A stretch of DNA of 64,000 nucleotides from Anaerolineae bacterium (GTDB lineage: Bacteria > Chloroflexota > Anaerolineae > Anaerolineales > UBA4823), in NCBI GenBank assembly GCA_003130835.1, contig QEXX01000088.1, positions 1 to 64,000 on the forward strand, given 5' to 3'. Every line of letters begins with the position of its first letter. Positions within the stretch are counted from its first letter, which is position 1. Below, in pieces: positions 1-64,000 of this stretch. The position numbers were made by a program, and so were the translations under genes. The notes beneath the pieces were generated by a model that was not told the origin of the DNA, made no database searches, and saw only the letters and a program-made list of their open reading frames with translations.

Positions 1-1
1 A

Positions 2-193
2 CTCGATTTGTTAGGGATTGTCCACTCTCATCCAAACGGGCCGCCTCTTCCTTCTCAGACCGACCTTGAAGAAGCCTATTATCCTGAGGCTATTTATTTT
101 ATTTTTTACCCCTCCGATCAACGATGGTATTACAATGCTTACCGCATCTTTAATCACCAATATGAATCAGTCGAAGTTCACCTATCCAAGTAA
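2..193 (+). CDS. M67 (JAB1/MPN+) family metallopeptidase, C-terminal fragment; 5' end outside window
   Basis: Open frame from the window edge; HSHPNGPPLPSQTD matches the JAMM HxHP...SxxD metal motif. Confidence 0.75.
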   Translation, partial: LDLLGIVHSHPNGPPLPSQTDLEEAYYPEAIYFIFYPSDQRWYYNAYRIFNHQYESVEVHLSK

Positions 194-265
194 CCATTTT
201 GTGAAAAGGGTGTTTCATAAACCGAGTGAGGTTTAAGAGAACTTAACAAAAAACAGGAGACCCAA

Positions 266-967
266 ATGATTTTTAGAGTTATCTTAATCTCTGCCATTTC
301 CTATCTCCTTGGCTCAATTCCATTTGGCTTAATCCTGGTTAAATTACGCACCGGTAAAGATCTGCGTCAAATCGAAAGCGGTCGGACAGGCGGTACCAAT
401 GCGGGTAGAGCAGCCGGTTTTTGGGTTGGTTTCTTAACTGCTCTTTTCGATGGGCTTAAAGCGGCAGTTGCCGTGTGGATTGCTAGAGCTTTTCTGCCTA
501 ACCTGATTTGGATGGAAATCATTGCTCCTTTATTAGCCGTTTTGGGTCACAATTATTCCATCTTCCTCATCGAGCGCTCAGAAAATGGTAAGGTGAGGTT
601 GCGCGGCGGGGCCGGTGGAGCGCCTTTCGTCGGTGGAGCTTTCAGCATTTGGCAACCTAGTTTATTGATTATCGTCCCAATCGGAGCTTTCATTCTGTAC
701 TTTATCGGATACGCTTCAGTAACAACCCTCAGTACAGCCCTGATAGCTACGATTATTTTTACTATCCGGTCTATTTGGTTCGGCGCCCCTTGGCAATATA
801 TCCTCTATGGCGTTATCGGAGAAGTGCTATTGGCATGGGCGTTGCGGCCAAACATCCGGCGTTTGCTCAACGGCACAGAACGTTTGGTCGGATTAAGAGC
901 CAAACGCCTTCAAACCAGTTCGAAAAACGGCAATCATTCCTCGTCTTCTTCGGTGTCCTCCTCGTAA
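266..967 (+). CDS. plsY: Glycerol-3-phosphate acyltransferase PlsY family membrane protein
   Basis: SYLLGSIPFGLIL, SGRTGGTNAGRAAG and LGHNYSIFL are PlsY-type motifs; polytopic; poly-Ser tail. Confidence 0.8.
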   Translation: MIFRVILISAISYLLGSIPFGLILVKLRTGKDLRQIESGRTGGTNAGRAAGFWVGFLTALFDGLKAAVAVWIARAFLPNLIWMEIIAPLLAVLGHNYSIFLIERSENGKVRLRGGAGGAPFVGGAFSIWQPSLLIIVPIGAFILYFIGYASVTTLSTALIATIIFTIRSIWFGAPWQYILYGVIGEVLLAWALRPNIRRLLNGTERLVGLRAKRLQTSSKNGNHSSSSSVSSS

Positions 968-1833
968 TAATCATATTCGTCTTGAGGTGATCGCTCTGGC
1001 AATTTGCCATAGAGCTGTTTGTACAGACCAATTAAGTTCTTTCGATGCAGTTCTTCCGCCAACCCCCCGATGAGCACGCGGCTCTTTCCGCATTCTTCGA
1101 CACTGATCGTTTGTAACAAGTCCATGGGGTACTTCCGAGTAGCAGCTTTGCGCACAGCTTTTTTGATTGCGGATAAATATGCCAAATTCTCTTTGATAAA
1201 GTTATCAATTTCACCCCGTAAGACGATGTCTCCATGCCCTTGGATAATATTTTCCAACCCCATCTTTGCCATCATCTTCAAGCTATTCACCATGTCATCG
1301 AAATCCCCATCCACAATATAGGGCAACGCCATACCAGCATCACTAGCAAATAGCACTTTATCTTCTTCCACCAAAACGCCTAGATTATCTTTGCTGTGGC
1401 CCGGTAAACCAAAAATCGTTAAGGTTTTCTTTCCAACTCTAAGGGTCATCTTGCCTTCTTCAAAGGTGATATGCGGAAGCACAATGCGAATCGATTGGTA
1501 AACCGAGTGTTGTTCTTGAGCGACCTTCAGAGCTGGCATCCCTTTGCTTTCTAGAAATTCCCGGCACAGTTTATGGGCGATGATGGTCGCTCCTTGAAAA
1601 AAGCAATTTCCCCAAGTGTGATCAGCATGATAATGGGTGTTAATGACATACCGCACCGGTATATTCAACTCTTGTTCAATAAAATCTCGCACTTCAAGCG
1701 TCTCTTCCGGCACGGCTAAGGTATCAATCACCACCGCCCAGTTCGGGCCGACAACCGCCCCACAGGTAACCTGAGCATACAATTCACTTTGAAAAGAATA
1801 TACATTTTCAGCAATGCGTTCTCTTTGCACCAT
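934..1833 (-). CDS. MBL-fold metallo-hydrolase with acidic C-terminal tail
   Basis: THYHADHTWGN (HxHxDH), later GHSKD, SDAG and GHGD motifs; SD GGAGCGGG upstream of ATG. Confidence 0.85.
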   Translation of the reverse strand: MVQRERIAENVYSFQSELYAQVTCGAVVGPNWAVVIDTLAVPEETLEVRDFIEQELNIPVRYVINTHYHADHTWGNCFFQGATIIAHKLCREFLESKGMPALKVAQEQHSVYQSIRIVLPHITFEEGKMTLRVGKKTLTIFGLPGHSKDNLGVLVEEDKVLFASDAGMALPYIVDGDFDDMVNSLKMMAKMGLENIIQGHGDIVLRGEIDNFIKENLAYLSAIKKAVRKAATRKYPMDLLQTISVEECGKSRVLIGGLAEELHRKNLIGLYKQLYGKLPERSPQDEYDYYEEDTEEDEE

Positions 1834-1929
1834 TCACCCGCTCCTATCCGGTAGAATGCGCTTAACATAGCACAAATCATATCCCAAAGTCAAGAAACTT
1901 TAATCTTACATTCATCTTTCTTAAAGACA

Positions 1930-1958
1930 TTGACCAAACCTGTGGTCATCGTTATAAT
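1930..1958 (+). promoter_or_regulatory. Sigma-70-like promoter of the valS leader: TTGACC-N17-TATAAT
   Basis: Exact 17-bp spacing read from the sequence. Confidence 0.7.
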
Positions 1959-1964
1959 AAAAAC

Positions 1965-2232
1965 AATCATCCTTGGGAAGAGTAAGCGACTCTCCATCGA
2001 CAGAGAAGGACTGGCCATCGGCTGAGAGCCGCCCAGATTGGAAATCGCTGAAGGTCGCCCAAGCAAATGCTGAAGAAATTGGCTTGCCAAGAGTAGACCA
2101 GCACGGAGCAGTCCGTTATCACTGAACCTGATGGCTATTCAATCAGGGTTGAGTGCACCAAGTTTGGTGAACTGAGGTGGTACCGCGGAAGAATTTCCTT
2201 TCGTCCTCAAGGACGAAAGGTTTTCGTTTCTT
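1965..2232 (+). promoter_or_regulatory. T-box leader upstream of valS
   Basis: T-box core GAGGTGGTACCGCGG at about 2174-2188, followed by terminator CCTTTCGTCC-TCAA-GGACGAAAGG-TTTTCGTTTCTT (2197-2232), directly before an aminoacyl-tRNA synthetase. Confidence 0.88.
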
Positions 2233-2249
2233 ATGGAGGTCTTTTGCCC

Positions 2250-4976
2250 ATGACAAACAATCAAATTCCCAAATCCTATCAATTTCGATCGACCGAGGAA
2301 CAAATCTATCAATTCTGGGAAAAAAGCGGATATTTTCAACCTTGGAACGACCCAAATAAACCAGACTTTGATCCCACGGTAAAACCGTTTGTGATCTCGA
2401 TCCCGCCCCCCAATGTAACCGGCGAACTGCATTTAGGCCATGCGATGTTTGTATCCATGGAAGACCTGATGATTCGATACCATCGCATGAAAGGCGAACC
2501 CACCCTTTGGGTGCCTGGCAGCGATCACGCAGGCATTGCGACCCAATTGCAAGTCGAAAAGGCTCTAGCCGCCGAAGGCCTCACTCGCGAGCAGATCGGC
2601 CGCGAAGAGTTTTTACGGCGCACTTGGGCGTGGAAAGAAAAGTATGGCAACATCATCTATCACCAAATCCGCCGACTTGGGGCATCCTGCGATTGGACAC
2701 GGACACGTTTCACTCTGGATGAAGGGTTATCGCGCGCCGTACGCGAAGCGTTTGTGCGCTTGTACGAAAAAGGCTTAATCTATCGCGGTTTGCGCCTCAT
2801 CAACTGGGCGCCGGGTCTCAAAACCGCCGTATCCGATCTTGAAGTCGAATACTCTCAAGAGATGGGTACACTTTATTACTTCAAGTATATGCTCGTTCCG
2901 GAAGCAGATTCTCAAGCGGATGAATATATTCCTGTCGCCACAACCCGCCCAGAGACGATTCTAGGGGATACGGCTGTTGCTGTTCATCCCGAAGATGAGC
3001 GTTATCGCCACTTCATCGGCCGTAAGGCAATTGTCCCCATTCTTGGTCGGCAAATTCCGGTCATTGCTGATACGTATGTTGATCGAGAATTTGGCACTGG
3101 AGCGCTGAAAATTACTCCAGGGCATGACCAAAATGACTATGAGATCGGATTAAGGCACGGTCTGGAAGTGATTTCGGTTTTAGATGAGTCAGCGCGGATT
3201 AATGAAAATGGCGGGCCCTACGCAGGCCAGGATCGCTTTGAAGCCCGCAAGAACATTTGGAAAGACATGCAAGCACAAGGGTTAACCATCAAGGAAGAAC
3301 CTTACATGATGAACATCCCGCGCTCTCAGCGGGGGAATGAGATCATTGAGCCGATGATCTCCACCCAGTGGTTCGTAAAAATTCAACCCCTGGCAGAGGC
3401 TGCTCTAAAAGCTGTCCAGGAAGGGCGAATTCGCATTATCCCAGAACGATTTACCAAAATTTACACCAATTGGCTTGAGAACATCGAAGATTGGTGCATT
3501 TCTCGCCAACTCTGGTGGGGACACCGCATTCCGGTTTGGTACTGTGCAGATTGTGGTGAACTTACCGTTTCACGTACAGACCCTACCGAGTGTCAACATT
3601 GTCACAGCGCCCGCATTGAACAAGACCCCGATGTGTTGGACACCTGGTTCTCTTCTGCCTTGTGGCCCTTCTCCACTCTTGGTTGGCCAGAAGAGACCCC
3701 AGATTACCGCTATTTTTATCCTACAAGCGTCATGGAAACCGGGTATGACATCCTCTTTTTCTGGGTGGCGCGCATGATCATGACCGGACTGGAGTTTACC
3801 GGTAAAGAACCATTCCACACCGTTTATTTACACGGTTTGATCCGCGATGAACATGGGCGCAAAATGAGTAAAACGCTCGGCAATATCATTGATCCCCTGA
3901 CGGTCATGGAGGACTATGGCACCGATGCCCTGCGGTTTACCCTGCTTGTCGGTTCGACGCCAGGCAATGATATGAATCTCAGCGTCAAAAAGGTTGAAGC
4001 AAACCGAAATTTCGCTAATAAAGTATGGAACATCGGACGCTTCATCATTCAATCTCTAGACCAGGTTCCAAATGCCCCGTCTTCACCTCCACAATGGACA
4101 TTAGCCGACTCTTGGATTTGGGCAAGGCTACAAACCCTCATTCGAGATGTAGAGCGGCTCTTCCAAAATTATCAATTTGGCGAAGCTGGACGATTGATCT
4201 ATGATTTTCTGTGGAGCGAATTTGCTGATTGGTACATTGAAATCGCCAAATTACAGCTCCGCCAAGGTGGTGACCGTGCCTTTTACACTGCTCAGACATT
4301 GGTCAAGGTATTTGATCAGTGTTTACGCCTATTACATCCTTTTACCCCCTTTGTTACCGAGGCAGTATGGGGTTACCTAAAAGAGGCTGCGATAAAATGC
4401 TCTCTGCAGCTTGCCCCAAAACAAGGCTGGGAAGAAGCGCTCATCATTGCTCGATGGCCACAGCCACGTATGCCGGAAGGGTGGGAAGAGGAAAAAGTTG
4501 CTCAATTTAGCTTGATTCAAGAGGTAATCCGCGAGATTCGTAACGCGCGCTCGGAAAAAGGCGTTGCATTAAGTCAATCTATTGCAGCCACCTTTATTAC
4601 CAAAGAACATCTTGCTTTATTGCAAGACCAAATCGAGAACATTCAAAAATTAGCCAACCTCGATCCCCAACGCATCCTGCTACTTGAGCGATTTTCTGAA
4701 AAACCCACCCAAAAAATCCCCTTGGTCATCAAAGAGATCGAGGTTTACCTAGACCTTGAAGCTACCATTGACCTTCAACGCGAACAACAACGCTTGCGCG
4801 CTGAGCTAGAAGAGGTTAATCAGCAAATCCAACGCTTAAGACAACTTTTGGATAGCCCCTTCTCACAAAAAGCCCCTGCGCCAATCGTGGAGAAGGAAAG
4901 ACAGAAACTAGCCGATTTTGAGATTGCTGCCGAAAAGCTTAAAAAACAACTTCTTGATCTAGGAGTTGAAGCATGA
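2250..4976 (+). CDS. valS: Valyl-tRNA synthetase
   Basis: PPPNVTGELHLGHA (HIGH region), KMSKTLGN (KMSKS), valS-type C-terminal coiled coil; ATG at 2250 preferred over upstream TTG. Confidence 0.97.
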   Translation: MTNNQIPKSYQFRSTEEQIYQFWEKSGYFQPWNDPNKPDFDPTVKPFVISIPPPNVTGELHLGHAMFVSMEDLMIRYHRMKGEPTLWVPGSDHAGIATQLQVEKALAAEGLTREQIGREEFLRRTWAWKEKYGNIIYHQIRRLGASCDWTRTRFTLDEGLSRAVREAFVRLYEKGLIYRGLRLINWAPGLKTAVSDLEVEYSQEMGTLYYFKYMLVPEADSQADEYIPVATTRPETILGDTAVAVHPEDERYRHFIGRKAIVPILGRQIPVIADTYVDREFGTGALKITPGHDQNDYEIGLRHGLEVISVLDESARINENGGPYAGQDRFEARKNIWKDMQAQGLTIKEEPYMMNIPRSQRGNEIIEPMISTQWFVKIQPLAEAALKAVQEGRIRIIPERFTKIYTNWLENIEDWCISRQLWWGHRIPVWYCADCGELTVSRTDPTECQHCHSARIEQDPDVLDTWFSSALWPFSTLGWPEETPDYRYFYPTSVMETGYDILFFWVARMIMTGLEFTGKEPFHTVYLHGLIRDEHGRKMSKTLGNIIDPLTVMEDYGTDALRFTLLVGSTPGNDMNLSVKKVEANRNFANKVWNIGRFIIQSLDQVPNAPSSPPQWTLADSWIWARLQTLIRDVERLFQNYQFGEAGRLIYDFLWSEFADWYIEIAKLQLRQGGDRAFYTAQTLVKVFDQCLRLLHPFTPFVTEAVWGYLKEAAIKCSLQLAPKQGWEEALIIARWPQPRMPEGWEEEKVAQFSLIQEVIREIRNARSEKGVALSQSIAATFITKEHLALLQDQIENIQKLANLDPQRILLLERFSEKPTQKIPLVIKEIEVYLDLEATIDLQREQQRLRAELEEVNQQIQRLRQLLDSPFSQKAPAPIVEKERQKLADFEIAAEKLKKQLLDLGVEA

Positions 4977-5767
4977 AATTCGCCGAATTCGAGACGTTTA
5001 AGATGGCATACGATGAAGCAGGATCGGGTATCCCGATTCTCTTCATCCATGGCTACCCATTGAACCGCCTCATGTGGCAACCGCAAATCGAGGCACTCCA
5101 AACGGATGCACATGTTATTGCTCCCGATCTGCGCGGCCATGGCGATTCGACTCCAATCGAAGGTGTCTATTCGATGGATCTCCTGGCGGAAGATTGTGAA
5201 AAATTATTGGATCACTTAAACATCCAGCAAAAGATCGTCCTTTGTGGACTCTCTATGGGAGGTTATATTAGCTTTGCCTTTGCTAGAAAGTTTCCCGAAC
5301 GACTCGCTGGTCTGATACTCACAGCTACCCGAGCCGCTCCTGATTCGGAAGAAGCCAAACTGAACCGTCAGCGAAGTATGCAAGTGGCGAGAGAACAGGG
5401 TATTGAACCGATCATTGAATCCATGATCGCCAAGGTTCTTTCACCTTTCACCCTTAAAAATCGTCCTGAATTAGTCCAAACTGTTCGACAAATCATGCAG
5501 CGCACCTCCCTTCAAGCCATACTTGGAGACCTGCAGGGGATGATGGAACGGATCGATTCCCGTCCATTCCTAAAGCAAATTGCTGTTCCTACCTTGATCC
5601 TGCATGGAAAGGACGATACCCTCATTCCCATTGAGGAAGCCCAAGCCATGCAAGCAGCCATTCCTAACTCGCAACTGCTTATCGTAGAAAACGCAGCCCA
5701 TCTTCCCAACTTAGAAGCGAGTGAGCGTTTTAACCAAGCCGTTCGTCATTTCCTAAAGACCCTATGA
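4973..5767 (+). CDS. Alpha/beta hydrolase
   Basis: HGYPLNRLMW, GLSMGGY nucleophile elbow, C-terminal GKDDTLIP...AAHLP; ATGA overlap with valS. Confidence 0.9.
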   Translation: MKFAEFETFKMAYDEAGSGIPILFIHGYPLNRLMWQPQIEALQTDAHVIAPDLRGHGDSTPIEGVYSMDLLAEDCEKLLDHLNIQQKIVLCGLSMGGYISFAFARKFPERLAGLILTATRAAPDSEEAKLNRQRSMQVAREQGIEPIIESMIAKVLSPFTLKNRPELVQTVRQIMQRTSLQAILGDLQGMMERIDSRPFLKQIAVPTLILHGKDDTLIPIEEAQAMQAAIPNSQLLIVENAAHLPNLEASERFNQAVRHFLKTL

Positions 5768-6411
5768 GAAAAGATTTCGTCTCCTTGGACCAACCGAACC
5801 AACTAGCCCAGCGAGTACAAGCGTTGCGGCACCAACTATCTGCTTGGGATCCCCAGCAACTGGCAACCAACACAGCCACCAGCCTGATTCGCGACCACTC
5901 GGGAGAGGGATATTTTCAGTTTCTCTACTGGCAAGAAGCAACCCTCTTAAACATCCCTTCCTTCTCGGCAATCTCTGCAAACACGAAAAAAGAGCTGGGC
6001 ATCGCCCATCAAGCCTTAATTCTTTACTATTTCATAACCGCTCGCCCTCACCCCTTAACCGAAAAGTGGATCTCCTTTGCCGAATTACCCGATGGACGCT
6101 TTTATACCCAAGCTTTCCAAGGATACACAGGTGGTGTGATCAGAAGACACTTCGAAAATCAACTCGATAAGCTTGAAGAGGCAGTGAAGAAACTCAACGG
6201 CGTTGCTTATTCCTTTGCCGACCGGGCATATCTCTTTTGGGTATTGCCGCGCGTCCCGTTGTTATTGGTCTATTGGCAGGGGGACGAGGATTTTCCACCC
6301 AATTACCAAATTTTATTTGATGCCTGTGTGGCTTCCTACCTTCCAACCGACGCTTGTGCCATTGCCGGCAGCATGCTGACCAAAAGACTAATCGCTGCCT
6401 CCCCTCTTTAG
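5764..6411 (+). CDS. DUF3786-like protein
   Basis: PLTEKWISFAELPDGRFYTQAF and DEDFPP...LFD resemble DUF3786 proteins; ATGA overlap with hydrolase. Confidence 0.6.
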   Translation: MRKDFVSLDQPNQLAQRVQALRHQLSAWDPQQLATNTATSLIRDHSGEGYFQFLYWQEATLLNIPSFSAISANTKKELGIAHQALILYYFITARPHPLTEKWISFAELPDGRFYTQAFQGYTGGVIRRHFENQLDKLEEAVKKLNGVAYSFADRAYLFWVLPRVPLLLVYWQGDEDFPPNYQILFDACVASYLPTDACAIAGSMLTKRLIAASPL

Positions 6412-6564
6412 GCGTAGACCTGCTTCTGAAGTTGAAAAGACTCCTCCACATCCGGTTGCCCATCCAGATATTCTTACACCCATCCGCACAGACAGATGCT
6501 TTTTTTCGGGAAGAAATTTCCCTGACTACCCACCTTGGGTGTACAGATGCTGACGCCGAGGTAT

Positions 6565-7482
6565 TTAGGAAGAAGGTGTGTCAGTAGAAGTAGGGGGAGG
6601 CGTTGGTGTTGGCGTCAAAGTTTGCGTAGCAGTTGGTGTCGCTGTACTGGTCGGAGGGCTGGTGGGCGAAGGTGCAGAGGTAGCCGAAGGAGCAGCGGTT
6701 GGCTTTGGGGTCGGTGTAGCAGATTTCGCAGGGGCAGTGCTGATATTCTTAACTTTAATCTCCACCCATAAGTATTCTGTACCATTTTTGCCAATGCCAA
6801 AGATGTGTCCCGCATTGTCATTGATCATCCACGCGCCTTTATAAGTTCCATCCGCTTTGGGGGCAACCAATTCAATTTGCAAATCGACCGTTTGTCCCGG
6901 CTGGACTACTCCGGGCAGCGCGACCTGGCTTTTCGCGCCTAAGGGATCGCCTGCAACCCAAATCAAGGTGAAATTTCGCGTCCAAGTGCAACTGCCGGCA
7001 TTCTCCACTCGCCAAATCTTGGTGAATTTCGTCCCGCCAGTGAAAACTGTGCCGGGTGGGACGTTGATATCTTGGACAAATTTAGCCAGTAAACAGGGTA
7101 AAGGGGTCGGTGTGATCGGAGTCGGTGTCGGTGGCTCCAGTGTGCTCGTTGGGGTTTCCGTCACAGTCGCGGTTTCCGTTGGGGTTGGAGATTGCTCGAC
7201 CACCACTTCAATTAGCTCAGTCCCATTGCCAATCAGAGGAAGATAAATCTTATAATCCTCCTTTGCAAGTTCTTGATAGGCGGTCAAGGTCTCTGCAATC
7301 GAAGTGCCAATCAAATCTTGAATGGGAGGCGGCAACTCTGGCGTCGGCTGTCCGGGTAAAACACAGGCGGAGAAACTCACAGCTATCCAAAGCAGGCAGA
7401 ATACTATCTTCCAAACTCGCCCAAATGTGGAAATTAAATCCTTCTCACTGAACAAGCGCAGGTGCCTAAGTTTCTCCTTCAT
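6565..7482 (-). CDS. Lipoprotein with NBR1-Ig-like domain and P/T/A-rich C-terminal tail
   Basis: Lipobox-like SFSACVLPG; FTKIWRVENAGSCTW...VQPGQTVDLQIELVAPKADGTYKGAWMI is NBR1-Ig-like. Confidence 0.8.
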   Translation of the reverse strand: MKEKLRHLRLFSEKDLISTFGRVWKIVFCLLWIAVSFSACVLPGQPTPELPPPIQDLIGTSIAETLTAYQELAKEDYKIYLPLIGNGTELIEVVVEQSPTPTETATVTETPTSTLEPPTPTPITPTPLPCLLAKFVQDINVPPGTVFTGGTKFTKIWRVENAGSCTWTRNFTLIWVAGDPLGAKSQVALPGVVQPGQTVDLQIELVAPKADGTYKGAWMINDNAGHIFGIGKNGTEYLWVEIKVKNISTAPAKSATPTPKPTAAPSATSAPSPTSPPTSTATPTATQTLTPTPTPPPTSTDTPSS

Positions 7483-10067
7483 GGTTTCTCTCCTTTTGTA
7501 AACCTACTTTTCCACTCATAGATCTTATTGAGCGCTTCAATTGGGGTCAATGAATTCGGATCAAGCTCTTTTAATTCTCTTAAGAGAGGGCTTTCTTGTG
7601 GAAAAAGGGCTAATTGTTGAGGATAGGAGGGTTGCACCTGCACGGCTTTTCCAGCCGATTTTTCGAGTTGTTTGAGAATCTCGTTGGCGCGTTGGACAAC
7701 CGCTTTCGGCAAGCCTGCCAGTTGGGCTACATGAATTCCATAGGATCGGTCAGACCCTCCCTCAATAATTTTATGCATAAAGATCACCTTACCATCCACC
7801 TCGCTCACTGCCACATTACGATTGCCAACCCCGGGCAGTAACTCCGCCAATTGGATTAATTCGTGATAGTGGGTCGCAAACAACGTTTTTGCCCGCAATT
7901 TTGGATGGTTATGGAGGTACTCTACGATCGCCCATGCGATTGAAACACCGTCGTAGGTGCTGGTGCCACGCCCGATTTCGTCAAGGATCAACAAGCTTCG
8001 AGAAGTAGCGTGATGCAAGATATTGGCAGTCTCAACCATCTCGACCATAAAGGTTGATTGGCCGGCATGAATCTCATCTTGGGCGCCGATACGGGTGAAA
8101 ATGCGGTCTACCACCCCAATTTTTGCTTCGGAAGCCGGAACGTAGCTTCCAATCTGAGCTAACAAAACAATAAGAGCAACCTGCCGCAAATAGGTGGACT
8201 TGCCGCTCATGTTCGGGCCTGTAATAATTTGAATTCGTTCTCCGTCCTTAAATTCGGTGTCATTCGGCACAAATCGCTCACCACTCAGAGTCTTTTCTAC
8301 CACCGGATGACGCCCCTCGCGAATTACAAGCACATCCTCCTCAACCACCTCAGGACAGACATAATGGTTAAGCACGGCAACTTCTGCGAGGCAACTCACC
8401 ACATCCAATTCAGCCAAAAAACGAGCTGTCTCAAGCAAGCGATCTTTCCCTTGCGCTAAGAGACGACACAGTTCACGAAACAGCTTTTCTTCAATTTCTC
8501 GAATTCGGTCTTCTGCGTTTAGTACAAGAGTTTCATAGTCTTTCAATTCAGGGGTAATATACCGCTCTGCGTTGACCAGGGTCTGTTTGCGGATATAAGT
8601 AGACGGCACCATCTCGCGATTCGCGTGAGTGACCTCAATGTAATATCCAAACACCTTGTTGTAGCCTACTTTGAGAGACTTAATCCCAGTTCGCTCCCGC
8701 TCTAGACTTTCGAGATTTGCGATCCACTCTCGTGCCGACCGTGATTTTTCAATAATTTCATCCAACTCTGGGGAATAGCCCATTCGAAAGATGCCGATAT
8801 TCTGTAAGGTTGCCGGAGGAGAATCGACCAGGGCACGCTGCAATAACTCGCGCTCTTCCGAGCAAGGGCTAAAGGAATGCTCCATCACGTCCAGGATTTG
8901 GGGCTTTTCGGAAAGGATTTCTGCCAGCTTAGCCACCTGTTGTAAACTGGCTCTCAGGGCCGCCAAATCTCGCGGTTGAGCCACTCCACCCACGATGCGG
9001 TTGACCAATCTTTCCAAGTCACCGATTGGTTTGAGGGTATTGCGTACGGAAGCTCGGAAAATCCCATCCTGATAAAAAAACCCAATCCTGAGTTGACGCA
9101 AGCGAATCCGCTCTATATCGAGGAGCGGCTGATGAATCCATTGACGTAGCAAGCGTCCCCCCATGGGTGTGACCGTTTGATCAAGCACATCCAGCAAGGT
9201 GCCTCGGCTACCAACGTTACGGATGGTTTCGGTTAACTCCAAGTTTCGTCGCGTAGCCGCGTCTAACACCATGAAATCGTCAAAGGAATAACTTTTGAGA
9301 TGGGTCAGCAGAGAGAGCGCCTGAGGTTGATTTTCGCGTAAATATTGCAGGATAGCCCCTGCAGCTTGAATGCCGCAGACATACCCCTTTAAACCAAAAC
9401 CATCTAAGGAAATGACCTCGAAATGGCGTAAAAGTTCTTGCTCACACCGTCCAAACTCAAACCGCCAATTGGGTAAAGTCGTCACGTGCCCTGCGAATGC
9501 CAGGTCGTTGAGTAGGTTTTCTGGGCAGAGTGTTTCAGCCGGCTGTAAGCGATTTAATTCCGCCCGTAGGGTTGTCAGAATATCCCCATTGCGGAACTCT
9601 GCCACTTGAAACTCCCCTGTAGAAATGTCGGCATAAGCAATGCCAGCTCGTTGGTTCTCCGCATCCACAACAACACTAGCCAAGTAATTATTGGCGCGGC
9701 TTGGTAACAAATTAGGTTCAATGACTGTACCAGGCGTTACCACCCGTACAACTTGACGCTGAAACAAGCCACGGTTCGGCTGATCCCCTATCTGCTCACA
9801 AATGGCAACATGATAACCTTTTTCAATCAAACGTGCTAAGTAATTATCGACAGCATGATAGGGAATGCCTGCCATCGGGACACGCACCCCTTTGGCAACG
9901 CTTCGAGAAGTTAAGACAATATCGAGTTCGCGTGAGGTAATCTCCGCATCGCCATCAAACGTCTCATAAAAATCCCCCAAGCGGAAAAAGAGAATGGCAT
10001 GAGGATATTGCTTTTTGATTTCTAAATATTGCTTTCGGATGGGAGAAAGTTCGTTGTCCTTAGCCAT
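7479..10067 (-). CDS. mutS: DNA mismatch repair protein MutS
   Basis: GDFYETF, ITGPNMSGKSTYLRQVALI Walker A, LILDEIGRGTSTYDGVSIAWA, FATHYHEL. Confidence 0.97.
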   Translation of the reverse strand: MAKDNELSPIRKQYLEIKKQYPHAILFFRLGDFYETFDGDAEITSRELDIVLTSRSVAKGVRVPMAGIPYHAVDNYLARLIEKGYHVAICEQIGDQPNRGLFQRQVVRVVTPGTVIEPNLLPSRANNYLASVVVDAENQRAGIAYADISTGEFQVAEFRNGDILTTLRAELNRLQPAETLCPENLLNDLAFAGHVTTLPNWRFEFGRCEQELLRHFEVISLDGFGLKGYVCGIQAAGAILQYLRENQPQALSLLTHLKSYSFDDFMVLDAATRRNLELTETIRNVGSRGTLLDVLDQTVTPMGGRLLRQWIHQPLLDIERIRLRQLRIGFFYQDGIFRASVRNTLKPIGDLERLVNRIVGGVAQPRDLAALRASLQQVAKLAEILSEKPQILDVMEHSFSPCSEERELLQRALVDSPPATLQNIGIFRMGYSPELDEIIEKSRSAREWIANLESLERERTGIKSLKVGYNKVFGYYIEVTHANREMVPSTYIRKQTLVNAERYITPELKDYETLVLNAEDRIREIEEKLFRELCRLLAQGKDRLLETARFLAELDVVSCLAEVAVLNHYVCPEVVEEDVLVIREGRHPVVEKTLSGERFVPNDTEFKDGERIQIITGPNMSGKSTYLRQVALIVLLAQIGSYVPASEAKIGVVDRIFTRIGAQDEIHAGQSTFMVEMVETANILHHATSRSLLILDEIGRGTSTYDGVSIAWAIVEYLHNHPKLRAKTLFATHYHELIQLAELLPGVGNRNVAVSEVDGKVIFMHKIIEGGSDRSYGIHVAQLAGLPKAVVQRANEILKQLEKSAGKAVQVQPSYPQQLALFPQESPLLRELKELDPNSLTPIEALNKIYEWKSRFTKGEKP

Positions 10068-10073
10068 ATCTTC

Positions 10074-10102
10074 ATTCTAAAGTGTCATGACACTTTAGAC
10101 AA
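10074..10102 (-). promoter_or_regulatory. Candidate mutS promoter TTGTCT-N17-TAGAAT, 6 nt before ATG
   Basis: Read on minus strand; predicts a nearly leaderless mutS mRNA. Confidence 0.5.
10076..10099. promoter_or_regulatory. Perfect 24-bp palindrome TCTAAAGTGTCATGACACTTTAGA in mutS/ABC-ATPase intergenic region
   Basis: Self-reverse-complementary over all 24 bp; covers the mutS promoter spacer. Confidence 0.8.
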
Positions 10103-10123
10103 GAGAGCAAAAGGGAAAAAGAT

Positions 10124-10152
10124 TTGTTTTTTTGGTTAACTCAGGCTATAAT
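10124..10152 (+). promoter_or_regulatory. Promoter TTGTTT-N17-TATAAT for ABC ATPase
   Basis: Sigma-70-like hexamers with 17-bp spacing 35 bp before the ATG. Confidence 0.65.
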
Positions 10153-10187
10153 ACAGTCACTATACACAAAAAGAAAGGAGAAAAACC

Positions 10188-11288
10188 ATGGCTAGCGTCA
10201 CTTTTGATCACGTGACCAAAAAGTTTGGCGATGTCGTCGCCGTCAACGATTTGAACATTCATATCGAGGACAAAGAATTTCTGGTTCTGGTAGGTCCTTC
10301 GGGCTGCGGAAAATCAACTGCTCTGCGTTGTTTAGCTGGATTGGAAGATGTCACCTCGGGACGCATTTTGATCGGCGATCAGGTCGTCAACGATATTCCT
10401 CCTAAAGATCGCGATATCGCAATGGTCTTTCAATCGTATGCCCTTTACCCTCATATGACCGTCTTTGACAACATGGCTTTTGCCTTGAAACTGCGCAAAG
10501 TACCCAAAGATGAAATTAAACGCCGCGTTCACCAAGCCGCTGAACTGTTGGGCATTCAAGACCTGCTCAATCGTCGCCCGCGTCAGCTTTCCGGTGGACA
10601 ACGTCAACGAGTGGCAGTTGGTCGAGCGATCGTGCGCGAGCCAAAGGTTTTTCTCTTTGACGAACCACTCTCAAACTTAGACGCCAAATTGCGTGTAGAA
10701 ACCCGCGCCAACATCAGCAAACTGCATCTTCAACTTCAAACCACCTTTATTTACGTGACTCACGACCAAGTTGAAGCCATGACCATGGCTTCACGAATTG
10801 CGGTGATCAACCACGGTGTGCTACAACAAGTCGATACGCCACAGAATCTCTACGACAAACCCAACAATCTCTTTGTTGCCGGTTTCATTGGTTCGCCGGC
10901 GATGAATTTCTTCCACGCTCACATTCGTCGGGACAATGGCAAGATGTATGTCGATGGGACGACCTTTGCGGTTGAAGTTCCGAGTGAACGTCACGCTGTC
11001 TATGCTCCGTATATTGACAAACCGGTGATCTTGGGAATTCGTCCCGAAGATATTTACAACCCAGAATTCGCACCGCCTGGAATTCTTGCCCAACCGGTTG
11101 AAGCAACGGTAGACGTGACTGAGTTGATGGGTAACGAAATCTTTGTCTACCTAAAAAGCGGTGACCATAACTTTATTGCTCGGGTTGACCCGCGTTCTCG
11201 CTATACCATCAACCAACGAACTCAAGTTGTCTTTAATATGGCAAATATGCACATCTTTGATCCGGCAACAGAATTAGCCGTGCGTTAA
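10188..11288 (+). CDS. Sugar ABC transporter ATP-binding protein (MalK/UgpC/MsiK family)
   Basis: [69 protein letters not shown]-type C-terminal domain. Confidence 0.93.
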
Positions 11289-11356
11289 AGGAATAATTTA
11301 TACATAAAGGCTGGCAATGTAGTTAGCCAATCTCATCAAATTTGGAGTTAGCATCC

Positions 11357-12121
11357 ATGTCAGAAACGCCTGCTTATAAACTCGTCTTAGTCCGTCATGG
11401 ACAAAGTGTTTGGAATCTTGAAAACCGCTTTACCGGGTGGACTGATGTTGGTCTGACCGAACAAGGAGTGCAAGAAGCGATCAATGCGGGTAAGATGTTA
11501 CGTGATCAAGGCTACCAGTTTGACATCGCTTTTACCTCGGTCTTAAAACGCGCCATCAAAACGCTCTGGATTATCCTTGAAGAGATGAATCTCGAATGGC
11601 TGCCGGTGATTAATGCCTGGCAACTGAATGAACGGCACTATGGCGCGCTCCAAGGCTTAAATAAGGCTGAAATGGCTGTCAAATATGGTGAAGCTCAAGT
11701 TAAACTCTGGCGACGCAGTTACGATGTGCCACCTCCGGCGTTAGATTGGGACGATCCACGCCATCCCCGCTTTGATCCCCGGTATGCTTCCTTGTCACGC
11801 GAGCAACTACCTAGCTGTGAGTCCCTAAAAGATACGGTACATCGCATGTTGCCGTATTGGTTTAGCGACATTGCCCCAACGATCAAAAGCGGCAAACGCG
11901 TTCTGATTTCCGCGCATGGCAACAGCCTGCGCGCTCTAGTCAAATACCTAGATAACATCTCCGATGAAGAGATTGTCGAGCTGAATATCCCCACCGGTAT
12001 TCCTCTGGTCTATGAGCTAGATGAAGACCTCAAACCCATCACCCATTACTATTTAGCCGACGAAGAAACCGTGCGCAAAGCTGCCGAAGCCGTAGCTGCT
12101 CAAGGGAAAGCGAAGGTATAG
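11357..12121 (+). CDS. gpmA: 2,3-bisphosphoglycerate-dependent phosphoglycerate mutase
   Basis: [54 protein letters not shown]. Confidence 0.95.
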
Positions 12122-12141
12122 CCTATCATCCGCAAATGGTC

Positions 12142-12177
12142 AAAAACCCGCTTGTTATCAAACGAGCGGGTTTTTTA
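12142..12177 (+). terminator. Rho-independent terminator after gpmA
   Basis: AAAAACCCGCT...AGCGGGTTTTTT hairpin plus T tract. Confidence 0.88.
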
Positions 12178-12202
12178 TTGTTAAACAACCAAAACGTCGC
12201 AC

Positions 12203-12856
12203 TTAGTCAATTTTCCATTTCCACAAGCTAAGGCCCCCTAAAATTGCCAAGCCGCCGACAAACAAGAAGGTATCCCGCCAAAACCGTTCTGGGAACAAGC
12301 GGATTAAAGTATCCGACCAGAGAAAAGTCCAAGTGCCGGGTTCAAAGAAGATGTTATGAAATGCCACAAAGAAAATTCCAAAACCAATCAGGACAAACAG
12401 CAAGATACCGCCCAACAAAATCAGGGTCCAAAGGCCGCCGCGCTGCAATGCAACTCGAAAATCTCTCCATCGCCCGCTTCTCCACGCAAAAACACCGGCG
12501 GCAAAAAAGAAGACCAATACGCCATACCACACCTGCAAGGTCACCTGGACGACATTTTTCACGTCCACCATATGACGCAACTCGCGCTGGTTATACACTG
12601 GGTTACCATCCGCAAAGCGTAGGTCAGCTAAGAACTCGATACCCGCATCATTGAGTAGATACGCTAAGGCTATCCCGGACCAATACAAACGTTCTTCTTT
12701 TGTGAAGCCGTAAGGATCGGGGGGAAAACCCGGTAGATTGTATTCAATCTGTAGAAAAACGGGGGTCATAAGCAAACGCACAGCCGTCAGGGTCAAAACG
12801 ACTGGGGTTAAGAAGCTCACCAACCACCACAAGATAGTCAAGATAATCTTCTTCAT
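12203..12856 (-). CDS. TIGR01906/DUF1461-like integral membrane protein
   Basis: MKKIILTILWWLVSFLTPVVLTL..., ELRHMVDVKNVV, multiple TMs; ATG at 12856 overlaps upstream stop (ATGA). Confidence 0.7.
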   Translation of the reverse strand: MKKIILTILWWLVSFLTPVVLTLTAVRLLMTPVFLQIEYNLPGFPPDPYGFTKEERLYWSGIALAYLLNDAGIEFLADLRFADGNPVYNQRELRHMVDVKNVVQVTLQVWYGVLVFFFAAGVFAWRSGRWRDFRVALQRGGLWTLILLGGILLFVLIGFGIFFVAFHNIFFEPGTWTFLWSDTLIRLFPERFWRDTFLFVGGLAILGGLSLWKWKID

Positions 12857-14427
12857 TGTAGCGTCTCCATTTCTCCGGAAAATAGGAACTTTATCATCAA
12901 TTGATTGGTCATCCATTCAATTGGGGCACGATCGTCAGTAAACACGATCTGGGATTCTGGCACAGGTTGCTGATAGAGGACAAATCGTTGCATCACCTCA
13001 ATCAATAATGGGTGGATATCTTGACGCTGATAAAAAGCCAACAAGTTTTGGTACAAATTTTCAACGCGGGTAGGAGATTTGGTGGCGTAGATCACCGAGT
13101 TGAACGTATCCGGCAGATCCATAACGTAAATCGAGGGGAACACTATCCTAAGGGTTCCCACAAATCCATCGATTAAACGTCGATCGTTCGGCGCGCGGCC
13201 CACATTGATTGCAACCACGCCATCATCGCTGAGATGGTCAGAGAGGATTTGAAAGAACTCAACAGTTGTCAAGTGCCAAGGAATATAAGGCGGGCGGTAA
13301 GCATCGACAGTGATTAATTGATACTGGTGCGGACTATGCGCAATCCCCCAACGGCCGTCTTGAGCGATTGGGTTAAGATTGGGGAGGGTCATCTCAAAGT
13401 ATTGCTGTCCAATTTTGATGATCTCAGGATCGATCTCATAGCCATCAATTGGGATTGAGCCAAATACCACAGTGGCTTGGCGAGCCGTTGTCCCAGCAGC
13501 TAAGCCAATAATGGCGATTCTGCGAACATTACTGGGTTCGTAAACGCCATCATTGGCTGCTAAGTTAAAAAATGGACCGACCAGAAACTGTTCCCAAGGG
13601 CCGCCATAAAATAATTGATGCTCATGCCAAATCGAGTGAATACCTTGTCCTTCGTTCAAACGAAGGTAGCGATAGCCATCGTTCTCCAAGACTTGAATAT
13701 AGTTATAAGCCGATTCGCTTTCAAAAATCTGGCCGACGCTGCTCTTTAGTGGCCTTCCCCCCATAAAAAACAAACACCCCAATAAGAATAATAGCATTGC
13801 GGCAAACAACACTCTAGGCTTTAACCCGTACCTCCACCCCCCAAGCAAAGCGATCATACAAACCAAGCAACCAAAAGCGTAAAAAGTGCGGTAGGTTCCG
13901 ATCAAGGGGATGGAGATCAAGACAGGGACAAAGGCACCGAGAAACGATCCGAGGGTCGAGATGGCATAGAGACGACCAGCCGTTTTCCCGGAGGACTGCC
14001 GGTCTTCGACCAACAAACGGATTGCAAACGGTGAAATCATCCCTAACAAAGTCACCGGAATGCTAAATAAAATCAATACCACACTAAAGGATCCGAATAA
14101 AATCCCAAGGTTGAGTTCATCAAATGCCTGCGAAGCGAGACGCAAGATCGGTTGGGATAGAAGCGGAATTAAACCAGTTGTAAACCCTCCCAACCCAAGC
14201 AGAAGATATAGAAAATTCGCTGCAGGATAACGGTCAGCCAGGTTGCCCCCAATAAAATAACCGGCTGCTAAGAAGATTAAGATTAAGCCAATGATCGATG
14301 CCCATACCAGATTGCTATTGCCGTAAACATTACCAATCAAGCGAGAAGCGCTCATCTCAACCGCTAAAGCCGTCATTCCGCTAATGAAAACAACGATATA
14401 AATGAATTTTCGCTCGGGTGGGCTCAT
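12853..14427 (-). CDS. Fused membrane/spermidine-synthase-like protein
   Basis: N-terminal TM region (EMSASRLIGNVYGNSNLVWASIIG) plus Rossmann-like SpeE portion (IAIIGLAAGTTARQ, DGYEIDPEIIKI, VDAYRPPYIPWHLTTVEFF). Confidence 0.85.
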   Translation of the reverse strand: MSPPERKFIYIVVFISGMTALAVEMSASRLIGNVYGNSNLVWASIIGLILIFLAAGYFIGGNLADRYPAANFLYLLLGLGGFTTGLIPLLSQPILRLASQAFDELNLGILFGSFSVVLILFSIPVTLLGMISPFAIRLLVEDRQSSGKTAGRLYAISTLGSFLGAFVPVLISIPLIGTYRTFYAFGCLVCMIALLGGWRYGLKPRVLFAAMLLFLLGCLFFMGGRPLKSSVGQIFESESAYNYIQVLENDGYRYLRLNEGQGIHSIWHEHQLFYGGPWEQFLVGPFFNLAANDGVYEPSNVRRIAIIGLAAGTTARQATVVFGSIPIDGYEIDPEIIKIGQQYFEMTLPNLNPIAQDGRWGIAHSPHQYQLITVDAYRPPYIPWHLTTVEFFQILSDHLSDDGVVAINVGRAPNDRRLIDGFVGTLRIVFPSIYVMDLPDTFNSVIYATKSPTRVENLYQNLLAFYQRQDIHPLLIEVMQRFVLYQQPVPESQIVFTDDRAPIEWMTNQLMIKFLFSGEMETLQ

Positions 14428-14440
14428 TAACGCTCTGTAC

Positions 14441-15133
14441 TTAGCTGTTTAAGTTTGCAAGGAGAAATGCTCGCCCAATCTGTAGATACATTTTTGCGCG
14501 GTTGAGAATGCCATCAAAGATTCCCCGATGGATCTCACTGGGCGGATGAAACACACCGCGCCAAATCACGTATTTACAGCGCCAATGTTTGCGAAAGCTG
14601 GCAACGGTAATCGCGGTTTCTAGCCCATACCCTTCAGCAGCTTTCCAACAAATCCCCTCCAAATGCTTTCTCCACAGACAACGTTGTCCGGATAGCCAGG
14701 GCGTCGCCCAATGACTGAAATCCGAATAAATCTTTCCCCCGCGGAAAATTCCAACGGTCATGTCCAGATTATCTTTCAATACTCCAATGATGAGTTCTTC
14801 TACGTGCTGAACTCTCAAACCCCACAGATCGGCATCCAGCAGCAGGATTAGATCGGATTGTGTGGACTGTAAACCCGAAAAAACCGCTTGCCCTTTCCCC
14901 AAGTTTCTGGCATGGGTTAAGAGATGGATTCTCGCATCACAATCCATCGCCTCGACAACCTTCTGAGCACTTCCGTCTGTAGAACCATCATCAACAACCA
15001 CAATTTGTTGAATTAATTCACATTGGCAGAGGATATCCAAAACCCGTTTGACCGCGGATGCTTCGTTATACACCGGGAGAACTGCCGAAATGGATGGAAA
15101 ACCTTGTTGAAAAGAAGATGGGGTGACAGCCAA
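14441..15133 (-). CDS. Family 2 glycosyltransferase (TTG start)
   Basis: ISAVLPVYNEASAVKRVL, IVVDDGSTDGS, ARNLGKGQAVFSGL, LLLDADLWG; SD GAGG upstream of TTG. Confidence 0.88.
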   Translation of the reverse strand: MAVTPSSFQQGFPSISAVLPVYNEASAVKRVLDILCQCELIQQIVVVDDGSTDGSAQKVVEAMDCDARIHLLTHARNLGKGQAVFSGLQSTQSDLILLLDADLWGLRVQHVEELIIGVLKDNLDMTVGIFRGGKIYSDFSHWATPWLSGQRCLWRKHLEGICWKAAEGYGLETAITVASFRKHWRCKYVIWRGVFHPPSEIHRGIFDGILNRAKMYLQIGRAFLLANLNS

Positions 15134-15374
15134 CTGATCCTCGATAAAAATGGATGTAAATCAAATAGCCAACCTTATTTAGACTGCTCAGATTATAATC
15201 GATTCCATCTCTTTTCTTTTCAGGACATTCGTCTTTTAGAAATGGGTATATCAAGACCTGCGCCTGTTGTTGGTTCGTTACGCAGGCATAAACCTAGTGG
15301 TTCGAGTGTTTACGACTTTAGGGTTGATTCGTACTTGGTATAATACTTGTAATACTGATCTGAGGTGAGAAATG

Positions 15375-18125
15375 ATGTCTTCAGAACGATTTTCGGGAGC
15401 GAGAATTCGTCAAGAATTTATTGATTTTTTTATCGCCAGAGGCCACACCTTTGTTCCTTCATCCAGTTTAGTGCCGGGTGGAGACCAGACCCTGCTGTTT
15501 ACAAACTCAGGTATGGTGCAATTTAAGGACGTATTTTTAGGAATTGACAGACGTCCGTACCGGCGGGCTGCTAATTCTCAAAAATGTATGCGCGTTGCAG
15601 GAAAACACAATGACCTTGACGATGTTGGCCGCGATGACACCCACCATACCTTTTTTGAGATGCTGGGCAACTGGTCTTTTGGTGACTATTACAAGAAGGA
15701 AGCCATTGCCTGGGCTTGGGAATTGTTAACCGAAGTTTGGAAACTCCCCAAAGACCGATTGTGGGCGACTTGTTTTCGAGACGATCAAGGCAATATCCCC
15801 GAAGATACTGAAGCAGCTGAAAACTGGAAGGCGCAACCGGGCATAGACCCCAGCCATGTGCTCTTTTTTGGGCGCAAAGAGAATTTCTGGGAAATGGCAG
15901 AAGTAGGGCCGTGCGGTCCTTGCAGTGAGATTCATATCGATCGAGGTCCAGAATTTTGTGATAAAAAAGATCAGCCCGGGCACGTTTGTCGGGTCAACGG
16001 GGGTTGTCAACGATTTTTGGAATTATGGAACTTGGTCTTCATTCAATATAATCGTCTAAGCCCAACCGAGCTCGAGCCGCTGCCGGAAAAGCACGTTGAT
16101 ACCGGTATGGGCTTAGAAAGAATTGTCTCGGTCTTGCAAAACGTCTCCTCCAACTACCGCACCGATCTGTTTTGGCCGATGATGCAGTGTGTCCAATCCT
16201 TAACTGGGCATTCCGATCAGGAGCGCGAACAAAACCTCACCCCCTATCGTGTGATCGCCGATCACTCCCGAGCAGCAACCTTCCTAATCGCCGACGGCGT
16301 AGTGCCAGGTAATATTGGGCGAAATTATATTTGCCGCATGATCATCCGCCGCGCCGCTCGCTTTGGCAGCAAGATTGGCTTGAACGAACCTTTCCTTGCC
16401 AAAGTTGCCGAGGTTGTCATCGATCAGTATGGAGCGTTCTACCCCGAACTGGAGCGCAACCGAAAAGCAATCTGCGACTCAATCACTCGTGAAGAAATCC
16501 GCTTCCATAAGACACTCGAAACAGGGCTAACGAAATTGGAAAACCTAATGGAGCGCTTACGCGAGCAGGGTGAAACGCATCTCGCAGGAGATTTAGCCTT
16601 TGATTTATATGCAACCTATGGGCTTCCCTTAGAGATTACCAAAGATATCCTCACCGAAAACCAATTTACGGTGGATGAAGCCGGTTTTCAGCGTGCAATG
16701 GAAGAGCATCGTCTTGCTTCAGGCGCAGGAGAAGCTTTTGGGGAACTCGGTGGTGAGGATGTCGATATCTATCGCCAAATCTTTGAACAGCTCACCTCCC
16801 AAAAGAAACTGTCTTCCGCCGGGGTTGAGCATGACCCTTATTCACAATTATCCGTTCAGGGAGAAATTCTCGCCCTTGTCCAAGATGGTCAGCAAACTCC
16901 TGTTGCGCAGACCGGTCAGCGCGTCGAGGTCATCTTACCTCACACCTGCTTTTATTTAGAAAGCGGGGGTCAGGTCTCGGATACCGGCTGGATTCACTCG
17001 GTGAACGGCTACGAATGGGAGATTGAAGTAGAAGATGTGCGTAAACCAGCAGCCGGCATCATCGTGCACATTGGCAAGGTTACCAAAGGGTCACCCAAAG
17101 TAGGCGACTTTGCCATTGCCGAGGTAGATAGCCGCCGGCGACAAGACATTATGCGCAACCATACAGCGACCCATCTGCTTCATCGCCATTTACGACGAGT
17201 GCTTGGCGAACACGCTCGCCAGGCCGGTTCATTGGTTGCGCCTGATCGCTTGCGTTTCGATTTTACCCACCCCGAACCGCTAACACCGCAACAATTGCAA
17301 GCCATCCAAGATGGGGTGAACCAGGACATCCTGGATGACTACCCCTTACATATCGAATACAAACCACTCCAAAAAGCGATTGAGGATGGGGCAATCGCCC
17401 TATTTGGCGAGAAATACGGCGAGATCGTCCGCAACGTGACCATTGGTGCAGATGAAACGCTTTCGAATGAACTGTGTGGCGGCACGCACGTTGAGCATAC
17501 TGGTCAAATCAGCCTTTTCTTGATTCTATCCGAAGGCAGTGCAGCAGCCGGCATTCGCCGCATCGAAGCTGTTACCGGACGAAGAGCCTATGAGGTGGCT
17601 GCTCAGCGAATGAACATTCTTTCCCAAGTTGCGGCAAGTTTGTCGGTTTCTCCCGAAAACCTTGTCTCAAAAGTGCAGCGTGTTCTTGAGGATCTCGATA
17701 CTTCACACAAGCAGATTCTGACCCTCAAGCAACAAGTAATTCAACAAGAATTCGAAAAAGAATGGCAAAAGCATCAAAAACGAATTGGGAAGCTCACCTA
17801 CGTGTCCTTCCATTTTGCGGATGCTGAACCCCAAACCTTGCGCCAAATCGTGGATTATTTCCGTCAGAAAAACCCCCAAAAAGGCCTCATCGTCTTATCC
17901 AGTGAGGTCAATCGCCGCCCGCAAGTCTTGGTCGGCATCACCGATGATTTGGTAAAGGAGGGTTGGAACGCGATCGATCTCGTCCGTTATCTAGCAGAGC
18001 CGCTGGGCGGTGGTGGAGGGGGGCGCCCCAATCTGGCACAAGCAGGCGGCAAAGATAGTAGCAAGCTCTCTGAGGCGATTACCCGCGCCGAGGCATGGAT
18101 TTTGAACAAGCTGAACGGAGGCTGA
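15375..18125 (+). CDS. alaS: Alanyl-tRNA synthetase (start 15372 or 15375)
   Basis: SGARIRQEFIDFF, NSGMVQFKDVFLG, RNHTATHLLHRHLR, ELCGGTHVEHTGQI, DHRA C-terminal GGGGGGRPNLAQAGG. Confidence 0.97.
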   Translation: MSSERFSGARIRQEFIDFFIARGHTFVPSSSLVPGGDQTLLFTNSGMVQFKDVFLGIDRRPYRRAANSQKCMRVAGKHNDLDDVGRDDTHHTFFEMLGNWSFGDYYKKEAIAWAWELLTEVWKLPKDRLWATCFRDDQGNIPEDTEAAENWKAQPGIDPSHVLFFGRKENFWEMAEVGPCGPCSEIHIDRGPEFCDKKDQPGHVCRVNGGCQRFLELWNLVFIQYNRLSPTELEPLPEKHVDTGMGLERIVSVLQNVSSNYRTDLFWPMMQCVQSLTGHSDQEREQNLTPYRVIADHSRAATFLIADGVVPGNIGRNYICRMIIRRAARFGSKIGLNEPFLAKVAEVVIDQYGAFYPELERNRKAICDSITREEIRFHKTLETGLTKLENLMERLREQGETHLAGDLAFDLYATYGLPLEITKDILTENQFTVDEAGFQRAMEEHRLASGAGEAFGELGGEDVDIYRQIFEQLTSQKKLSSAGVEHDPYSQLSVQGEILALVQDGQQTPVAQTGQRVEVILPHTCFYLESGGQVSDTGWIHSVNGYEWEIEVEDVRKPAAGIIVHIGKVTKGSPKVGDFAIAEVDSRRRQDIMRNHTATHLLHRHLRRVLGEHARQAGSLVAPDRLRFDFTHPEPLTPQQLQAIQDGVNQDILDDYPLHIEYKPLQKAIEDGAIALFGEKYGEIVRNVTIGADETLSNELCGGTHVEHTGQISLFLILSEGSAAAGIRRIEAVTGRRAYEVAAQRMNILSQVAASLSVSPENLVSKVQRVLEDLDTSHKQILTLKQQVIQQEFEKEWQKHQKRIGKLTYVSFHFADAEPQTLRQIVDYFRQKNPQKGLIVLSSEVNRRPQVLVGITDDLVKEGWNAIDLVRYLAEPLGGGGGGRPNLAQAGGKDSSKLSEAITRAEAWILNKLNGG

Positions 18126-18153
18126 TGTTTCCACCTCCCGTTTCTAGCCATCC

Positions 18154-19677
18154 ATGAAAACACAAATTCTGCAATTAGAAACACATGATGATTTGATTTC
18201 TATCCTCGATAAAATCGGCTGGACTCAAACCGAACGAGTCTTACTCGTGCTACCTCGCCGCAGGAGAATCCTCAACCACAAATTGGATCTCCTGCGGTTG
18301 AAGCGGCACAGCAGCCAAAGGGGATGTCAGATTGCGATCGTGACCACTGACTCGTTGGTCAAAACACTAGCAAAGGAAGTAAATATCCCCACTTTCCATT
18401 CGATTCAAAAAGCCAACCAAGTGGACTGGCCGACAAGCTTCGAGCCTAAAGATCGCTTCTCGCCAAACAACGACAACGATTTCAAAAGACAACCCCTCGA
18501 AGCTCAAAAAGCAGCCCTTCAAGCCAGCCGGGCAAATCCATCGACGAATGCTTTACCGCTTTGGGCAAGACTCGCTTGGTTTAGCCTTGCCATTTTAGCC
18601 GTGATGAGTATTGTCGGCGTCCTGGCACCGAGCGCCACGATTCGCATCACACCCCCTGTTCAACAACAAAGCCTCACAATCCCGATTCTCGTCACCCGGC
18701 GCGTCCAACAAACGCGTATCTCCGGTGAACTGCCAATTTCCACACTTAAAGTGACGGTCAGCGGACAAAAGACGCTTAAGACGAGCGGTTCTGTTACGAT
18801 TCCAAAGGATTTCGCCGTGGGGGAAGTGATTCTAACCAATCTTACTGACCAGCCTCTCGAAGTCCCTGCTGGCACTCCTGTGCGAACGTTAGACCCCACC
18901 CCACGCCGCTATGTTACTCAGCAAACCGTCCTCCTCACGCCAACTGGGGATGAGAAGAGCGCCACCGTTGCTGTTCAAGCGATCGAGAACGGAGCAAGCT
19001 TCAATATACCCCCGAACGCAATCAAAGCCGTTGAAGGGCTTCTGGGATTAAAAATCAGCGTAACCAACCCGCAACCAATCCAAGGCGGAAGCAACCTCAT
19101 CGCCTCTGCGCCAAGTCAGCAAGACCGCCAATTACTTTTCCGACAATTGCAAGCTGAACTACTCGAGAAAGCCAAAGACCAAATCAGAAACGACCTCCCA
19201 GAGGGAGCTCTCCTTCTTCCCGACTCAGCAGTGCAAATTCAGGTACTCCGTCAACAGTACACTCCTGAGGAAATCATTCCGTCCGATAGGCTTTCTTTAG
19301 ATCTCGAAATCGCAGTTTCGTTTGGCGTTGTTAACCGCCAATCAATCTTAGATTTAGGTGACCAGATTTTTGCCTCTTCTCTGCCGGTTGGCTATCAGCC
19401 TATGCGCGAAACCTTTATCGCCTATTGTCAAACCCCGCTCACTCCCACAAATAGCGGTGATTACACCTGTAATCTCGAAATCTCCCGAAAAGTGCAACAA
19501 ACGATTGATGCCGAAGAAGTTCGGCGTTTGGTAATCAGCAAACCGATAGCCATCGCTTCTCAGAGTTTACAACAATCCTACCACTTGACCGAACCACCCC
19601 GCATCGAGATGAAGCCCAACTGGTTTCCAATCCTACCCTTGTTGCCTATGCGAATTGACATCGTGATAGAAAAATGA
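18154..19677 (+). CDS. Baseplate J/gp47-like membrane-anchored protein of the Chloroflexota envelope type
   Basis: N-terminal ERVLLVLPRRRRIL...LAKEVNIPTF domain, one TM, then baseplate-J-like beta region; between alaS and ruvX. Confidence 0.6.
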   Translation: MKTQILQLETHDDLISILDKIGWTQTERVLLVLPRRRRILNHKLDLLRLKRHSSQRGCQIAIVTTDSLVKTLAKEVNIPTFHSIQKANQVDWPTSFEPKDRFSPNNDNDFKRQPLEAQKAALQASRANPSTNALPLWARLAWFSLAILAVMSIVGVLAPSATIRITPPVQQQSLTIPILVTRRVQQTRISGELPISTLKVTVSGQKTLKTSGSVTIPKDFAVGEVILTNLTDQPLEVPAGTPVRTLDPTPRRYVTQQTVLLTPTGDEKSATVAVQAIENGASFNIPPNAIKAVEGLLGLKISVTNPQPIQGGSNLIASAPSQQDRQLLFRQLQAELLEKAKDQIRNDLPEGALLLPDSAVQIQVLRQQYTPEEIIPSDRLSLDLEIAVSFGVVNRQSILDLGDQIFASSLPVGYQPMRETFIAYCQTPLTPTNSGDYTCNLEISRKVQQTIDAEEVRRLVISKPIAIASQSLQQSYHLTEPPRIEMKPNWFPILPLLPMRIDIVIEK

Positions 19678-20093
19678 AAATCCTAGCTATTGACCCTGGT
19701 CAACAAAGAATCGGTGTTGCAATTAGCGATGCAAGCGGTAAAGTAGCTTTTCCATTGACGGTCATCCCGCACCAATCAAAACGGGCGGATGCCGAACGGA
19801 TTCTTGCACTGGCACAAGAGCATCAAGTTGGCCTAATCTTGATCGGCCAAGCCTTGGGTCTCGATCAGCAACCCACCTTACAGAGCCGTCGCTCATTTAA
19901 TTTAGCTCAAACCTTACAAGCCCTGACAACCATCCCTGTCCGCTTGTGGGATGAGTTTGAAACCACACAAATTGCGCTGCAAGCCCGACAGGAAATGGGC
20001 ATAAAAGGGAAAAAGAAAACCAATCCCATCGACGCATTAGCTGCAGTAGTTCTTTTACAATCCTATCTAGATAACAGTTCAACTTCCGAATGA
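19674..20093 (+). CDS. ruvX: RuvX/YqgF-like Holliday junction resolvase
   Basis: ILAIDPGQQRIGVAISD, GLILIGQALGLD, LWDEFETTQIA, IDALAAVVLLQSYL. Confidence 0.85.
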   Translation: MKILAIDPGQQRIGVAISDASGKVAFPLTVIPHQSKRADAERILALAQEHQVGLILIGQALGLDQQPTLQSRRSFNLAQTLQALTTIPVRLWDEFETTQIALQARQEMGIKGKKKTNPIDALAAVVLLQSYLDNSSTSE

Positions 20094-21238
20094 TGACTTC
20101 ATCCAAACGCTTTCTTCCATGCTTCATCCTTGTTGTCGTGATTCTCTTGTGTGTTTTTACGGTCAGTCTTATGACCTACAGCCTGTTTTTTATTCAGAGA
20201 GAAGTTGAGCAAACTTTCGGAAAAGCTCCTGCGCATCTCGATCCTCCACAGAAACTTCGGTTTCAAGTTTTGCTCTATGTCCATCGCAAAACCCTATTAA
20301 CTCCGCTCAACCCCAACGCCCCCTTACAATCTTTCACCATTTCCCCGAATGAACCAACCCAGCGCATCCTACAGCGATTAGCCGAAGAAGGCATAATTTC
20401 AGACCCGCAAGCATTGCAAATCTTCATGCAATACCAGAATTACGACACCCAAATCCAAAGCGGGGAACATCTCTTGAGCCCCGCAATGAGTCCGCAGCAA
20501 ATTGCCCAAGCTCTTATCGATCCAGCTAACCTGCTGATTCAGTTTAACCTATTGGCTGGATGGAGAAATGAAGAAGTCGCAGCAGCGCTGGCAGCCTCTG
20601 GCCTCAGTTTCTCCGCCCAAGCGTTCTTAGACGCAGCCGATCAACCCCTTGAGCTTTTCCTTCCACAACGAATATCCACAGCATCGATTCGCAATCTACA
20701 AGGTTTCTTAATGCCGGCCACATACCGGCTCTTAAAGAATGCGTCCCCAGAGGAATTGCTCAGTCTATTTACCCAAAACTTTAACACTCAGGTTACAACG
20801 GAGCTTGAGCACAAGTTCCAAGAACAAGGATTATCGCTCTATGAAGGCATCATCCTTGCCTCAATTGTCCAACGGGAAAGCATGCTTGAAGAAGAAATGC
20901 CCCTTATCGCCTCGGTATTTCTCAATCGGCTGCGCGCCCAAATGAAGCTAGATTCGGACGCCACGGTTCAGTACGCTCTAGGATACAACGAAGCCCAAAA
21001 AACCTGGTGGACCAATCCTCTGAGTACAGCCGATTTTTCAATTGACTCGCCCTATAATACCTACCGATATGCTGGCTTACCCCCTACGCCAATCTGCAAT
21101 CCCGGTTTGACCGCTATCCGCGCAGTTGCTGAAGCGCCGCAGACAGATTATTTTTACTTCCGCGCCGCTTGTGACGGTAGTGGCCGGCATCTGTTTGCCA
21201 ATACCTACGCCGAACATCTCGAAAATGCTTGTCCTTAA
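20090..21238 (+). CDS. mltG: Endolytic transglycosylase MltG
   Basis: ILASIVQRESMLEEEMPLIASVFLNRL, LDSDATVQYALG, SPYNTYRYAGLPPTPICNPG. Confidence 0.94.
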   Translation: MMTSSKRFLPCFILVVVILLCVFTVSLMTYSLFFIQREVEQTFGKAPAHLDPPQKLRFQVLLYVHRKTLLTPLNPNAPLQSFTISPNEPTQRILQRLAEEGIISDPQALQIFMQYQNYDTQIQSGEHLLSPAMSPQQIAQALIDPANLLIQFNLLAGWRNEEVAAALAASGLSFSAQAFLDAADQPLELFLPQRISTASIRNLQGFLMPATYRLLKNASPEELLSLFTQNFNTQVTTELEHKFQEQGLSLYEGIILASIVQRESMLEEEMPLIASVFLNRLRAQMKLDSDATVQYALGYNEAQKTWWTNPLSTADFSIDSPYNTYRYAGLPPTPICNPGLTAIRAVAEAPQTDYFYFRAACDGSGRHLFANTYAEHLENACP

Positions 21239-21243
21239 ACGAA

Positions 21244-21281
21244 ATGCGTGTGGAGGAAGTTAAGCCTTTCTCCACACGCAT
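21244..21281. terminator. Hairpin between convergent mltG and aminotransferase, possible bidirectional terminator
   Basis: ATGCGTGTGGAG...CTCCACACGCAT perfect 12-bp stem; no strong T tract. Confidence 0.55.
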
Positions 21282-21299
21282 AGCCCATCGCCGATTGAC

Positions 21300-22586
21300 T
21301 TAAGCCGCTTCGAGCTCTTTCATTTTCTCTCGAATGACATTTCCCAACCGATAGATCCCTTCCTCGATTTTTTCCGGGGTAGCATTCGAGAAATTCAAAC
21401 GCATGGTATTGTGCCCACCGCCGCCTGGGTAAAAACTCTCACCCGGCACAAAGGCTACTTTTTGCGCAATGGCTTCTTTTAGCACCTCTTTGGCGTCTAA
21501 ATACTCTGGCATTGTCCCCCATAAGAACAGCCCTCCTTCGGGTTGAGTCCAATCCACTTCAGGCGGGAAGTAGCGGTCCATCGCTGAGAGCATCACATCC
21601 CGCCGCTCACGATAGACGCGGCGGATCAATTTTACATGCTCATCCAGAAATCCGCCTTTGGAGACCTCGTGCGCGACCAGTTGGTTGAAGGTTGCGGTAT
21701 GCAAGTCTTCGCCTTGTTTGGCTTCCACCATTTTGCGAATCACTTCAGGAGGAGCAACCACCCACGCTAAGCGTAAACCGGGGGCTAAGATTTTCGAAAA
21801 GGTGCTGAGGTAAATCACATTGCCACGATAACAGCGATCGTGATTACCACGATACTGGCTATCCACAACAACAATGGAGGGTAAATGCTCCCCTTCAAAA
21901 CGCAACTGCCCATAGGGATCGTCTTCAACGATCGGCACACCAAAACGATTTGCCAATTCCACCAATTGATAGCGACGTTCTAAGGAGAGCGTCACTCCAG
22001 TCGGATTTTGGAAATTCGGGAGTACATAGATAAACTTGGGTCCGTACCGTAGCGCCTCTTCCAAGGCATCGGTGATCATGCCATGTTTATCGGAAGGTAC
22101 CGCCACATACTCTGCGCCATAGGCATTCCAAGCTTGCAGGGCTCCCAAATAGGTGGGCGATTCAACCAAAATGCGATCGCCGCGATTGATAAACACCTTT
22201 CCGATTAAGTCCAGCGCTTGTTGTGAACCGGATGTAATCAGAATGTTCTCCGGATTTATCGTGATCCCATAACGCGCAGTATGGCGAGCAATCTGCTCAC
22301 GCAAAGGTAAAAAGCCTTCGGTGGTGCTGTATTGCAACGCTTGCGCGCCATGATCGCGAAGAACCTTCTGACAGGCTTCAGCAAAACGCTCAATTGGGAA
22401 GACCTCAGGTGCTGGTAAACCCCCTGCAAAGGAGATGATGTCGGGTTGCTCGGTAAGCTTCAACAACTCCCTTACTGCAGAGCTTCCCATGCGTTTTGTG
22501 CGATGGGCGTAACGATGATCCCACGGAGTCTGTAAACCTCTTTCGTCTCGAAATGCACCCGTTACTTTGACCGCGGGTCTAACCAT
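21300..22586 (-). CDS. PLP-dependent aminotransferase, class I/II (2-aminoadipate aminotransferase-like)
   Basis: ISFAGGLPAPEVFP, LITSGSQQALDLIGKVF, PNFQNPTGVTLS, TFSKILAPGLRLAW. Confidence 0.9.
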   Translation of the reverse strand: MVRPAVKVTGAFRDERGLQTPWDHRYAHRTKRMGSSAVRELLKLTEQPDIISFAGGLPAPEVFPIERFAEACQKVLRDHGAQALQYSTTEGFLPLREQIARHTARYGITINPENILITSGSQQALDLIGKVFINRGDRILVESPTYLGALQAWNAYGAEYVAVPSDKHGMITDALEEALRYGPKFIYVLPNFQNPTGVTLSLERRYQLVELANRFGVPIVEDDPYGQLRFEGEHLPSIVVVDSQYRGNHDRCYRGNVIYLSTFSKILAPGLRLAWVVAPPEVIRKMVEAKQGEDLHTATFNQLVAHEVSKGGFLDEHVKLIRRVYRERRDVMLSAMDRYFPPEVDWTQPEGGLFLWGTMPEYLDAKEVLKEAIAQKVAFVPGESFYPGGGGHNTMRLNFSNATPEKIEEGIYRLGNVIREKMKELEAA

Positions 22587-22615
22587 TTAGAAACCTCCTT
22601 CCTTTGTGGAAACAA

Positions 22616-25600
22616 CTATTTTGGAAAACGGCTTAGAACAACCGCCTCACTCGGCAAAATGGATTTCTCTCCAAGCGTTAAGGACGACGGAGCTTTGATC
22701 GCTTTATCGGGAGAGCCTTGATAGATCAAAATGCGCGTGCCTTCTTCGGCAGCTTTCAACTCAACGTATGCTTGTCCGGTGAGATTCCCTTGTTGATCGA
22801 TCGCACAACTGGTGACCCAACCGATCACTCGTCCGCGTTTATCCAAGACCGGATCACCACCGTGCGCCATACGGACTCCCTTCTCTAAGAATTGAAAGCG
22901 AACCACCACCCCTTTGCGTGTTTTTTCTCGCTCAACAAATGCCTGCCGTCCGATAAACCAGGGTTTATGCAACTTAACATAACTTCCAAAACCACCCTCT
23001 GCCACGCCCAAGTCTCGTTCGCCGCGTTTTCCAGAGCCTTCACCCATCTCATGTCCATACAGTGGCAAGCCAGCCTCAGTGCGCAGTGAATCGCGCGCCC
23101 CTAATCCAACCGGTTTGATCCCAAAGGGTTCTCCCTTTTCCAACAAGGCTTTGAACAATTCTGCTGCCCGATCGGGATGAACAAATAGCTCAAAAGCCAT
23201 CTTTTCACCCGTATAGCCAGTGCGAGAAACAATCAAATCAAATCCACCAACGGTCGCATCGCATAACTCAGTTCGCTTGAGAGCAAAGATTTTCTTGCGC
23301 GTCTCAGGGTCAACGCCCAGAGCCAGTAAAATTTCTCGAGATTTTGGACCCTGCAGAGCAATATCCACCCGCATATCTTTGCCCTCTCTTGGATCGCGCA
23401 GGTTGCGCAAGCGAGCTTTACGGCCAAAAGCCCGCGCCCACGGCCGTTGACGGTCAATACATACTTTCCCCTCTAAAACCGCATTCAGCCATGCCCAATC
23501 CTTGTCATCATTTGAAGCGTTGACCACTACCAAAAAGGCATCCAAAGCCCGGCGGTAGACCAAGGTATCATCAATCACATTGGCGTCCGGATCGAGGAAA
23601 TGGGTATAGCAGGACTCCCCCACTTCTAATCCTCCAATGTCATTGCCACACACGCTATCAAGAAACGCTGCTGCATCTGCCCCCTCAACCTGATAGACCC
23701 CCATGTGGGCAACATCGAATAAACCGGCTGCCGTACGCGTGGCTTGATGCTCCTCAATCACTGAGCTATACCAAACTGGCATCTCCCATCCTGCAAAGGG
23801 AATCAACTTTGCCCCCAATTGACGATGCAAATCATAAAGAGGCGTTCGTTTTAGCTCCCCCTCGCTTTGAGTCCACTGAAAATCTGGCTTTGCCTCCCCG
23901 CTATCGGCTGTCATGCCAATATAATAAGGTTTTTCGGCAGGATGGTTCGACCTTGAAGCCTGAACCGCTTGCGCATTGAGCTTTTCTTTGATGACGACCG
24001 GCCCCGGTAGCTTCTTCATCACCCGATCGGTTGCACCTTCTGCCTGATCAAAATCAACATATCCATCGGACAAGGCGCGCAGCCAGGCTGCAAAATAGGC
24101 GGCCTCTTTGGCCGGCAGGATTAAGTCAAATTCTCTTTCGGCTCGGCAGGCTAACGTACCTTCCACACTTCTTTGGGGCGCTCGAATTTTCACCTGACAG
24201 GCCTCACCAACATCGAGCGTGGAGACATCGACATCGGTCGCGTAATTCAGAAATTGACGGACAGCATCCCCTTTGATGACAAAGGAAACCATCCCAGTCT
24301 CTGAGAGATAAGAATCATCGACAAAGTAATAATGGGGATAGCCATGGCGAGTGACTTCAAGATCTGAGCCAGCCTGTTCAGCTAATTGTCGCACTTGAAT
24401 CTTGACCGACTCGAGCGTATCGAAATCGACTTTCGCCCGCCGCAGATTGGCAACCCGCACAGCGTACGTATAAGGTTTGGTCGCCCCTAAAACCTGCACG
24501 ATGAACTCTGCTACCTTGCGCATCTGTTCTTCCTTGAAGCCGCGTTGGGTCACCCAAGGGGTTCCCATCCGAATTCCAGAAGGGTCAGCAGCCGAACTAT
24601 CACCCGGTATCGTGTTGCGATTTACCACAATTCCAGCAATATCCAAAATCCGTGCAGCTTGATCACCTGAAAGGGCAGTTCCATCTGCCCCGATAAAGGT
24701 GCGGCAGTCTAAATTGGTCAAATGGGTGTTGGTGCCGCCATAAGAAATTCGGCAGCCAAGCTCTCTTAATCGCTCGGTCAAAGCGATACAGTTCTTAACC
24801 ACCTGAGCTTGCAACTGGCGAAACTGCTCGGTTTTGGCAAGCTTAAATGCCAAAGCCATCGCCGCAATTGTGCTGACGTGCGGCCCGCCTTGCTCTCCTG
24901 GAAAGACAGCCCGGTCAATCTTCTTGGCTAAGGAAGCATCTGTTGTCAGAATACACGCTCCGCGTGGGCCGCATAGGGATTTATGAGTGGTAAAGGTGAT
25001 CACATCTGCATAGCCAAGCGGAGATGGGTAAACACCGGCTGCAACCAACCCTGCCACATGGGCAATATCTGCCAGTAGGTAAGCCCCAACCGAATGAGCG
25101 ATCCTGGCAAAGCGTTCCCAATCGACCGACCAGGGATAAGACGAGTAACCGGCAATGATAAGCTTCGGGCGAACCTGCTCAGCCAATGCTTGGATACTAT
25201 CGTAATTGATTTGTTCTGTTTCGGGATCAACAGTGTAATGATAGGCTTGATAAAACTTTCCAGAACGATTGACCGAAGAACCATGCGTTAGGTGACCACC
25301 ATGCAGCAAACTCATCCCCAAGATTGGGTCACCAGGGTTGAGCAAAGCATGAAAAACAGCGTTGTTTGCCGGTGCACCGGAAAGCGCTTGAACATTGACA
25401 AAGATATCGTCGGCACCTACGCGCTCGTTGGCAAATAATTCGGCACAGCGCCGTCTAGCGAGCATTTCTACAACGTCAGCATATTCTACCCCTTTATAGT
25501 AGCGCGGATCGGAATAACGCCGATAGGAGGAAAGTTGAAAATCATAATCCAAGATTTGGCTTTCCGTGTAGACACGGCTCTCCTCCGGGGGATAGCCTTC

Positions 25601-25774
25601 GGCATAGATGTTTTGAAAAGAAGAGCTTAAGATTTCCCGCACCGCCAGGGGAGCTGTACTTTCGCTGGGAATCAAGATCAGCTTACGGACTTGCCGTTCC
25701 GATTCTAGGTCTAAGAGTTCTTTGAGCTCTCTGTCAAAGTCTGCAACGGAACCGCGGAATAGATAGTCAGCCAT
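22616..25774 (-). CDS. Fusion: serine hydroxymethyltransferase (aa ~1-490) + degenerate GcvT-like linker (~492-590) + aminomethyltransferase GcvT (~643-1052)
   Basis: SHMT: LIPSESTAP, SGAPANNAVFHALL, THKSLCGPRGACILT; GcvT: LYDLHRQLGAKLIPFAGWEMPVWYSSVIEEHQATR, SRTGYTGEKMAFELF, LGARDSLRTEAGLPLYGHE; single uninterrupted 1052-aa ORF. Confidence 0.93.
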   Translation of the reverse strand: MADYLFRGSVADFDRELKELLDLESERQVRKLILIPSESTAPLAVREILSSSFQNIYAEGYPPEESRVYTESQILDYDFQLSSYRRYSDPRYYKGVEYADVVEMLARRRCAELFANERVGADDIFVNVQALSGAPANNAVFHALLNPGDPILGMSLLHGGHLTHGSSVNRSGKFYQAYHYTVDPETEQINYDSIQALAEQVRPKLIIAGYSSYPWSVDWERFARIAHSVGAYLLADIAHVAGLVAAGVYPSPLGYADVITFTTHKSLCGPRGACILTTDASLAKKIDRAVFPGEQGGPHVSTIAAMALAFKLAKTEQFRQLQAQVVKNCIALTERLRELGCRISYGGTNTHLTNLDCRTFIGADGTALSGDQAARILDIAGIVVNRNTIPGDSSAADPSGIRMGTPWVTQRGFKEEQMRKVAEFIVQVLGATKPYTYAVRVANLRRAKVDFDTLESVKIQVRQLAEQAGSDLEVTRHGYPHYYFVDDSYLSETGMVSFVIKGDAVRQFLNYATDVDVSTLDVGEACQVKIRAPQRSVEGTLACRAEREFDLILPAKEAAYFAAWLRALSDGYVDFDQAEGATDRVMKKLPGPVVIKEKLNAQAVQASRSNHPAEKPYYIGMTADSGEAKPDFQWTQSEGELKRTPLYDLHRQLGAKLIPFAGWEMPVWYSSVIEEHQATRTAAGLFDVAHMGVYQVEGADAAAFLDSVCGNDIGGLEVGESCYTHFLDPDANVIDDTLVYRRALDAFLVVVNASNDDKDWAWLNAVLEGKVCIDRQRPWARAFGRKARLRNLRDPREGKDMRVDIALQGPKSREILLALGVDPETRKKIFALKRTELCDATVGGFDLIVSRTGYTGEKMAFELFVHPDRAAELFKALLEKGEPFGIKPVGLGARDSLRTEAGLPLYGHEMGEGSGKRGERDLGVAEGGFGSYVKLHKPWFIGRQAFVEREKTRKGVVVRFQFLEKGVRMAHGGDPVLDKRGRVIGWVTSCAIDQQGNLTGQAYVELKAAEEGTRILIYQGSPDKAIKAPSSLTLGEKSILPSEAVVLSRFPK

Positions 25775-25873
25775 TAGATACTCCTCGTAGGATAAATTTT
25801 GGAATATTCGAATTTAATCCAAAAAATTGCGTTAAGGATTCAATTCTGGAATAAGGGCAATCAGCTTTCTGAC

Positions 25874-26272
25874 TTATGGAATGATCCCCCCGCATGAAAC
25901 CTTGTCTTTGGGTGATTTGGCAAATTGTTCTTTCCATTCTTTTCCATCGAGGTATAACTTGCACTTTAAGTCTCCTGTCTGAGTCGGATTGCCAACTGTA
26001 AGAACGACAATCATCCCCTTTGGGAAATTCATCGTTTTATGCCACGGTACAGAGATTTCTATCAAGCCCGTCTTCGATCCATCTGGCTGAGTATAAGTCA
26101 CCACAGCAGTAGAAGCGCTACCTTCGACCCGATAAGTAATTGAACGGTATCCCTCTGGTCTTGAATTAAAAACCCCTAGAAGATAATAAATGAGAGCCGC
26201 AATACCCAAGACCAAAGCGATGATCAAGAATTGGGCAGCCAGTCCTGTCCTCGATTTAACCGTTAGAGACAT
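25874..26272 (-). CDS. MmpS-like small membrane-anchored protein
   Basis: N-terminal TM, then YRVEGSASTAVVTYTQPDGS...VPWHKT...CKLYLDGKEW.....VSCGG, an MmpS-like pattern. Confidence 0.5.
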   Translation of the reverse strand: MSLTVKSRTGLAAQFLIIALVLGIAALIYYLLGVFNSRPEGYRSITYRVEGSASTAVVTYTQPDGSKTGLIEISVPWHKTMNFPKGMIVVLTVGNPTQTGDLKCKLYLDGKEWKEQFAKSPKDKVSCGGIIP

Positions 26273-26337
26273 CTTTTCCTACACGATAATCATCCTCTTC
26301 GATTTTATTCCTATGAATCCTTTCGGTCAAGTTAATA

Positions 26338-26375
26338 AAATCATCCTATGAAGGATGAACTTCATAGGATGATTT
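26338..26375 (-). terminator. Hairpin terminator downstream of tRNA-Val
   Basis: 15-bp perfect stem AAATCATCCTATGAA / TTCATAGGATGATTT with T-rich 3' flank on minus strand. Confidence 0.75.
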
Positions 26376-26380
26376 CTGAT

Positions 26381-26453
26381 GGGCGGAAAGGGACTCGAAC
26401 CCCCGACCTCCTCTGTGTAAGAGAGGCGCTCTAACCAACTGAGCTATCCGCCC
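26381..26453 (-). tRNA. tRNA-Val (anticodon TAC)
   Basis: 73-nt cloverleaf GGGCGGATAGCTCAGTTGGTTAGAGCGCCTCTCTTACACAGAGGAGGTCGGGGGTTCGAGTCCCTTTCCGCCC; loop CTTACAC. Confidence 0.97.
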
Positions 26454-26637
26454 ATTCACCCTTATATTATACCCGAAATTCCCTTCTTCACCCTTAAGTT
26501 ATCCCATGACCAGACCGATCATTTATCGATTCTAATTGAAGATTCATTTAGAATTTCAGAAAAGATTGCATTTGAATGAAAAGTATGGTAATATTTATTG
26601 AAAGGTTTGGTTTTCCTTTGTATTATGAGGAGTTGAA

Positions 26638-27474
26638 ATGAGTTACGAGGAAAGAATACGAGCAGCTAGGTCTAATATGTCAAAAAGTTTTTCTAAGCTG
26701 GCTGATTATCTATTAGACTCTTATATCGAAGCCTCATTTATGACGGCAAGCGAACTTGCTCATACCTTAAACCTTGATGCAGCCACCGTTGTTCGGTTCT
26801 CCCAATTTCTTGGTTATAATGGCTTTCCAGAATTGCAACGGGAAATTCGCCAAAAGGTACGCAATGATTTGCTTCTTCGGCCTCAGGAAGCTTTAGAACC
26901 CAACAGCGTGACGGGAATCGTCCAATCAGCAATGCGGGAAATCGCTGAAGCCATCGAACACACCCGAATCTCTTTAGATATTGATTCGATCCAAAAGTTA
27001 GTTGAATTGCTCGGTACGGTGCGTCGCATTCTCATCTTTGCCGAAGGTCCTGCTCAACCAAACGCCTATAGTCTCGTGCAATATCTTGAACAAGGTGGTT
27101 TCCCGGTCTATATCGCGCGTGCAGGAGTTGTCGACTTAGCGCGCACCCTAAATAATGCTACCCCTCAGGATTTGATTCTAGCTATGGAAATTACCGGACA
27201 GACTCCCTATATTGCGACAGCGCTTTGTGAAGCGCGCTCACGCGGCATCCCCACTGCGGCGATTGTCGGTGCAGCTTCCTTAGCGTCAACACGCTGCGCC
27301 GATATTGTCATCGCTGCAGCTGCGCATTCTTCTGTCGGAGTAGGCACGGTATCCTTGGAGGCAATTATCTATACCTTTGCCAAACTGTTGCGTTGGCGTT
27401 TTGCCGATCGTTTTGCTGGTACAGAACAAGCCATCTTAGAGATCTCAAACCGCATCCAACAGCCTTTAGAATAA
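26638..27474 (+). CDS. MurR/RpiR family transcriptional regulator
   Basis: N-terminal HTH MTASELAHTLNLDAATVVRFSQFLGYNGFPELQREIR and SIS-like domain. Confidence 0.9.
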   Translation: MSYEERIRAARSNMSKSFSKLADYLLDSYIEASFMTASELAHTLNLDAATVVRFSQFLGYNGFPELQREIRQKVRNDLLLRPQEALEPNSVTGIVQSAMREIAEAIEHTRISLDIDSIQKLVELLGTVRRILIFAEGPAQPNAYSLVQYLEQGGFPVYIARAGVVDLARTLNNATPQDLILAMEITGQTPYIATALCEARSRGIPTAAIVGAASLASTRCADIVIAAAAHSSVGVGTVSLEAIIYTFAKLLRWRFADRFAGTEQAILEISNRIQQPLE

Positions 27475-27494
27475 ATCTTTTTTCGGAGAGAACC

Positions 27495-28265
27495 ATGCGA
27501 TTTGTTCGTTATCAAAAGCCCAATCAACCCCCCCGTCAGGGTTGGCTTTCTGGCAATCAAGTCGGTCCAATCGAAGGTTCGATCTTCACCGAGTTCCGCC
27601 GTTTGGAAGCCGAAGAGGAGCTCTCGCAAATCCGAATCTTACCCCCTGTCCAACCAAGCAAGATAATTTGTGTCGGCAGAAATTATGCTGCCCATGCTTC
27701 GGAACACGGAGCTGAGGTTCCAGAAGTGCCCCTATTGTTTCTGAAACCCCCCTCCGCAGTCATTGGGCACTTAGACCCCATCATATTGCCTCCTCAAAGC
27801 CACCAAGTCGAACACGAGGCAGAACTGGCTATTGTTATCGGAAAGCGCGGCCGATGGATCCTTCCCGACCAAGCCGAAGGCTATATTCTTGGCTACACGA
27901 TCGCCAATGATGTTACCGCTCGAGACTTGCAAAATAGAGACCATCAGTGGACACGTGCAAAAGGTTTCGATACGTTTTGCCCAATCGGGCCTTGGATCGA
28001 AACGGAATTCAATCCCTCCGATGCCTTAATCACCTGTACGGTGAACGACGATATCCGTCAAATGGCTTCAACCCACGATATGGTCTTTAATATTTACCAA
28101 CTGATTGCTTTTGCCTCATCGATTATGACCCTAGAACCGGGTGACCTGATTCTCACCGGCACGCCAGCGGGGGTAAGCCCTCTTTCCGATGGGGATGTCG
28201 TCCGCATCACCATTGATGGAATCGGCACCCTAGAAAACCCGGTTAAAGCAGAAGCCCCCCACTAA
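27495..28265 (+). CDS. Fumarylacetoacetate hydrolase family protein
   Basis: KIICVGRNYAAHASEHG, EVPLLFLKPPSAVIG, YTIANDVTARDLQ, GDLILTGTPAGV; ATG at 27495 after GGAGAG. Confidence 0.92.
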   Translation: MRFVRYQKPNQPPRQGWLSGNQVGPIEGSIFTEFRRLEAEEELSQIRILPPVQPSKIICVGRNYAAHASEHGAEVPEVPLLFLKPPSAVIGHLDPIILPPQSHQVEHEAELAIVIGKRGRWILPDQAEGYILGYTIANDVTARDLQNRDHQWTRAKGFDTFCPIGPWIETEFNPSDALITCTVNDDIRQMASTHDMVFNIYQLIAFASSIMTLEPGDLILTGTPAGVSPLSDGDVVRITIDGIGTLENPVKAEAPH

Positions 28266-28272
28266 TGGTTCG

Positions 28273-29430
28273 ATGTCCTTAGATATTCATACTACGGTTC
28301 AGGTTATCCTGTTGATTCTTTTGCTCTTGGTAGCCTTGATGGTCTGGCAAGGCATCCAGTCGATTCGCACAGCCCGCAAGCTACCTTTCTTTCGTTTGCG
28401 CCGTAATCGAAATTTGCGCGGTTGGAGGCTGATCGGTGGGTCTATTCTTCTCTTTATCCTAACTTTGATCCTGAATACTCGCCTTGAGCCAATGATCTAC
28501 ACCGTGTTTCCCCCATCGCCAACGATAACACTCAGTCCAACCATCACCCTGTCACCAACCATTACCTTATCGCCAACCATCACCCTAACCCCCACCATCA
28601 CGTTAACTCCCGAAGTGACCGACACTCCGACCATCACCCCAACCCCTTTTGTCCCACTCGCCATCGAAGCCCGTTTTGAAGCAACTGTTCCCCCCAACCC
28701 AGAAGCGAAATTTAGCCCCATTATTTTCACTCAAGGAATTGATGCCCTCTATCAACCCATTGCGCCCGGTGAAGAGTTTCAGAATCCGGTCGGACATCTA
28801 TACGGCGTATTTAGCTACGATCAAATGGTCGATGGTTCGCAGTGGACTGCTCTCTGGTATCGAGATGGCGAGTTAGTGCACTTTGAAACCAAAGTCTGGG
28901 ATGGAGGCACTGGGGGGTATGGTTATACGGATTGGAATCCCGATCCCTCACAATGGTTACCCGGCGAATATGAGGTGCAATTGTTCAACGGCTTATTATG
29001 GAAACGTTCAGGGCGCTTTCGAGTGGTTGGTGAACCTCCAACTCCTGCCCCAAGCCCCACCTATACCCAAACCCCAACTCCGTCAAGAACACCCACCCCC
29101 ACACGCAGCTTAACACCCACGCGTACCCTTACACCTACGCGCACTGCGACCTTATCACCCGAACAACGTCTGACCTTAACAGCAGCCCCAACGCGCACCC
29201 CTACGCCAACGCGTACCCGCATCCCAACCTTTACACCTACAATCACTCAGACAAAACGCCCCACCTGGACAATCACTCTCTCCCCCACCGTAACCTTAAC
29301 TCGCACTCCTTATAGCAGCCCCACGGTGACCTTAACGAGAACCCCTTATCCAACCCTCACGCGCACCCCGGTAACGCCTAGCATCACTCCTTACCCCACT
29401 CTGACCCGTACGCCCACGCCAACCAATTAG
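28273..29430 (+). CDS. Membrane-anchored protein with two P/T/S-rich repeat tracts flanking a beta-rich extracellular domain
   Basis: Two N-terminal TMs; (PTITLS/T)n repeat; central WTALWYRDGELVHFETKVWDGGTGGYG...LPGEYEVQLFNG; C-terminal TPTR repeats. Confidence 0.7.
   Translation: MSLDIHTTVQVILLILLLLVALMVWQGIQSIRTARKLPFFRLRRNRNLRGWRLIGGSILLFILTLILNTRLEPMIYTVFPPSPTITLSPTITLSPTITLSPTITLTPTITLTPEVTDTPTITPTPFVPLAIEARFEATVPPNPEAKFSPIIFTQGIDALYQPIAPGEEFQNPVGHLYGVFSYDQMVDGSQWTALWYRDGELVHFETKVWDGGTGGYGYTDWNPDPSQWLPGEYEVQLFNGLLWKRSGRFRVVGEPPTPAPSPTYTQTPTPSRTPTPTRSLTPTRTLTPTRTATLSPEQRLTLTAAPTRTPTPTRTRIPTFTPTITQTKRPTWTITLSPTVTLTRTPYSSPTVTLTRTPYPTLTRTPVTPSITPYPTLTRTPTPTN
28515..28640 (+). repeat. Coding hexapeptide repeat (PTITLS/T)
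   Basis: CCA-ACC-ATC-ACC-CTG-TCA-like units with synonymous variation. Confidence 0.75.
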
Positions 29431-30362
29431 CGACCTTTGCTCCAAGCCAAAGCAATTTGAGCTGCAATCCGAGCGTTATTCTTCAACAAGCTAAGATTGG
29501 TTTGCACGCTCTTACCCCCCGATAATTCGTACAGCCTTTGTAGTAAGAAGGGGGTCACCGCTTGACCGTGAATGCCCTGTTTTTCCGCTTCAGACACAGC
29601 TTGTTGAATATAGGCTTCCACCTCATCAGCCGATAAAGCATCGGCTTGCGGTGGAGGCGCGGCGACCAAAATTGCGCTCTGAAACCCCAATTCCCAATGC
29701 GTTCGCGCCAAACTCGCAATGTCTTGAGGGGTGTTTACTACTACACTGACCTCCAAATTCGGGCTTCCGAGGCTATAAAAAGCAGGAAACACCTCGGTTT
29801 GATAGCCCACCACCGGAACAGAGCGGGTTTCAAGCGCCTCCAACGTTGCAGCTAAATCCAAGATCGCTTTCGCACCTGAACAAACCACGATAACAGGGAT
29901 TTCCGCCAAGGCTTGAATATCGGCGGATACATCACTGTGCCGCAAGGTTTCCGTATAACGATGTACCCCACCAATTCCGCCCGTCGAAAAAACTCGAATA
30001 CCGACCTGATGAGCAACCCACATCGTTGCAGCCACCGTCGTGCCACCCCAACCTTTTTCAACCACCAACGGCGCTATATCGCGTAAACTCACTTTGGAGA
30101 CTTGCGCTCGGGTTGCCAAAGCATGAATTTCATCTACAGTCAATCCGCATACGATCTTGCCGTCGATGATTCCGATCGTTGCTGGTATACAACCCGCATT
30201 ATGGATTTCTTCTTCGATTTCTTGTGCCAATTGCAGGTTTTGGGGATAGGGGAGCCCATGCGTGATCACCGTTGTTTCAAGGGCAACCACCGCTTGGTTC
30301 TCATTTAATGCTTTCGATAGAGAAGGAGATAAACGGAAATAAGGCGGAAGAGTACGGCTCAT
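29427..30362 (-). CDS. psuG: Pseudouridine-5'-phosphate glycosidase
   Basis: VVALETTVITHGLPYPQN, GIIDGKIVCGL, KGWGGTTVAATMWVAHQVGIRVFSTGGIGGVHR. Confidence 0.95.
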   Translation of the reverse strand: MSRTLPPYFRLSPSLSKALNENQAVVALETTVITHGLPYPQNLQLAQEIEEEIHNAGCIPATIGIIDGKIVCGLTVDEIHALATRAQVSKVSLRDIAPLVVEKGWGGTTVAATMWVAHQVGIRVFSTGGIGGVHRYTETLRHSDVSADIQALAEIPVIVVCSGAKAILDLAATLEALETRSVPVVGYQTEVFPAFYSLGSPNLEVSVVVNTPQDIASLARTHWELGFQSAILVAAPPPQADALSADEVEAYIQQAVSEAEKQGIHGQAVTPFLLQRLYELSGGKSVQTNLSLLKNNARIAAQIALAWSKGR

Positions 30363-31318
30363 TAGATTACCAATTGGTCATAGAGTTTTTCCAGAGATAA
30401 GTCAGGCACCACTGCACCAGGATATCGGAGCGTTAACGTGGCAGCCGAAACTCCCAAGCGCAAAGCATCATCCAAAGGCATTTCATTGAGTAAACCAAAT
30501 AGAACTGCAGCCGTCAAGGCGTCTCCTGCGCCGGTTGGGTCTAAAATCTCGGTTTGAATGGCCGGGATATGTCCGTTGGTCTCTGAAGAAGCATAGCACA
30601 CACCCTGTTCAGCTAAGGTGATGATCACCACATCCACCCCTTGACTGACCAAGGTTTTGGCAAGCAACAAAGCTTGCCGACGGGATGGCGACTTAGGAGG
30701 CTCTTGGGCCAACAAATTCGCTTCTGCAAAATTCGGTGTGATCAGAAAAGTCTGCTCCAAATAAGGCAATAAACGAGACGAAAGATGTAAAGAGGTCGGA
30801 TCAGCGCAGACCGGAACGCGGTATTTTTTTGCCAGAGAATAAACGACCCGCAAAGTTTCTGGAGGAAGATTTAAGTCTATGAAAATAAAAGAGGCATCCT
30901 TGAACAATTTGGAGTGCTTCCGAAGGTAGGTCGCTGTAAGGTTATGAGTTACTTCCATGCTATCTAAGGCGAAGAGCATTTCCGCCTTATTGTTTAATAT
31001 CCCCATATACATTCCAGTTGGACAATCTCCACAGCGGATAATATATTCTGTATTGACCCCTGCTAATTGGGTATGTTTGACAAGACGCTCACCGTCTTCA
31101 TCCTCTCCAACAGCCGTAAGCAAGATAACACCTTGACCTAGACGAGCTAAATTTTCGGCAACATTTCTTGCCACTCCCCCAAAGGTTGTGCGGATACGGG
31201 CTGGGTTTGATGAACCTTCGCGCAATTCACTCTCAAGTTTGCCGACAATGTCTATGCCCGCCGCGCCAATCACCACCACCGGACACTCTGACTTGAGCTC
31301 AAAATTGTTCTTTTTCAT
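30362..31318 (-). CDS. psuK: PfkB-family carbohydrate kinase, probable pseudouridine kinase
   Basis: GGVARNVAENLARLG, DPTGAGDALTAAVLFGL; adjacent to psuG. Confidence 0.85.
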   Translation of the reverse strand: MKKNNFELKSECPVVVIGAAGIDIVGKLESELREGSSNPARIRTTFGGVARNVAENLARLGQGVILLTAVGEDEDGERLVKHTQLAGVNTEYIIRCGDCPTGMYMGILNNKAEMLFALDSMEVTHNLTATYLRKHSKLFKDASFIFIDLNLPPETLRVVYSLAKKYRVPVCADPTSLHLSSRLLPYLEQTFLITPNFAEANLLAQEPPKSPSRRQALLLAKTLVSQGVDVVIITLAEQGVCYASSETNGHIPAIQTEILDPTGAGDALTAAVLFGLLNEMPLDDALRLGVSAATLTLRYPGAVVPDLSLEKLYDQLVI

Positions 31319-31564
31319 TTCCTAAATTATAATAGCTCTCGTTCTTTGCTGATATCAAATTTTTGGGATTTCTAAAACGCCTCATGCTATCTAAAGCCAT
31401 ATCTCTGGCAACCGATCATAGCTGGCCGAGCAACTTATCTGATGGCTATACCCATCTTCAGTCCTCCCATCGCCATCAATGTCACAGGCTGCAATGACAG
31501 CCCTTCTGCCTTTACTCGTCGCTTAGGAAAATAGCAGACCCTATCGAGGAGATGGACCCTTAGC

Positions 31565-32221
31565 ATGCTGATTCGAGTTGAACTCCACTGTCACACCGAT
31601 GCATCCGAAGATAGTTTACTGAGCGTTTCCGAATTGCTGGAAACTTGCAAACGAAAAAGAATCGATAAAATCGCCATCACCGACCATAACACGATTCGCA
31701 ATGCTCGCTTAGCCCAACAAATTGCTCCGGATACGGTAATTCTCGGAGAAGAAATCCTTACGCAACAAGGCGAACTACTGGCTTTTTTTGTCACCGAAGA
31801 GCTCCCAGCCGGTTTAGATGCTCTTGAAGCTATCACTGAATTACGCCGACAAGGTGCATTCATCAGTGTTTCCCATCCATACGACCATTTCCGCAAGGGT
31901 TACTGGCAGGAAACTGAGCTAATTAAAATTGCAACGAAAGTCGATGCAATTGAAATCTTCAATGCAAGATGTCTTCGCAATCGACACAACCGTTTGGCGC
32001 GTGCCTTCGCTGAACGCCATCAGCTATTCGGGACAGTGGGCTCAGACGCTCACTCTGCCATTGAAGTGGGCCGCGCTTATCATATGATGGACAATTTTTC
32101 GACTGCCGAGCAATTTCGCTATGCACTGGTCAATTCACAAATTCGCACTCAACGATCCTCGCCGCTCGTTCATCTATTATCCAGATTTGCCAAATGGAAA
32201 AAAACCTTCAAAATCGCTTGA
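31565..32221 (+). CDS. PHP domain-containing phosphoesterase
   Basis: ELHCHTDASEDS, ITDHNTI, HPYDHFRK, GSDAHSAIEVGRAY. Confidence 0.88.
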   Translation: MLIRVELHCHTDASEDSLLSVSELLETCKRKRIDKIAITDHNTIRNARLAQQIAPDTVILGEEILTQQGELLAFFVTEELPAGLDALEAITELRRQGAFISVSHPYDHFRKGYWQETELIKIATKVDAIEIFNARCLRNRHNRLARAFAERHQLFGTVGSDAHSAIEVGRAYHMMDNFSTAEQFRYALVNSQIRTQRSSPLVHLLSRFAKWKKTFKIA

Positions 32222-32254
32222 CCATTCTCAATTTTTGAGTAGAATCAAATTAGT

Positions 32255-32340
32255 GGGGCGGTGGCGGAACTGGCAGACGCAGGGGACTTAAAATCCTCCG
32301 GAGGTGACACTCCTTGTGGGTTCGACTCCCACCCGCCCCA
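32255..32340 (+). tRNA. tRNA-Leu (anticodon TAA)
   Basis: 86-nt class II tRNA; acceptor GGGGCGG/CCGCCCC, anticodon loop CTTAAAA, long variable arm, T-loop TTCGACT. Confidence 0.95.
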
Positions 32341-32505
32341 TGTAAAATCTCTGATTCAAGGCTTATACGGCGGTTCATGATCGACATGAACCGCCAACGC
32401 AATTCTAGGGGCGTCTGATCAAAGATTCCCCTTTCAATGATCAACGTTCATGGGTTTGTTCTAGGTGTAACGCTGATCCCTATCTTTATGGTATGATTTT
32501 TCACG

Positions 32506-33483
32506 ATGTCTGCGGCGAATCATTTTCCACGCATTGTCTTTATGGGCTCTCCGAGCTTTGCTGTACCCATCTTAGAGCACCTTGCAGAGCGATATAACGT
32601 CATAGGAGTTGTTACACAACCGGATCGTCCGGCGGGCAGAGGCAACAAGCTGACATCCCCACCGGTCAAAGAAGTAGCAGAGCGTTTGGCGCTTCCATAC
32701 ATTCAGCCCACTCGTCTCAGTGAACCGACAGCCATCCGTCAGCTAGAAACATGGCGACCCGACCTCATCGTCCTTGCCGCTTTTGGACAAATCCTAAAAC
32801 CCAATGTCTTGAATCTCCCCCCTCATGGTTGCATCAACGTTCATGCCTCGTTACTTCCCCGTTGGCGAGGAGCAGCTCCCATTGCAGCAGCCATTTTACA
32901 CGGCGATCCAGAAACCGGCATCACGATTATGAAAATGGATGAAGGGATAGATACGGGGCCGATTCTACGGCAACAAGCCACACCCATCCTTGATTCAGAC
33001 AACAGCCTAACCCTTTCTGCCCGCTTAGCAGACCTTGGGGCACGATTATTACTTGAAACGCTACCCGACTACCTAGAAGGCAAAATTGTGCCTCGAGAAC
33101 AAGACCATCAACAAGCCACCTATGCACCCATGCTAAAGAAAGAGCAAGGCGAGCTGGATTTCCATCAGCCTGCCATCCATCTCTGGCGTAAAGTGCGTGC
33201 TTTTTATCCTTGGCCTTCTGCATTCACCTACCTTAACGGAAAGCACCTGATCGTCCACGAAGCCTCTGCTCTTGAGGTTGAACACAACTATCCAATCGGA
33301 CAAACCGTCCGCTATCAAAAGAAAGCTGCCATAGCAACTGCTAGGGGATTGCTCGAATTGATCAAAGTCCAACCCAGTGGTAAAAACCCTATCTCAGGCA
33401 GTGATCTCATCAACGGCTATCGCGATTGGGGCAAGATTGTCCTGCCCGATTACGGAAAAGGACTTTCTAAGACATCGAGCTAA
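32506..33483 (+). CDS. fmt: Methionyl-tRNA formyltransferase
   Basis: RIVFMGSPSFAVPILEHL, VVTQPDRPAGRGNKL, NVHASLLPRWRGAAPIAAAILHGD. Confidence 0.96.
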   Translation: MSAANHFPRIVFMGSPSFAVPILEHLAERYNVIGVVTQPDRPAGRGNKLTSPPVKEVAERLALPYIQPTRLSEPTAIRQLETWRPDLIVLAAFGQILKPNVLNLPPHGCINVHASLLPRWRGAAPIAAAILHGDPETGITIMKMDEGIDTGPILRQQATPILDSDNSLTLSARLADLGARLLLETLPDYLEGKIVPREQDHQQATYAPMLKKEQGELDFHQPAIHLWRKVRAFYPWPSAFTYLNGKHLIVHEASALEVEHNYPIGQTVRYQKKAAIATARGLLELIKVQPSGKNPISGSDLINGYRDWGKIVLPDYGKGLSKTSS

Positions 33484-33552
33484 ACTTCAATCGTTTTCTA
33501 AAGGCATCTTTACGCAACCCAAGAGAACATCTACGCACGAATTAAGACAAAT

Positions 33553-34197
33553 ATGGAATCGATTGACTACTATCAAATCTACTTTCTGCGACACGGTGAG
33601 TCCACCGGTAATGCCAACGGTTATCATCAAGGACAATCGGATTTTCCGCTATCTGATCAAGGTATACAACAAGCTCAGCGGCTGGGTTCGTTGTGGAAAA
33701 CACAAGGCATTTATTTCGACACAATCATCAGCAGCCCATTATCCCGCGCAAGGCAGACCGCAGAAATTATCGCTCAAGCGCTCTCTATGCCGCTCGAATT
33801 TGATCCAATTTGGATGGAAAGAGACGCCGGCATGCTTTCTGGCCTTCACGCAGATGAAGCTCAAAAACGCTACCCTCGTCCGCAGTTCATGAGCGTATAT
33901 GATAAAGTTGGCATGACAGGGGAAAGTCAATGGGAGCTCTTCTTGCGCGCTGGAAAAGCTGTAGATACCCTGATAAAACGCGAGCCAGGGCGTTATTTGG
34001 TTGTCTCGCATGGTGGCATCCTCAACATGGTGTTGTACGTCACCTTGGGCATTTTCCCCCAACCCAATTTTTATGGGGCACAGTTCCTCTTCACCAACAC
34101 GGGGTATGCTCTGCTTCACTTTTATCCCCAAACCCACAATTGGCTTTTGGTAGAGCTAAGCCACCCGACAAAAACGGGACCAACTGAGGAAAAATAG
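33553..34197 (+). CDS. Histidine phosphatase family protein
   Basis: YFLRHGESTGNANGYHQGQSDFPLSDQG, SSPLSRARQTAEII, VVSHGGILNMVLY. Confidence 0.92.
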   Translation: MESIDYYQIYFLRHGESTGNANGYHQGQSDFPLSDQGIQQAQRLGSLWKTQGIYFDTIISSPLSRARQTAEIIAQALSMPLEFDPIWMERDAGMLSGLHADEAQKRYPRPQFMSVYDKVGMTGESQWELFLRAGKAVDTLIKREPGRYLVVSHGGILNMVLYVTLGIFPQPNFYGAQFLFTNTGYALLHFYPQTHNWLLVELSHPTKTGPTEEK

Positions 34198-34202
34198 ATT
34201 CT

Positions 34203-35258
34203 ATGTACAAAATCTCCATGCTCTCCATCGGCGCCGGCGCCATCGGCTCTTACATCGGCGGTCGCTTGCTTCTAAGCGGGCAGCAAGTGGTTTTCTTAGA
34301 AAAACCCAACGTAGCCGAAAGCCTTCAAAAGGTTGGATTAACGATTTATCAAGGCAAAGAAAGCCAACGGGTTGAGTCGTTGCAGGTCCTGTCCTCTCTA
34401 CAACAAGCGCTCTCGCAGGAAAAGGCTTATGACATCCTCCTCGTAGCGGTAAAGTCCTATGATACCGCCAAATTAATCGAGACTCTTTTGCCTTACAAAG
34501 ATCACATTCCACCGATTCTCAGCCTGCAGAATGGAGTCGAAAACGAGCCCCAATTTCGCTCCGCTTTTGGGGAGGAACGCGTTATTGCCGGCACTGTAAC
34601 CAGCGCAATCGGGTGGAAGCAGGTCGGTGAAATTGTGATCGAAAAAGAACGGGGCGTTGGAATAGCCACCCAAACACAAAGCGAATTAGCCTTGCGGCTC
34701 ATTCACGCGTTCAAACAAGCTAGATTTAATGTCAAGGGTTATGCAAGCGCGGATGCTTTGAAATGGTCAAAACTCATTACAAATCAATTAACCAACGCCA
34801 CCTGTGCTATCTTAAGGATGCCGCCAGCAGCGGTTTTATCTCACCCTGCGGGTTTCCAATTAGAAATGCTTCAAATTCGTGAGACCCTGAAGGTAATGGA
34901 CGCCTTGAAGATCCAGGTCGTCGATCTGCCGGCTACTCCGGTTCGAATCTTGGTTTGGGCAATTCGCAACCTTCCTTTTTGGCTTAACCAACCGCTTTTC
35001 GTCCAATTCATCGGCAAAGGGCGCGGAAATAAGATGCCCTCTTTGTTCTTAGACTTAACAGCCGGAAAAAAACAGAGTGAGGTGGAATACCTAAACGGTG
35101 CTGTCGTTCGCTTTGGCAAAAAAGCTGCAATCGACACGCCGGTCAACCACTTTTTGAACCAAACCTTGAGCGACATCGTTCAAGGGAAACTTTCCTCCCA
35201 AACCTACGAACATGCCCCCGAAAAACTCCTCGCAGATTGCCTCAACTCGGCTAAATGA
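34203..35258 (+). CDS. panE: 2-dehydropantoate 2-reductase family protein
   Basis: LSIGAGAIGSYIGGRLLLSGQQVVFLEK, VKSYDT, LQNGVENE, KWSKLITNQLTNATCAI. Confidence 0.88.
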   Translation: MYKISMLSIGAGAIGSYIGGRLLLSGQQVVFLEKPNVAESLQKVGLTIYQGKESQRVESLQVLSSLQQALSQEKAYDILLVAVKSYDTAKLIETLLPYKDHIPPILSLQNGVENEPQFRSAFGEERVIAGTVTSAIGWKQVGEIVIEKERGVGIATQTQSELALRLIHAFKQARFNVKGYASADALKWSKLITNQLTNATCAILRMPPAAVLSHPAGFQLEMLQIRETLKVMDALKIQVVDLPATPVRILVWAIRNLPFWLNQPLFVQFIGKGRGNKMPSLFLDLTAGKKQSEVEYLNGAVVRFGKKAAIDTPVNHFLNQTLSDIVQGKLSSQTYEHAPEKLLADCLNSAK

Positions 35259-35336
35259 AAAACTTCTCATCGAAACGTTGCGAAAAGTACTTTCAACAGG
35301 TATGATTAGGCCTCAGTACATCTTGGAGATATGGAA

Positions 35337-35915
35337 ATGAAGAAAATACAAGTAACGAATTGGCTTTTGGTTTTGTGGGTTGCGTCCTTTTTTCTAGCTT
35401 CCTGTTCAGCAGCCACTCCACAAGTGATCGAGGTAACCCGTGAAGTACCTCAAACGGTTGTGGTTACTCAAGTCATTACCCAGGTAGTAATCCTTGAACC
35501 TTCTCCCACGCCCAGCGAAACACCTGCACCGATCGTCTACCCGACTTGGACTCCCACTTCACTTCCTCAACCGCCAACCCCGAACCCGGGTCAAGTTCAA
35601 GCCCTCAAGCAAAAGGGATTTTATGTCTATTATCCATTGGAAGGATGTGGACCTTCGATTGTTCGCCCGAGCTTCGATGTTTATGTCAGTATGGATGGGG
35701 GCAAGAACGCAATTCGCAGCAGTCCAGATATCAGCAGTGCCCATAATATTATTGGGTATGCCTTGCCTGGTGAACACCTAAAAGTCATCAGCGGTCCTGT
35801 CTGCTCATGGGGATGGTTGATGTGGATGGTTGAGACAGACTACGGTTTAACCGGCTGGACACCCGAAAGCGACGGCAAATCTTTTTGGTTGATACCGATG
35901 CTACCTCCTGAATAA
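35337..35915 (+). CDS. Secreted lipoprotein with SH3-like C-terminal region
   Basis: Signal peptide with lipobox LASCSA, P/T-rich linker, AIRSSPDIS...IGYALPGEHLKVISGPVCS...GWTPES. Confidence 0.65.
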   Translation: MKKIQVTNWLLVLWVASFFLASCSAATPQVIEVTREVPQTVVVTQVITQVVILEPSPTPSETPAPIVYPTWTPTSLPQPPTPNPGQVQALKQKGFYVYYPLEGCGPSIVRPSFDVYVSMDGGKNAIRSSPDISSAHNIIGYALPGEHLKVISGPVCSWGWLMWMVETDYGLTGWTPESDGKSFWLIPMLPPE

Positions 35916-35931
35916 AAGGAGGAACCGCCTG

Positions 35932-37236
35932 TCACTCAACCACGCCGTAGAAGTGGGGTAAAGGATCGATAGGCTCCTCTTTGATAATCACTGCCTCAGA
36001 AAGCATTTGCCTAGCCAGAGAGAGTTGCTCTTCTCCGTTTGCATGAACGGTGAAGAGTGGCTCATTTTTTTGAATCAGTTCACCCACCTTGCGATGTACC
36101 TCGATTCCAACACCATAATCGATTGAGTCACCTTTCTTTGCCCTGCCTGCGCCGAGATAAACAGCCGCCAAGCCTACCTTTTCGGCATGAACCTGATGAA
36201 TCACCCCGCTTTCTGGCGCAAGGATCTCTTGGCGCAATTTGCTACTCGGCAGCCGATGCGGCTCTAAAACGACCCCTAAATCCCCCCCTTGAGCTTCAAT
36301 CCAATCCAGAAACTTTTGCCAGGCTTTTCCACTTTTCAGGACCTGCGCAACGGTTTGGTAGGCGGTTTCCATTGAAGGGCTTTGCTCACCAATCACTAAC
36401 ATTCGGCTAGCGATTTCTAGACAGTGAGCTTCAAAATCCTGTGGCCCACGGTTTTGTAACGTTTCGATGGCTTCGCGTAGCTCAAGGGCATTCCCCACTG
36501 CAACACCCAAGGGTTGATTCATATCCGAAAGATAGGCAACCGCTCTCCGACCAGTCTTGCGCGCAATGGCTACCATTAAGTGAGCTAATTGCTCGGCTTC
36601 AGCGAGGGTCTTCATGAACGCGCCAAGGCCCACCTTTACATCTAATACAATCGCTTGGGCGCCAGCCGCAATCTTCTTACTCATAATCGAGGAGGCAATC
36701 AGCGGTATCGATTGAACGGTACCAGTCACATCCCGCAGGGCATATAACTTTCCGTCGGCAGGAGCTAAATCGGCTGTTTGCCCACAAACAACCACTCCAA
36801 CGTTCGCCAATTGAGCTAAAAACTGCTCTGTGGTCAAGTTTGCCTGAAAACCTCGAATCGATTCGAGTTTATCTAAGGTGCCCCCGCTAAAGCCCAATCC
36901 CCTGCCAGACATCTTTCCAACCGGTAAACCGCAAGCTGCCACCAGGGGCGCAACCACCAAAGTGGTCTTATCCCCCACCCCACCAGTCGAATGCTTATCC
37001 ACTGCAATGGGCACTACCGATCGCAGGTCTAGCATTTCACCGGACCGCGCCATCGCCAACGTTAGCGCAGTCGTTTCTTCATCGGTCATGCCATTAAGCA
37101 GAACCGCCATTGCCCAAGCCGCGACTTGATAATCCGGAATATCTCCTTGGGTAAAACCTCGAATAAACCACTCAATTTCCTGAGCGGTAAGTTCTTGCCT
37201 ATCCCGTTTCTTAATAATGATATCAACTGCTCTCAA
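35932..37236 (-). CDS. Pyrimidine-nucleoside/thymidine phosphorylase (TTG start)
   Basis: MRAVDIIIKKRDRQELTAQEIEWFIRGFTQGDIPDYQVAAWAMAV, DKHSTGGVGDKTTLVVAPLVAACG; SD AAGGAG before TTG 37236. Confidence 0.93.
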   Translation of the reverse strand: MRAVDIIIKKRDRQELTAQEIEWFIRGFTQGDIPDYQVAAWAMAVLLNGMTDEETTALTLAMARSGEMLDLRSVVPIAVDKHSTGGVGDKTTLVVAPLVAACGLPVGKMSGRGLGFSGGTLDKLESIRGFQANLTTEQFLAQLANVGVVVCGQTADLAPADGKLYALRDVTGTVQSIPLIASSIMSKKIAAGAQAIVLDVKVGLGAFMKTLAEAEQLAHLMVAIARKTGRRAVAYLSDMNQPLGVAVGNALELREAIETLQNRGPQDFEAHCLEIASRMLVIGEQSPSMETAYQTVAQVLKSGKAWQKFLDWIEAQGGDLGVVLEPHRLPSSKLRQEILAPESGVIHQVHAEKVGLAAVYLGAGRAKKGDSIDYGVGIEVHRKVGELIQKNEPLFTVHANGEEQLSLARQMLSEAVIIKEEPIDPLPHFYGVVE

Positions 37237-37916
37237 TGGATGCTCCTTACTAGAAACGATTTTGCCTGTGCCCAAATCTGATCGAACATCTGCTCGGTGA
37301 GACGTCCAGTTTGCGTGTTTTGGCGGCTGGGATGATAGGAAGCAAGGATCGTGATTGCAGGGAGTCCGCCTCGATAGCAACCACCATGCTGAAAAGCAGG
37401 TTTGGGAGATAGCCCGAAATATGTTACCACTTGTTCAAAAGCGATTCTTCCCAGCGCCACTACAACCCGCAAATTGTGAAGCAGCGCAATCTCGCGATGA
37501 AGATATGGAATGCAATTGCGCACCTCGCTTGGAGTGGGTTTATTCAATGGTGGCACGCAGCGACAGACAGCGCTGATATAAACATTCCTAAGCTGTAAAC
37601 CATCGTCTCTATGGCTGGCATTTGGCTGATTGGAAAAACCAGCCTTATACAGCGCGCGGTAGAGAAAATCCCCGGAAGAATCACCAGTGAACATCCGGCC
37701 GGTTCGGTTCGCTCCATGTGCCCCGGGTGCTAAACCCACAATGAGCATCTCCGCCTGATAGTCCCCAAAACCCAACACAGGTTTCCCCCAATAAAGTTGC
37801 TCTCGAAATGCTTTTCGCTTGGTTGCAGCAACCTGCTCCCGCCAAGCAACCAGACGCTCGCATTTGCGGCATGCTAGGATTTCCTCTTCCAATTCCTTCC
37901 ACGTTTCAAGGCTCAT
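37233..37916 (-). CDS. Uracil-DNA glycosylase, family 5 (UdgB)-like
   Basis: CRKCERLV, GLAPGAHGANRTGRMFTGDSSG, SYHPSRQNTQTGRLT. Confidence 0.85.
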   Translation of the reverse strand: MSLETWKELEEEILACRKCERLVAWREQVAATKRKAFREQLYWGKPVLGFGDYQAEMLIVGLAPGAHGANRTGRMFTGDSSGDFLYRALYKAGFSNQPNASHRDDGLQLRNVYISAVCRCVPPLNKPTPSEVRNCIPYLHREIALLHNLRVVVALGRIAFEQVVTYFGLSPKPAFQHGGCYRGGLPAITILASYHPSRQNTQTGRLTEQMFDQIWAQAKSFLVRSIH

Positions 37917-38944
37917 AGAATCAACATTGCATCACCGAAAGAATAGAACCGATAGCGTAGTTGAATTGCGGTTTGATAGAGGCTCAAGACCCATTCTCTA
38001 CCTGCAAAAGCAGATACCAGCATTAACAAGGTAGAGCGCGGTAGATGAAAATTGGTAATCAACCCTTGCACAACTTTAAAGCTATAGCCTGGCAAGATAT
38101 AGAGATCGGTCATGCCTGTATAAGGTTGCATACTCCCTTCGGGGCTATGCGTTGCAGCCGTTTCTAAAGCCCGTACACTGGTCGTGCCGACAGCAATGAC
38201 CCGTCTTCCCATCTGACGCGTTTCCCGAATCAAGCGTACGGTTTCCTCGCTGACCTGACACCACTCTGTATGAATCCGATGCTGAGATGGGTCTTGCTCG
38301 GTGACCGGTGCAAAGGTGTCTAAACCGATGTGGAGAATTAATCGCCCAAATCGTACGCCCTTTTTTTGCAACGCCTCCATCAATTGGGGAGTAAAGTGCA
38401 GGCCGGCAGTAGGGGCAGCGACCGAACCATCCACTTTGGCAAACACGGTCTGATAACGCTCGGACACATTCTCGATCTTATGATGGATATATGGAGGCAA
38501 GGGAGTCTGGCCAAACTCATCGAGATGTGGCTCGATCGGTTGCTCGAATTGAATCACTCGCTCCGCACCTTGCAAAGACTCAACCACCCAAGCACGCAAG
38601 CCATCTCCAATCACCAATTCAATGCCTACTCGCACCTTTTTTCCCCCGACCAGGGCATGCCATCTTAAGGAATCTATTTTTTTTAGAAGCAGTACTTCTA
38701 CTTGCCCACCGCTTACTGCTTTTTTGGCAAACAGACGCGCTGGAATGACGCGCGTCTCGTTTAGCACCAACAAATCCCCCGCTTCTAAATATCGACCGAT
38801 CTCTCGAAAAACCGTATGTTCCACTTGACGCGAGTCGCGAAAAGCGACCATTAACCTGGCTGAGTCTCTTGGCTCAGCCGGGGTTTGAGCAATCAACTCT
38901 TGAGGTAGGTGATAGTCAAAATCATCAGTTCTCAAGGTTGTCAC
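37913..38944 (-). CDS. queA: S-adenosylmethionine:tRNA ribosyltransferase-isomerase
   Basis: DFDYHLPQELIAQTPAEPRDSARLM, AAPTAGLHFTPQLM, TNFHLPRSTLLMLVSAFAG. Confidence 0.96.
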   Translation of the reverse strand: MTTLRTDDFDYHLPQELIAQTPAEPRDSARLMVAFRDSRQVEHTVFREIGRYLEAGDLLVLNETRVIPARLFAKKAVSGGQVEVLLLKKIDSLRWHALVGGKKVRVGIELVIGDGLRAWVVESLQGAERVIQFEQPIEPHLDEFGQTPLPPYIHHKIENVSERYQTVFAKVDGSVAAPTAGLHFTPQLMEALQKKGVRFGRLILHIGLDTFAPVTEQDPSQHRIHTEWCQVSEETVRLIRETRQMGRRVIAVGTTSVRALETAATHSPEGSMQPYTGMTDLYILPGYSFKVVQGLITNFHLPRSTLLMLVSAFAGREWVLSLYQTAIQLRYRFYSFGDAMLIL

Positions 38945-39186
38945 CGGTTTAGAAGCCTAACAACGAGATTAAGAATGATCGTGAGGAGAATAGACAACAA
39001 AATCGAGCTGGCAATCGGGATAAAACACGTGAAGTTATCACCCTGAATCCGCAAATCGCCTGGCAACCTCCCCAAAGGCAACTTCAGTCCAGCCAAGCCC
39101 AATCGGTTGGCTAGCAAAATGATCCCTCCGATCACAATCAGCACAACCCCAAAACCAATCAGCCATTTTGCCATTTGTGTCATCAT
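38941..39186 (-). CDS. DUF2905 family membrane protein
   Basis: Small two-TM protein with LGRLPGDLRIQGDN, between ruvB and queA. Confidence 0.85.
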   Translation of the reverse strand: MMTQMAKWLIGFGVVLIVIGGIILLANRLGLAGLKLPLGRLPGDLRIQGDNFTCFIPIASSILLSILLTIILNLVVRLLNR

Positions 39187-39211
39187 CGTGCGATCTCACC
39201 TCCAAATGGAA

Positions 39212-40243
39212 TTAAAACATTGTTGGTTGCGAGGGGGTTTCCTTTGGAAACGCACAACCCAAGTGTTCATAAGCGATCCGAGTGACGACGCGCCCTTGAG
39301 GTGTGCGCTCAATCATCCCTAATTGGAGTAAATACGGCTCAACGACATCCATAATGGTATCCGATTCCTCACTTAAGGAGGCTGCAATGGTACTCAGCCC
39401 AACTGGCCCACCGTTGTATTTTTCAATAATTGTTCGCAGGACCCGCCGATCAATATCATCTAAGCCTAAAGTATCAATTTCTAGCAGGTCTAAGGCTTGA
39501 CAAGCAATTTCCCGGGTAATGACCCCATTGGCGCGCACGGTTGCAAAATCTCTCACCCGTCGCAATAAACGCAGCGCCACGCGCGGCGTGCCGCGACCAC
39601 GTTGGGCAATCTCGCGCGTGCCACCTTCATCAATCTGCACTTTCAAAAGTTTGGCTGCGCGGGTGACAATTTCAACCATCGCTTGAACATCATAGTAATC
39701 CAATCGAAAAACCACTCCAAATCTCGCCCTTAACGGCGCAGTAACCAGCGCCAGACGGGTGGTCGCACCCACAACCGTAAAGCGAGGTAACTTTAGGCGA
39801 ATCGAACGCGCCGAAGGCCCTTTTCCTACCACAAAATCAAGAGCAAAATCTTCCATCGCAGGATATAAAATTTCTTCGACCGCGCGGCCTAAACGATGGA
39901 TTTCGTCGATAAAGAATACATCTCCTTCTTGAAGGTTGGTCAATATGGCTGCCAAATCCCCGGCTCGCTCAATGGCTGGTCCTGAAGTCACCTTGATATT
40001 CACTTTCATCTCATTGGCAATTACATGTGCGAGGGTAGTCTTCCCTAACCCCGGTGGCCCGTAAAATAAAACATGTTCAAGCGGATCTCCCCGCTTTAGA
40101 GAAGCCTCAATGAGGATACGCAAGTTTTCCTTTACACGTTCCTGCCCGATCACATCCGCCAAGCGTTGCGGACGCATCGTTAAGTCAAAACTATCTTCGT
40201 TTTTCAAGCTCGGATCAATCATCCGTTCAGAGTTCGCATTCAT
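39212..40243 (-). CDS. ruvB: Holliday junction branch migration DNA helicase RuvB
   Basis: [61 protein letters not shown]. Confidence 0.97.
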
Positions 40244-40250
40244 AGCAGCG

Positions 40251-40256
40251 ATTATA
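40251..40256 (-). promoter_or_regulatory. TATAAT -10 exactly 7 nt before the ruvB ATG (leaderless candidate)
   Basis: Minus strand TATAAT-CGCTGCT-ATG. Confidence 0.5.
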
Positions 40257-40321
40257 ACCCGTAATCCATTATAATAAACCTAGCAGACAACTGCTGATGA
40301 TCTTTTTCTTTGGAGCCCAAA

Positions 40322-40945
40322 ATGACTGTTCACGTTTCCCCCCATCCCCTGGTGGCGCATAAGCTGACCTTGTTACGGGATCATACGACCGATCATCGTA
40401 CGTTTCGGGAGCTAGTCAAGGAAATTGCTACCTTGTTAACCTATGAAGCTACCCAAGATCTTCAGCTTCGACCACGGCCGGTTCAGACCCCGTTAGCGCG
40501 CACGAATGGTGCGGAGTTGAAAGAAAATGTCGGCTTGGTGCCAATTTTACGAGCTGGTTTAGGGATGGTTGATGGGGTTTGGGAGCTTTTGCCCTCAGCA
40601 GAGGTCTGGCATATTGGCTTATATCGCGATGAAAAAACGCTCAAACCGGTCGAGTATTACAACAAACTACCCGTCGAACCAACCGTGTCGGTTTGTCTCA
40701 TTTTAGACCCTATGTTAGCTACCGGAGGATCGGCTGTTGCAACGGTAAGCATCTTAAAAAACTGGGGAGTTCGCAACATCAAGTTCATGGGCATCCTTGG
40801 CGCGCCGGAAGGAATCAAGTTCCTTCAGCAAAGCCATCCGGACGTCCCAATTTACCTTGCTGCCGTTGACGAGGGTTTGAATGATCAAGGCTTTATTCTT
40901 CCGGGTCTTGGAGACGCAGGCGACCGCCAATTTGGTACAGGTTAA
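40322..40945 (+). CDS. upp: Uracil phosphoribosyltransferase
   Basis: [49 protein letters not shown] 40322 after GGAG. Confidence 0.96.
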
Positions 40946-40952
40946 GCCATGT

Positions 40953-42122
40953 TCAATGATTCTCTCTGAGAAATAAAAATGGATCGAGATAGTTGTTGAT
41001 CACTTCTTGCTTTATTTTCATTCGGGCGATAAGATAGGAGCGGGACTCGGTTTGTGAGGCTTGCCATCGTAGGGCGCGAATCACATCCAAATTCGGCCAA
41101 TGCGCTGGCCTTTTTGCCAATAGATCGGTATAACAAATGTCAAAGTGCAAATGGGAGCCACTCACGGCATTAGCTGCCAAGCCAATGGAACCAATAGGCT
41201 GACCTCTCTTCACACGTTGCCCGACGCGGACGAAAATCCGATTGTCAACATGACCATATCTCGAAAAGACCGCTTGTTTGCGCCGGTCGCCATTCGGCAA
41301 GGTTACTTTTGCTTCAGGGTGAGAGATCACGATCAGGTTACCCCAACTTCCAGCCCGTCCAGCAAAGGTCACCACTCCATCACCAATACTATAGATTTCC
41401 TTACCACGATCAGCTTCAGTGCCGCCAGGTAAGTTCAAGTCTGCACCGGTGTGATATCCATAGGTGTACCACGATAAAAAGGGATTGGCATCGTACCACT
41501 GCCCCACCCAGATGGGATACTTCCCAAACATCAACCTGCCCGTCGGGAAAGGAGCATTTCGTTCCTCTTGACTACCCACCGGAGCATCAAATCGCGAGAC
41601 CTTACTTGGCGGAGAAAATAGAGGCACCCAACGAACCGGACCATACGCAGCAAGCGCCGGCGGGTCTTCGATGCTGAGGTCATATTGACGAACTTTACCG
41701 ATTTCTCGTCCTAGAGATGGATCAAGGTAAAACTCACCCAGCGGATGCCAGACATCGGATAACTCAGACATATCCACCATGGCGTAGTTATATTCTTCTT
41801 GAACGCCAGAATCGTTATAATTTACCTTATAGGTGATCGTAAAAATGACCCGTTTAGACGTTGAAAACTTAGCCGGCACAAAAATTTCCACCCGATAAGG
41901 TCCAGCAGGGGCACCTGGTGGAAGATAGCGGTCTACCGTTACTTCCAAATTGGGATTGGTCGGACGACACAACACCTCGTAGGTTTGAGATAAGGCCGGG
42001 TCATAACACTTAAACCGTTTCCATTGGCTCTTTAAGAATTCGAGTTTTGCGCCATCCGTAACATGATATTGAATTACATAATTCTCATCTTCATGATTCA
42101 ATACATAAAGGGGCTTTGTCAT
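40953..42122 (-). CDS. M23-type peptidase with N-terminal non-catalytic region
   Basis: YHTGADLNLPGG, VISHPE, RYGHVD, GSHLHFDICY; start at MTKPLYVL. Confidence 0.85.
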   Translation of the reverse strand: MTKPLYVLNHEDENYVIQYHVTDGAKLEFLKSQWKRFKCYDPALSQTYEVLCRPTNPNLEVTVDRYLPPGAPAGPYRVEIFVPAKFSTSKRVIFTITYKVNYNDSGVQEEYNYAMVDMSELSDVWHPLGEFYLDPSLGREIGKVRQYDLSIEDPPALAAYGPVRWVPLFSPPSKVSRFDAPVGSQEERNAPFPTGRLMFGKYPIWVGQWYDANPFLSWYTYGYHTGADLNLPGGTEADRGKEIYSIGDGVVTFAGRAGSWGNLIVISHPEAKVTLPNGDRRKQAVFSRYGHVDNRIFVRVGQRVKRGQPIGSIGLAANAVSGSHLHFDICYTDLLAKRPAHWPNLDVIRALRWQASQTESRSYLIARMKIKQEVINNYLDPFLFLRENH

Positions 42123-42230
42123 CCTAAAGTCTCCATCTAAACCCAAGCATGCTTTCGTTTCCACAAATCACTCAGAGAGCAATCTATCTGACCAACCAGA
42201 GGATACAAGTTTTATTCCAACAGAGGCAAG

Positions 42231-43079
42231 ATGATCACCACCGAGCAAATCCATCGCTATCGCAGGGAAACTTTTCGATTAAGTCAACCCATCCAAAGCC
42301 TTGATGAAGCCATTCAATTTGTCAATACTCGTGGCTTTGTATTCTTATGGCCCATCCAGGAACTTTTGCTTCCCAGTTTGTGGGTAGCGGTAGCTGGAGA
42401 TCGACCTGTACCCAATCAGCATGATGATCCTGCCCACATAACCTGGCGCTGGAAAGATGCCATGCTTAGTAAACAGGTATGGTATTACGCCAAAATTCTG
42501 CGCAAGAAAGCCACCATTCTATCCTTAGAACTCGCTCCCTATTTTTACGCCTTAACAGAAAACTATGGCGATATCGAAAACGACATCTTGATTCTCTACC
42601 GCCAAGGAAAGATAACCCAAGAAGCCAAAGCGGTTTACGAAGCTTTGCTCCATCACGGCCCGTTAGACACCATCCGTCTTCGCCAAGAAGCTCACCTGTC
42701 CTCACCCAATAGTGACGCTCGCTTCAACAAAGCCCTGACCGATCTGCAGGCAGACTTTAAGGTTGTCCCGGTTGGTGTAGCTGAAGCCGGAGCATGGAGA
42801 TACGCGTTTGTTTATGACCTCACCGCAAGGAAATTCCCTTCCATTGTTGAACAAGCCTGCTGGATTAGCGAGGGCAAAGCCTATGCAAAAATCCTGCAGA
42901 CCTACCTAACCTCCATTGGTGCAGGCACCTTACAGCATATCCGCAAACTCTTCTTATGGGAAAGTTCAACAATCCTTAAGACCCTAGAACGGCTGCTCGA
43001 GCAAAAACAGATTGTGGTTGAAACACTGCAAGGACAAGATGAAACGTGGTACTGTGTCACCCAGATTTTAGATAAATGA
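42231..43079 (+). CDS. AlkZ/YcaQ-related winged-helix protein
   Basis: AIQFVNTRGFVFLWPIQELLLPSLWVA, ITWRWKDAML, tandem winged-helix-like regions. Confidence 0.6.
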   Translation: MITTEQIHRYRRETFRLSQPIQSLDEAIQFVNTRGFVFLWPIQELLLPSLWVAVAGDRPVPNQHDDPAHITWRWKDAMLSKQVWYYAKILRKKATILSLELAPYFYALTENYGDIENDILILYRQGKITQEAKAVYEALLHHGPLDTIRLRQEAHLSSPNSDARFNKALTDLQADFKVVPVGVAEAGAWRYAFVYDLTARKFPSIVEQACWISEGKAYAKILQTYLTSIGAGTLQHIRKLFLWESSTILKTLERLLEQKQIVVETLQGQDETWYCVTQILDK

Positions 43080-43157
43080 CTATAGCAAAAACCATGAAAT
43101 CTCGCTATACTACTAGAAGAAGGTTTGTATACCCAAGATCATCATGAAGGAGAAAAT

Positions 43158-44192
43158 ATGAGCGCGCCCGTGACCTATTCATCCGACTCAATCATCACCA
43201 TTGAAAGACATATCCTTGAGGAACAAAAAAGTTATCCTGAAGCAACCGGCGTCTTGACTTCATTGCTATATGACATCGCTCTGGTGGGTAAATACATCGC
43301 TAGTCGCATCTCTAGAGCTGGATTGATGGACATTCTCGGCGCAACGGCTTCGATCAACGTCCAGGGAGAAGTCGTCATGCGGCTTGATGAGCTGGCTGAT
43401 GAGACAATTATTCGCCTTAACCAACATACCGGCCGTCTAGCTGTGATGGCTTCTGAAGAGCATCCAGATATTATCCCGATTCCAGAACAATACCCAACTG
43501 GGAAATATGTCTTATTATTTGATCCCTTAGATGGGTCTTCAAACATTGACGTGAATGCCCCGGTCGGGACGATCTTCTCCATCTATCGCCGCATCTCCGA
43601 AGAGGGACCTGGAACCTTAGCCGACTGTCTCCAACCCGGCAAGAATATGGTAGCCGGTGGGTATATTTTGTTTGGGACAAGCACAATGTTAGTATATACC
43701 TCAGGAAACGGCACGCATGGCTTTACCTTGGATCCCATGCTCGGTGAATTTTTGCTTTCTCATCCGAATATCCAAATCCCTTCCAAGCCGAAATACTACA
43801 GCGTCAATCAAGGATATGACATCTATTGGAGTGAAGGGGTGCGCAAATTTACCGAATACCTGCAAGGCAAAGACGGGCAGATCAAACCGCTTTCAAGCCG
43901 TTATATCGGCTCCCTCGTTGGCGACTTTCACCGCACCCTGCTGACCGGTGGCATTTTTTATTACCCGGCAGATAAAAAAGACCCCAAACGGCCAACGGGT
44001 AAATTGCGTCTGTTGTACGAAGCTGCTCCGCTTGCTTTTGTCATGGCTCAAGCAGGTGGCTATGCCTCCGACGGACATCAGGATATTCTCGAAATCGTAC
44101 CTCACGATCTTCATCAGCGAGTTCCTCTGTATATCGGCAATCGGGAATTGGTAGAAAAAGCCGAAGAGTTTATCCGCACCTACGATTCCTAG
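43158..44192 (+). CDS. fbp: Fructose-1,6-bisphosphatase class 1
   Basis: [68 protein letters not shown]. Confidence 0.97.
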
Positions 44193-44262
44193 CCTTCATG
44201 GATTGATCAGCAAAGAGATCAACAACAAAGCAAGTCTAAGGTCTTAGCTCCATTATTCAAAT

Positions 44263-44314
44263 GCGACGAAGCGATCAAAGCGAAATAAAAGCAAAAGCTT
44301 CGTCGCTTTATTTT
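44263..44314 (+). terminator. Terminator downstream of fbp
   Basis: GCGACGAAGC...GCTTCGTCGC followed by TTTATTTT. Confidence 0.75.
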
Positions 44315-44403
44315 CGGATACAATACATTTTATGACTCTACTGAAAAAAGCCTATTCACCACGAAGACACAAAGGTGCTAAGACTGTATAATAATAATGA
44401 AAA

Positions 44404-44435
44404 CTTCGTGTCTTTGTGTCTTTGTGACTTTGTGC
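44404..44435. repeat. Four tandem octamers related to CTTTGTGT, with inverted partner at 44360-44374
   Basis: CTTCGTGT CTTTGTGT CTTTGTGA CTTTGTGC; CACGAAGACACAAAG upstream pairs with one mismatch. Confidence 0.7.
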
Positions 44436-44509
44436 TCCCATACCCTTTTTGCAGTGGACTCATGTTATTCAAGATTTAAGCCGTATATTGCCTGTCAAAG
44501 GAGCAAAAC

Positions 44510-45190
44510 ATGCCTCCCTTTTCATCAAGATCGATAAAATTCTTCCTGATAGTGATCTTGTTCGTCGCTTCGCTTGCCTGCAATCTTATTACAGGCTTTT
44601 TCCAAAACTTCGAGCAAGTGAAATCAACGGTGGTGTCAATCGCCACCGATGCAAAAGGCGGTCAAGAAGCTATGGCGACGGCCTATGCCCTCGCCACTCA
44701 ACTTGCCGGCAACCAGTTTGTGGAAACCGCAAAAGCCATAGCAACCGAGGTGGGCAAATCTGGGGCTGCTGAAACCCTGCAAGCTGTCATCACCGAGCAA
44801 GCGCCGGGCATAGAGGAGACCCTCCAGGCCTTTTTGACCCAAAATGTGCCAGAACTTGAAGGGACAGCCAAGGCTCTGCTCACCCAAGTTCCGTTGCCTT
44901 CAACCTCGCCTCCCGACGACATCCCTATTGTACAGGGAGACATACAAAATTTGCTCACCTCCAACAACACCCTCACCTATCAAGTTTCTATGCCTTTAGC
45001 CGACGTGGTAGCTTTTTATAAAACTGAAATGCCCAAGAAAGGTTGGAGCTTCCAACCAGCTACATCCAGTGAACTTGAGAACGCATCCGTCTTGAACTTC
45101 ATCAAAGAGAATCGTTCAGCTTCGATCACCATTAGCCTAAATCCCATCAACCAAAAAACCATGGTGGTCATCGTCCTTCAAAATCCATAA
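44510..45190 (+). CDS. Hypothetical lipoprotein
   Basis: Signal peptide/lipobox FVASLACNL; C-terminal VSMPLADVVAFYKTEMPKKGW. Confidence 0.6.
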   Translation: MPPFSSRSIKFFLIVILFVASLACNLITGFFQNFEQVKSTVVSIATDAKGGQEAMATAYALATQLAGNQFVETAKAIATEVGKSGAAETLQAVITEQAPGIEETLQAFLTQNVPELEGTAKALLTQVPLPSTSPPDDIPIVQGDIQNLLTSNNTLTYQVSMPLADVVAFYKTEMPKKGWSFQPATSSELENASVLNFIKENRSASITISLNPINQKTMVVIVLQNP

Positions 45191-45203
45191 GGAGGTAAAG
45201 AAA

Positions 45204-45722
45204 ATGGCTCTTTCAGTTGCTGAAGCTATCCGAACAAAACGAGCAGTGCGTCAATTTGCCGATAAGCCTCTATCAAAGGATGAAATCTATGCAATCCTAA
45301 ATGCCGGTCGAAGAGCCCAATCTTCCAAAAACACGCAACCGTGGCATTTTATCGCTATTCAGGAGCGTGAACGGCTAATTGCGCTTTCTAAGCTAGGAGA
45401 TTGGGCCGGTCACCTTGCCAGCGCCGCCCTCGGTGTAGCCATCCTGACTCGCGATCCAGCCGAAAGGTTTTCCATCATGTTTGACGCAGGACAGGCGGCC
45501 GCCTACATGCAATTGGCTGCTTGGGAAATGGGAATTGGCTCTTGCTTGGCATCCATTTATCAACCTGAGGAAGCGAGGAAACTGCTTGAATTTCCAGCTG
45601 AATATCATTTGAGAATCGCCATTTCATTTGGCTACCCTCTTGACACCAATGTTTTAACCTCACCACCGCGTAAAGGAGGGCGGAAGCCTCTACAAGAAAT
45701 TGTCCATTGGGAAAAATGGTAA
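45204..45722 (+). CDS. Nitroreductase family protein
   Basis: AIRTKRAVRQFADKPLSKDEI, AQSSKNTQPWHFI, GQAAAYMQLAAWEMGIGSCLASI; SD GGAGG. Confidence 0.9.
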   Translation: MALSVAEAIRTKRAVRQFADKPLSKDEIYAILNAGRRAQSSKNTQPWHFIAIQERERLIALSKLGDWAGHLASAALGVAILTRDPAERFSIMFDAGQAAAYMQLAAWEMGIGSCLASIYQPEEARKLLEFPAEYHLRIAISFGYPLDTNVLTSPPRKGGRKPLQEIVHWEKW

Positions 45723-45732
45723 ACGAGGCAAA

Positions 45733-46557
45733 CTACGGATGGGACTCAGAAGGTTGGATGGTTTTGCCCAAGAGTGACAAGATTTCTGAGGCGGCTTCTT
45801 CGATCGGCTTAAGGGAAACGTCCACCAAGGGCCAGTCCTTGCGGCGTTCAAAAATTTGATACGCATAAGCCAATTCTTGATGAATGTATTCTATATCAGC
45901 ATATCTATGCGCAATCGTACCCATGCGCTCGATGCGTACTTTACGCAATTCTGCTAATCGCTGTGGATTAATCACCAACCCAACCACCCGATGTTTGGGC
46001 AATTGAAAGAGTTCCTTAGGTGGCTCTACCCCCAAAACGATCGGCACATTGGCTACCTTCCAGCCTCGATAAGCAAGGTAGAAACTCGTGGGCGTTTTGG
46101 ATGTGCGCGAGACACCCACAAGCACAATGTCAGCATCATCCAATTCATGAGGATTCTTGCCATCGTCGTGTCGCACCGTATAGTCGATTGCCTCAATCCG
46201 TTCTAGATAGCCCCGATCAAAGGGAGTCATCCCACCTGGTATCCCTTTGGGTTTTATGGAAAACATCTCCGACAAACGCACCAATAATGGCCCCATTATA
46301 TCGATAGTAGTTACATCCAGCAATCGTCCCTCAGTGACCATCAAATGTCTCAATTCCTCTGAGACAAGCGTATGGACAATAATCCCCTTATACTTGGCAG
46401 CTTCGGCGAGTATCTGATAAACCTGTTCTTTGGTGCGAATCTCGCCAATCCGAATCACCTCCACATCTTGAGCATCGAATTGAATCAAAGCCGACTTGAC
46501 GACTCGTTCTGCAGTTGCTCCAGAGGCATCGGAAACGGTATAGATTCGATGCGTCAT
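45733..46557 (-). CDS. Pyruvate,phosphate dikinase / PEP synthase regulatory protein family
   Basis: YTVSDASGATAERVVKSAL, HTLVSEELR, HDDGKNPHELDDADIVLVGVSRTSKTPTSFYLAYRGWKVANVPIV. Confidence 0.94.
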   Translation of the reverse strand: MTHRIYTVSDASGATAERVVKSALIQFDAQDVEVIRIGEIRTKEQVYQILAEAAKYKGIIVHTLVSEELRHLMVTEGRLLDVTTIDIMGPLLVRLSEMFSIKPKGIPGGMTPFDRGYLERIEAIDYTVRHDDGKNPHELDDADIVLVGVSRTSKTPTSFYLAYRGWKVANVPIVLGVEPPKELFQLPKHRVVGLVINPQRLAELRKVRIERMGTIAHRYADIEYIHQELAYAYQIFERRKDWPLVDVSLKPIEEAASEILSLLGKTIQPSESHP

Positions 46558-46573
46558 AGAAAATACTCCTTAT

Positions 46574-49402
46574 TTACCAAGTGGGCAAACAAAGTCGAAA
46601 GGCGCTTCCAGCTCCAATCTTGCTCTCTACCTCGATTTGTCCTTGATGAAGTTCAATGATTTCCTTGACGATCGCCAGTCCTAAACCGGTGCCATGAATC
46701 TTGGATTGACGCACGGAACGCCCGCGATAAAACCGTTCAAAAATATGGGGTAAATCTTCTTCGCTAATGCCAATGCCGCTATCCCGAATTTCTAGGTAAA
46801 TCCGCTCGCCATTTTGCCAACTGGTTACTTTTACCCACCCTGTTGGTGTGTATTGGATAGCATTTCCGATCAGGTTTTGAATTGCTCTCGATAGGTAATG
46901 GGCTTCCCCCCGTACAACGGCAGGAGCTGAAAGATCGGTTATCAACTCCAAGCCAACTTGTTGAGCCGCCGGGGTGTAAGCGGTTATCGCTTGCTCAACC
47001 AACAAATTCAAATCGACCGGTTCGAATTCAATCTTACGCGTTTTTCCTATCGCCAATCGCGAGAGATCCAAAATATCCTCAACCAGGCGGCGCAACAATT
47101 GGCTCTGATCTTTTAGCACCTGAATATATTCCGTCTTCTTATGCTCTGGTGCTATTTCGAGCAACTCAAGATACAGGCCGATATTTGTCGTCGGCGTGCG
47201 CAGTTCATGCGATACATCCGCAACAAAGATGTCTTTGAGTCGTTCCAATTCTTTCCGATAGGTAATATCCCGCTGGGTAGCGACATAATTAATGAGTTGA
47301 CCGTTTTGATCGCGTACAGGAGCAATCGTAAGAAGGATATCGTAGGGTTCACCATTTTTTCGTTGGTGAAGAAGTTCACCACTCCACACATCGCCTTTTA
47401 GCAGTGCAGCTTGGATCGCTTCAATTGTAGAGACTGGATTATAGAGACCCAGCCAGTCGAAGTAATTCTGATGGATCAGCTCATGTTCTTCGTAGGAGGT
47501 TTGCACTTCCATCGCATGATTGATCAACTCGATCGAACCATTCAAGTCTGTCACCACCACCCCATCCCCCACACTTGCCAAAATCGCTTCCACCCGTTTC
47601 TTAGCTTCAAAAAGTTCCTTTGTCCGTTCTTGAACACGCAGTTCCAATTCGCTGGCATATTGCTGTAATTGATTCAGCAAGTGGATATTTTCAATCACCG
47701 GACCGAGGTTTCGGGAAACCACGCGTAAGATATCCATATCTTCAGCACTAAAGACATCACCCCCATATTTTGGTCCCAAAGCCAGTAATCCTTTGACAGT
47801 TTGATGGCTAATAATCGGCACCCATAAATGAGCTTGAGCACTACCTAACAATTGAAATTCTTCGGGTGAGAGTTTCGCTTGTGCAAGGGCATGGGCTATG
47901 GTTCTTCTCTCTTCCTCCCCCACTTTCAAAAGGAATTCAAGGCTGCTTCGGGGCAAAACCGTTGTATCCCCTACTTCAGGATTCTCCTGTAAAACTGCGC
48001 CTTCTGGAGCAACCGCTACCACTGAGAAATCGCCATGAATGTCGGTCAAGAAAATACAGGCATCAGCAATGCGTAAGGTTTTGACTAACCGCTTGCTGAC
48101 CTCCTTAGCTAATGCATTCAGATCATTGATATGTTCCAATCCAGAGGTGATTTGCAATACCGCTGAGCGGTAATCATACCAGCCTCCATAAAACAAGGTA
48201 TCCACCAAGCGCTGAGTGTAGCGTGAAATGGGTAAAACGCTGGTTGCCAGCAATAAGATGATTAAGGTATTGAGGGCAGGATCAAAAAGCAACTGTTTGG
48301 GCAGGAATCGATCGAAAATTGAAAAAATGCCTAAGTAGATGCCCACCAAAGTAAAAAATACAATCAATACTGTCACCCCTCGATTGATGTGCCGTTCGAT
48401 TTCAATTAATCGATAACGGAAGACCGCATATCCGTAAACCAGCGGTAAAGCTGATAAAAAGATAAAGATAACGGGTGTAGCTAGTAAAGTGCGATTGAGC
48501 AAGACTTCTGGTAATAAATAGGTGGTAATGAGTGGCAAAGCTGCAAGCAATCCCCCCAATAATACGAGGCGAATCTTGGCACGGGCACTACTGCTGGTTG
48601 TGTGTTGGTAGTTATAGTGAAGCAAAATGACACAGATCAATAAGTTGAAAGCTAAGAACAACCGCGAGAGTGGCATCAGAAATGAGAGCAAAGGATGGTC
48701 TTGGAGGTTAGCTGTTCCCCAGAGTAGATGCATTATTCCCCCCAGAAAACCGATCAAGTACAAAAGCAGTAAAACTCCTCGACGCTGAAATTGTTTTTTC
48801 TCTTGAGGAAAATGTAAGTGAAAATGCACCGAGATCGGGCCGACGATCCACCAGAGAAAATAATACAGATCAAGCACAATCGAGGGTGCCAAACCAGAGG
48901 CTTGTCCAGCCGTGAGCAATAAGCCTGAAGCTAAAAAGAACCAGAAAAACAAACGCGTTGTTGGAGAGCGCGGTGCATAAGCTTCAACTGCCAGCGCCAC
49001 AAACAAAAATACCGCAGCCACAAACAAAGGGGTTAACCTTCGAAGCAATTCAGAGGGAGGCGGAGCAGTCAGCACAACAGGCACAACCACCTTTGCCTCC
49101 CCCCTTTGCACAAGGAAATCAACAGTATCCCCAACATGTTTTCCCCCATACCAAGCTGACGCGTCAGACAATGGCTCACCATCGATCTCCAAGAGAATAT
49201 CCCCTACCTCAAAAGACGGAGGCCCTTTGCTTACTGCAACTGCAAGAATTTGATGAGAAGCTGATAAGCCTCGGATGCCATCATCTGGGTACTTGCTGAC
49301 CAGAATGGCCACCCAGACGATCACACTAAAAGCGAAAAGCCCGACCAAAAAAGGAAAGCTAAGACGAAGTCTAGGGGAGGGCTGAAAGGGGATTGATTGC
49401 AT
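46574..49402 (-). CDS. Sensor histidine kinase: TM + PDZ-like loop + polytopic membrane domain + GAF + PAS + HisKA/HATPase (ComP-like sensor half)
   Basis: SFEVGDILLEIDGEPLSDAS PDZ-like; ~7 further TM segments; PAS VEAILASVGDGVVVTDLNG; FVADVSHELRTPTTNIGLYLE; NLIGNAIQYTPTGWV; GTGLGLAIVKEIIELHQG. Confidence 0.92.
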   Translation of the reverse strand: MQSIPFQPSPRLRLSFPFLVGLFAFSVIVWVAILVSKYPDDGIRGLSASHQILAVAVSKGPPSFEVGDILLEIDGEPLSDASAWYGGKHVGDTVDFLVQRGEAKVVVPVVLTAPPPSELLRRLTPLFVAAVFLFVALAVEAYAPRSPTTRLFFWFFLASGLLLTAGQASGLAPSIVLDLYYFLWWIVGPISVHFHLHFPQEKKQFQRRGVLLLLYLIGFLGGIMHLLWGTANLQDHPLLSFLMPLSRLFLAFNLLICVILLHYNYQHTTSSSARAKIRLVLLGGLLAALPLITTYLLPEVLLNRTLLATPVIFIFLSALPLVYGYAVFRYRLIEIERHINRGVTVLIVFFTLVGIYLGIFSIFDRFLPKQLLFDPALNTLIILLLATSVLPISRYTQRLVDTLFYGGWYDYRSAVLQITSGLEHINDLNALAKEVSKRLVKTLRIADACIFLTDIHGDFSVVAVAPEGAVLQENPEVGDTTVLPRSSLEFLLKVGEEERRTIAHALAQAKLSPEEFQLLGSAQAHLWVPIISHQTVKGLLALGPKYGGDVFSAEDMDILRVVSRNLGPVIENIHLLNQLQQYASELELRVQERTKELFEAKKRVEAILASVGDGVVVTDLNGSIELINHAMEVQTSYEEHELIHQNYFDWLGLYNPVSTIEAIQAALLKGDVWSGELLHQRKNGEPYDILLTIAPVRDQNGQLINYVATQRDITYRKELERLKDIFVADVSHELRTPTTNIGLYLELLEIAPEHKKTEYIQVLKDQSQLLRRLVEDILDLSRLAIGKTRKIEFEPVDLNLLVEQAITAYTPAAQQVGLELITDLSAPAVVRGEAHYLSRAIQNLIGNAIQYTPTGWVKVTSWQNGERIYLEIRDSGIGISEEDLPHIFERFYRGRSVRQSKIHGTGLGLAIVKEIIELHQGQIEVESKIGAGSAFRLCLPTW

Positions 49403-49409
49403 AGGGTTT

Positions 49410-49438
49410 AGTTTACTACGTTATCAGAAGAGGTGCAA
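49410..49438 (-). promoter_or_regulatory. Candidate kinase promoter TTGCAC-N17-TAAACT, 7 nt before ATG (leaderless)
   Basis: Read on minus strand between ComQ-like gene and kinase. Confidence 0.5.
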
Positions 49439-49491
49439 CTTGAATGTCCAAGCGTCCAAACATCGATGTTGACTGCAGGCTCGAAAATACC

Positions 49492-50496
49492 TTAATTCTC
49501 CCCCACCAAGCGATTCAGGACACAGATAAGGGTTGCTTGTGCAATTGGTTGCAATCGATTGTTGTGTAAGTGTTTTCGTGCCAACTCAGCTTCCTGAGTC
49601 AGCATTGTCATGATGTATAAGGCAGCTCCGGTTTGATTGACCCACGCCACATAGCTTTGCCACTCCTCAGGCCGTTCGGCAAGGTTGTCGATTACCCTAC
49701 GGAAGGCAAGTTTCTGGTCGTCTGGTAGAACCTCAAGGGTATAAACTGTCGGCAAATTTTTATACCAGTTTAATGAGCGAGACAACGGGCTCTCACCCGC
49801 TTGTAGCCGGTGCCAATCTTCTAAATCGTCCAAAATTTGTAAAATCGACCCCACATGGGAACCAAAGTTCGCTAAATTCTTAACACAGCCTAGATCATCG
49901 GTTGCCATCCTCGCTCCTGCGTAGCAAGCCAAAGAAAAAAACGCACCCGATTTTTTTCGTAACATCTCGAGATAACTGGACAACGAAAATTCTTGGGTGG
50001 ATAAGTCCTGTTGTTGTCCCTCGCACATTTCCAACAGTCGCTCTTGAAAGCTCTTCAAGACGCTCGCAACGCGCCTCTTGTCATAATCCTGATCGAGCAA
50101 TGCCGTCAGAAGGGCATTTGCGATGAAAAAATAGCTTGAAGCTAGGTTTAACCATTCAGAAAAAGAATAAGGCGTATTGGCTAGGTCAACCCGCTGATCA
50201 AAATCTTGAACGCTATCCATCAAGTCGGCAGCAAGATAAAACAAGTACCACGCTGCGCTGATCTCAGGCGGGAAATGATCGCTTCCCCCACAAGCTTGAT
50301 AGGACAAACGGGGAAAAAGCAAGGTCAAATTACTATTCGAGAAAGATTGAGGACGCGGCGAAAGGCGCGACAAACTTTTCCATATCACCTCCTTAAATGG
50401 AGGCGATATGGAAAAGTTCGCAAAATAAGATTGAATAGTACGAAAAACTAAGTCTAACTCTCGGTTGACAAGCGACTCAAGCTCGTCTATCGCCAT
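49492..50496 (-). CDS. ComQ-like polyprenyl synthetase-fold protein, putative peptide isoprenyltransferase
   Basis: YLAADLMDSVQDFDQ (first Asp-rich region), RKKSGAFFSLACYAG, VGSILQILDDLEDW (second Asp-rich motif); overlaps small peptide gene by 10 bp. Confidence 0.75.
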   Translation of the reverse strand: MAIDELESLVNRELDLVFRTIQSYFANFSISPPFKEVIWKSLSRLSPRPQSFSNSNLTLLFPRLSYQACGGSDHFPPEISAAWYLFYLAADLMDSVQDFDQRVDLANTPYSFSEWLNLASSYFFIANALLTALLDQDYDKRRVASVLKSFQERLLEMCEGQQQDLSTQEFSLSSYLEMLRKKSGAFFSLACYAGARMATDDLGCVKNLANFGSHVGSILQILDDLEDWHRLQAGESPLSRSLNWYKNLPTVYTLEVLPDDQKLAFRRVIDNLAERPEEWQSYVAWVNQTGAALYIMTMLTQEAELARKHLHNNRLQPIAQATLICVLNRLVGEN

Positions 50497-50702
50497 CCGA
50501 GATACATTGAAGCCACTTCCTGCATTGAGATGAGGTTGCCATCCGCTCGAGTGGATCGTCGCAAGCCATGCGTGAGGAAGGCCTTCTCTTCGTAACTCAG
50601 TTGAATCCCTTTCTCCGCTAAGGCGCCTTCAGGGTCTGTCTGCAGACGCGCAGCAAACTCTGAATCGGTAGAAAGTTGGTAGACGACTTGGGCGAGTGTC
50701 AT
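50487..50702 (-). CDS. 71-aa candidate precursor peptide with Nif11/RiPP-leader-like N-terminus and C-terminal Trp (...SMYLGWR); ComX-like
   Basis: SDSEFAARLQTDPEGALAEKGIQLSYEEKAFL leader pattern; TTGACT-N17-TAAATA promoter and AAGGAGAAAGG SD support expression. Confidence 0.75.
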   Translation of the reverse strand: MTLAQVVYQLSTDSEFAARLQTDPEGALAEKGIQLSYEEKAFLTHGLRRSTRADGNLISMQEVASMYLGWR

Positions 50703-50753
50703 TTTACCTTTCTCCTTGAATAAAGATATAATATGGTTTGAAATAACAATTTC

Positions 50754-50782
50754 TATTTACCATAAATTGGAGTAAAAGTCAA
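50754..50782 (-). promoter_or_regulatory. Promoter of precursor peptide: TTGACT-N17-TAAATA
   Basis: Read on minus strand; 17-bp spacer. Confidence 0.7.
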
Positions 50783-50789
50783 GTATTTT

Positions 50790-50803
50790 CCCTAAATATA
50801 GGG
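50790..50803. promoter_or_regulatory. Dyad CCCTA-AATA-TAGGG just upstream of the precursor -35
   Basis: 5-bp inverted arms; 7 bp upstream of the TTGACT box. Confidence 0.5.
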
Positions 50804-50819
50804 CAAGAAGCATCTACAA

Positions 50820-50835
50820 CCCCAATATATTGGGG
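50820..50835. promoter_or_regulatory. Perfect 16-bp palindrome CCCCAATATATTGGGG
   Basis: Self-reverse-complementary; centre 31 bp from the CCCTAAATATAGGG centre. Confidence 0.6.
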
Positions 50836-50879
50836 GTATAAACAAAATATTTTGCAAACACAGAATTAGGAGCAAGGAT

Positions 50880-51779
50880 ATGTCTCTCGAACGAGTTGTA
50901 ACCATTGACCTCAATTTTTTTGGTTTTCCAGGTGCCATTGCCTCTTACCTCGTGCACCTCCCTCATCAAGCCGTCCTGATTGAACCGGGACCCGCAACCA
51001 CCATTCCCACCCTCAAGCAGACTTTGGCAGATTTGGACCTTACGCCATCTGACATCCGCGATGTGTTTATTACGCATATTCATCTGGATCACGCCGGAGC
51101 AGCGGGGTGGTTGGCAGAGCAGGGCGCAACCATCCACGTTCATCCCAAAGGTGCCCCGCATCTGATCAATCCAGAAAAATTACTGCAAAGTGCCAGCCGG
51201 ATCTACGGGGAATTTATGGATACCCTATGGGGCGAATTCAAGCCGGTGTCCGAGAGCAACATTCACATCCCCCAAGACAACGAGAGGGTATCGATTGATG
51301 GCTTTTCTTTTCAAGTTCTAGACACTCCGGGACATTCCAATCACCATTACTCGATCCTCTTTGAAGGGGTTCTCTTTTCCGGAGATATTGGGGGAATTCG
51401 AGTAGGGAACACTCCTCACATCGAGCTTCCAACTCCACCGCCAGAGTTCAACCCCCAAACGTGGCGGGCTAGCCTTTTGCGCCTGCAGGAATTGGAACTG
51501 CGAGCCATTGCGCCGACCCACTTTGGCATCTATACCGATGTTCAATATCATCTTGACCATCTATTAAGACAATTGGATCAGCTCGAAGAGTGGTTGGAGA
51601 CTCAAATGTCATCTAACCCCTCAATTGAGGAACTAAGTGAGGCTTTAGGGCAGTGGCTTAACGCTCAGGGAAGAAGCCAACTGCCCCAATCTTATCAACC
51701 GTACTTTACCTACCTAAACCCAACTTGGATGAGCGCCGCCGGCATTTACCGCTATTGGCATAAAGTCCGTCAAGCCTGA
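50880..51779 (+). CDS. MBL-fold metallo-hydrolase, divergent from the ComX-like gene
   Basis: VFITHIHLDHAGAAGWLAEQ, DTPGHSNHHYSI, SGDIGGI, PTHFG. Confidence 0.9.
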   Translation: MSLERVVTIDLNFFGFPGAIASYLVHLPHQAVLIEPGPATTIPTLKQTLADLDLTPSDIRDVFITHIHLDHAGAAGWLAEQGATIHVHPKGAPHLINPEKLLQSASRIYGEFMDTLWGEFKPVSESNIHIPQDNERVSIDGFSFQVLDTPGHSNHHYSILFEGVLFSGDIGGIRVGNTPHIELPTPPPEFNPQTWRASLLRLQELELRAIAPTHFGIYTDVQYHLDHLLRQLDQLEEWLETQMSSNPSIEELSEALGQWLNAQGRSQLPQSYQPYFTYLNPTWMSAAGIYRYWHKVRQA

Positions 51780-52822
51780 AAGATTCGATTAAGCTCGTCC
51801 AAAGTCTCCCGTTTCGGTCGTATCTGATCCTCACGCAGCCGATTCAGGGGCGTGTCGGTCAGTTGGTAGATATCCCACATGGACGGTTGATCGGGATCAA
51901 TGTAGATCAAGCCAGTAATTAAGCAGTTGCAACGGTTAGCTTCCTCTAGTACTTTCATCGCAGCTTCTCGATCGGTTGGGTCGTAATCTCTACCTAACTT
52001 CCGTAAAACGATAACAGAACCATCATGCAACTCAACTTCCCTTGTTTCGCCCTCATCGTATTCGAGCAGAATTTCTTCTGCGCGTGGCACATAAGATAAC
52101 TCATGTAAGGCTGTTTCGTGATTCTTTCCCCATGCGTAAGAATGGGTTGCAGTGTCAACGTTGTTAAACGTCACACACGGCGAAATGATGTCCAACACCG
52201 CAACGCCATTGTGGTTTAGTGCAGCTTTGATTAATTCCTTAACCTGTTTCGGATCGCCCGCAAATGAACGAGCCACAAAGGTAGCATGCCCTACCAGTGC
52301 CTCCCAAGCGATATCGATAGGCATATAGGGGTTGATACCATGGGATTTTAGCTCTAAACCTTGATCAGCAGTGGCCGAAAATTGGCCCTTGGTTAAGCCA
52401 TAAACCCCATTGTTCTCTACAATATAGACCAATCGCATATTGCGACGCAATAAGTGTTTGAACTGCCCCATACCAATACTAGCCGTATCTCCATCGCCAC
52501 TAACGCCAATCCCACGCAGCGTATGGTCAGCAAAAAGCGCTCCAGTTGCCAACGAAGGCATTCGCCCATGCAAGCCGTTAAAACCGAACGAACGATTGAG
52601 AAAATAAAATGGACTCTTGCTGGAACAACCAATGCCACTAAACTTAACAATCTCTTCCGGTAGTAAATTAAGCTCGTAGCAAGCAGCAATAATCTGGCTT
52701 GAGATCGAATTGTGACCACATCCCTGGCACAAGGTCGAAGGATTCCCCCGATAATCGGCTTTGGTTAAACCGATAGCGTTTACAACAACTCGGACATCTG
52801 TCGGAGAGGTATGCTCACTCAT
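51770..52822 (-). CDS. 2-oxoacid:ferredoxin oxidoreductase subunit beta
   Basis: LCQGCGHNSISSQIIAACYEL, GIGCSSKSPFYFLN, GDGDTASIGMGQFKHLLRRN (TPP motif), LDIISPCVTFNN. Confidence 0.94.
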   Translation of the reverse strand: MSEHTSPTDVRVVVNAIGLTKADYRGNPSTLCQGCGHNSISSQIIAACYELNLLPEEIVKFSGIGCSSKSPFYFLNRSFGFNGLHGRMPSLATGALFADHTLRGIGVSGDGDTASIGMGQFKHLLRRNMRLVYIVENNGVYGLTKGQFSATADQGLELKSHGINPYMPIDIAWEALVGHATFVARSFAGDPKQVKELIKAALNHNGVAVLDIISPCVTFNNVDTATHSYAWGKNHETALHELSYVPRAEEILLEYDEGETREVELHDGSVIVLRKLGRDYDPTDREAAMKVLEEANRCNCLITGLIYIDPDQPSMWDIYQLTDTPLNRLREDQIRPKRETLDELNRIFQA

Positions 52823-54650
52823 CTTGTTTCTCCTTAAGAAGGATAAAATCGTAGATCTGTTTTGCCGTCAATGGTAACCCATCGGTATAAGCATAGGAAA
52901 TCATCTTCGGCGCTAATTCTGGAAAATGCATTCGTAATAACTGATGCAACTGTCCGTCACGATTCATCTCAATAATATAGTTCCGTTCATATTGAGAACA
53001 AATTTCTTTTACGGTATCCGTAAACGGGTAAGAACGAATGCGAGTAAAATCACTCGCAATGCCTTCATCGTGCAAGAGTGCGCGTGCTTCGCGGATCGCT
53101 GGCTCAGTCGAACCAAAGCTGACCAAATTAATTTGTGCATTGGGCATTTCTTCTACGATCGGTTGAGGTAGCGATGGCTTGAGGGTCTCAAACTTCTTTT
53201 TCAACCGATTGAGCAAGGCATGCCAGTCTTCGGGAGCTTCCGAGTAATTGGCGTATTCATCATGTCCGGTTCCTCGAGTGAAATAAGCTGCTTTAGGATG
53301 TCGATTCCCAATCACAGTTCGATAGGGGACACCATCTCCATCGACATCCAAGTACCGCGCCCATTTTCCATTTAGCCGCTCTAAATCTTCCTCCCACAAT
53401 ACTTTTCCTCGCTGCATAGGGCGGTCCGGATACTCAAAGGGTTTTCCCATCCATTGATTCATGCCAAAATCCAAATCGGATAACACGATCACCGGCGTTT
53501 GATATTGCTCGGCTAGGTCAAAGGCTTTCCAAGCAAACTCAAAGCATTCGTTTACTGAACCCGGCATGAGAATAATATTCTGAGTATCACCATGGCCCAT
53601 AAACGCTACAAAGGTCAGATCACCTTGTGAAGTGCGGGTCGGCAAGCCGGTGCTGGGTCCAACCCGCTGAATGTCCCAAACCACGACTGGAACCTCAGCA
53701 AAATAACCCAAACCGAGGTACTCTGTCATTAAGCTCAAGCCCGGTCCAGAAGTTGAACTCATTGCCCGTAACCCACCCCATCCGGCACCAATTGCCATTC
53801 CAATGGCAGCCAGTTCATCTTCGGCTTGTACCACCACATACGTATTTTTGCCCGTCTCAGGGTCTTTTCGTAATTTCGGTAAATATGTTTGTAGACTCTC
53901 AGCTAAACTGGTCGCCGGCGTGATCGGATACCAAGAGACAAATTGAACGCCACCGTAAATGGCGCCTAAAGCGGCTGCAGTGTTTCCATCGGTAAGGATC
54001 AAACCGGCCGTGGCATTCATTGGCTCCAAGAAATACGGGTCTTTCTTTTCCAGGTTCTCTTTCGCCCACTGCGCCGCCAAAGAAACCACACCAAAGTTAA
54101 TCTCCACCGGTTTAGCCTTGCCCTTAAAGTGAAACTCGAGCGCTTGACGGATTTTGTCTAAATCAATCCCGATCATTTGGGCTAAGATACCCACATAAAC
54201 CATATTTGCCACATAATCTTTTAAGTAAGCTGGGATGTCCACCTGTCGAATGAGTTGCTTCACCGGCATGGGATACGTCACAATGTCCTCGCGCGTGATC
54301 GGTAAGCGAATATCGTCGGCATAAAAGAAAGCCCCACCCGGCTTTAACGAGGCTAAATCTTGGGTGAAAGTTGCCGGATTCATCGAAATCAAAAGATCCG
54401 CCTCGCGTTTGCGCGCCACAAATCCATGTTTGTTGACTCGAATGGTGTACCAGGTAGGTAATCCTTGAATATTTGAGGGAAAGATGTTTTTCCCTGAAAC
54501 CGGAATTCCCATCTTGAAGATGGCACGTAAAATCGCAGCATTAGAAGTCTGCGAACCAGAGCCATTCACAGTAGCGACCGTAATCGAGAAATCATTGATG
54601 ATTTTCGTCCCTGTCTCTATTTGCTCATCCGTAAGAATCTTTGTTTTCAT
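52815..54650 (-). CDS. 2-oxoacid:ferredoxin oxidoreductase subunit alpha (gamma-alpha fused)
   Basis: TVATVNGSGSQTSNAAILRAIFKMGIPVSGKNIFPSNIQGLPTWY, WYPITPATSLAESL, AMSSTSGPGLSLMTEYLGLG. Confidence 0.94.
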   Translation of the reverse strand: MKTKILTDEQIETGTKIINDFSITVATVNGSGSQTSNAAILRAIFKMGIPVSGKNIFPSNIQGLPTWYTIRVNKHGFVARKREADLLISMNPATFTQDLASLKPGGAFFYADDIRLPITREDIVTYPMPVKQLIRQVDIPAYLKDYVANMVYVGILAQMIGIDLDKIRQALEFHFKGKAKPVEINFGVVSLAAQWAKENLEKKDPYFLEPMNATAGLILTDGNTAAALGAIYGGVQFVSWYPITPATSLAESLQTYLPKLRKDPETGKNTYVVVQAEDELAAIGMAIGAGWGGLRAMSSTSGPGLSLMTEYLGLGYFAEVPVVVWDIQRVGPSTGLPTRTSQGDLTFVAFMGHGDTQNIILMPGSVNECFEFAWKAFDLAEQYQTPVIVLSDLDFGMNQWMGKPFEYPDRPMQRGKVLWEEDLERLNGKWARYLDVDGDGVPYRTVIGNRHPKAAYFTRGTGHDEYANYSEAPEDWHALLNRLKKKFETLKPSLPQPIVEEMPNAQINLVSFGSTEPAIREARALLHDEGIASDFTRIRSYPFTDTVKEICSQYERNYIIEMNRDGQLHQLLRMHFPELAPKMISYAYTDGLPLTAKQIYDFILLKEKQDE

Positions 54651-54675
54651 CAAAAACTCCTTAAGTCACTGATCT

Positions 54676-55611
54676 CTATTCGAAATCGGTAAAGTAGAAA
54701 GGTAATCTTTGTAAAGCTTGTCCTAATCGGGTTCCATACCAAAAGATTAGCTTTCCATCAATTTGCTTGATTGCATTTCTTTCCACAGCGGTTACACCAC
54801 AGAATTTCTGCTTCAGATCTTGCACATTGATGCGATCAAAAGGGTAAGGTTCTGAAGGTAACAGGATTAAGTTCGGATTGGCGTGGATAATTGTCTCGGT
54901 GCAAATCTTATCATAACGGGTATCCCTAATCCCTATTTTTTGGTGCTCCGAGAACGCTGGTTGATTCTCTTCCTCAAAGTCATGTCTCCCAAAACAATTT
55001 TTGGCGCCAAAAAGGGATAACAAGTTGGCTGCGTAAGTTCGATCGTCAAATACCATCCAGACATCCTGACCCTGATTGACCTCATACCAAATCGGGCAGA
55101 AATAGCGGATATCGGGGGAATACTCCTGCCAACTCGAACGCACATATTCCAACAATTGCTCAATTGAGCGCACCTTGAGAAAGGCTTGCTTCGAGCGGAA
55201 ACCTTCGGAGAGTTGATAAAGAAACCAAATTGTCTCATCAACCGTTGTTGGAAAAACAATCCAAACCGGAATCCCTCTCTTTACAAGTTGAAACAAATCG
55301 AGAGGAGAATTTTCTTCCAACCCCGCAATAATAAGATCCGGAGCTAAACGAACTATCCTCTCAATATCGATTGTCGCCGGTCCGCCAACCCGCTCAATCC
55401 GCCTCTCCCCCATTGGTTCGGGGCAATAAGAGGTGATTCCGAGCAGTGCATCCCCAAAACCAAGTTCAATGATGCTTTCTGTAATGGAAGGCACAAGGGA
55501 GACGATTTTCTGCGGGATATAGCTTACCGGCCAGGTAAAGCATTGCTCCAAAGCGGCCGCCATGCCCTCTAGTTGTTTGGTTGAGGCGATCCCTTGACCT
55601 TGTCCACCCAT
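54676..55611 (-). CDS. BtuF-like helical-backbone metal/cobalamin-binding protein without an evident signal peptide
   Basis: IVSLVPSITESIIELGFGDALLGITSYCPEP, RIERVGGPATIDIERIVRLAPDLIIAG; N-terminus not hydrophobic. Confidence 0.75.
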   Translation of the reverse strand: MGGQGQGIASTKQLEGMAAALEQCFTWPVSYIPQKIVSLVPSITESIIELGFGDALLGITSYCPEPMGERRIERVGGPATIDIERIVRLAPDLIIAGLEENSPLDLFQLVKRGIPVWIVFPTTVDETIWFLYQLSEGFRSKQAFLKVRSIEQLLEYVRSSWQEYSPDIRYFCPIWYEVNQGQDVWMVFDDRTYAANLLSLFGAKNCFGRHDFEEENQPAFSEHQKIGIRDTRYDKICTETIIHANPNLILLPSEPYPFDRINVQDLKQKFCGVTAVERNAIKQIDGKLIFWYGTRLGQALQRLPFYFTDFE

Positions 55612-55614
55612 TGT

Positions 55615-56352
55615 CTATCCCAATCTGATGCGACGAAAGGCTTCTTCGTAACGTGGCTGCTCTTCAGTAGTATCCTTTGCGAATCGTTTTTTCATCCGCT
55701 CCCTTAGAGCTGCTTCGTCTGCAATTTGACTCCTGTGGAACAAGATAGCTTGGATCTTCCGTTCCCATAGAGATGTAACATCTAGGATCACATTCGGCTC
55801 TACCGCTAAACTTACCCAGACCTCCCGCACAATATGGGGCTCAAGGCCCTCTTCTAGCAGTTCTGGGAAGTATAGATGATCACGGGCAGCCGGGAAAATA
55901 GCATCCACACACGCTTGGCCTGCAGCACGGTGATCGGGATGATTAATGCGCTCATCTCCAACAAAGAGCAATTGGGGGTCACAGGTGACAACCACATCCG
56001 GCTGTTCCTGGCGAATGACACGCGTAATGGCTTTGCGCAGTTGTAAGTCAGGCACCAGATAGCCATCCGGAAAATCCAAAAAACGCACCTGCTGAACTCC
56101 TAAATGAGATGCAGCCTGCATTTGCTCTTGATGACGAATACCACACAATTGCTCCCCGCTTATCTGTCGATCATGGGTGCCTTTATCCCCACAGGTCAAT
56201 AGACAATACGAAACCTGATGTCCAGCATCTGTCCAGCGAGCAATCGTAGCACCACAGAAAAACTCCGGGTCATCGGGATGGGCTAAAATCACTAAAATTC
56301 GTTGGACGGTTTCCCAACCTTCTGGTTGAAGAATCTTAACCATCGCTTTCAT
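55615..56352 (-). CDS. PIG-L/LmbE family deacetylase
   Basis: ILVILAHPDDPEFFCGATIARWTDAGHQVSYCLLTCGDKG, INHPDHRAAGQACVDA; ATG 56352 after AAGGA. Confidence 0.92.
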   Translation of the reverse strand: MKAMVKILQPEGWETVQRILVILAHPDDPEFFCGATIARWTDAGHQVSYCLLTCGDKGTHDRQISGEQLCGIRHQEQMQAASHLGVQQVRFLDFPDGYLVPDLQLRKAITRVIRQEQPDVVVTCDPQLLFVGDERINHPDHRAAGQACVDAIFPAARDHLYFPELLEEGLEPHIVREVWVSLAVEPNVILDVTSLWERKIQAILFHRSQIADEAALRERMKKRFAKDTTEEQPRYEEAFRRIRLG

Positions 56353-56372
56353 GGATCCTTCTTGATGGGTCT

Positions 56373-57278
56373 TCACTTCCCACAAGCGCACCCCCCGTTT
56401 CCATTGGACTGACAGGGCGATTGGGCTTTCGCCTTCAATGCTTGCAATTCTTCCCAAGGTTCAAGTTGGTTAACCGGAAATTCTTTCTGGATTCCACTTG
56501 GAAACTCAACCACAACGCTTAGTTTCAACGGGTACACATCGACAACTTTTCCCTCACCCTGCGGGGTGACCACCTGTTTGCCGCGTTTTGGTAATTGTTT
56601 GCGTGCCTCAACGTATTGCTCATATTCATAGACCAAGCAGCAACGCAACCGTCCACACATGCCGGTAATCTCTGTGGGGGTGAGCGAAATCCCCTGTTCT
56701 TTTGCCATTTTGATCGAGATCGGGCTGAACTCGGTCAGAAATTGTGAACAGCAACGATTTTCTAAGCCACAAGCCCCAAGTCCCCCCATCAACTTGGCGA
56801 CATCGCGTGGACCAATCAGTCGCCACTCGATATTGACCTTCGGATACATCTTCTGAATGGCATTCCGCAATCGCTTCAAGTCAACTTTTCCCTCCATCTC
56901 ACTACTGTATAAGATAGAGACCTTCTCACCATCAAAGCTGAATTCAGCCGCAACAATTTTCAAGCCGTGATAGCCGAGTTCCTTTGCTTTCTCACGGCAG
57001 TTCACGACGATTTCCATTTCTTTTTTCTGATAAATCTGGCGTAAAACCAGATCGCGTGGGGTTGCTTTTCGTTGGATGGTCTTCCAAGTCCCTTCTGGTG
57101 GAGGAGGTGGATCCGATATAAACGCTATGACCTGTCCCACCTGTCTCCCTCGACTGGTCTCCACGACAGCAAAGTCACCAATCTGGATATCGGGACAGGT
57201 ACTGGCATTAAAGTGGTAAATTTTGCCTGCTTTTTGAAATCGAACACCAACAATTAGAGGTTTCGTCAGGACATCCAT
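56373..57278 (-). CDS. ricT: PSP1/RicT family protein with Cys-rich C-terminus
   Basis: GVRFQKAGKIYHF, VVETSRGRQVGQV, GLGACGLENRCCSQFL, MCGRLRCCLVYEYEQY. Confidence 0.92.
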   Translation of the reverse strand: MDVLTKPLIVGVRFQKAGKIYHFNASTCPDIQIGDFAVVETSRGRQVGQVIAFISDPPPPPEGTWKTIQRKATPRDLVLRQIYQKKEMEIVVNCREKAKELGYHGLKIVAAEFSFDGEKVSILYSSEMEGKVDLKRLRNAIQKMYPKVNIEWRLIGPRDVAKLMGGLGACGLENRCCSQFLTEFSPISIKMAKEQGISLTPTEITGMCGRLRCCLVYEYEQYVEARKQLPKRGKQVVTPQGEGKVVDVYPLKLSVVVEFPSGIQKEFPVNQLEPWEELQALKAKAQSPCQSNGNGGCACGK

Positions 57279-57290
57279 ACCGCTATATTC

Positions 57291-58358
57291 CTAAGCCTTT
57301 AGCGCCGACCCAGTTAGGGCCGCAACGCTGAGCTTGGCTGCGATCTCCTCGCTAATTTGAATTAATGCCTTGGCAACTTGTGAATCGGGCCGGGAAATAA
57401 CCACCGGCACACCATTGTCACCGCTGATACGCACTTCTGGGTCAATAGGCACAGAGCCAATAAATGGAACGCCTGCTTGATCGGCTAACACTTTTCCACC
57501 CCCTGCTCCAAAAATGTCCATCTTCTGACCATCTGGAAGCTCCAGGTAACTCATATTTTCAATCACGCCTAAGACCGGAACTTCCAATTGGCGGAACATT
57601 TCAATGCCCCGCCGTGCATCATCTAAGGAGACTTGCTGTGGCAGGGTTACAATGACACCCCCGCTGAGCGGCAAGGATTGCGATAAACTTAAGGCGGCAT
57701 CGCCTGTACCAGGCGGTAAATCAACCACCAAATAGTCAAGCTCGCCCCAATCGACATCACTCAAGAATTGACGAATTGCGGAATGCAACATTGGGCCGCG
57801 CCAGATGAGGGGTTGATCAGCACGCACTAAAAATCCAATCGACATCAACTTGACCTGATAGGCTGCTGCGGGTAGGATTTTGTTTCCCTTTTGAGGCGGC
57901 AAGCGATTGACCCCCATCATGGTTGGGATGTTCGGGCCGTAAATATCTGCATCCAATAAGCCCACCCGAGCCCCTCGCTGAGCTAAGCAGACTGCTAGGT
58001 TCACTGCTATGGTGCTCTTTCCTACGCCTCCCTTTCCGGAACCCACTGCAATAGCATTCCGAATCGGCAATTCAATTAGAGACCTAACCCGACCATCACT
58101 TGGTACATTGGAGGTCATCTCAATTTTGACCTCTTGGACACCCTTTAGAGCTAAGACAGCTTGACGAGCTTCTTCTTCGATTTTACCGCGCAACGGACAG
58201 GCCGGTGTCGTCAGTTCAATCTTAAAGCTCACCCGCTTACCATCAATTTGGATATCCTTGATCATATTCAAACTAACCAAGTCACGATGCAACTCGGGTT
58301 CTTGCACATGACTGAGTGCTTCTAAAACTGCTTCTTTTGTAATCCTTTGCTCAACCAT
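57291..58358 (-). CDS. Mrp/NBP35 family ATP-binding iron-sulfur carrier
   Basis: N-terminal MIP18-like domain; AIAVGSGKGGVGKSTIAVNLAVCLAQ, LLDADIYGPNIPTMMG, YLVVDLPPGTGDAALSL. Confidence 0.95.
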   Translation of the reverse strand: MVEQRITKEAVLEALSHVQEPELHRDLVSLNMIKDIQIDGKRVSFKIELTTPACPLRGKIEEEARQAVLALKGVQEVKIEMTSNVPSDGRVRSLIELPIRNAIAVGSGKGGVGKSTIAVNLAVCLAQRGARVGLLDADIYGPNIPTMMGVNRLPPQKGNKILPAAAYQVKLMSIGFLVRADQPLIWRGPMLHSAIRQFLSDVDWGELDYLVVDLPPGTGDAALSLSQSLPLSGGVIVTLPQQVSLDDARRGIEMFRQLEVPVLGVIENMSYLELPDGQKMDIFGAGGGKVLADQAGVPFIGSVPIDPEVRISGDNGVPVVISRPDSQVAKALIQISEEIAAKLSVAALTGSALKA

Positions 58359-58455
58359 ATCTGATTTCCTTTTTTTTGATTCATTCCGAACACTTATTGT
58401 CCAAACCGATTAGATGAGGATAGTATTGAACGCTGTACTCTTTCTTTGTTTAGGA

Positions 58456-58785
58456 TCATGATTCCTCTGTTTCTGATGGCATGAGCTGACTTGCCGCTAA
58501 CTCATCCAAAGCCATCTGATAGAGGGCAATCAATTCTTCATCACTGCCTCGAAACTTGCGGATCGTTTGTTTCGAGCATTGTTCACAGCCTTGATGCGCT
58601 CGCCAAGTATCACTATGGCAAGTCATACAATTGGCTAAGCGTGCCATAAACAACACAAATGCCCTGCGTTCCCGATCACCGACCGGTTTATTCGAGATTT
58701 GCTCGATAAACTGTTGCCACTTCTCACCGCGTTGGGTCGCCAAGCATGGTATTAAACGCGGTGGAAACAACAACTCCGTATGCAT
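58456..58785 (-). CDS. Small four-cysteine protein, unknown function
   Basis: NCMTCHSDTWRAHQGCEQCSKQ: two CxxC pairs; lies between mrp and nuoI. Confidence 0.55.
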   Translation of the reverse strand: MHTELLFPPRLIPCLATQRGEKWQQFIEQISNKPVGDRERRAFVLFMARLANCMTCHSDTWRAHQGCEQCSKQTIRKFRGSDEELIALYQMALDELAASQLMPSETEES

Positions 58786-58806
58786 GGATGTGTTGATTCA
58801 AACGCC

Positions 58807-59424
58807 TTAACTCTCGGCAGAAGCTGTTTTCTTAGCTGCCTTTGCCGCTTCCGCTTCAGCACGCAGCGCTTCTTCTCGTTGATAATTGGTCGGACGGATT
58901 GAAGCATAATAGGAGAGCGGCTTACTCAGTTTTTCTTTATTATAAATGTTATGCGTATGTCGGTCGTAAACCGACAATTCGTAGTCATGATCCATCTTGA
59001 TCGCATCAAAGGGGCAATACTCAGCGCAATAGCCGCAGTTCATGCATATATCTACATCGATATAAAATTCCTGCGGCTCAGGCACCGGACGTCCTGTCTT
59101 CGGATCGGTCGTTCGCACAATCCAAATACATTGGGGCGGACAAACCTTTGCGCAGATGCCACACGACGTACAACGGTGAAAAATGCTTCCATCTTCGTTT
59201 TCTTCGTAAACCAAGAATGGGATAAAGCGAAATTCCTCAGGGACAGGAACCTTTTCCTCCGGATATTGGATCGTGAACACGCCACTGGCTTCTTTGCTCA
59301 TGCGATGGCGAATTCCATCTTCAGTATAATACCGCTTACCTAACCACTTGATGTCATCGATATAGGTACCGATAAACCTGCGGAGCGTTACTCCAAGACC
59401 TTTGAGAATGCCTAATCCATCCAT
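58807..59424 (-). CDS. nuoI: NADH-quinone oxidoreductase subunit I (2x[4Fe-4S])
   Basis: CTSCGICAKVCPPQCI, CMNCGYCAEYCPFDAIKMDHDYE. Confidence 0.92.
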   Translation of the reverse strand: MDGLGILKGLGVTLRRFIGTYIDDIKWLGKRYYTEDGIRHRMSKEASGVFTIQYPEEKVPVPEEFRFIPFLVYEENEDGSIFHRCTSCGICAKVCPPQCIWIVRTTDPKTGRPVPEPQEFYIDVDICMNCGYCAEYCPFDAIKMDHDYELSVYDRHTHNIYNKEKLSKPLSYYASIRPTNYQREEALRAEAEAAKAAKKTASAES

Positions 59425-59445
59425 GACACTACTCCACTCCCATCA

Positions 59446-61188
59446 TTAGCGATCTAATTCACCTAAAACGATATCAATCGAACCCAATATGGCAACCGCA
59501 TCGGCAACTTTGTTGCCTTTCGCCATGGTTTCCAATGCCGTGATGTTGACAAAAGATGGTGCACGAACATGATATCGCCACGGATTAGGTTTTCCATTGG
59601 AAACCACATAATACCCCAACTCTCCTTTCGGAGCTTCTACCCGACCATAGGCTTCGCCCGGAGGAACTCGCACCTGGTACTGCGGTTTGCCGGCCTGAAT
59701 TGGACCTTCTGGGAGATCACGAATGGCTTGTTGGAGAATGCGGATGCTTTGGCGGATTTCATCCATGCGCACGAGATAACGGTCGTACACATCGCCATGG
59801 TAGCGCACTGCTACGTCGAACTCAAACCGATCGTAAATGCTATAGGGATCCGCGCGACGGATATCATACGGCACACCAGAAGCTCTTAGCAAAGGACCGC
59901 TTGCAGAATAGGCAATTGCTTGCTCAGGGGTCAAGACACCCACCCCCTCACAGCGAGCGCGGATAATTTCATTATTTGTCAGGTACAAATCGAGCTCATC
60001 AATCCGCCGTGGCAACCTCTCGTACACAAGGTCACGCATTTTCTCATAGACGCCTTCTGGCAAATCCCGTGCAACCCCTCCAAAACGGAAGTAATTACAC
60101 ATCATCCGTGAACCAGCTACCGCCTCGAAGATGTCCAAGATTAATTCTCGCTCCTCAATGGCGTATAACATCGGGGTAAAGTAAGCCCCCAAATCGTTGA
60201 GCAGTGATCCAATGGCGAAGAGGTGATTGCTGATCCGAGTGAATTCCGCCATAATCACCCGCAAGTATTCAGCTCTCTCTGGGGGTTTGATGCCCATCAA
60301 TTTTTCGACCGCTATAGCATAACCGAAATTGTTGCTCATTGAGGACAGATAGTCCAAGCGGTCTGTAAAGGGCATGTTCATTAGGTAGGTATTCCGCTCG
60401 CCAATCTTTTCATGGTTGCGATGTAGATACCCCATGACCGGCTTCAACGCTCGAATCGTCTCGCCCTCCAGCAAAACCACCATACGGAATACCCCATGCG
60501 TCGAGGGATGTTGAGGGCCCAAATTGACAATCAGAGTATCCGTCTTGAGCGAAGAATCCGAAAGGCTAGATTGGATTTTGGTCAAACTAGCATAGAGAGA
60601 GGAATCGTTATCGGGAATCCATTTATCTGGGTCAAAATCGGCGGGATAATCGACGTTTTTATGAAATGGATTTTTATCCTCGATCCGGTAGACATGTCCA
60701 TCTGGCCAGCGGCTCTTAAAGGGTTTTGCGTCCTCCTCATAATAAGGTTCACGCCAATCCTTGCGTAACGGGTGGCCTGCAAATCCTTCCCACATCAAGA
60801 TGCGCCGCAAGTCCGGATGGCCTTCGTAGCGAATGCCCAATAAATCCCACGCTTCTCTCTCTTGGAACTCTGCGCCCGGATAGAGCGAGACCAGAGACGG
60901 AACAACTGCTTGATCACGGGGCGTTTGCACCTTTAGAACCAGCGCAGGTCCGCCAATCGTGCGGTAAAAGTGATAGACCGATTCCATCAAGCCATCTGGA
61001 AGATAATCTACGCCTGTCACCGAAGAGAGGTAGTCATATCCCATCTCATCACGCACGGTCTTGGCAACATCGAGTAACGCCTCTGCCTTGACGATATATC
61101 CCTCATACCCCTTGCGTTCATCTCGCTTTACGGATTCAGGAAATCTTTCGGTTAAGTCCATCTCTGTCAACACTACTTGTTCGGTCAT
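59446..61188 (-). CDS. nuoCD: NADH-quinone oxidoreductase subunits C/D fused
   Basis: NuoC: ERE-AWDLLGIRYEGHPDLRRILMWEGFAGHPLRKDW; NuoD: VNLGPQHPSTHGVFRMVVLLEGE, GYLHRNHEKIGE. Confidence 0.94.
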   Translation of the reverse strand: MTEQVVLTEMDLTERFPESVKRDERKGYEGYIVKAEALLDVAKTVRDEMGYDYLSSVTGVDYLPDGLMESVYHFYRTIGGPALVLKVQTPRDQAVVPSLVSLYPGAEFQEREAWDLLGIRYEGHPDLRRILMWEGFAGHPLRKDWREPYYEEDAKPFKSRWPDGHVYRIEDKNPFHKNVDYPADFDPDKWIPDNDSSLYASLTKIQSSLSDSSLKTDTLIVNLGPQHPSTHGVFRMVVLLEGETIRALKPVMGYLHRNHEKIGERNTYLMNMPFTDRLDYLSSMSNNFGYAIAVEKLMGIKPPERAEYLRVIMAEFTRISNHLFAIGSLLNDLGAYFTPMLYAIEERELILDIFEAVAGSRMMCNYFRFGGVARDLPEGVYEKMRDLVYERLPRRIDELDLYLTNNEIIRARCEGVGVLTPEQAIAYSASGPLLRASGVPYDIRRADPYSIYDRFEFDVAVRYHGDVYDRYLVRMDEIRQSIRILQQAIRDLPEGPIQAGKPQYQVRVPPGEAYGRVEAPKGELGYYVVSNGKPNPWRYHVRAPSFVNITALETMAKGNKVADAVAILGSIDIVLGELDR

Positions 61189-61204
61189 TTTCCCTTTCTC
61201 CATC

Positions 61205-61873
61205 TTATGCAGGATTTACCCCTTCTTGCGCCGTAGCTTCGGCTTGACCTTCCATCGATTTTTTCTGAGAGTACTCGCGGATTAATTCATACTCCCGCGG
61301 GTCCATAATATCCGGGCCTAAAACAGGCACCGGAATCACTTCTGAGACCCCTTTCTTATACCAGCGCGCCTCCCGTAACGTTTGATTGTCGATCTTCTTT
61401 TGAAGTGTAATCAATCCATGCAGCAGAGCCTGCGGTGTCGGAGGACAACCTGGAATGTACACATCAACAGGAATATAGTTGTCGATTCCAGAGACAACAT
61501 TGTAGCCTTCCTTGAAAGGCCCTCCTCCAGAAGCACAGGCGCCCATGGCAACCACATATTTGGGTTCGGGCATCTGGTTATATAACCGGACGATCTGCGG
61601 AACCATCTTCTTGGTCACTGTGCCGGATACCAGCAGTAGATCTGCTTGGCGTGGACTCGGCCGCATCACTTCCATCCCGAAACGAGCAAAATCAAAGCGG
61701 CTGGCAGCCGTGCAGATCATTTCAATCGCGCAGCAAGCTAAACCAAACATCATCGGCCAGATAGAAGACCGCCGACTCCAGTTGTAGATGCGGTCAATAG
61801 TTGTCACAGCAACTTGATTTTTAATCTCCGGGGGTATTTCGTAACCGGGCTTATTGAGTTCAGTGTCTGTCAT
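61205..61873 (-). CDS. nuoB: NADH-quinone oxidoreductase subunit B
   Basis: [63 protein letters not shown]. Confidence 0.96.
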
Positions 61874-62085
61874 GGATTGACCTCCTCATACCAAGTATTG
61901 AAGATTTGGAGCAAAATATCATCGTTGACAATCGAAGGATCATCGTCAAACTCTGCCAATGCTAAAATCCACTCGCACAAAGTTCCCAAAGAAAGACTCT
62001 CAAAATTTACAGAAGGATGGCTTCGTTTCAAACATTGCACGATCCCAAAGGTATCATCCCAGTTCAATCTTTCTTCTACAGCCAT
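61870..62085 (-). CDS. iscX: IscX (YfhJ)-like Fe-S assembly protein
   Basis: [62 protein letters not shown]; -10 TATAAT 7 nt before ATG 62085; ATGA overlap with nuoB. Confidence 0.85.
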
Positions 62086-62092
62086 TAGCGCC

Positions 62093-62121
62093 ATTATAAT
62101 CGGGTCATAGGATTTGGTCAA
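62093..62121 (-). promoter_or_regulatory. iscX-nuo promoter TTGACC-N17-TATAAT (leaderless)
   Basis: Read on minus strand. Confidence 0.7.
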
Positions 62122-62132
62122 GCTAGAATATA

Positions 62133-62148
62133 GCAAATATATATTTGC
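62133..62148. promoter_or_regulatory. Perfect palindrome GCAAATATATATTTGC in the SufR-like/iscX divergent promoter region
   Basis: 16-bp self-complementary; overlaps the -35 of the regulator promoter. Confidence 0.75.
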
Positions 62149-62173
62149 GTTAATGACCTGGTTGAGATATAAT
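62145..62173 (+). promoter_or_regulatory. Promoter of SufR-like regulator TTGCGT-N17-TATAAT, 7 nt before ATG (leaderless)
   Basis: 17-bp spacer; -10 directly upstream of ATG 62181. Confidence 0.65.
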
Positions 62174-62180
62174 ACGAACG

Positions 62181-62804
62181 ATGGCGCCAACACGCACGAA
62201 AATTCTTGCTTTCTTAGAAAAACGAGGGTCTGCTTCCGCAATAGAATTGAGCCATGCCCTGCAATTGACCCCTGCCAACATCCGTCATCACCTACGGGTC
62301 TTGCAAAAAGAAGGGGTGGTCATTGCCATCCGTGTCGATCGTACCCACGAACGCGGTCGCCCTGCCTATTTATTTGCCCTTCGTGAACAACAAAAAGCTC
62401 ACAACCTTGACCGTTTGTGTGGTGCATTCCTGCAACACTTGCGCGCCGCAGCCTCGCCGCATGAAAAAGACTCCGTGCTTCGTTCCATTGCCCAACAAAT
62501 GGCGGCGATGAAACCAACTTCTCCCGCGCTGAACCTCACCCAAAGATTAATGGCTACCATGAAAACCCTAAACGAGATGTCTTACAAAGCAAGTTGGGAA
62601 GCACACCGCGAGTCTCCAACCATTAAGTTTGCTCATTGCCCTTATGCATCCATCATAGATTCTTTTCCAGAACTCTGTCAAATCGATCAATATCTCCTAG
62701 AAGCTCTGATGCAATGCTCAATCGAAACTGTATCCACACAAGAGAGCACCCCGACAGGGGAGTTTATCTGTCGTTTTCGCTTACGGCAGCCCAAACCATC
62801 GTAA
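62181..62804 (+). CDS. SufR-like winged-helix regulator with four C-terminal Cys
   Basis: HTH ILAFLEKRGSASAIELSHALQLTPANIRHHLRVLQKEGVV; HCPYASIIDSFPELCQIDQYLLEALMQCSIE...GEFICRF (C-x12-C-x12-C-x17-C). Confidence 0.75.
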   Translation: MAPTRTKILAFLEKRGSASAIELSHALQLTPANIRHHLRVLQKEGVVIAIRVDRTHERGRPAYLFALREQQKAHNLDRLCGAFLQHLRAAASPHEKDSVLRSIAQQMAAMKPTSPALNLTQRLMATMKTLNEMSYKASWEAHRESPTIKFAHCPYASIIDSFPELCQIDQYLLEALMQCSIETVSTQESTPTGEFICRFRLRQPKPS

Positions 62805-62972
62805 TCAGACCCGACTTCTTCTGATAAAAACCACCTTCAAGCCCTTTTTTACGGCTGATTGATTGCCAACCAACTAGAATGAATCCCTGACCACTTTCTT
62901 TGGTAGAATCTAGCCAAACTTTTTCCCAACCCAACCACTGGACTGATTCAATATCGAATGGGATTTACCGCC

Positions 62973-63404
62973 ATGAAACAAACGCAAAAACGGAAGCGAA
63001 TGCCATTCCAGGCCGATCTTGGGCAGATAAAAAGGTTATTGTATTTCCCCATCACCCTGCTGATGCTAGCCGCCTGTGCCTCCTCTGCCAATTTACCGAA
63101 TCAGGTGATCGAAGCTTATTATCAAGCCCTAACCCTGAAAGACTTAAACACCATGATCTCTCTAGCTTGCCCAGAATGGGAGGAGCAAGCCCGCAATGAA
63201 TACAACTCCTTTGGGGCAGTAACCACGCAATTGCAAGACCTGAAATGTGAAACCGCCTCGCAGGATCAATCCAAAGCATTAGTCACTTGTCGCGGCAAGA
63301 TTATTGCCAATTATGAGAATGAAGTATTAGAAATCGACTTATCCAAACTTAAATTTCAAGTTGTTCAACGAGGCGGGAATTGGTTGTTTTGCGGTTACCC
63401 CTAA
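62973..63404 (+). CDS. Hypothetical lipoprotein
   Basis: Signal sequence LLYFPITLLMLAACAS, then small NTF2/Lumazine-like fold style region VIEAYYQALTLKDLNTMISLACPEW. Confidence 0.55.
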   Translation: MKQTQKRKRMPFQADLGQIKRLLYFPITLLMLAACASSANLPNQVIEAYYQALTLKDLNTMISLACPEWEEQARNEYNSFGAVTTQLQDLKCETASQDQSKALVTCRGKIIANYENEVLEIDLSKLKFQVVQRGGNWLFCGYP

Positions 63405-63433
63405 TCCATGTAGCCTCCTATTAGAGAGCATCC

Positions 63434-63553
63434 ATGTTATCCAAACTCTTCTCAAAAGAAAATCTTTATGCTATCCTGCTTTGTCTGATGTTAATCGCTT
63501 TAATTGTGTTAACAGCCGATACCGCCCCCGTCTGGATTTACCAGGGGTTTTAG
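63434..63553 (+). CDS. 39-aa single-TM microprotein with DltX-like C-terminus (MLSKLFSKENLYAILLCLMLIALIVLTADTAPVWIYQGF)
   Basis: TM segment then C-terminal WIYQGF, compare DltX FIYNEF; stop immediately followed by the next ATG. Confidence 0.65.
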   Translation: MLSKLFSKENLYAILLCLMLIALIVLTADTAPVWIYQGF

Positions 63554-64000
63554 ATGTCCATCCAACAAGTCCTATTATTAGTCTTCCTGGCTTTCCTGTG
63601 TGGAAGAGTCAAGAACCACCGCATCCGTAATTTCCTCCTCATCGTCTCAAGTTTCGTAATTTTCTATCGCTTTCAAACTGCAACCCCCATCTTCTTTCTC
63701 GATTTTTGGTTACCCACATTCGCTATCCTCATGGCTCTTACCGTGTGGGCAGCTACGCAAACCAGCCTTAAGAAGGCACTTAAGGACAATCTTCAAACTC
63801 TAGTCATTGCGCTGCTCGTTATTTCTCTAATCTCCGCCAATCGCTATTTGACCCTTTGCTGCATCACTGCCACACGTCCTCCTCATCTCTGGGTTGTCCT
63901 TTCATTTATTGTCATTTTTTTTATCCTATTGGCAGTATTTGTCCTGGCAATTCCCCATGGGACTCGGCTTGGATTGTTGATCATAGCCTTCATCGCTATC
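63554..64000 (+). CDS. Polytopic membrane protein, possible MBOAT/DltB-like N-terminal part; truncated by window end
   Basis: Open frame to window end; HRIRNFLLIVSSFVIFYRFQ resembles the MBOAT N-terminal RN-LLL-SL-FY pattern. Confidence 0.55.
   Translation, partial: MSIQQVLLLVFLAFLCGRVKNHRIRNFLLIVSSFVIFYRFQTATPIFFLDFWLPTFAILMALTVWAATQTSLKKALKDNLQTLVIALLVISLISANRYLTLCCITATRPPHLWVVLSFIVIFFILLAVFVLAIPHGTRLGLLIIAFIAI

Follow-up and report, generated by a model that had tools for sequence, protein, structure and literature searches.

Locus layout and question

Does a bacterium of the Chloroflexota make, prenylate and sense a tryptophan-containing peptide? The question is raised by three consecutive minus-strand genes in a 64,000-nucleotide stretch of DNA (the window), which a preliminary description had read as a ComQXP-like prenyl-Trp signalling locus. 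We consider it probable that the locus is a prenyl-tryptophan RiPP signalling unit in which a peptide is made, prenylated by the transferase and sensed by the kinase. The computable tests support the earlier reading, although its nearest precedent, PalQ/PalX/PalP, had gone unnamed.

The source genome is indeed from the Chloroflexota, as had been proposed, and a same-genus relative (L033/L094) belongs to the Anaerolineales. The three-gene unit is genuine and conserved: the coordinates all match, the order is peptide, transferase, kinase, with the kinase gene directly downstream in the small unit, and exactly 10 bp (ATGGCGATAG) are shared between the end of the peptide gene and the beginning of the transferase gene. 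The neighbourhood of the window locus contains no gene for a leader protease, exporter, immunity protein or transporter.

50487..50702, minus strand: precursor (putative pheromone) peptide gene, 71 aa, NHLP/Os1348-type leader at about residues 1–44, C terminus ASMYLGWR
50493..50495, minus strand: codon of the predicted acceptor Trp70, the second-last residue
49492..50496, minus strand: transferase gene, trans-IDS-like, predicted peptide Trp prenyltransferase (ComQ/PalQ-like), 334 aa
50203..50217, minus strand: first Asp-rich motif, D94-S-V-Q-D98
49816..49839, minus strand: Gln220 and second Asp-rich motif, Q-I-L-D-D-L-E-D
46574..49402, minus strand: sensor histidine kinase gene, 942 aa, with TM1, PDZ-like loop, TM bundle, GAF, PAS, HisKA and HATPase_c
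49067..49291, minus strand: PDZ-like extracytoplasmic loop of the kinase, about residues 38–112

The precursor peptide

The peptide carries an NHLP-type leader, as do PalQXP-type precursors. It matches the NCBIfam model NF038399 (‘Os1348 family NHLP clan’) at E 7e-10 and 38.8 bits, slightly below the curated cut-off of 40, which the homologous precursor L006 exceeds with 46.1 bits. A chance open reading frame is ruled out by comparison with L033, in which 58 of 71 residues are identical (pN 0.09, pS 0.73), and by a family alignment that conserves the Trp. Between these same two loci, pN rises from 0.09 in the peptide to 0.18 in the kinase and 0.33 in the transferase, which makes the peptide the most constrained of the three.

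The C terminus reads ...VASMYLGWR, and its Trp70 is present in 20/20 sequences of the family alignment (A5), where it is the sole invariant residue of the C-terminal third. Retention of the Trp in homologues was a test set beforehand, and all 31 precursors collected have a core Trp, which mostly stands one or two residues short of the C terminus or lies within tandem repeats; it is second-last in the window peptide and most relatives, while tandem multi-core precursors occur among others. This conservation is not a by-product of the overlap with the transferase ATG, because the Trp is also kept at 12 family loci without overlap, where peptide and transferase are separated by gaps of 3–275 bp.

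The transferase

The transferase matches Pfam polyprenyl_synt (PF00348, E 9e-15), and its AF2 model (pLDDT 91.3) has the isoprenoid-synthase fold. By fold, many of its highest-ranking PDB matches are GGPP and polyprenyl synthases; by sequence, the PDB chain that matches best is 9v4g, ‘Prenyltransferase Ord1’ (E 1e-10). A Foldseek search against viral proteins gave no relevant match. Both Asp motifs are retained, together with the Gln ahead of the second one: D94, D98 and Q220 are invariant and D224 nearly so in the transferase alignments (D94 and D98 in both A1 and A2). In PalQ it is the counterpart of this Gln that recognises the indole NH (PMC10853753). As a diagnostic this residue was dropped, since housekeeping synthases have it too. 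By contrast, the IPP-binding GKRxRP and RR motifs of isoprenyl diphosphate synthases are gone in 16/16 aligned members of the group and retained in four housekeeping controls.

Whether the transferase would cluster with housekeeping synthases had likewise been fixed as a test in advance. The tree places these transferases in a clade of their own (100/98, 100/99), and the window genome encodes two canonical isoprenyl diphosphate synthases elsewhere; on these grounds and because of the lost motifs, a housekeeping identity is rejected. The likeness to ComQ that had been claimed stands in part. Both motif strings, ADLMDSVQDFD and LQILDDLED, are correct and the profile matches that of ComQ (E 2e-23), but the Anaerolineae transferases form a clade (100/99) distinct from three authentic ComQ proteins, and the second Asp motif, which is not complete in ComQ, is a likeness to PalQ instead. 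In a phylum-wide search with the A1 profile, all classifiable matches except the window's own were housekeeping synthases, and the search gives no prevalence.

Sensor kinase and candidate regulator

The kinase has the Pfam domains HisKA (E 7e-15) and HATPase_c (E 7e-29) in addition to GAF and PAS, and its N terminus has the ComP-type arrangement of TM1, PDZ loop and TM bundle. Aligned with authentic ComP by hhalign, the sensor profile gives a probability of 97.8 and E 6.9e-13 over 299 columns, compared with E 0.14 for an unrelated permease control. In the AF2 model (pLDDT 83) a TM helix at residues 10–37 is followed by a beta-rich segment at 39–112. PDZ_2 is matched here at only E 0.013, while the homologous kinases L036, L038 and L042 lie above the Pfam cut-off. 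A Foldseek search with the sensor model returned mostly GPCR-like matches and gave no confirmation of the PDZ fold. Sensor-bearing kinases are also found without a peptide (G669).

No response regulator gene adjoins the locus in the window's genus. A NarL/LuxR-type regulator, the ComA type, is absent beside the window locus, though divergent relatives, L034 among them, have one; several relatives combine HisKA_3 kinases with LuxR-type regulators. In several relatives the gene immediately after the kinase encodes a REC-HD-GYP protein, which has one clear orthologue in the window genome (56% identity, 390 bits; the next match scores 174). The orthologue, at G000:C136:12850, is the best candidate for the response regulator of the kinase, a pairing that would make a REC-HD-GYP (c-di-GMP) protein the likely output.

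A paired operator upstream of the peptide gene

50820..50835, no strand assigned: putative operator palindrome 1, CCCCAATATATTGGGG, upstream of the peptide gene
50790..50803, no strand assigned: putative operator palindrome 2, CCCTATATTTAGGG, 31 bp from palindrome 1
50754..50782, minus strand: likely promoter of the peptide gene, TTGACT-N17-TAAATA

Palindrome 1 occurs once in the window against 0.03 expected matches, and at the same position in other members of the genus. The pattern CCCNATATNTNGGG has just four sites in the genome, two at the peptide promoter and two within genes, and the pair has no other intergenic occurrence; the intragenic matches suggest no wider regulon. The likely promoter was read by eye and is not among the sites listed by a consensus promoter scan; within the genus, both its TTGACW and its spacing are conserved.

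Occurrence and known relatives

Across the window's GTDB family (38 genomes), 24 genomes have both peptide and transferase and 14 have neither (Fisher test, p 2e-9 as scored and 1e-10 after scaffold-gap correction). The apparent exceptions G683 and G684 reflect scaffold gaps that cut the transferase just after its start, and linkage, another of the tests set beforehand, holds in 24/24 peptide-bearing genomes. At the family loci both transferase and histidine kinase are linked to the precursor, as in PalQXP-type systems. L034 and L013 have a related transferase and no recognisable precursor. Searches of plasmids yielded authentic ComQXPA loci.

Among characterised systems, PalQ/PalX/PalP of Paenibacillus alvei comes closest, as judged from its published description. 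There a precursor with an NHLP leader already occurs together with a transferase and a kinase, and PalQ prenylates the C-terminal Trp of the precursor in vitro (PMC10853753); this biochemical precedent for the gene content supports the prenyl-Trp signalling reading. The locus shares with it the NHLP-type leader, a trans-IDS-like prenyltransferase with the second Asp motif and preceding Gln, a clustered histidine kinase and a Trp at or near the C terminus. It differs in phylum, in the peptide–transferase–kinase order with its 10-bp overlap, and in the multi-core relatives, conserved operator and likely REC-HD-GYP output. PalQ demands a Trp exactly at the C terminus and tolerates no extension (PMC10853753), whereas the Trp of the Chloroflexota precursors is second-last or internal; the PalQ specificity does not carry over, because one residue usually follows the Trp.

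With ComQ–ComX–ComP–ComA of Bacillus the locus has in common a Trp peptide, a trans-IDS-like transferase and a kinase with TM1, PDZ loop and TM bundle. Unlike that system, the window precursor has an NHLP-type leader and its gene precedes the transferase (comX follows comQ), the transferase keeps an intact second Asp motif in a separate clade, and the kinase is of the HisKA type with no adjacent NarL/LuxR-type regulator. Ord1 has the same fold as the window transferase; a review describes it as farnesylating free Trp (PMC13290415), while the transferase here is linked to a precursor. Housekeeping trans-isoprenyl diphosphate synthases share its fold and Asp motifs but have the IPP-site residues that it has lost and fall outside its clade.

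Proposed mechanism and rival explanations

We propose the following mechanism. What the sequence itself shows is the genes and their linkage, the conserved Trp, the lost motifs, the homology of the sensor to ComP and the operator; the chemistry, the export and cleavage steps, the ligand, the regulator pairing and the operator feedback are inferred. The transferase would hold the neighbouring 71-aa precursor by its NHLP-type leader and move an isoprenyl group, probably C10–C20, from an allylic diphosphate onto the second-last Trp, which by analogy with ComX and PalX may become ring-closed. Host factors would then export the product and remove the leader, releasing a lipidated C-terminal peptide (...YLGWR) that the ComP-like sensor may detect at or in the membrane. 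The kinase would phosphorylate a response regulator encoded elsewhere, for which the REC-HD-GYP protein is the candidate, and the paired operator may mediate feedback on the peptide operon.

Several observations count against this proposal: the strict C-terminal Trp rule of PalQ does not fit these precursors, sensor-type kinases occur without a peptide and related transferases without a recognisable precursor, no protease or exporter is nearby, no regulator is adjacent in the genus, and Foldseek did not confirm the PDZ domain. An unlikely alternative accepts the Trp prenylation and takes the product to be a membrane-active or antimicrobial lipopeptide, with the kinase monitoring envelope stress or the cell's own product. 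A review reports membrane activity as possible for prenylated peptides (PMC13290415), and the loci L041/L044 adjoin a radical-SAM maturase, a daptide-type protease homologue and a lantibiotic-protection-type ABC transporter. The window locus, however, has no immunity, transporter or protease genes, its sensor is of the ComP type, and a dedicated operator pair stands solely at the peptide promoter.

The missing export and cleavage genes, and a compact unit with the kinase directly downstream, would also suit a prenylated peptide that is not released as a signal but serves the kinase intracellularly as a lipidated partner or inhibitor. We regard this as very unlikely, given that the tandem multi-core precursors of relatives look built to release many short copies, and that ComX and PalX are cleaved by enzymes encoded elsewhere. 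Least probable of all is that we are dealing with an ordinary prenyl-diphosphate or terpene synthase, next to a peptide that is a separate small regulator: the overall fold and many of the top fold matches would fit, but the loss of GKRxRP and RR, the separate clade, the obligatory linkage to a Trp peptide, the two other synthases in the genome and the best sequence match to the Trp prenyltransferase Ord1 all speak against it.

Implications

The prenyl-Trp signalling reading is new in its phylum, the penultimate or internal Trp, the tandem multi-core precursors, the paired operator and the likely REC-HD-GYP (c-di-GMP) regulator. A literature search found no Chloroflexota peptide pheromone, and a 2014 census found ComQXPA-like loci in no phylum but the Firmicutes (PMC4008528); the three-gene unit described here lies outside that phylum and occurs in many relatives. 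We tentatively suggest, as a possibility somewhat short of an even chance, that the Chloroflexota have their own lineage of prenyl-Trp pheromone circuits, with transferases distinct from ComQ, single- and multi-core, autoregulated through a dedicated operator pair and, in the window's family, wired to c-di-GMP hydrolysis through a REC-HD-GYP regulator. If the prenyl-Trp signalling reading is right, signalling by lipidated peptides would be more ancient or more mobile than has been assumed, the multi-core precursors together with the specificity for a penultimate Trp would offer new prenyltransferases beyond PalQ's strict C-terminal rule, and a large, mostly uncultured phylum would acquire a testable communication system.

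Precursor peptide and its linkage to the transferase

The preliminary description had placed three consecutive minus-strand genes at 46574-50702, encoding a peptide of 71 residues, a transferase and a histidine kinase, and these coordinates are borne out by our analysis, with 334 residues for the transferase and 942 for the kinase. The peptide gene and the elements that precede it are as follows.

50487-50702, minus strand: precursor peptide gene, product ending ASMYLGWR, with a 10-bp overlap with the transferase start
50820-50835 and 50790-50803, upstream of the peptide gene: putative operator palindromes, CCCCAATATATTGGGG and CCCTATATTTAGGG, 31 bp apart

The transferase stop codon is separated from the kinase gene by 89 bp. 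The peptide matches the NCBIfam leader model 'Os1348 family NHLP clan' with an E-value of 7e-10 and a score of 38.8 bits, set against a cut-off of 40. When the window is compared with L033, a related locus from the same genus, pN is 0.09 for the peptide, 0.18 for the kinase and 0.33 for the transferase, while pS lies between 0.73 and 0.84, with synonymous sites near saturation. Within this pair of loci it is therefore the peptide that is most strongly constrained, and its ...YLGWR ending is kept. Judged from these substitutions, the peptide, transferase and kinase genes are all under selection.

The same description had tied the peptide to the transferase and expected its homologues to retain a tryptophan, and both expectations hold. 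Among the 38 genomes of the window's GTDB family, 23 carry the transferase and 24 the precursor, in an identical set except for one genome, G684, that is added for the precursor. This exception is an assembly gap: in G684, and likewise in G683, the transferase N terminus comes straight after the precursor and then gives way to a run of 100 N. In the family alignment of 20 precursors, Trp70 is the sole invariant residue of the C-terminal third, and a tryptophan is present in the core of all 31 precursors collected; the probability of this arising by chance is approximately 2e-15 at 1.3% Trp per residue, a figure that is only rough because the sequences are related. Given that the peptide gene runs into the transferase gene, conservation of the tryptophan might simply reflect the overlap with the transferase start codon. 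This explanation is ruled out by 12 family loci at which the genes do not overlap (gaps of 3-275 bp) and the tryptophan is nonetheless kept.

The precursors vary in architecture. Tandem multi-core forms are found at the related loci L042 (a 54-bp unit repeated ~4.8 times, GPNGPWDWQFGS...), L040 (a 48-bp unit, ~3.9 times) and L108 (three SWYQ repeats). At L100 (G675:C98) the transferase is preceded by a tandem pair of near-identical precursor genes. At two further related loci, L034 and L013, a recognisable precursor was not found.

Other members of the genus carry the putative operator pair in the corresponding position, in slightly altered form. Across the whole genome the palindrome pattern occurs at four places, two at the peptide gene and two inside genes. 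The paired palindromes are flanked by the peptide gene on one side and by a divergent gene of the metallo-beta-lactamase fold on the other.

Transferase

The transferase matches polyprenyl_synt with an E-value of 9e-15, and its AF2 model has an isoprenoid-synthase fold with a pLDDT of 91. D94, D98 and Q220 are invariant in the aligned transferase group, and D224 nearly so. GKRxRP and RR are the IPP-binding motifs of chain-elongating synthases; both are lost in 16 of 16 aligned group members and kept in four housekeeping controls. The window's genome also encodes two canonical synthases at other sites. Among PDB entries, chain 9v4g is closest to the transferase in sequence (E 1e-10); the fold search gives its name as Ord1, and Ord1 is described in a 2026 review as a farnesyltransferase of free tryptophan (PMC13290415).

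In a maximum-likelihood tree the group stands apart from the housekeeping isoprenyl diphosphate synthases with a support of 100/98, which speaks against an ordinary synthase and is in line with the preliminary description. Its further claim, that the enzyme is ComQ-like, stands in part. We added three ComQ proteins from Bacillales plasmids, each encoded beside an annotated comX and, at two of the loci, accompanied by a kinase and regulator; the 36 Anaerolineae proteins then formed a clade of their own (100/99). The transferase thus seems to work in the manner of ComQ, yet it lies outside the ComQ clade.

In this second tree the ComQ proteins share a group (96/86) with two proteins from Dehalococcoidia, the transferases of loci L045 and L046. 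A precursor of these Dehalococcoidia versions ends in ...LFWM, and L046 has a hybrid kinase. Five transferase homologues lie on different contigs of a single genome, G021, of which two were examined (L034 and L029).

Relation to known systems

The nearest characterised parallel is PalQ/PalX/PalP of Paenibacillus, in which tryptophan prenylation has been proven in vitro and whose three components are common to both loci (PMC10853753). However, PalQ needs the tryptophan exactly at the C terminus (PMC10853753), whereas precursors of the window's type usually have one residue after it. Prenylation of the window peptide's tryptophan, predicted from sequence, would follow the PalQ precedent. In a 2014 census, all ComQXPA-like loci came from Firmicutes (PMC4008528); our own search of the literature returned none in Chloroflexota, and since it covered open-access articles only, this is not proof of absence.

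Upstream of the precursor at L044 and L041 lie a PapB-like radical-SAM maturase, a homologue of M50/daptide-type proteases and an ABC transporter of the lantibiotic-protection type, an assemblage that suggests a larger RiPP cluster incorporating prenylation.

Sensor kinase and candidate regulator

The kinase has matches to HisKA, HATPase_c, PAS and GAF domains, and a weak match to PDZ. Profile alignment of its sensor with authentic ComP extends over 299 columns, spanning the loop and transmembrane bundle (probability 97.8, E 7e-13), compared with an E-value of 0.14 for an unrelated polytopic permease used as a control. In ComP, a PDZ domain has been modelled between TM1 and TM2 (PMC9620489). 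Most of the strongest sensor matches in the family are found at transferase loci.

At L035, L105, L155, L156 and L158 the next gene after the kinase encodes a receiver-led regulator, which at L035 is a REC-HD-GYP protein. The window's genome holds one clear orthologue of this REC-HD-GYP regulator, at C136:12850, with HD, HHE and GYP motifs, and we infer that the kinase pairs with it. In another genome, G669, the syntenic place (L155, G669:C3:80000-89000) still has the kinase together with a REC-HD-GYP-like gene, while the precursor and transferase are missing; it is possible that this represents a receiver-only strain.
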